Shown here in pieces: positions 1 to 20,210 of a stretch of DNA of 20,210 nucleotides. The stretch comes from a virus, in IMG/VR virus record IMGVR_UViG_3300007538_000257, positions 1-20,210 of that record, one strand, 5' to 3'. Position 1 is the stretch's first letter. Each line of letters begins with the position of its first letter. Both the position numbers and the translations under genes were made by a program. Under the pieces are notes generated by a model. That model was not told the origin of the DNA. It made no database searches and was given only the letters and a program-made list of their open reading frames with translations.

Positions 1-444
1 AAAAAAGCATATCAAACAATGCTTGAAAGGGGAACCGGGGTAGCTAATAGGTCGGAATCTTGGAGGCAAAATGTTTCCAAATCAGCAAGAAAAAGAGTAA
101 ATAACCTTAGAAAGCATAGAATGACTGGGGACTCTTTATCTTTAATGACTAAAACCTATTGGTTTAATTTTTCTGGTAAGACTGTTATCGTGGACCAAAA
201 GGATTTTGACAATTTCCTTGAAACCAGTAAATATTTGTGTAATGTTTTTGGTTTAAATATCAAAGAATCTGAACACAAAAAATTTATTAGATTGGTAAAA
301 GGAGAAAGAAAAGTCTTCCATGGCATAACAATAGATAAGGTAATCAGCAGCCAAGCTGTTCCGGGAACGGAACAGAAGGTTCAGAGACTAGAAGCCGAGT
401 CCAGAACGGACAGTAATGCTTCCACGAGCGCCCTCCAACCCTAG
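1..444 (+). CDS. Intron-encoded homing-endonuclease-like protein, C-terminal part
   Basis: The reading frame is open at the left edge of the window (codons AAA AAA GCA TAT before the first ATG at 19), so only the C-terminal ~147 residues are visible. They are basic and rich in Lys, Asn and Ser (WRQNVSKSARKRVNNLRKHR), like the DNA-binding tails of HNH or GIY-YIG homing endonucleases in phage introns. No catalytic motif lies in this part, so the class cannot be named. The frame has no stop until 442-444 and so runs through the intron's Q- and R-like core segments; the last ~30 residues are therefore constrained by ribozyme structure. Base composition is clearly A/T-richer than the capsid exon. 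The endonuclease assignment is inferred from position inside a group I intron and from composition. Confidence 0.55.
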   Translation, partial: KKAYQTMLERGTGVANRSESWRQNVSKSARKRVNNLRKHRMTGDSLSLMTKTYWFNFSGKTVIVDQKDFDNFLETSKYLCNVFGLNIKESEHKKFIRLVKGERKVFHGITIDKVISSQAVPGTEQKVQRLEAESRTDSNASTSALQP

Positions 445-519
445 GGGTTGAAGATATAGTCCGAACTTACATGAAAATGTAAGAAGCGATGAGTTAAATG
501 CTTTCGCGATAACATATTG
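1..519 (+). mobile_element. Group I intron, 3' portion, interrupting the capsid gene
   Basis: The conserved core of a group I intron can be read here: a Q-like segment (AATCAGCAGCCAAGCT, about 342-357), an R-like segment (GTTCAGAGACTA, 379-390) and an S-like segment (AAGATATAGTCC, 451-462). Hairpins fit the fold: a perfect 8-bp stem with a GGAA tetraloop at 356-375, a CAACCC/GGGTTG stem around 436-450, and CTTACAT-GAAA-ATGTAAG just after S, a P9-like stem with a GNRA loop. The intron should end in G; G519 is the best candidate because the capsid frame opens at the next base (TAC AAG AAT). The 5' exon, P1 and the 5' splice site lie outside the window. Such introns self-splice from the transcript. 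Confidence 0.85.
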
Positions 520-1449
520 TACAAGAATACTGACGGTGTGGCGACTTTCTTCGCTCCCTCTGTGTCCATGAACGTCCGTGCTGGTCGTACTCTTACCTTC
601 GGGAAGGAGGCCTTCGCAGCTCAAAACTTCCTGCGTGCACCCGGTACCAACATTCAGAAAATCTCGAATGAATTCGGTACCCGGAGCTTCTCGCTTCGTC
701 AAGAAGCGATTAGCTGGCAGATCGCTGAAGAAGTTGCTGCGGAAGCCAAAAACGGTGCTGCTGCAATCGATCTTCGCGCCTATGCCGCCAAAGACGCTGC
801 AAATCGTCTGATGCAGTCCTGGGAAATCCAGGTTGCTAGCAAAGTCCTGGATGTGACCCAGTACGAGGCCGGTAACGTGCTCGATCTCGCCACCTACAAT
901 TCTGGTGCCGATCAGTTCAATAGCCCGACCTCTGACGTGGAAGTCCTGATGGACGACCTCAAAGAGCAGGTGCGTAGCCAGATTGGTTGCTATCCGAACA
1001 AGCTCGTGCTTTCCCCCGATGCGTTTAACGCCCTGAAGCGTAACAAGCGTATTCGTGACTTCATGCAGCGCGGTGTCCTGGTGAACGAGAAGACCCTCGC
1101 AGAGATCTTCGGTCTCGACGAGATTCGCGTCGCCCGCCGCCTTAAGCTTGGTGAAGACAACGCAAGCCTAGAGAACATCTACAACAACGTGGCTCTTCTC
1201 TTCTATCACCCCAGCGGTGCTACTGACGGCTTCACCCCCGCTCTTGATGCAAACTACGGTACCCCGGCTTATGCGTATACCTATACGCTGGCTGGCTATC
1301 CGATTTCCACCCCCGAGCGTTTCAACATGGATCGTCGTGTTTTCGAAGGCGACATCCTGGTTGAGCGTAGCTTCGAGCTGGTGGGTATGGGCGAAACCGG
1401 TCGCTGCGGCGCTGGTGCTGTCCTGCTCAACCCTGTGGGTGCAGCCTGA
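520..1449 (+). CDS. Major capsid protein (downstream exon)
   Basis: This exon encodes about 309 residues of a HK97-fold-type major capsid protein, the shell subunit of the phage head. Recognisable features are a central segment with paired Asp/Pro residues (NSPTSDVEVLMDDLKEQV), the CYPNKLVLSPDAFNALK block matching the usual 'PNTLV' strand and helix of phage coat proteins, and the following LAEIFGLDEIRVARR, matching 'la..fGvd.i.vg.a'. The N-terminal part lies in the upstream exon outside the window, and the frame is joined by intron splicing at about 519/520. A TTG at 517 could mimic a start but belongs to the intron end. It is followed by a strong terminator, then by connector genes, as in Mu-like head modules. 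Confidence 0.85.
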   Translation, partial: YKNTDGVATFFAPSVSMNVRAGRTLTFGKEAFAAQNFLRAPGTNIQKISNEFGTRSFSLRQEAISWQIAEEVAAEAKNGAAAIDLRAYAAKDAANRLMQSWEIQVASKVLDVTQYEAGNVLDLATYNSGADQFNSPTSDVEVLMDDLKEQVRSQIGCYPNKLVLSPDAFNALKRNKRIRDFMQRGVLVNEKTLAEIFGLDEIRVARRLKLGEDNASLENIYNNVALLFYHPSGATDGFTPALDANYGTPAYAYTYTLAGYPISTPERFNMDRRVFEGDILVERSFELVGMGETGRCGAGAVLLNPVGAA

Positions 1450-1452
1450 TCT

Positions 1453-1462
1453 GTGCTATACT
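1453..1462 (+). promoter_or_regulatory. Extended -10 promoter motif GTGCTATACT
   Basis: The exact 10-mer recurs on the minus strand at 5740-5749 and 19454-19463 ahead of genes. Here it lies just after the capsid stop codon, with the expected start point near 1469, only about a dozen bases before the terminator hairpin. No -35 box is evident. Its function at this place is uncertain. Confidence 0.4.
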
Positions 1463-1481
1463 GATACAGGTATCATCTCCC

Positions 1482-1507
1482 AGCCCGCCCTTGTGGCGGG
1501 CTTTTTT
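1482..1507 (+). terminator. Rho-independent terminator after the capsid gene
   Basis: A perfect 8-bp stem AGCCCGCC / GGCGGGCT with loop CTTGT is followed by a run of T (1502-1507). It should end the capsid transcript before the next structural gene. Confidence 0.9.
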
Positions 1508-1512
1508 GTCTC

Positions 1513-1521
1513 GTTGAAAGC
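1513..1521 (+). promoter_or_regulatory. GTTGAAAGC upstream element (copy 1)
   Basis: It sits directly after the capsid terminator and 22 nt before the GTG start at 1544, where a new transcript would have to begin. It is followed by five bases and AG. The longer word at 1508-1524 (17 nt) is repeated exactly on the minus strand at 9901-9917. Confidence 0.6.
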
Positions 1522-1543
1522 TAAGTAGACGAGATACGCGCCC

Positions 1544-2335
1544 GTGGCCCCATACACCCCGCCTCCCGACGCCTATGGCGTCGCTAACAACTGTACACCG
1601 GCTACGGTAGATTATTTCATTGAGGTGTTCGGATTTAACGAGGCCCTGGAGCTATCGCGCCTCGAAGATCCGACCGCGAACACAATCAATTACCAGCGTA
1701 TCAACGTCGCTCTCCATGACGCTGCGGTCCTGATTAATAACTTCATCGAAACTGCGCCGCCCCAGGGCAAGCTGCTGATAGCGGGGTCGTATCGCAGAAC
1801 TCAGGCCATACTCGCTCGCTGGTACCTGGACACTCTGAGACCCCGTCAACAGGTCGTAGACGCCGCAGAGGCTGCCCTCAAACAACTCGACCTATGGGCA
1901 GCCAAAGAATCACCCTCCAGCGGCCTGAAGTGGCAAGAAGCCTACCGGTACTGGGGCAGCGCATGTGCGATGACGATGTCCAGCACGCAGCGGGATAGGG
2001 CGTTTACCGATGCATCGCTCGCGCGATGGGAAATGCGGTGGGGTACTAATAATCGCTGGAATCCATTCAAACGCAAAGGAGCCCCGGTCATCAACAATGT
2101 TGCTCAGCGCGAGCCTAGTGGATCGTTGGATAGGCAGGACGTCACGTTGATTGGTGATAGCACGCTTGAGGTCAATCAGCTATTCGATAGCTTGGAAACC
2201 ACCCGAGACGTCGCCAGCTTTGCTGACACCCAGAACGCGGCCACGCCGGTCGAAGGCGATGTACTTGTTGTTGAGAATACGGACGGAGACATCACAACCT
2301 ACGATGGCGGCCTGCAGGAGGCCGATACCTTCTGA
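1544..2335 (+). CDS. Head-tail connector protein, Mu gp36-like (DUF1320), with C-terminal extension
   Basis: The N-terminal ~130 residues match the layout of the Mu gp36/DUF1320 connector family: a 'YxTpad/..f' start (VDYFIEVFGFNEALELSRL), a helix with paired Asp and Ala (INVALHDAAVLINNFIE), a short loop, then an 'iar..l' helix (RTQAILARWYLDTL) and 'v..a..al..L' before the domain ends. These proteins join head and tail. Residues ~130-263 are an extension, ending in FADTQNAATPVEGDVLVVEN, which resembles the 'GDVLxYN' repeat found again at the end of the next gene. The start is GTG with only a weak GAGA upstream. It follows the terminator and a GTTGAAAGC element, so it probably opens a separate transcript. 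Confidence 0.75.
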   Translation: MAPYTPPPDAYGVANNCTPATVDYFIEVFGFNEALELSRLEDPTANTINYQRINVALHDAAVLINNFIETAPPQGKLLIAGSYRRTQAILARWYLDTLRPRQQVVDAAEAALKQLDLWAAKESPSSGLKWQEAYRYWGSACAMTMSSTQRDRAFTDASLARWEMRWGTNNRWNPFKRKGAPVINNVAQREPSGSLDRQDVTLIGDSTLEVNQLFDSLETTRDVASFADTQNAATPVEGDVLVVENTDGDITTYDGGLQEADTF

Positions 2336-2381
2336 TGCTTTGATTTTCAGCTACTCAATTTTGTAACACTCCCCCAACACT

Positions 2382-2741
2382 ATGTGGACATCTGACGCCA
2401 ATCAAACTTACGGATACGATCCCCTGAATCCCGGTATGCCCGGAGGATCGAGCCTGCTGACTATCGTGCCGAATACGGCCAGCGCGGCTTGCGGATATAA
2501 TACAAGCGGATTGCAAGGTCTCACGCACTCCAGTTTCGGCGTATTCCCGGATAGTACGCAGTACAAGCAGACGGCTAGCGAATTACGCCAATATATCGTC
2601 AACCTCGAAGCTACAAGGAAGTTGCGCGACCTGGCCGATGTTAACTTTCAGCGCTCCCCGGAACCCGGCGATGTCCTTGCGTACAACTATACTACCGGGC
2701 TGTGGGAACTACTTGATTTCGTGTCCGGCGGTGAGTTCTGA
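2382..2741 (+). CDS. Small virion structural protein with tail-fibre-type repeat
   Basis: A 119-residue protein. The first two thirds are Gly/Ser/Thr/Asn-rich and match nothing I recognise. The last ~45 residues contain LRDLADVNFQ..., then GDVLAYNYTTGLWELLDF, the 'L.DV....GdvL.yn..tg.We' repeat common in phage tail fibres and other virion proteins. The preceding gene ends in a related motif, so the two probably act in one substructure. It lies 46 nt after the connector gene with no terminator between. Its 3' end overlaps the convergent deaminase-like gene by 33 nt. Confidence 0.65.
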   Translation: MWTSDANQTYGYDPLNPGMPGGSSLLTIVPNTASAACGYNTSGLQGLTHSSFGVFPDSTQYKQTASELRQYIVNLEATRKLRDLADVNFQRSPEPGDVLAYNYTTGLWELLDFVSGGEF

Positions 2742-3112
2742 CCACGCACCATTGTCGGTGGAATAGTAGACGCGTTCGATACCTGATTCGGCAATGGCCA
2801 GTTGGCACACGGGGCACGGACGCGCCATGCACAACTCACCACGGCGATTCACCCTTCCAATAACCAACGTGTCACACAAAGCAGCATCGGGCTTGAGCAA
2901 CGCTCTTAGCTCCGCATGGAGCGATACTCTGTAGGGCTGACCGACCTGCTCTGCGAGGCGTGATTGGACAGGGTGCGTCTTGCCCCACACATTGGTGCTT
3001 CGAACTGCGATACGGTTTTGCGAAGCAAGACGCATCCGACTCGCCAGCGCGAATCGATAGAGAGTGCGAGGTCGGTTACGGCTTTAGTTACGTGTCTACT
3101 CACCATCGGCAT
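2709..3112 (-). CDS. Deoxycytidylate/cytidine deaminase-like protein, split by a -1 frameshift
   Basis: Deaminates dCMP or a related cytidine compound to supply dUMP/dTMP for replication. The zinc site is plain: HAELRALL (His and catalytic Glu) and PCPVC (two Cys), followed by GIERVYYS. The family's N-terminal strand (SRWRVGCVLLRK) lies in the frame starting at ATG 3110-3112, but the rest (NRIAVRSTNVWGKTHP through the zinc site) lies in the -1 frame. The frames join at a run of four A (TTTT on the + strand, 3016-3019); one extra base there, or a -1 ribosomal slip, restores a normal ~134-aa enzyme. Without the join the first frame stops at about 2906. The start overlaps the stop of the gene upstream (TGATG). 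A sequencing or assembly indel is the simplest explanation; a real pseudogene or programmed shift remains possible. Confidence 0.75.
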
Positions 3113-3327
3113 CAGTCAATAATTCCGGCCATACGCATACAGATCTCACCCCACTCAAGGATGTCACGTCCCTTGAAGTATTTGGACGTGGGGACCTCCC
3201 TATCCAGTACCCTTTCGCCCGTATCCAGGCGTTCCATGCGCAAATAACCATACGACTCGGTCTGCGCTAGCACATAGCAACGATAAGTGTCATCAAGGGT
3301 ATTTTCCCAGAGGACGTTAGGGTTCAT
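3112..3327 (-). CDS. Hypothetical protein, 71 aa
   Basis: A small protein of unknown function beginning MNPNVLWENTLDDTYRCYV. I chose ATG 3325-3327 because TTGGAG lies at a good distance upstream; a TTG start five codons earlier is possible but would consume that site. Its stop overlaps the start of the deaminase-like gene (TGATG), so the two are translationally coupled and probably serve the same process. The upstream region holds a TGCTATTCT extended -10 and a GTTGAAAGC element. Confidence 0.65.
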   Translation of the reverse strand: MNPNVLWENTLDDTYRCYVLAQTESYGYLRMERLDTGERVLDREVPTSKYFKGRDILEWGEICMRMAGIID

Positions 3328-3350
3328 GGCGGTGTTCTCCAACTAGAAAT

Positions 3351-3359
3351 GCTTTCAAC
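3351..3359 (-). promoter_or_regulatory. GTTGAAAGC upstream element (copy 2)
   Basis: Lies 23 nt before the ATG at 3327. It directly follows TATTCT (3360-3365), part of an extended -10 TGCTATTCT, so transcription from that promoter would start within this word. Confidence 0.55.
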
Positions 3360-3368
3360 AGAATAGCA
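3360..3368 (-). promoter_or_regulatory. Extended -10 promoter TGCTATTCT
   Basis: TGC plus TATTCT resembles the GTGCTATACT motif found elsewhere in the window. The predicted start point is near 3353, giving a leader of about 26 nt for the 71-aa gene and the deaminase. Confidence 0.4.
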
Positions 3369-3405
3369 GCAGTGACGCAACCGATAAACAAAACGCTCAC
3401 GGAAC

Positions 3406-3414
3406 GTTGAAAGC
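3406..3414 (+). promoter_or_regulatory. GTTGAAAGC upstream element (copy 3)
   Basis: On the + strand of the divergent gap, 39 nt before the ATG at 3454. Together with copy 2 on the other strand, each divergent transcript has its own copy in its own orientation. It is followed by five bases and AGGA. Confidence 0.6.
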
Positions 3415-3453
3415 TTTTAAGGACGACACATCCCACCATAGCATCCTGTCCCC

Positions 3454-4401
3454 ATGCTTCTGGAGATCGAGAACCAACTTCATCGACGGGTGCACAGCAC
3501 GCTCGGGCAGAGTGCTGTGGTGCTACGGCTTGCCGAGCAGCTCGATGACTCTGGGCGCGTGGCCGAGCAGGCGATGATCATTGTGTCGTTCACTGGGGCG
3601 AATACAGATAATCCGAATAAGGGCGCTTACATACCCACAGTGCGCACACGCACGCTTACGTACACGCTCACCCTGGTCCAGAAGCAAGCACAGCGAGAGG
3701 GACATTCGTTTTGTTTGCCCATCCTCGATCTTCTCGCAGACGCCATCACAGGGTGGGTACCTGAGGTCCCTGGGCTTGAGTTCCAGACTGGATTCGAACT
3801 TGGTCCCGAGCGTTTTGTACAGGTAACCCCTGAATCCTCGCAATTCATTTACGAACAGACCTACACCATTGAAGTGTTGATGCATGACGGTCGTTTCTAC
3901 AGCCAACCATGCGCTGCGTTTAATCCTGTCCAGGTGGGAGACTTCTTGCCGGTGTGTAAGTGCCTTGTAACCCCGGGCTCAGATAGCCGGCAGACCGGCC
4001 TTGCCGTCTGGAGACGCACACTGGATACGGATACGGAGCAGCGGTATGTGGTCGAGGATTTCAGATGCGGGCGCTTGATTGGTGACAATCTCACCGTCAC
4101 ATGTACGAATTCGGGTGACGGCACCGCCACATACGTATTCACTCCTATTACTGCGATACGTGCCGATGGCAGCGTAGACACTTCCCTCCAGGTGACTGGA
4201 ACGTTAACGGATGTATGGAAATGTACGAGAGAGGGTACTAAGTCGGGTTCGGAATACCCTGACTGGTTCAGTCTGAATATTGACACCGGGTTGTGGCGTA
4301 ATGCGGTTGGCACCGTGCCCAACACAGAACCCGAAACAAGTTCCTATCAGTCGCTGACTATTACTCCTAACAAGGTGTATGATGAGAAATCGGTAACCTA
4401 A
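3454..4401 (+). CDS. Mu gp37-like (DUF1834) structural protein with long C-terminal domain
   Basis: Residues 1-~150 have the layout of the Mu gp37/DUF1834 family, found next to gp36 in Mu-like morphogenesis modules: an N-terminal helix (MLLEIENQLHRRVHSTL), a strand with FTGAN, a conserved RTRTLTYTLTLVQKQAQR strand and helix, LLADAITGWVP, then a closing strand ending in YEQTYTIEVLM. This supports a head-tail connector or tail-terminator role. Residues ~165-315 form a second, beta-rich, Thr-rich domain that I do not recognise (…TVTCTNSGDGTATYVFTP…), possibly surface-exposed. No Shine-Dalgarno site is visible before the ATG. A GTTGAAAGC element lies upstream, suggesting its own late transcript after the minus-strand insertion. 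Confidence 0.65.
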   Translation: MLLEIENQLHRRVHSTLGQSAVVLRLAEQLDDSGRVAEQAMIIVSFTGANTDNPNKGAYIPTVRTRTLTYTLTLVQKQAQREGHSFCLPILDLLADAITGWVPEVPGLEFQTGFELGPERFVQVTPESSQFIYEQTYTIEVLMHDGRFYSQPCAAFNPVQVGDFLPVCKCLVTPGSDSRQTGLAVWRRTLDTDTEQRYVVEDFRCGRLIGDNLTVTCTNSGDGTATYVFTPITAIRADGSVDTSLQVTGTLTDVWKCTREGTKSGSEYPDWFSLNIDTGLWRNAVGTVPNTEPETSSYQSLTITPNKVYDEKSVT

Positions 4402-4436
4402 GCCATTTCTCCCTACTGACCCCTCCTCCTCTCACC

Positions 4437-4850
4437 ATGGAAAAAGAATTTCTCGCCGCCCTCACCGCCCAATACAATTTAGCTGGTGCTGCTCAGCTTG
4501 CCCACTGGAACTCTGAAGGTGAAAACTTTTATGAGTACCACCTTCTCTTCGAGCGCATCTATGAGACTGCGGAAGCGAAGATCGACATGCTTGCAGAGCA
4601 AGCTCGTGGCAAAGGTATCCAAATCAAGGCGTCTATCTTCACTGATGTTCCGGAAATTGACTGGGACACCTGCCAAGAGCTTGCTAAAGAGATCAAAGAG
4701 CTTGTCGACAAGCTCTGCGATGCCCTTAAGAAGTTGCATGCCAAAGCCGATGATAGCGAGGAATACGGAATTCTTAACGTTATCGAGGACATCCTGTCTG
4801 ACTGTAACACTATGCGCTATCTGCTCGGTAGCGTTAACAGTGAGTTTTGA
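4437..4850 (+). CDS. Dps/ferritin-like iron-binding, DNA-protection protein
   Basis: A 137-residue four-helix protein, shorter than typical Dps (~155-180). The ferroxidase motif is complete: H23 in AHWNSEGENFYEYH, H35, E39, and D50/E54 in IDMLAEQ, with the spacing H-12-H-4-E/D-11-D-4-E seen in Dps proteins. Known members form 12-subunit cages that oxidise Fe(II) with hydrogen peroxide and store iron, limiting hydroxyl radicals. In a phage it could protect host or phage DNA during infection of a photosynthetic, peroxide-producing cell, or it could be a virion component given its place beside structural genes. It lacks the long Lys-rich N-terminal tail used for DNA binding in E. coli Dps. It follows the gp37-like gene after 35 nt. 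Confidence 0.85.
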   Translation: MEKEFLAALTAQYNLAGAAQLAHWNSEGENFYEYHLLFERIYETAEAKIDMLAEQARGKGIQIKASIFTDVPEIDWDTCQELAKEIKELVDKLCDALKKLHAKADDSEEYGILNVIEDILSDCNTMRYLLGSVNSEF

Positions 4851-4858
4851 TAAAGTAA

Positions 4859-4876
4859 GGGAGGCCTGAGCCTCCC
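4859..4876. terminator. Bidirectional hairpin between convergent genes
   Basis: GGGAGGC-CTGA-GCCTCCC lies between the dps-like stop (+) and the RlpA-like stop (-). There is no strong T run; on the minus strand it is followed by TTACTTT. A weak bidirectional terminator is likely. Confidence 0.6.
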
Positions 4877-4887
4877 CGACCATCAGC

Positions 4888-5253
4888 TTAGCTGAGTCTC
4901 GTATAGCAGACGCTGGCTACACCGGCAGAAGGCGATGCGATACGGGAAAACGCGCCGTGGGATAAATCCAAGATACGCCCCCCGTAGTACGGTCCTCGGT
5001 CGGTGACAGTGACAGTGACAGAACGGCCGTTGTCCTGGTTAGTGACCCGGATCCGGCTACCGAGTGGTAGCGAACGATGAGCGGTAATGTTCGCTCCAGG
5101 GTCCATAGGACGGCCATTGGCCATTGTTTGCCAAGCATAGCCGTCACCCACACCATAGTGGCTAGTGAGCCCGCAGCGGGATGCTGCGTGGGCGGGAGAC
5201 TGAATGTGGGCTACGCCCGCAACCAGAGTTGCTAGTGCGAGAAGTTTACGCAT
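4888..5253 (-). CDS. RlpA-like double-psi beta-barrel protein with signal peptide
   Basis: A 121-residue secreted protein. Residues 1-~23 are a Sec signal peptide (MRKLLALATLVAG...) with an AHA|A-type cleavage site. The mature part is the RlpA-like double-psi beta-barrel: a SHYG near the start, TMANGRPMD, ITAHRSLPLGSRIRVTN, NGRSVTVTVTDRGPY and GRILDLSHGAFSRI, with Asp85 in TDRGP and His59 matching the conserved catalytic-type residues. RlpA proteins of bacteria cleave peptidoglycan strands lacking stem peptides. In a phage this points to a cell-wall-cleaving role in lysis or in cell-division interference. No separate SPOR domain is present. A possible 37-aa lipoprotein-like frame overlaps its start. 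Confidence 0.85.
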   Translation of the reverse strand: MRKLLALATLVAGVAHIQSPAHAASRCGLTSHYGVGDGYAWQTMANGRPMDPGANITAHRSLPLGSRIRVTNQDNGRSVTVTVTDRGPYYGGRILDLSHGAFSRIASPSAGVASVCYTRLS

Positions 5254-5345
5254 GATGTCGTTGCAAAGGACAACAGCAATAGAGCGATACGTAGGTGGTA
5301 GGCGAAGCCTGCCGGTGCCCCACGTTGTCTAAGGCTGCGACGCAT
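5232..5345 (-). CDS. Possible small lipoprotein-like micro-gene overlapping the RlpA-like start
   Basis: A 37-residue frame starting at ATG 5343-5345: basic N-terminus (MRRSLRQRG), hydrophobic stretch (RIALLLLSFATTSC) and a Cys placed like a weak lipobox. It ends 21 nt inside the RlpA-like gene. Its shape resembles tiny outer-membrane spanin lipoproteins that overlap lysis genes, but there is no Shine-Dalgarno site and the lipobox is poor, so it may be chance. Confidence 0.3.
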   Translation of the reverse strand: MRRSLRQRGAPAGFAYHLRIALLLLSFATTSCVNFSH

Positions 5346-5384
5346 ACCGATACGGACGAATCCGTAAAGCTACGCGATTAGGGA

Positions 5385-5400
5385 GGGGCGTTTACGCCCC
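5385..5400 (-). terminator. Hairpin after the 98-aa gene
   Basis: GGGGCG-TTTA-CGCCCC follows the stop of the 5413-5709 gene. There is no T run, so it may be a weak terminator or an RNA-stabilising stem. Confidence 0.45.
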
Positions 5401-5412
5401 TGTGCCCATCTC

Positions 5413-5709
5413 CTATTCTACATCATCACCGTCCTGGCGCTCCGCAATGCACTCAAACACACCACGGATCGCGTTGTCCAGGAGAGTGACGGCTTCACGT
5501 TCAGACATTTCCCCATCCGTACACAAAATGTTATAGATGAGGCGGGCGGGGTTGACGCGTTCGTCTTCGTTGTCGAGTCCGATAGCAGTAATAAAACCTT
5601 CGAAAAGGTCTATGTTCTCCCGTTGGCAAACTTCAATAATTTTAGTAAGGATTTCTCCTTCAATCAGGCAATCTTGAACCTCTGGAGTCTCGAGGGTAGT
5701 GACTGTCAT
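5413..5709 (-). CDS. Hypothetical acidic protein, 98 aa
   Basis: A 98-residue acidic, largely helical protein (MTVTTLETPEVQDCLIEGEI ... ERQDGDDVE). I recognise no family. It has the cleanest promoter in the window, an exact GTGCTATACT ending about 30 nt before the ATG, and a hairpin after its stop, so it appears to form a single-gene transcript just downstream of the polymerase. This layout is common for early phage regulators, but no function can be assigned. Confidence 0.7.
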   Translation of the reverse strand: MTVTTLETPEVQDCLIEGEILTKIIEVCQRENIDLFEGFITAIGLDNEDERVNPARLIYNILCTDGEMSEREAVTLLDNAIRGVFECIAERQDGDDVE

Positions 5710-5739
5710 TGGGAGCAGACGGTTTCAGTGTACGTTTTC

Positions 5740-5749
5740 AGTATAGCAC
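5740..5749 (-). promoter_or_regulatory. Extended -10 promoter GTGCTATACT
   Basis: Exact copy of the recurring 10-mer. The start point is predicted near 5733, giving a ~24-nt leader for the 98-aa gene. TTGCAC upstream is too close (14 nt) for a standard -35. Confidence 0.65.
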
Positions 5750-5770
5750 GGATAAGCGTGTGCAATCGGT

Positions 5771-8530
5771 CTACCGGTCGGCCAGAGAATTTAATGTAGA
5801 TACTAGGCTAGTTATAGTATGAGCGCGGCCATCAGGCTCAGCATTAGGCTGCGACACAGTCACCGTACTGGCCGTAGCCGCCTTTCTGAAGATTTTGTCA
5901 ACCTCAATACTGCTAAACCATGCATTTGCATGGGGCATCTCACAAATCTCGTACTTATACCGCAACCAAGCCCAAGACCACAAATGAGCCACCTGGTATA
6001 ACGCGCTAACTAGATCAGCATCCTCTTCGCGACACATGTACAACACACTGTCGTGTACAGACATACAGAATCTGGCACGAACGTTAAATCGTCGCGTAAG
6101 GTGTTCCATGGCTGTAAGGAACGCATGAAGCATGGCGCTACCTGTAGACTGAATTACCCAGTTATTGCGCATAGTAAAGAATTCTTTGCCTACGGATTTA
6201 GGTCTAAAGGCTGTAGACATTCGTGTGCCGCTTAGGGGGTTGCAGGGAACATCTAAGTTGGCGATTCGCGACATTTCATTGTAAGCATATGAATCGCTAC
6301 CTCCTATTAAGTTCGGAGATGTTTTGCTGGCTTTTTTACCCTTCTTGCGAATAATAAGTTTTTTACCCATAGCTTCGGCCTCTTTGAGGCTAATGGACTT
6401 ATTGCCCTTTCTGATCGTTGCAGCTAGTGTTTTAACTCCAGATCCATACAACATCCCATAGTTGCACCCCTTGGCAATCGATCTAGAAATACCAATAGTT
6501 TTTGCTGTCATGCTATGCATATCTGTACCGTCATCTTTGGATCCGGCTAGAACACTATGACCAAACTGAGTACTTCCCGCGATTTTATGGTACGAATCGG
6601 CAAAGATACTTGCTATCACACTTTCTTGTCCATCATAGTCTGAGGATACAAAGGTCCAAGGGGATTTTAATTGAACACGAGTTTTTACTTCAGTGCCAAT
6701 CTTATCGGGTTTGGGGTCGGGTACTGTTAGCCAAAGGTGCTCACCAGCACGATTTGTGGCAGTATTATGGGGAATGGTTTGAGGAATAATAATATCCATA
6801 TCTGATTCGTCTATAGCCTTTGTAGGAAGCTGTTCTAGCACTCGACTGCGCACTGAAGTCCAATAACTTACCTTCACTGCAAGACGAATTAGTTCTTGAG
6901 CTTGAGGCAAGTCACTAGATAGCATTCCTGATTCAAAGTCATCTAGAAAGTCTTTACTAAGCACACCACCTACATTTAATCCTTCCCCATTGGGGTGAGG
7001 TAATCTTTCATAAGTCGATTTTTCCTCATCCCAATACGTCCAACCTTCATCCTTAGAGTACACCATTGGCTGACCGTTCCATTTAAGGCGTAATAGGATA
7101 TGGCTAAGCCTGCTCTTAGTCGTAATAGGTTCTAGGACAATACGACCCAAGGTCTTATCGTTTTTGGCGTTTTTTCTATACCACATTGGCACCCCATACC
7201 AACAACTCTTAGGGGTTCCATCCTTTTTCAAAGAGAAATTAGCTTCCCAATCAAGCTGAGAAAACCACGGATCAGGATCTGGATCAATATCTCCGTTTTT
7301 CCAGTCATGCAACAACTCTTCAGCAATCTCGCTCAATAGCTCATCTTGTCTGGAGATTGACTCTTTCCACACTCTTTCACAATTTTCTACCCAGTCTTTC
7401 CAATCTGAAACAACTGGCAATACAGATCCAGTTTGAGAAAAGTGTCCGTATAACGTTGTAAGACTAGGGTTAGATTGAAGATATTTAAGTACAACAATTG
7501 AATAGAGGTCAAATGTCAATTTGACATCTCTAAGTGCGTATTCAACCAGTCTATCTCTATCTGGCTCAAAATCCCACATAGATTCGGCTACAACAAATAG
7601 ATTTCTAGTCTTCTTAGTTTCTTTTTTCACAGGAACCATTGGCTTGCAATGGAAGTTATATGCATCGACTAGATTATTAAGCGAACCCTTGTCTACCCAG
7701 GAGGGTTTTCCTACTCCTTTAAAGGTTTTGTCGTCTGGATTAGTGAACCAAAATCGTTGATCAGAGGCTAAACCTGATACATTAATATGAGCGGACATTG
7801 TATCGAACCACAGGTTCCCAAAGGGGTCAGCTTTGTCAAATGGATCGTGTCTCAGGTAATATGCCTCACGAGTGCGTTGACGATCAAACCCTGCGTTGTG
7901 AGCAATCAGCAACGTATTCGTAGTACCTAGAGGAACAAGTTGGGGGATGTAGGGAACCGCAGGGTCAACAAAAGACTGATGCATCCAAACCCAGTACGAG
8001 TCAGGTGATACAACTGTTGCAAGGATGGGGTGGCCGAAGTTGGTACCTTTGACAAATGTTTCGCAGTCAAAGATAGCGATATCGACACCCTTTAATCCAT
8101 CGGGTTCGTGAGTAACAGTCCAAGATCCATCCTGAGACCATTTGTACCTTGTCCAGCCTGTTTGGTAGACAAAATCTCCGATATTTGGGGGCTCTGGAAC
8201 CTCAAGATCAGCAAACTCCTTGAGGAGTGTTACTTTGTCGCCAAGTATATCCTTACTGGTATTATCAAAGTGTTCGGCTATATTGTCGCCACTTAGAGGA
8301 GGCAGGTAGAAGTCAGGGAGTTTTGTAAAAATATCTGGGTTCTTAATGGGAAATTCTACTCCGAATTTCTCCATATCGTCTTTTATGCTATTTATGATTC
8401 CAGGATTTGGACCATTAAATAGATTATCAAGGTGCTTAGCGTGGTAATTTGTTACTTCCTCGTCGCCAAAAGCGGCTCGTGCCATGTCCGGGCCAAGAAC
8501 CGAGTAGCCAAGTGGGTTCAGATGGGTCAT
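5771..8530 (-). CDS. Family A DNA polymerase with 3'-5' exonuclease, polymerase-gamma-like
   Basis: A 919-residue replicative DNA polymerase. Exonuclease: Exo I IFDCET (D155, E157), Exo II HNAGFD (N212-D216), Exo III YALRD (Y331, D335). Polymerase: motif A SSDYDGQESVIAS (D631), motif B RSIAKGCNYGMLYGSG (R683, K687, Y691), motif C VHDS (H826, D827; Ser replaces the usual Glu). From memory the whole length resembles mitochondrial DNA polymerase gamma more than E. coli Pol I or T7 gp5. The motif A form is DxDxQE, not DYSQIELR. Also shared are GTDMHSMTAKTIGISR, WVIQS, RFCMSVHD and REED, SLNNL and FDTMSAHINVSGL in the exonuclease, and WNGQPMVYSKDEGW in the spacer region. The gene looks A/T-richer than its flanks. 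A TATACT lies upstream at 8555-8560. Confidence 0.93.
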   Translation of the reverse strand: MTHLNPLGYSVLGPDMARAAFGDEEVTNYHAKHLDNLFNGPNPGIINSIKDDMEKFGVEFPIKNPDIFTKLPDFYLPPLSGDNIAEHFDNTSKDILGDKVTLLKEFADLEVPEPPNIGDFVYQTGWTRYKWSQDGSWTVTHEPDGLKGVDIAIFDCETFVKGTNFGHPILATVVSPDSYWVWMHQSFVDPAVPYIPQLVPLGTTNTLLIAHNAGFDRQRTREAYYLRHDPFDKADPFGNLWFDTMSAHINVSGLASDQRFWFTNPDDKTFKGVGKPSWVDKGSLNNLVDAYNFHCKPMVPVKKETKKTRNLFVVAESMWDFEPDRDRLVEYALRDVKLTFDLYSIVVLKYLQSNPSLTTLYGHFSQTGSVLPVVSDWKDWVENCERVWKESISRQDELLSEIAEELLHDWKNGDIDPDPDPWFSQLDWEANFSLKKDGTPKSCWYGVPMWYRKNAKNDKTLGRIVLEPITTKSRLSHILLRLKWNGQPMVYSKDEGWTYWDEEKSTYERLPHPNGEGLNVGGVLSKDFLDDFESGMLSSDLPQAQELIRLAVKVSYWTSVRSRVLEQLPTKAIDESDMDIIIPQTIPHNTATNRAGEHLWLTVPDPKPDKIGTEVKTRVQLKSPWTFVSSDYDGQESVIASIFADSYHKIAGSTQFGHSVLAGSKDDGTDMHSMTAKTIGISRSIAKGCNYGMLYGSGVKTLAATIRKGNKSISLKEAEAMGKKLIIRKKGKKASKTSPNLIGGSDSYAYNEMSRIANLDVPCNPLSGTRMSTAFRPKSVGKEFFTMRNNWVIQSTGSAMLHAFLTAMEHLTRRFNVRARFCMSVHDSVLYMCREEDADLVSALYQVAHLWSWAWLRYKYEICEMPHANAWFSSIEVDKIFRKAATASTVTVSQPNAEPDGRAHTITSLVSTLNSLADR

Positions 8531-8549
8531 GAGAGGCTACGCACACACT

Positions 8550-9224
8550 TTAGTAGTATACCATAAACTCGTCACGATCGGTGTAGTACACACCTGTTGC
8601 CTCCAGGCTCGTCGCATCGATGATACTAACATTCTTGTGCCAGTACGGGAGCCCGTAGTGCCCAAAGAAATACATGTAATCCGGATCAATGTGGTGCTTG
8701 GACAGGTCTGGATCCCTGAACCAGGCGTAGCCGGGACCGAACAGTATGGTGTCTCGTTTCAGGTTCTGTGTCTCGTGAGGGTAGTAGGCATGGGCAAGCC
8801 TGTACTTGCCTTCGAGTTCGAGATAGAGGGGTGCGTTGGACAGCATGGAAATATACCGTACCCGTTCGTTGAGCGGTAGCTCGCGCAAACACTCTAGGGT
8901 GTAACGTAGCTCTTTTTTCTTCACTTTCTCGCTAGGCATTATTAACGAGTTCAGAACATAGTTCTCGTTGTTGCCCAGCACCAGGGTCGCGTTACCTTTA
9001 TCGACGAGGTCGCGGATGATCTTCAATACTTTGATGGGCGAACAACGCTTGTTATGCCGAAAATAAGGCTTTGGGTGTATCGTGTCACCTAAAAACACGT
9101 AATGATGCGTCAGGTCCGGATCACGACCCAATATGGTGCGAAGCAGGGCGACCCGGCCATGCAGATCGCCCACAAATGCATAGGGTCGGGTTACAGGTCG
9201 TAGATCCGTGCCTCCAGTGCCCAT
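8550..9224 (-). CDS. PPP-type metallophosphatase
   Basis: A 224-residue calcineurin-like phosphoesterase of the PPP family, which hydrolyses phosphoesters (phosphoprotein, nucleotide or RNA end) using two metal ions. Motifs in order: GDLHG (D20, H22), LGDTIHPKP (D47; the usual GDxxDRG lacks its DRG), LGNNEN (N85; GNNE replaces GNHE, losing the catalytic-acid His), AH (H145) and GH (H189). The loss of the GNHE His and of DRG suggests altered catalysis or substrate. Length fits small phage phosphatases such as that of lambda. The start overlaps the 42-aa micro-gene upstream by 34 nt, indicating coupled translation. The substrate is unknown. Confidence 0.85.
   Translation of the reverse strand: MGTGGTDLRPVTRPYAFVGDLHGRVALLRTILGRDPDLTHHYVFLGDTIHPKPYFRHNKRCSPIKVLKIIRDLVDKGNATLVLGNNENYVLNSLIMPSEKVKKKELRYTLECLRELPLNERVRYISMLSNAPLYLELEGKYRLAHAYYPHETQNLKRDTILFGPGYAWFRDPDLSKHHIDPDYMYFFGHYGLPYWHKNVSIIDATSLEATGVYYTDRDEFMVYY
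8555..8563 (-). promoter_or_regulatory. Possible extended -10 promoter TGGTATACT for the polymerase gene
   Basis: TGG + TATACT lies about 25 nt before the polymerase ATG (8530), the same spacing as other copies. It also encodes the end of the phosphatase (MVYY), so it could be coincidental. Confidence 0.35.
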
Positions 9225-9319
9225 GGATTAGTCTCAAGATACTGGTAGAAGGCTAGCGTGGGACCAAGGTAAATTGCAAGAAGCGACATGGTCAGAGTGA
9301 GGCGATTAAAGGTACACAT
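9191..9319 (-). CDS. Predicted 42-aa single-span membrane protein
   Basis: A micro-gene from ATG 9317-9319 to TAA 9191-9193. The product begins MCTFNRLTLTMSLLAIYLG and has one hydrophobic span (about residues 8-25), followed by a short polar tail ending ARIYDL. Its ATG follows the TAG of the 51-aa gene directly (TAGATG), and its end overlaps the phosphatase start by 34 nt. This stop/start packing fills a stretch that would otherwise be empty and supports reality. No family recognised. Confidence 0.5.
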   Translation of the reverse strand: MCTFNRLTLTMSLLAIYLGPTLAFYQYLETNPWALEARIYDL

Positions 9320-9475
9320 CTATGGTACATAGCACTGGCGGCTATCGACCACAATCGGTGTGGATTTGTCGACAATGTCCTGAGCGAGCCATATTGCGTA
9401 ATGGCCAGGGAAATCCACAATCGTGTGTAGCACGCGATACAAGCGGTTAGCGTACCTGATTATTCGGAACCTCAT
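9320..9475 (-). CDS. Hypothetical protein, 51 aa
   Basis: A micro-gene from ATG 9473-9475 to TAG 9320-9322, product MRFRIIRYANRLYRVLHTIV... ending SRQCYVP: a basic N-terminal helix followed by a mixed segment. It overlaps the end of the coiled-coil gene by 29 nt and abuts the next start. The chain of tight junctions from 9887 down to 8550 argues it is translated. No family recognised. Confidence 0.45.
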   Translation of the reverse strand: MRFRIIRYANRLYRVLHTIVDFPGHYAIWLAQDIVDKSTPIVVDSRQCYVP

Positions 9476-9887
9476 AGATCGGAACGGGCTGCTGCGGCAT
9501 CAAATATTCCACAACCTTGAACTGACTAACAAAAAACGAACTCGCCAAAATCGCGCCTGCCCAGAGCCAACGGAAATTTTTGAGATCTTGAATCGCGGCG
9601 CGATTGGTTTCAATCTGTTTTGAGAGACGGTCTTCGTTACCGTGGATAACACTGTACATGATATCTTTATCTTCCGTGGCGCGTTCTATTTTTTCTTCGT
9701 GCCTGATTAGGATTTGCGAGATATTGCTATTAGATTCAGAAATTTTCTCCACTGCCTGCTCCAGCTTCGAGAGCATCTGCTTGCTTAGTTCGTCGTACGA
9801 CTGAAGTTTTTCTTCTAAAATAGATACCCTGACGTTGGATGGCAGGTTGTTTGAGTTGTTAAAAAAAGCCACAGCAACGTAAGTCAA
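9447..9887 (-). CDS. Coiled-coil protein with C-terminal membrane anchor
   Basis: About 146 residues: a short hydrophobic/Asn-rich start, a long heptad-rich helix (LEEKLQSYDELSKQMLSKLE on to ~residue 108) and one membrane span (LWAGAILASSFFVSQF), then a Pro-rich tail. The layout recalls XhlA-type haemolysin/holin accessory proteins and other phage membrane proteins, so a lysis or membrane role is possible but unproven. No ATG exists near the start. TTG at 9885-9887 or GTG at 9870-9872 are the candidates, and the GTTGAAAGC element at 9904-9912 lies 16 or 31 nt upstream of them. Confidence 0.65.
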   Translation of the reverse strand: MTYVAVAFFNNSNNLPSNVRVSILEEKLQSYDELSKQMLSKLEQAVEKISESNSNISQILIRHEEKIERATEDKDIMYSVIHGNEDRLSKQIETNRAAIQDLKNFRWLWAGAILASSFFVSQFKVVEYLMPQQPVPIYEVPNNQVR

Positions 9888-9903
9888 AAGCTAGTTTCAA
9901 TTA

Positions 9904-9912
9904 GCTTTCAAC
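9904..9912 (-). promoter_or_regulatory. GTTGAAAGC upstream element (copy 4)
   Basis: Upstream of the coiled-coil gene, within a 17-nt word identical to 1508-1524. A 7-bp inverted repeat (AAAGCTA/TAGCTTT, 9887-9908) overlaps it. Confidence 0.6.
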
Positions 9913-9944
9913 GAGACGTGGTGCGGCTTTTTACTAGTGTGTGC

Positions 9945-10064
9945 TTACCAGAGACCGGGAACAATTTGACCGGTCACGGCATACGCCCCCAACGCAGCTA
10001 CAAGGCCGATGAGGGCGACACGCGAATTCCAGAGTTCAACCTCTTGAGGAGTGGGTTCTTTCAT
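9945..10064 (-). CDS. hli: High-light-inducible protein (Hli), 39 aa
   Basis: A micro-gene from ATG 10062-10064 to TAA. The product has the full Hli/one-helix chlorophyll-binding signature: EVELWNSRVALIGLVAALGA followed by YAVTGQIVPGLW. It contains ExxNxR (E10, N13, R15), the chlorophyll-ligand motif of the light-harvesting superfamily, and the TGQIvPG ending seen in cyanophage Hli proteins. It sits in the thylakoid membrane and is thought to bind chlorophyll and carotenoid and dissipate excess energy, keeping photosynthesis running in the infected cell. At 39 aa it is close to the minimal length. A degenerate GGTGAAAGG (10107-10115) lies ~42 nt upstream. Confidence 0.9.
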   Translation of the reverse strand: MKEPTPQEVELWNSRVALIGLVAALGAYAVTGQIVPGLW

Positions 10065-10119
10065 AGTGGTACGGTGATATAGAGGGGCGCTTACACCCTT
10101 ACCTACCTTTCACCGGATT

Positions 10120-10236
10120 TCAGCCGATAACGCAAGGACGCTTCGCCAGAGAGGAGGTTGAGTGGGCGAAATCTTTCGCTTTGCGCTCAGCGGCCTTTTT
10201 GGTGGCAAGGTGGTAGATGATGAATGCGGGCTTCAT
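10120..10236 (-). CDS. Hypothetical small basic protein, 38 aa
   Basis: ATG 10234-10236 to TGA 10120-10122. The product starts MKPAFIIYHLATKKAAERKA and ends RPCVIG: a hydrophobic N-terminal patch then a Lys/Arg/Ala helix. An exact GTTGAAAGC element lies 24 nt upstream, the same spacing as at other genes, which is the main reason to believe it is expressed. It precedes hli by 55 nt. No family recognised. Confidence 0.5.
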   Translation of the reverse strand: MKPAFIIYHLATKKAAERKAKDFAHSTSSLAKRPCVIG

Positions 10237-10260
10237 GGCAATTAGTGGTGTTTCTACAGG

Positions 10261-10269
10261 GCTTTCAAC
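10261..10269 (-). promoter_or_regulatory. GTTGAAAGC upstream element (copy 5)
   Basis: 24 nt before the ATG at 10236; followed by five bases and AG. It would drive the 38-aa gene and probably hli. Confidence 0.6.
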
Positions 10270-10535
10270 TACCAATCGGTAGTTTTATCCTCTTTGTCGT
10301 CAATTTGGTCTTGCATATAGTACAGGGTGCGGCAAAGGTTTTTCAGGAACTTGGGGTCAATGGACCCCGGATCGACACCGTCAAGCAAGCTGTCTCTAAA
10401 CGGTCCGATTTGCTGCTCTTCTCGGTACTCGTAATAGGCTTCAGACTTGAAGTGTTGGTAGCGTAAGGTTACTCCAGGGCCATGCTTTTCAAGCATTTTT
10501 CGACCGTTGCTGTTAAGGAGGGAGTTCAGATCCAT
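10269..10535 (-). CDS. Hypothetical protein, 88 aa
   Basis: Begins MDLNSLLNSNGRKMLEKHGP at ATG 10533-10535, just downstream of tRNA-Arg; an earlier start would lie inside the tRNA and is unlikely. Tyr-rich centre (LRYQHFKSEAYYEYREEQ) and acidic C-terminus. No family recognised. It is transcribed in line with the tRNAs. Confidence 0.65.
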   Translation of the reverse strand: MDLNSLLNSNGRKMLEKHGPGVTLRYQHFKSEAYYEYREEQQIGPFRDSLLDGVDPGSIDPKFLKNLCRTLYYMQDQIDDKEDKTTDW

Positions 10536-10549
10536 AGTAATGAGTGTAA

Positions 10550-10623
10550 CGACCCGAGTTGGATTCGAACCAACGACCGGCAAATTAGAAGTTTGTTGCT
10601 CTATCCAACTGAGCTATCGGGCC
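10550..10623 (-). tRNA. tRNA-Arg (TCT)
   Basis: Complete cloverleaf: acceptor GGCCCGA/TCGGGTC, D-arm GCTCAGTTGGATAGAGC, anticodon stem-loop CAAA-CTTCTAA-TTTG with anticodon TCT, T-arm GTTGG-TTCGAAT-CCAAC, discriminator G. CCA is not encoded. Reads AGA/AGG codons. Confidence 0.95.
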
Positions 10624-10625
10624 AA

Positions 10626-10709
10626 TGGGGGGTGGGGGACTTGAACCCCCACAACCTTTGAGTCTGCGGATTTTAAGTCCGCTGCGTCTACCAATTTCGC
10701 CAACCCCCC
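10626..10709 (-). tRNA. tRNA-Leu (TAA)
   Basis: 84 nt with the long variable arm of class II tRNAs. Acceptor GGGGGGT/ACCCCCC, anticodon stem-loop GCGGA-CTTAAAA-TCCGC (anticodon TAA), T-arm GGGGG-TTCAAGT-CCCCC, discriminator A. CCA is not encoded. Reads TTA (and TTG). Confidence 0.95.
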
Positions 10710-10719
10710 TCCCCTCCCA

Positions 10720-10792
10720 TGCGGGCCGCGAGGATCGAACTCGCCTCAACCGAATTATGAGTTCGGTGCATTCACCAGATTGCTAGGCCCGC
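10720..10792 (-). tRNA. tRNA with CAT anticodon (elongator Met or Ile2)
   Basis: Acceptor GCGGGCC/GGCCCGC with T8 A9 following, anticodon stem-loop CCGAA-CTCATAA-TTCGG, T-arm GCGAG-TTCGATC-CTCGC, discriminator A. The anticodon stem lacks the three G-C pairs of initiator tRNA, and position 1 is paired, so it is not fMet. If C34 is converted to lysidine it would read ATA as Ile; sequence alone does not decide. Confidence 0.9.
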
Positions 10793-10809
10793 AGGAAAGG
10801 GATTTCTCC

Positions 10810-10959
10810 CTAGCTACCCTGACCCCGGTAACGTTTACGCCTACCGTTGCGGCTTGTGGCCGACAGTTTCGTGTTCTTGCTCCGGCCCTGTCTCGTGACC
10901 TTAGGCTTTCCGGCGAACACCAGCGCACTAACCGATGTGAAAGATGGTTTTCGGGCCAT
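10810..10959 (-). CDS. Small very basic cyanophage protein, 49 aa
   Basis: ATG 10957-10959 to TAG 10810-10812. The product begins MARKPSFTSVSALVFAGKP, continues VTRQGRSKNTKLSA and ends NGRRKRYRGQGS. The 'TRQG+S+NTK...KRYRGQG' pattern matches a family of tiny basic proteins of unknown role that I recall from many cyanophages. The charge suggests nucleic-acid binding. GGAAGAGG lies 12-19 nt upstream. It sits between speD and the tRNA cluster. Confidence 0.75.
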   Translation of the reverse strand: MARKPSFTSVSALVFAGKPKVTRQGRSKNTKLSATSRNGRRKRYRGQGS

Positions 10960-10991
10960 GTGCGGAGTACCTCTTCCGGTTGACTACCCCA

Positions 10992-11330
10992 CTATCGTAG
11001 CACATCTTTCACGGAGTGGTGGGCCGCGTCAAAGTAGCTGATCAGGTTGTCCACAATCTGGATCGTGCTGACAGATCCGCACGTGAAGATGTCCACCGCA
11101 GCAGAGCGGTGCTCGGGCCACGTGTGGATGGAAAAGTGCGAGGTTGTGAGCAACGCGAGGTACGTGAACCCGGCCTCGCCCACAGGATCGAACTGATGAT
11201 CCAGGGTGTTTACCACCTCGGCCCCGGCATTAGCCAGCATGCCGTCTGCGAATACGCTAAACGTTGCCAGATCCCTCAGACCCTCCACATCCTCGCACTC
11301 GTACAGATTCAAAAGGACATGACGACCCAT
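10992..11330 (-). CDS. speD: S-adenosylmethionine decarboxylase proenzyme
   Basis: A 112-residue bacterial-type (class 1B) AdoMet decarboxylase, which makes the aminopropyl donor for spermidine. It begins MGRHVLLNLYECEDVEGL as the family does; an upstream TTG start is possible but would add residues not typical of SpeD. The active-site block is TTSHFSIHTWPE...AVDIFTCG. Ser64 is the residue that becomes the pyruvoyl cofactor after self-cleavage; His69 and Cys84 are the conserved proton donor and acid. The residue before Ser64 is Thr63 where Glu is usual, which is odd because cleavage occurs at that bond. Polyamines may help phage DNA packaging or protect photosystems. It follows the methyltransferase-like gene by 10 nt. 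Confidence 0.93.
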   Translation of the reverse strand: MGRHVLLNLYECEDVEGLRDLATFSVFADGMLANAGAEVVNTLDHQFDPVGEAGFTYLALLTTSHFSIHTWPEHRSAAVDIFTCGSVSTIQIVDNLISYFDAAHHSVKDVLR

Positions 11331-11340
11331 GTCCGCCCCG

Positions 11341-12141
11341 TTATAAGTTCGCAACTAAGTAAACCTCCGTCAAATCAGTATCCTCACAAGCTTTCAACAC
11401 CGGTACAAAGTGTTGCGGGTCGAAGTACTCTGAGTAGTTGTTGACCACACGGCCCCACCGGGTGTGTAACGCTGATACGCAGATCTTGTATCCTTCTGCG
11501 GCCAGCGAGTTCAGTTCTTTGGATATGAATTCGAGCTTTCTCCGGGTCCACGAGTACCCGCAACCGTAATGAGCGAAGTGATCGGGCAGGTGGAGATACA
11601 GCAGGCTATTGTCGTCTAGTTTTCCGATAGGGAAATTGTAGATGTTCGACCGATAAAACTCGATCTCCCTCCCCTTATTCGACTTGGCCCAGTACCTTAT
11701 CCCTTCGTAATCCGGCTCAATAGGGGCGTGTTCACCAATCAATTGCCACTTCTTGTAGGTGTACGAGAATCCGCTCATGGCCATAAGACAATAAAGAGTG
11801 GCAACATCGTCCCAATTATTCAAGATCTTCCCCCTCCGCAGGTTATTGTAGGCCGACAAGACCTTACACCTCCTGATCCAGTCCTGGCCTGAATCGAATT
11901 TTTTCTCCCAACACTCCCGTATGTAGCGATGAGCAGGGGCCAACAGCAATAGTTTGTGCAACTCCAACCAGTATCGTTCGCTAGCGCATAGAACAAGATC
12001 CGGTGAACCACTAGCATACATGAAGTTAGCAGTACCTGTATCAATACCCACAATACGCATAGCGGATATATCCGGATACTGGTCGAAAAATTGCAAATGC
12101 GTGCGTGTAGAACGCCCGGGTGAGGGCAGTATGTGCGGCAT
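11341..12141 (-). CDS. Protein resembling D12-class DNA adenine methyltransferases, degenerate
   Basis: 266 residues. Layout recalls Dam/D12 N6-adenine methyltransferases. RIVGIDTGTANFMYASGS sits where the SAM-binding 'EPFxGxG' lies, then LVLCASERYWLELHKLLLL like 'ND.n..L..ly'. A middle helical section has LMAMSGFSYTYKK like 'F.N...fnG.yR.N'. C-terminal DDNSLLYLHLPDHFAHYGCG resembles 'fvY.DPPY....Y', followed by FISKELNSLAAEGYKICVS like the family's 'l...l..l...G..v..S'. The catalytic DPPY is not kept (HLPD instead), so it may be inactive, act on something else, or be a different Rossmann protein. It starts by TAATG overlap with the gene upstream. An exact GTTGAAAGC (11390-11398) lies within its end. 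Confidence 0.45.
   Translation of the reverse strand: MPHILPSPGRSTRTHLQFFDQYPDISAMRIVGIDTGTANFMYASGSPDLVLCASERYWLELHKLLLLAPAHRYIRECWEKKFDSGQDWIRRCKVLSAYNNLRRGKILNNWDDVATLYCLMAMSGFSYTYKKWQLIGEHAPIEPDYEGIRYWAKSNKGREIEFYRSNIYNFPIGKLDDNSLLYLHLPDHFAHYGCGYSWTRRKLEFISKELNSLAAEGYKICVSALHTRWGRVVNNYSEYFDPQHFVPVLKACEDTDLTEVYLVANL
11390..11398 (-). promoter_or_regulatory. GTTGAAAGC word inside a gene (copy 6)
   Basis: Encodes part of VLKACED near the end of the methyltransferase-like gene, 59 nt before the speD ATG. It keeps the following N5-AG pattern, but the spacing is longer than at other copies; it may be chance or drive speD. Confidence 0.35.
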
Positions 12142-12542
12142 TACACTCTTACCTTACGCCAACTTTTACCATCATAATAGGATACGAGTTCCTTAGAGAA
12201 GATACGAATCGTGCCGGGATGAGGCCCATAATATGTACGCTTCTTACCAGCGTTATTGTCAAAAATCTCGTTAAGTTTGTATTCCATGCCCGAAACACTG
12301 CTAAGTAGTTGCTTTTCCACCCACTCATATATCCTGATGATGTCGCTACCTGTGAATTTGGCAAAATAAAGAGCCGAGAGCCTAGGAACACTAATCCCAC
12401 TCATCTCCACGTATTCATTGCTGGCAGGGTGGAGCTTGTAACCAAAAAATGCCTTGGATCTAGGGTTTTCCATGTTCGCGAAGCGATGCAGGTCTCCGGG
12501 GCCAAGGGTGAAATACGTATCCGAGTCAGTCACAATCACCAT
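12141..12542 (-). CDS. Hypothetical protein, 133 aa
   Basis: Begins MVIVTDSDTYFTLGPGDLHR at ATG 12540-12542; earlier in-frame starts (ATG 12572, TTG 12590) would lengthen the overlap with the bilin reductase and add nothing family-like. The body is mixed alpha/beta with a basic end (SYYDGKSWRKVRV). It is packed between the bilin reductase (17-nt overlap) and the methyltransferase-like gene (TAATG). Its place directly behind the reductase invites a bilin-related role, but no motif supports this. It does not look like a heme oxygenase or a CpeT-type lyase. Confidence 0.6.
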   Translation of the reverse strand: MVIVTDSDTYFTLGPGDLHRFANMENPRSKAFFGYKLHPASNEYVEMSGISVPRLSALYFAKFTGSDIIRIYEWVEKQLLSSVSGMEYKLNEIFDNNAGKKRTYYGPHPGTIRIFSKELVSYYDGKSWRKVRV

Positions 12543-13155
12543 GTGGGAACAGGTACGTTCGGATGTAGTCATTTGCGAACTCGGCTCCAAAGTACGACTT
12601 CAATATACCATGGGCGGGGTCGTGATCGGCCATATACCGGTCGAATCCGGTAAAATCGGGCCTGTTACCGGTGTTTGCCGGCAGTCTCGCCACATAACGG
12701 CGCAATCTTTCGTAACATACCGTTACGAAATCCTCGTAAAAAGGGTTATCACTCCTCTTGTGCCATAATTTGGTCGAAAAATACGTATCCAGGTCGTAAT
12801 GGCGTGAACTTTGGACTTCTCGAGGAGAAAAATCGGGGAAAAACGCCTCAATAGGGCGATTATCACCATTTGGTGGGTGAAAATCCGTCGCCCCTAAGTA
12901 GCGATTGGCCATTTCGATGTACTCGGAACCGAAAATCGGGAAATCCCGTCCCTCAGACGGATACACCAGCAGCGTTTCGGCAAAAAACTTGCCCGGAACC
13001 GTCAAAATACAGCCCCGGGCATACGATATACCGAGATCCGGGTACCGGATCGCGATGGATTCGATCCGAACGGGGCCGGATTCATCGATCCGGGGCTCCC
13101 ACTCCCCCTGAATCACTTCAACGGCCCACTTTTCTGACCACAACGGTGTTGTCAT
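12526..13155 (-). CDS. Ferredoxin-dependent bilin reductase (PebS/PcyA/PebA family), divergent
   Basis: 209 residues. These enzymes reduce biliverdin to phycobilins using reduced ferredoxin. Family blocks: LLVYPSEGRDFPIFGSE (65-78), aligning with PcyA 'FPEPLYGLPLFGCD' and phage PebS 'YPKTGADLPCFGMD'; ATDFHPP (89-95), like 'FDFQHP'; and a C-terminal FDRYMADHDPAHGILKSYFG...YIRTYLF matching 'F..Y...lDP.rG.mk..FG...v.dfLF'. The Asp of DHDP (D179) matches the second catalytic Asp of PebS. The first catalytic Asp (D105) is Glu78 here, and the His/Asn before the YP motif is Thr61 or Glu60. The product therefore cannot be predicted. It overlaps the AbrB-like gene by 38 nt. No heme oxygenase gene is in the window. 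Confidence 0.85.
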   Translation of the reverse strand: MTTPLWSEKWAVEVIQGEWEPRIDESGPVRIESIAIRYPDLGISYARGCILTVPGKFFAETLLVYPSEGRDFPIFGSEYIEMANRYLGATDFHPPNGDNRPIEAFFPDFSPREVQSSRHYDLDTYFSTKLWHKRSDNPFYEDFVTVCYERLRRYVARLPANTGNRPDFTGFDRYMADHDPAHGILKSYFGAEFANDYIRTYLFPHGDCD

Positions 13156-13501
13156 CTCTAAGTTCCCACTGCAATGTGTCGCCTACTCTCCATTTTAACA
13201 CATTACACACCACTTTCGGGAGTGTTATCGTGCCGTTTTCACTGATTTCAGTAATAAAATGCGTCTGTTGGTACTTGCCAGACTTGTAATCGTGGGAGAT
13301 TTTAGCCTCCATGTCATCCGCGATCATATTTTCATTGATCTGGATGTACTCGAGCATGCCGTTGACAGTGTTTGCGACGGAGTCGACTACCTTTGCGGGT
13401 ACTTTGGGGTCGTCAGCGATAGCCGAAATCGCCTTGACCAACTCCTTTAACGTAGTGCTGTAGTTGAGGAAACGTTGTTCCAGGTCTTCCCAAGGGTGCA
13501 T
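13118..13501 (-). CDS. AbrB/SpoVT-like DNA-binding domain protein
   Basis: 127 residues. Residues ~1-80 are helical (MHPWEDLEQRFLNYSTTLKE...). Residues ~84-126 form a swapped-hairpin AbrB/MazE-like domain: EISENGTITLPKVVCNVLKW, then VGDTLQWELRDDNTVVVRKV, matching 'g.itlPkevr..L.l+.GD.v.fe..d.....l++'. Such domains bind DNA as dimers; cyanobacterial cyAbrB proteins regulate redox and nitrogen genes. It probably regulates phage or host genes and leads the bilin-reductase operon. The extended -10 TGCTAGAAT (13529-13537) gives a leader of about 21 nt. Confidence 0.65.
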   Translation of the reverse strand: MHPWEDLEQRFLNYSTTLKELVKAISAIADDPKVPAKVVDSVANTVNGMLEYIQINENMIADDMEAKISHDYKSGKYQQTHFITEISENGTITLPKVVCNVLKWRVGDTLQWELRDDNTVVVRKVGR

Positions 13502-13528
13502 GGCCGGTAAAGTGTTACGTGAACCTAT

Positions 13529-13537
13529 ATTCTAGCA
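13529..13537 (-). promoter_or_regulatory. Extended -10 promoter TGCTAGAAT
   Basis: Variant of the TGCTATACT motif, with predicted start near 13522 and a ~21-nt leader before the AbrB-like gene. It could drive AbrB-like, bilin reductase, methyltransferase-like and speD genes. Confidence 0.4.
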
Positions 13538-13580
13538 TGGTCCGAGCCCGAAACCGCCCAGATTGTCACCTGATTCTAAC

Positions 13581-13757
13581 TTATGCTCGACCATACACTC
13601 TATAGTAGCGCTGGTATCCGAGCCATCGTCCCATCCTGGGGGTGACCCCGAGGCTCTCGCAGCAGTCGAGGTAGGACTGGAATTCGTACCAGGGGGTGGA
13701 TTCGAGGTCATTTTGACTTGGAGAGTTCTTTACTAAGTTCCTTTGCCATTTTAACAT
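13581..13757 (-). CDS. Hypothetical protein, 58 aa
   Basis: Product MLKWQRNLVKNSPSQNDLES... ending RMGRWLGYQRYYRVYGRA. Codon third positions are rich in C in the non-overlapping part, like neighbouring genes, which favours this frame over a competing Pro/Ser/Thr-rich one. The start could also be ATG 13799 (72 aa); I prefer 13757 because it reduces the overlap with the membrane gene upstream. No family recognised. Confidence 0.55.
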   Translation of the reverse strand: MLKWQRNLVKNSPSQNDLESTPWYEFQSYLDCCESLGVTPRMGRWLGYQRYYRVYGRA

Positions 13758-13953
13758 ACTTTCGACCAACGTACCCGCGCTTGATGAGATAGGTGTCATA
13801 GCGTAATTGAATCAGCAAACGTATCTTAAACAGTTCAGTCCGTACACGTAGTGCAGGCTCGGATACGAACTTGAGGTACAAATAGTCCGCTACGTTCCTG
13901 TCCAGAACAATGATGTACACTAAAACGAACAGGAACAGTAGAGAGTAAGACAT
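13708..13953 (-). CDS. Small membrane protein, 81 aa
   Basis: Starts MSYSLLFLFVLVYIIVLDRN: one N-terminal membrane span or uncleaved signal anchor, followed by a long basic amphipathic helix ending AKELSKELSKSK. No family recognised. A GTTGAAAGC element lies 31 nt upstream, inside the end of the nuclease-like gene. Confidence 0.65.
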   Translation of the reverse strand: MSYSLLFLFVLVYIIVLDRNVADYLYLKFVSEPALRVRTELFKIRLLIQLRYDTYLIKRGYVGRKYVKMAKELSKELSKSK

Positions 13954-13972
13954 CTGTTATAGAGGGGGTAAC

Positions 13973-14482
13973 TTATTCTTCTAGGCTTTCAACACCACTT
14001 AGAGACTCTAACGGTTTAAGTACATTTTTCGGTACAAAAAACGCCGGTCTCCCTCTGGCCGGATCCGCCCAGAACCGTTCCTGCATCACGTCCCCGGCCA
14101 CGCACCAGCCGTGGATCAGGATCCGGTTGTTCTCGATCGTCACGAGGACTAGCTTTTTATCCGGCCTCTCATCCCTCTGCACAATAAGGTCGTAGTAGTG
14201 GCGGCTACGAGTCTTGACCTCGATGTCACCGGGCAGGTCGGCTACACCCCGTTTCGCTTCTTTCTCCGCAAACAAATGCTGCTCAAGACCCAGATGCGCT
14301 GCGACCGCTACTTCGCCTTGAGCCCCCAGCCGATGCATTTCCAGTGCGCGGTTTCCGGACTCCGGCGCCCGGTTTCTTCCCCGCAACCCCTTTGCTTCGT
14401 TTGCTTGCTGCCGTCTTAGTGCTTCGTTTTCGGCGAGTTCCCTTTGATGGGGCGTCAGTGTGACCTGGATCGGGATAGGCAT
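13973..14482 (-). CDS. PD-(D/E)XK nuclease-like phage protein
   Basis: 169 residues. GAQGEVAVAAHLGL (E57), then DLPGDIEVKTRS (D86, E88, K90) form a PD-(D/E)XK catalytic set, followed by YDLIVQRDE, KLVLVTI, ILIHGWCVAG and GRPAFFVPKNVL. This block order matches a common phage family with a restriction-endonuclease or resolvase-like fold. The N-terminal LTPHQRELAENEALRRQQAN segment also fits that family, so ATG 14482 is likely correct even though it puts ~200 nt in overlap with the topoisomerase gene. It could act in recombination, resolution or host DNA breakdown. Confidence 0.7.
   Translation of the reverse strand: MPIPIQVTLTPHQRELAENEALRRQQANEAKGLRGRNRAPESGNRALEMHRLGAQGEVAVAAHLGLEQHLFAEKEAKRGVADLPGDIEVKTRSRHYYDLIVQRDERPDKKLVLVTIENNRILIHGWCVAGDVMQERFWADPARGRPAFFVPKNVLKPLESLSGVESLEE
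13985..13993 (-). promoter_or_regulatory. GTTGAAAGC upstream element (copy 7)
   Basis: 31 nt before the ATG of the 81-aa membrane protein, within the last codons of the nuclease-like gene (GVESLEE). Followed by five bases and AGAA. Confidence 0.5.
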
Positions 14483-16361
14483 TGGGTAAATCGTTTAACC
14501 ACACCGTTAATTTAGCACGTATCACATCGATACGCTCATTGGCGCAAGTCTCGATAAAGGCGTTCCAAGCATATTTACCCCTCTTCGGCATACCACGCGC
14601 AAGCGCGTCGGTCTTCATTTGCTCCAGTAGTTGTTTGCGCTCTAGCTTGCCCGCCCGCGTTGTCATCTGAATACGGTGGGCATACTGCTCCTTATAATCG
14701 GTCCACGCGTCGTGCAACTTGCCTGTGCCCACGTTATCGGCAATCCACCGATTCACCGCCCTCGCAGTCATTCCCAACAACTTACCCTCGCCCACGATAC
14801 GTTCCCGCTCCGTCAAGGGCCTCGCTTTAGCAGGGGTTTCCGCGATATCTTCAGTCATCCACACAGCCCTTGCAGGGCCTCCTAGGCCCCTCAGAGAGGC
14901 GATTTGAGTGCATATATGGGTGTCAAGTTCCGGCCCGGGTGAGCACAACGGTCGGAGCGTAGCGATCTGTTCGGATACGATCGCATGCTGCTCATGGACC
15001 TTGTCCGATTCCGTCGCAATCAGAGTGGAGACGGGTATGCCGATCACATAGCGAGCCATGCTCTCGTCCAATTTCCACCCCCTCATCACCTTAGTGACCG
15101 CAGTCTCCTTGTCCTTTGCAGTCCGCACAATCTTCAAGAATTTATCCAAGTCGGTGAGGACCCGGACCACAGCGTTGAGGCGTGCGAGTTCTGTAGTTAG
15201 TTTGCTTACCTCATGCTGATTAACGCTAGCCACATAACGTACCCTTTCCTCGTACCATGTCAGTATTGATTCTTTGACCCCGACGGTGCGCGGCTTACCG
15301 TCAACCCCTACGGCCGTACAGTTCACGTTGTGAACAAACTTAAGGCCCGTATTGCCGTGTAGCAGTGTCGACAGGATGGCGTCCCGATCCTCGACCTTTT
15401 TCATCACCAGCACGATCCGGACTCCATCACGACTAGAGAGGTCGGCGGCGTCGAGCAGGCCGGGCAATTTATCGGCGTCAGCAAGATCACGTACACGCTC
15501 CAGGAACTTCTCGCTTGACCCGTTAGCCAATTTCGTCACAATAAGTGCGGGGCGAGTTGAGCGCTTACCCCACGCCAACTTATCATCCATCTCCCACTCC
15601 CCATACGCCACCACGGCCCCCTTTCCCGTAAGTAACACGCTACCCAAGCCGTCATCTTTAACGATTCTCCCGCCGGCAGGAGGCTCGGGCGGATTCGCAA
15701 ACTTAGACAGTAGAGATTTATCAGTAAGGTTTTTATTCTTAATAAGGGCGGTGGTGGCGTTTACCACATCCTTTAGGTTCCACGGGATGTGGTGGCATGC
15801 ATAGCCGCTAGCGATACCCTGTGAGCCGGTCAGCAATAGCGCAGGGAGCGCGGGAACGAAACGTGCAGGTTCCTGGCAAGTACCGTCGTAGTTCTCTCGC
15901 CATTCGCCAATACCTTGACGTACCTGTTCTAGGTATACCTGGTCAGAGAATGTGGTCGACCGTATCTCCAAATACCTTGGCGCGGCTGGCGGATCTTCAG
16001 ATACCATTTGACCCGCCGAATCACCACACTGGATCGATCCGCCCGCATTACCATGGATATCAGAAAGAGTATACCTCATACTGGAATGTTGACCCATCAC
16101 GATCGCAACGGATGATGATGAACCATGGGGATGATACTTGGACAGGACAGTACCATCCAGGCGTGACACTTTGATGTAACGAGTACGAGAGGATAAGTCC
16201 AGATCCCTCATACCCAGCAACACTCTGCGTTGTGCAACCTTCAACCCATCAACCACATCCGGTAACGCCCGGTTAAATATGGCGCAGCTATAGGATAGAA
16301 AGTCCGTGATGAGTTCGGACGTAATTGATACGGATTCGGGCATGGGTTGCTTAGTCGCCAC
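14283..16361 (-). CDS. Type II DNA topoisomerase subunit A (GyrA/ParC-like)
   Basis: 692 residues; breaks and rejoins DNA as the DNA-cleaving subunit of a type IIA topoisomerase. Near the N-terminus are RALPDVVDGLKVAQRRVL, KYHPHG (75-80), DIHGNAGG and AAPRYLEIR with catalytic Tyr130, then NYDGT, GIASGYACHHIPWNL and a long coiled-coil gate region. The segment between GDSAG and the Tyr is longer than in GyrA. There is no beta-pinwheel domain; instead a Lys/Arg/Ser/Gly tail (~630-692) is encoded in the stretch that overlaps the nuclease gene. Start GTG 16361 overlaps the previous stop; ATG 16343 is an alternative. The ATPase subunit is not in the window. Confidence 0.9.
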   Translation of the reverse strand: MATKQPMPESVSITSELITDFLSYSCAIFNRALPDVVDGLKVAQRRVLLGMRDLDLSSRTRYIKVSRLDGTVLSKYHPHGSSSSVAIVMGQHSSMRYTLSDIHGNAGGSIQCGDSAGQMVSEDPPAAPRYLEIRSTTFSDQVYLEQVRQGIGEWRENYDGTCQEPARFVPALPALLLTGSQGIASGYACHHIPWNLKDVVNATTALIKNKNLTDKSLLSKFANPPEPPAGGRIVKDDGLGSVLLTGKGAVVAYGEWEMDDKLAWGKRSTRPALIVTKLANGSSEKFLERVRDLADADKLPGLLDAADLSSRDGVRIVLVMKKVEDRDAILSTLLHGNTGLKFVHNVNCTAVGVDGKPRTVGVKESILTWYEERVRYVASVNQHEVSKLTTELARLNAVVRVLTDLDKFLKIVRTAKDKETAVTKVMRGWKLDESMARYVIGIPVSTLIATESDKVHEQHAIVSEQIATLRPLCSPGPELDTHICTQIASLRGLGGPARAVWMTEDIAETPAKARPLTERERIVGEGKLLGMTARAVNRWIADNVGTGKLHDAWTDYKEQYAHRIQMTTRAGKLERKQLLEQMKTDALARGMPKRGKYAWNAFIETCANERIDVIRAKLTVWLNDLPNAYPDPGHTDAPSKGTRRKRSTKTAASKRSKGVAGKKPGAGVRKPRTGNASAGGSRRSSGRSASGS

Positions 16362-16728
16362 TATCTACGCTATACACACTCGTGGGATACACCCCAATGT
16401 TGCGCGATAATAGGAAGTACCCGGCATTCGGATTATAGTACTCGATATAGGTTTCCTGCCCCTCCAGGATGAAGTTGTTGTAGTAGTCCTTGACTGATTC
16501 GAGTTCTTCCTCGGTCTGCATCTCGGTAGGGAACACGCTCTTCAGGCACAAGGTGTCATCGCTTTCGTCGAGTTCAAAAATCTCGACCGTAGTGCCAAAG
16601 ACCGGGTGTTCAAGGATCACCTTATAGACGTCGTCGTCAATCTTGACCACCCCGTGCAGGATGTCGGACCGAACCGACAAGAACTCTTTTTCCACGTAGA
16701 TCTCGGGGTACCTTTTGGGCTTTTTCAT
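16351..16728 (-). CDS. Hypothetical protein, 125 aa
   Basis: From ATG 16726-16728: MKKPKRYPEIYVEKEFLSVR..., an acidic, beta-rich protein with many Glu and Tyr (QTEEELESVKDYYNNFILEG). A GTG at 16755 would add nine residues. It overlaps the topoisomerase start, so the two are co-translated. A near-copy of the recurrent element, GGTGAAAGC at 16764-16772, lies 35 nt upstream. No family recognised. Confidence 0.65.
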   Translation of the reverse strand: MKKPKRYPEIYVEKEFLSVRSDILHGVVKIDDDVYKVILEHPVFGTTVEIFELDESDDTLCLKSVFPTEMQTEEELESVKDYYNNFILEGQETYIEYYNPNAGYFLLSRNIGVYPTSVYSVDSGD

Positions 16729-16763
16729 GGTCGCTTTTGGTGTAACTGTTACCACGCTACCAC

Positions 16764-16772
16764 GCTTTCACC
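16764..16772 (-). promoter_or_regulatory. Near-copy GGTGAAAGC upstream element
   Basis: One mismatch from GTTGAAAGC, keeps N5-AG after it, and lies 35 nt before the ATG at 16728 on the same strand. Probably the ninth member of the set. Confidence 0.4.
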
Positions 16773-16781
16773 ACAAAAAGG

Positions 16782-16802
16782 TGATAGACTATGTGAGTCT
16801 AT
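16782..16802 (+). promoter_or_regulatory. Possible promoter and operator for the zinc-finger gene
   Basis: TGATAGACT (16782-16790) fits the extended -10 pattern with a ~24-nt leader to ATG 16821. ATAGACT-ATGTG-AGTCTAT (16784-16802) is a perfect 7-bp inverted repeat over the predicted start point, as an operator or leader hairpin would be. Confidence 0.35.
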
Positions 16803-16820
16803 TTACATCCCTTGCCAGCC

Positions 16821-17066
16821 ATGGCGAATTCTTATATACCCAAACGCCAGTACTTCGGCCCCTATGACCCCTACGTGGAGTGTCACGACGACGTGTACCG
16901 CAAACAAGACGAAGCGGGGCGGTGCGGGATCTGCGGCAAAAAAACCCATTACAGATCCGTCTACTCGACCGAGTTTTGCTGTAGTATAGAGTGCAGCAAC
17001 GAGCTTTGGTGTGACATCACTGAAAAAATCGCAAGTGGCGGCGGAAAACGTCGCCGCGCTTCTTGA
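16821..17066 (+). CDS. Small zinc-finger protein, 81 aa
   Basis: From ATG 16821 (a TTG nine bases earlier is less likely). Residues 35-58 hold a Cys4 treble-clef-like finger: CGICGK (C35, C38) and EFCCSIEC (C53 or C54, C58), the pattern 'C..CGk......FCS.eC' of small zinc proteins. The C-terminus is basic (GGGKRRRAS). Probably binds nucleic acid or a protein partner. Its last 56 nt overlap the start of the 454-aa gene. Confidence 0.7.
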   Translation: MANSYIPKRQYFGPYDPYVECHDDVYRKQDEAGRCGICGKKTHYRSVYSTEFCCSIECSNELWCDITEKIASGGGKRRRAS

Positions 17067-18375
17067 GGAGGCCAACGACCCCTTACAAACCCCTGAAAGG
17101 CTACGCGTCATCTGGCATTCGACCAAATCGGTCCGGGTCCGTAAAGCCATAGCCTCGAACCCAAACTCGGATTCGAAGACGATGGCCATGGCCGCCCGTC
17201 TCTATATTCGTGAGGTCATTGGGAACCCCAGCTTCGAGATTCTGAATCTCTTCGCTGAGGACAAGATGGTCAAGACCCTGTATGACGCCTACATGGAGCC
17301 GAGTAAAATCGGCTCTATTATGTCGATCAGGAAAGCTGTCGACCGCACAAACGTGGCGAGAGCTGTAATGGTGTCGCCACGCCTTTCATCTTACCAGAAC
17401 CTGCATGATATCTGCAGTGTCTTGAGTAGTGTGGAGTTTAGTCGAGAACTCAAGGATCCGGATGTCAACAAACGTGTCCAGGGTGTTGCGAAGCGTGGCA
17501 TCGGCTTCTATCAGCTCCCGACCCTGCTGTTCCTTCACAGCAATGGGGTCCTTAGTGACACGGATCTGGGTAGAGCTTTTAACCGGATGGATACGGCGGA
17601 ATCGCGTACCACGCGTGGCGCCTACGTAAGTACTGTGTTTGAGTACGTAGGGAAGGCGGCCAACGACCCCCAGTACAAACAGATTCTTCTGGATTTTGTC
17701 CGTATCAACAAGGCCCACCAGGTCCGTGACCTGATCAAGACAATCAAAAAGAAGCCGGAAACCTTGAGTGACACTAACCTGTCAATGTTTAACTGGTTGT
17801 TTCGTGAGCTTTTAAGGGGCGATGTTGAGTGTAAGCGTCGCCAATATAGAGAAGCGAGACAGAGGTATGGCTACGGTTCGTACCAATCCCTGGGTGATGG
17901 GTGCCACAGTTACCACCTTTCCGACCTTATTTGGGTGATGGTCAGCCTCCGCAACGGATGCGGAGAAAAATCGATTACTGACATCGACCTAGTCAAGATG
18001 TTTGACGACATTAAAAGGGTCGGATTCGACTCGGATTACGGTCCGTATTCCTGTGAGCTAAAGTTTGCTGAAATGAAGTTCCTCACTGGCCGGAACAACA
18101 TGTGTCGCAAGCTCATCGAACTCAAAGATGACCGCGCCTTCTTGTTCTATACCACCTGCGGACTGATGTGGCCGGAATGGTACGCCAAGGGTGATATCTC
18201 GAATCCTGAGTACCAAGTGGTTCAGCGTTTGCACCGTATCAATGAGAAGCGGTTTGCAAACGGAGAACCCGCCCTGTACACCTACTCGAACCTAGACGAT
18301 TTCCCCTGTGTAAGGGTCGCCCAGAGTCACGGGCTAGAGCACAACAAGGAGGCCTACTACACCAATAAAGAATGA
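17011..18375 (+). CDS. 454-aa protein with N-terminal variant leucine-rich (LRV/HEAT-like) repeats
   Basis: Start GTG 17011, overlapping the zinc-finger gene by 56 nt; no ATG occurs before residue ~58, and residues upstream of that already look like the repeat. Residues ~20-75 (TPERLRVIWHSTKSVRVRKA, then IASNPNSDSKTMAMAAR) match the LRV pattern 'p..L..La....vR..vA.NpntP...l..La' found in bacterial and phage proteins. The rest is helical and Cys/Tyr-containing with no motif I recognise. Repeat proteins of this kind bind proteins or RNA. A convergent hairpin follows. Confidence 0.65.
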   Translation: MTSLKKSQVAAENVAALLEEANDPLQTPERLRVIWHSTKSVRVRKAIASNPNSDSKTMAMAARLYIREVIGNPSFEILNLFAEDKMVKTLYDAYMEPSKIGSIMSIRKAVDRTNVARAVMVSPRLSSYQNLHDICSVLSSVEFSRELKDPDVNKRVQGVAKRGIGFYQLPTLLFLHSNGVLSDTDLGRAFNRMDTAESRTTRGAYVSTVFEYVGKAANDPQYKQILLDFVRINKAHQVRDLIKTIKKKPETLSDTNLSMFNWLFRELLRGDVECKRRQYREARQRYGYGSYQSLGDGCHSYHLSDLIWVMVSLRNGCGEKSITDIDLVKMFDDIKRVGFDSDYGPYSCELKFAEMKFLTGRNNMCRKLIELKDDRAFLFYTTCGLMWPEWYAKGDISNPEYQVVQRLHRINEKRFANGEPALYTYSNLDDFPCVRVAQSHGLEHNKEAYYTNKE

Positions 18376-18385
18376 TACGGACTCG

Positions 18386-18405
18386 GGCTGGCAAGTTTTC
18401 CAGCC
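18386..18405. terminator. Hairpin between convergent genes
   Basis: GGCTGG-(8 nt)-CCAGCC lies between the 454-aa (+) and 335-aa (-) genes. No T run follows on either strand, so it is a weak or structure-only terminator. Confidence 0.5.
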
Positions 18406-18421
18406 AGCCCCTACCGTCTCC

Positions 18422-19429
18422 CTACTTCCCAGCTACTTCGGCGCGATATTCGTCAAGCAGCTTGATAAAGTGTTCGTCGTATTTGCCTGCCTTGATATCC
18501 TTGAGCTTATCGAGCGGGTGCTCAGGCTTCTCAGTGTACTCGAAGAACGTTGGTAACGACTTCGCATCACACAAGCCCCGGAACGGCTTAAGTTCGATCT
18601 TGTCGACACCGCCGGCACTATCGAGGCGCCGGATCAAGTGTTTCTTGATATCGTTGTAATTGAAGTCGTCTAGGCTGTCGCCCCACGCCCGTTTAATGAG
18701 TTCGATGGCGTGGTCGGTATTCGTCAGTGTGGGTACAACTGGCTCAGATTCAACAGGATTAGCACCTCTACCCAGTTTCTCGATACATCGTTTATGGCGA
18801 GTCTTAAGGTATTTGGACATTGGCCCGATACCATATTTCGATTCGATCTTTTCACATAGGCCGACCATAAACGCTTCGCCCCCCTCTGTCTTAAGGATTT
18901 CTTCATATTTCCTGTCCAAGTACAGAGCAGGGTCAGCGGCCAATCCACGACTGATACCTGCTTCCCAAGCCTCTAGCTTCTTTACGATTGTCGACTGGCG
19001 CTCAGGCTGCTTATCCGCCTTATTCCAGCGCATCCCTTGGCTCTTAGCCTTCTCGATGCGTTCGACAAATTCCTCTCCTAGCTCGGGAGTCTGAGTTGTT
19101 GCCGTGGACGGTTTACCCCAGATCGATGCGAGCCCAGCCCCAATGTTTCCAATGGCGTTTGGGCCGTATTTGTGCTGTGCGAAATTCTCGCTGAGGGCGA
19201 ACAGCTTCTCCGTAAGCTCCTTGCGGACCTGTGTGTCATTTAGTTGATAGTTGAGCTGCAAAATCCGTTCCTGCTGCTCGGCCTCCCTCATCTTGATGTA
19301 GTGGTCGGCACTGGTCCTCTTGAGTTCGAGAATGGCCTCTATCAGGGTCTCCTTGGGGAAGGAGCGGAGGACGGTGATACCCAGGTTGGGCTCCTCCACG
19401 ATGGTCCGGATGTCTGAAAGCTTTGGCAT
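18422..19429 (-). CDS. Hypothetical protein, 335 aa
   Basis: Starts MPKLSDIRTIVEEPNLGITV at ATG 19427-19429. It is largely helical. Residues ~25-85 look like a coiled coil (IEAILELKRTSADHYIKMRE...), followed by a Gly/Thr-rich linker (NIGAGLASIWGKPSTATTQT) and a Lys/Glu-rich C-terminal half. I recognise no family. An exact GTGCTATACT promoter gives a leader of ~18 nt, and the gene flanks the non-coding repeat region, so an early role in replication or control is possible but not shown. Confidence 0.65.
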   Translation of the reverse strand: MPKLSDIRTIVEEPNLGITVLRSFPKETLIEAILELKRTSADHYIKMREAEQQERILQLNYQLNDTQVRKELTEKLFALSENFAQHKYGPNAIGNIGAGLASIWGKPSTATTQTPELGEEFVERIEKAKSQGMRWNKADKQPERQSTIVKKLEAWEAGISRGLAADPALYLDRKYEEILKTEGGEAFMVGLCEKIESKYGIGPMSKYLKTRHKRCIEKLGRGANPVESEPVVPTLTNTDHAIELIKRAWGDSLDDFNYNDIKKHLIRRLDSAGGVDKIELKPFRGLCDAKSLPTFFEYTEKPEHPLDKLKDIKAGKYDEHFIKLLDEYRAEVAGK

Positions 19430-19453
19430 GGCTTTGGTTAAGGGGTTGATACG

Positions 19454-19463
19454 AGTATAGCAC
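19454..19463 (-). promoter_or_regulatory. Extended -10 promoter GTGCTATACT
   Basis: Third exact copy of the 10-mer. Predicted start near 19447, ~18 nt before the ATG of the 335-aa gene. No -35 match. Confidence 0.6.
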
Positions 19464-20112
19464 TTTTGAGTGCCCCCTTAGCTATCACCAGGAATCCGGC
19501 TAACTGTGCTTAAAAATCAATGTCGACATTTTTAGGGCTAAAATACCGGACCCTCATGACGGCCTCTTGAAAAGGTCTGCTTGAAAACCCTTGCGGCGCA
19601 ACGGGTCCGGTTTTACCCCAAACTGGTCAAAATTTTTTGACCGAAAAAAGTTGTTTACAGACCAAAACAAAGTTATTTGAATCTCTTAACCACCCTTTTC
19701 TTGGGCCATTTTGACCGGTAAATTTTTAAAAGGTGCAGGAAAACATTTTTAGTCTGATAACTCAAGTATCGAGTCATTTTTGCTCAATTTGACACTAATT
19801 TACTACTTGATTTTTACACCACGTTTTGGTCAAAAAATAGGCCCCGCCGTCAAGGTCAGCCCTCGAAGCCGTCATTGGACCTTAGTCTCATTAGTCTCAA
19901 CATGAGAACCCTTGCTATGACTAGGTTCTTGTTTGGGGCAAAATCCGGGATTAGCGCTCACTCAGTGTATTTTCTATTATTTTTCTTCTACTATTCCCTT
20001 TTTTATTTTTTATTTCTATAGGTAGGGGGGTATAGAGGGCTGTGCGTGGGTTGGCTGGCCTAAAGGGCTTTATGGACCACCAGGAGGTAATCCGGACAAA
20101 GCCCCGAGTCAC
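19464..20112. other. Non-coding divergent region with repeats; candidate replication origin or control region
   Basis: About 650 nt with no convincing gene, between a leftward and a rightward gene. It holds a perfect 12-bp palindrome AATGTCGACATT (19519-19530), an inverted repeat ACCGGACCC/GGGTCCGGT (19545-19553, 19603-19611), four TTTTGACC words in both orientations (next entry), a tandem TTAGTCTCA pair (19882-19899), a pyrimidine-rich T/C tract (about 19967-20020), and a nested hairpin with outer stem GGGCTTT/AAAGCCC (20065-20104). It is A/T-rich overall with G/C-rich edges. Confidence 0.5.
19625..19835. repeat. Iteron-like TTTTGACC/GGTCAAAA words
   Basis: Two copies form an inverted repeat, GGTCAAAA-TT-TTTTGACC (19625-19642). 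One direct copy lies at 19709-19716 and one inverted copy at 19828-19835. About 0.6 copies of an 8-mer are expected by chance in the whole window on both strands. Confidence 0.5.
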
Positions 20113-20121
20113 GTTGAAAGC
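20113..20121 (+). promoter_or_regulatory. GTTGAAAGC upstream element (copy 8)
   Basis: 25 nt before ATG 20147 on the same strand, followed by five bases and AG. Confidence 0.55.
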
Positions 20122-20146
20122 CATACAGACCACCTGAATCCGGCCC

Positions 20147-20210
20147 ATGCCAGCCGTATACATGGCTAAGGTCCCGTTAGGTTGGAAGACCCCGGACCTG
20201 GGTACCAGCA
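20147..20210 (+). CDS. Start of a rightward gene, truncated by the window edge
   Basis: ATG 20147 opens a frame that stays open to the end (MPAVYMAKVPLGWKTPDLGT...). ATG 20162 is an alternative start. The GTTGAAAGC element 25 nt (or 40 nt) upstream supports a real start here. Too short to identify. Confidence 0.45.
   Translation, partial: MPAVYMAKVPLGWKTPDLGTS

Follow-up and report, generated by a model that had tools for sequence, protein, structure and literature searches.

The window (the whole stretch of DNA analysed here, a 20,210-base IMG/VR record that represents a fragment) carries on its minus strand an open reading frame of 919 codons, starting with ATG and holding no internal stops, which encodes a DNA polymerase organized, from the N- to the C-terminus, as a 3'-5' exonuclease, a short spacer and a polymerase domain (Table 1). 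The major capsid gene, judged by similarity, marks the window as a putative S-TIM5-like phage. Directly before the capsid ORF a group I intron is found, and an ORF overlapping this intron has no family match. The S-TIM5 capsid is encoded by one ORF, whereas the capsid gene of the window comes with the intron region. As the alignment with the S-TIM5 protein begins at residue 21 of the latter, the window gene is probably interrupted by the intron, and its exon 1 would lie beyond the left edge.

DNA gyrase is present in S-TIM5 and S-CBWM1 as it is in the window, where the GyrA-like ORF has a low-complexity, basic and Ser/Gly-rich C-terminal part and overlaps another ORF in a different frame. SpeD and the tRNAs for Arg, Leu and Met are found both in the window and in S-TIM5. 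Over this 20-kb fragment, comparison with Aurunvirus gives 57% identity for the polymerase and 79% for the capsid, with gyrase A, SpeD and tRNAs shared and a gene order that differs in places. The bilin reductase-like gene is probably a diverged phage bilin reductase, and a ferredoxin-dependent enzyme of this type points to a cyanobacterial host. The window also encodes a Ferritin/Dps-like protein, an RlpA-like protein with a signal-like N-terminus and a protein with a C-terminal MazE-type domain, for which no toxin partner was identified.

Table 1. Position and evidence of the genes, domains, motifs and other features in the window
Feature	Position	Strand	Evidence or remark
Group I intron	156..483	+	RF00028, 56.7 bits
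ORF overlapping the intron	19..444		
Major capsid protein (exon 2)	517..1449	+	PHROG 1005, E 3e-57; 79% identity to S-TIM5 capsid aa 21-326
Ferritin/Dps-like protein	4437..4850	+	PF00210
RlpA-like double-psi beta-barrel protein	4888..5253	-	PF03330
Pol gamma-type family A DNA polymerase gene, 919 aa	5771..8530	-	ORF and translation; PDB, Pfam and PHROG matches; model; fold
Mitochondrial polymerase exonuclease domain PF18136, aa 73-348	7487..8314	-	hmmscan, E 2.7e-44
Exo I motif, aa 151-162, FDCETF; D155, E157	8045..8080	-	Alignment with yeast and human Pol gamma
Exo II motif, aa 208-220, IAHNAGFDRQRT; D216	7871..7909	-	Alignment with yeast and human Pol gamma
Exo III motif, aa 328-340, LVEYALRDVKLTF; Y331, D335	7511..7549	-	Alignment with yeast and human Pol gamma
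Short spacer, aa 421-528, with WNGQPMVYSKDEGW and LPHPNGEGLNVGG..KDF	6947..7270	-	Segment search; residue alignments with human and yeast
Polymerase motif A, aa 628-642, SSDYDGQE; D631	6605..6649	-	Alignment with yeast and human Pol gamma
Polymerase motif B region, aa 680-702, GISRSIAKGCNYGMLYG; R683, K687, Y691	6425..6493	-	Alignment with yeast and human
Polymerase motif C, aa 819-832, ARFCMSVHDSVLYM; D827	6035..6076	-	Alignment with yeast and human
Ferredoxin-dependent bilin reductase-like gene	12526..13155	-	PF05996, E 2.3e-11; weak match to PHROG 7278
MazE-type (AbrB-like) DNA-binding domain, C-terminal	13118..13501	-	PF04014
ORF overlapping the GyrA-like ORF by 200 bases	13973..14482		Other frame
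DNA gyrase/topoisomerase IV subunit A-like gene	14283..16361	-	PF00521, E 1.4e-75

The polymerase had been described in a first-pass annotation as resembling mitochondrial polymerase gamma over its whole length, and all the motifs quoted there are found in the translation. The catalytic residues of exonuclease motifs I-III and of polymerase motifs A, B and C all align with those of yeast and human Pol gamma. Motif C reads HDS and not HDE, with Ser where Glu stands in most family A enzymes, a form common to T5-like polymerases. The DNA pattern of motif A occurs once in the window, at 6624-6640, with an expectation of 0.

A phmmer comparison with all PDB chains retrieved 14 sequences at E <= 0.001, every one of them a Pol gamma; yeast MIP1 was the best match (E 5.7e-108, 365 bits), with mouse POLG at 2.9e-89 and human POLG at 1e-87 and weaker. 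A profile built from 20 viral relatives gave POLG and MIP1 526-610 bits, versus 45 bits for the next family A enzyme, Aquifex PolI. Within Pfam, the "DNA mitochondrial polymerase exonuclease domain" (DNApol_Exo, PF18136) was matched with 151.8 bits against a cut-off of 26.7, and was recovered also by a six-frame search of the whole record (E 6e-46), while the generic DNA_pol_A model matches much more weakly (E 5e-12). The earlier claim that the likeness goes beyond generic family A motifs is therefore borne out by the MIP1 match, the profile scores and the exonuclease domain. It could still be supposed that the gene encodes an ordinary phage PolA, similar to T7 gp5, T5 or PolI enzymes, and that its likeness to POLG consists of shared family A motifs only, since such motifs are common to all these enzymes and the generic profile does find the protein. 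However, besides the gap in profile scores, the aligned sequence is 31% identical to yeast (799 residues) and to human (775), whereas T7 gp5, E. coli PolI and a T5-like enzyme reach 17-19%, and we consider the probability of an ordinary PolA to be negligible.

The fold speaks against an ordinary PolA as well. An AlphaFold2 model of the polymerase, built with 20 phage sequences, reached a pLDDT of 83.6 and a pTM of 0.84, with low confidence at aa 250-299 and 587-594. When this model was searched against the PDB with Foldseek, the first 36 matches were all Pol gamma chains (TM by query 0.70-0.83), after which came phage G20c PolI, T7 and Klenow with TM 0.34-0.39; VIA-align Z scores to Pol gamma were 27-40 over about 750-866 residues, whereas those to Pol theta, Taq, T7 and other family A enzymes did not exceed 16.2. 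Among viral models the top matches were G0KYA6, which is 959 aa long, and two pieces, one of 608 and one of 245 residues. Equal protein lengths identify these as the A-HIS2 polymerase and the two Mic1 ORFs, and ordinary PolA came next with a TM of about 0.4.

Concerning the spacer, a comparison with human POLG had been proposed as a check, and it agrees with the other evidence: the 201-aa segment aa 400-600, searched alone, has significant E-values to Pol gamma only (yeast 3e-21, human about 1e-6), and the whole polymerase model aligns with Pol gamma from end to end, spacer included. Folded alone and without an alignment, the spacer gave an unusable model (pLDDT 38), and the spacer is therefore judged from the model of the whole protein and from sequence. 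Two gaps separate the phage and human spacers. At the first, about 10 phage residues (aa 436-446) stand opposite about 68 in human POLG (native positions about 499-568, which is the 5c51 numbering +34), and yeast, aligned at this site, shows no large gap; at the second, between WNGQPMVYSKDEGW and LPHPNGEGLNVGG, human has about 127 residues, yeast about 41 and the phage about 10. We take the first human insert to be the accessory-interacting determinant that binds POLG2 (about residues 511-570). In residue alignments this accessory-interacting insert of the animal Pol gamma holoenzyme (POLG with POLG2) has no counterpart in the phage spacer. The phage enzyme is therefore built like MIP1 of yeast, an enzyme that lacks the insert too and works without POLG2. 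The likeness over the whole length thus holds for the phage protein, but not for animal POLG, which has two further spacer inserts that the phage lacks.

A phylogeny of family A polymerases was inferred with IQ-TREE (LG+C20+F+G4, 490 columns), with an outgroup of nine further family A polymerases; the enzyme of cyanophage 9515-10a was left out of this set because its matched stretch is not one open frame. Mic1 was represented by its two ORFs joined, omitting the intervening stretch. Eukaryotes are represented by yeast and human alone, with sequences that were derived from PDB alignments and therefore lack their inserts. A branch with 100/100 support separates the phage and mitochondrial Pol gammas from the nine other enzymes, and the window polymerase falls apart from T7, T5, SPO1-like and actinophage polymerases and from E. 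coli PolA. Forcing T7 gp5 together with human and yeast Pol gamma made the log-likelihood worse by 73.7 and was rejected (p about 1e-111). The first-pass annotation had named such a tree as a check, and the protein stands in the fully supported Pol gamma clade; placement in an ordinary PolA clade with no spacer match to POLG did not occur. Membership among T7 gp5-like or PolI-like phage PolA is ruled out by the 17-19% identity, by Z scores of 16 or less and by the position outside that clade.

Sequence, fold and tree all support a genuine homology to mitochondrial Pol gamma. Together with the catalytic residues and the gene context in relatives, they give us high confidence that the gene encodes the replicative DNA polymerase of an S-TIM5-like (Aurunvirus-type) myovirus and that this enzyme is a true Pol gamma member with one ancestor in common with the animal and fungal mitochondrial replicase, most likely working as a single chain in a phage whose host, by similarity, is most likely among marine picocyanobacteria. 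In this enzyme the N-terminal DEDDy-type exonuclease would proofread, the C-terminal fingers-palm-thumb would extend primers and the short spacer may contact the duplex. A POLG2-like partner is probably not needed, because the human accessory-binding insert is absent, and processivity would then be partner-free. The probable partners are the phage's own DUF5906 primase, a Dda-like helicase and a 5' nuclease; genes for replication partners are seen in sibling genomes, and none of the proposed ones lies inside the 20.2-kb fragment.

Three overlapping scans of IMG/VR gave 31, at least 80 and at least 80 Pol gamma loci (171 near-full-length entries before duplicate removal), and relatives are found in more than 100 viral contigs, phages of about 280 kb among them. 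They comprise a group of S-TIM5 and the window, a group of S-CBWM1 with the contigs L191 and L193, Mic1-like copies and a divergent lineage, L196. Scans with S-CBWM1 or A-HIS2 as the single query protein brought up nothing beyond S-CBWM1 itself, and the A-HIS1/A-HIS2 pair brought up no match. With the limited patterns tried, no relatives were detected in 84,980 prokaryote species genomes, nor were any found in the plasmids scanned or in 14 control genomes. We know of no bacterial Pol gamma, and phages are for this reason the only close non-eukaryotic relatives of the mitochondrial replicase, which makes their Pol gammas the best handle on its origin.

Several of these contigs have features of their own. 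The jumbo-size L191 (279 kb) and L193 (277 kb) carry a Pol gamma related to that of S-CBWM1, and the available portions of the published cyanophage Pol gamma accounts make no mention of the gene in jumbo-size phage contigs. L196 encodes at 2600-5002 a divergent relative of 800 aa that shares 25-27% identity with the other polymerases compared; a DUF5906 gene lies nearby in the same orientation. In the tree this protein is placed near Mic1 and the eukaryotes on a very long branch. As in Mic1, the gene is found in two or three ORFs in L106, L116, L119/L192, L121, L039 and L040, and among these split genes an Rfam group I intron is present in L039 only.

The direction of transfer is a question of origin, compatible with the identity of the gene given above. 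We think it probable that animals and fungi owe their mitochondrial Pol gamma to a phage member of the family, whose donor was near the Mic1 lineage and not near T7. Yeast and human group with Mic1 in all trees, with bootstrap values of 94-100%: support is 98/90 in the nine-outgroup tree, and 99/100 when three long rows are removed, while three smaller sets of outgroups give 97/99, 94/89 and 100/99. Mic1 shares 39-43% identity with the yeast and human enzymes, which are 44% identical to one another, and the failure to find prokaryotic relatives with the limited patterns tried points the same way. The best rooted trees put eukaryotes among the phages or in an unresolved fork with them, and phages as a single clade without eukaryotes appear in no best tree. 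However, a forced phage-only clade, evaluated by AU tests with differing outgroup sets, is rejected, and that weakly, with two of them (p 0.037 and 0.025) and stands with two others (p 0.0625 and 0.31). It should be noted that the root is fragile because the outgroups lie so far away, at about 2 changes per site, and that the eukaryotes sampled are two; a phage-to-mitochondrion direction is favoured rather than shown, because rejection of the phage-only clade depends on the outgroup. The opposite history, in which a eukaryotic (or mitochondrial) Pol gamma was captured by phages that then spread it, draws on the same unfixed root and on the phage-only clade beside eukaryotes that survives under two outgroup sets. 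We regard it as improbable: phage sequences are more diverse (about 30-40% identity from one major group to another) than those of yeast and human, the L196 lineage adds further divergence, and the isolates with a stated host all come from cyanobacteria.

A related reading is that one such phage gave mitochondria the entire replisome, that is Pol gamma, Twinkle helicase and POLRMT, all three of which are discussed as phage-like or phage-related in PMC3914683. Twelve genomes or contigs of Pol gamma phages, the contigs being possibly incomplete, were searched for DnaB_C (the Twinkle/gp4 helicase domain) and for a T7-type RNA polymerase, and neither was found in any of the 12, while both were detected in the T7 control. 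A DUF5906 protein is present instead in 11 of the 12; those of S-TIM5 and A-HIS1 are annotated as "DNA primase" and both belong to PHROG 25243, and Dda-like helicases are carried by S-TIM5 and Mic1. The priming and unwinding system thus differs between these phages and mitochondria, which speaks against one such phage as the source of the whole replisome; a single phage of Pol gamma type probably did not supply it, and we hold a donation of all three enzymes by one phage to be very unlikely. More tentatively, and with somewhat less than even confidence, the mitochondrial replisome may combine two or more unrelated phage systems, with Pol gamma coming from a cyanophage lineage near Mic1 and Twinkle and POLRMT from another, T7-like source. 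Among phages, Pol gamma would instead be accompanied by a DUF5906 primase module in unrelated types of virion.

Phage Pol gammas have been known since 2011, and the gene of the window adds to a described group. PMC7156551 (2020) lists Pol gamma genes in A-HIS1 and A-HIS2 (Chan 2011), S-TIM5 (Sabehi 2012) and S-CBWM1 (Xu 2018), reports that of Mic1 (Yang 2020), puts forward a common ancestry with mitochondrial Pol gamma, and describes a polymerase, flap nuclease, helicase and primase as common to Mic1, A-HIS and S-CBWM1. PMC4928673 (2016) takes the S-TIM5 enzyme as support for a phage origin of the mitochondrial DNA polymerase. The first-pass annotation was right in seeing a bearing on the phage origin of mitochondrial enzymes, an argument already published from 2011 onward. 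What the window adds is a sub-clade of full-length phage Pol gammas, and the set of more than 100 contigs opens the direction of transfer to a better-rooted test and argues against T7-like phages as the source of Pol gamma.

Among known systems, the S-TIM5 DNA polymerase (AEZ65654; Aurunvirus) is that of the nearest isolate, aligning over 916 aa with the same domain layout and, as in the window protein, without the animal spacer inserts; S-TIM54, S-TIM61 and S-TIM66 give an equal full-length 57% match. The window polymerase differs in belonging to a sub-clade of its own, with metagenome members 67-79% identical. The polg genes of the Acaryochloris phages A-HIS1 and A-HIS2 encode full-length homologues and were the first report, with the same evolutionary argument; these phages are siphoviruses, and their enzymes are about 28-33% identical to that of the window and have a long insert before motif B. 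Synechococcus phage S-CBWM1 (about 36% identity) and Microcystis phage Mic1 (about 30%) have full-length members of the same family, but the Mic1 gene is split into two ORFs and groups with the mitochondrial enzymes, unlike that of the window. Yeast MIP1 and human and mouse POLG resemble the phage protein in exonuclease, polymerase, parts of the spacer and fold; unlike it, they are nuclear-encoded mitochondrial enzymes, and animal POLG is further distinguished by its two extra spacer inserts and by POLG2 binding.
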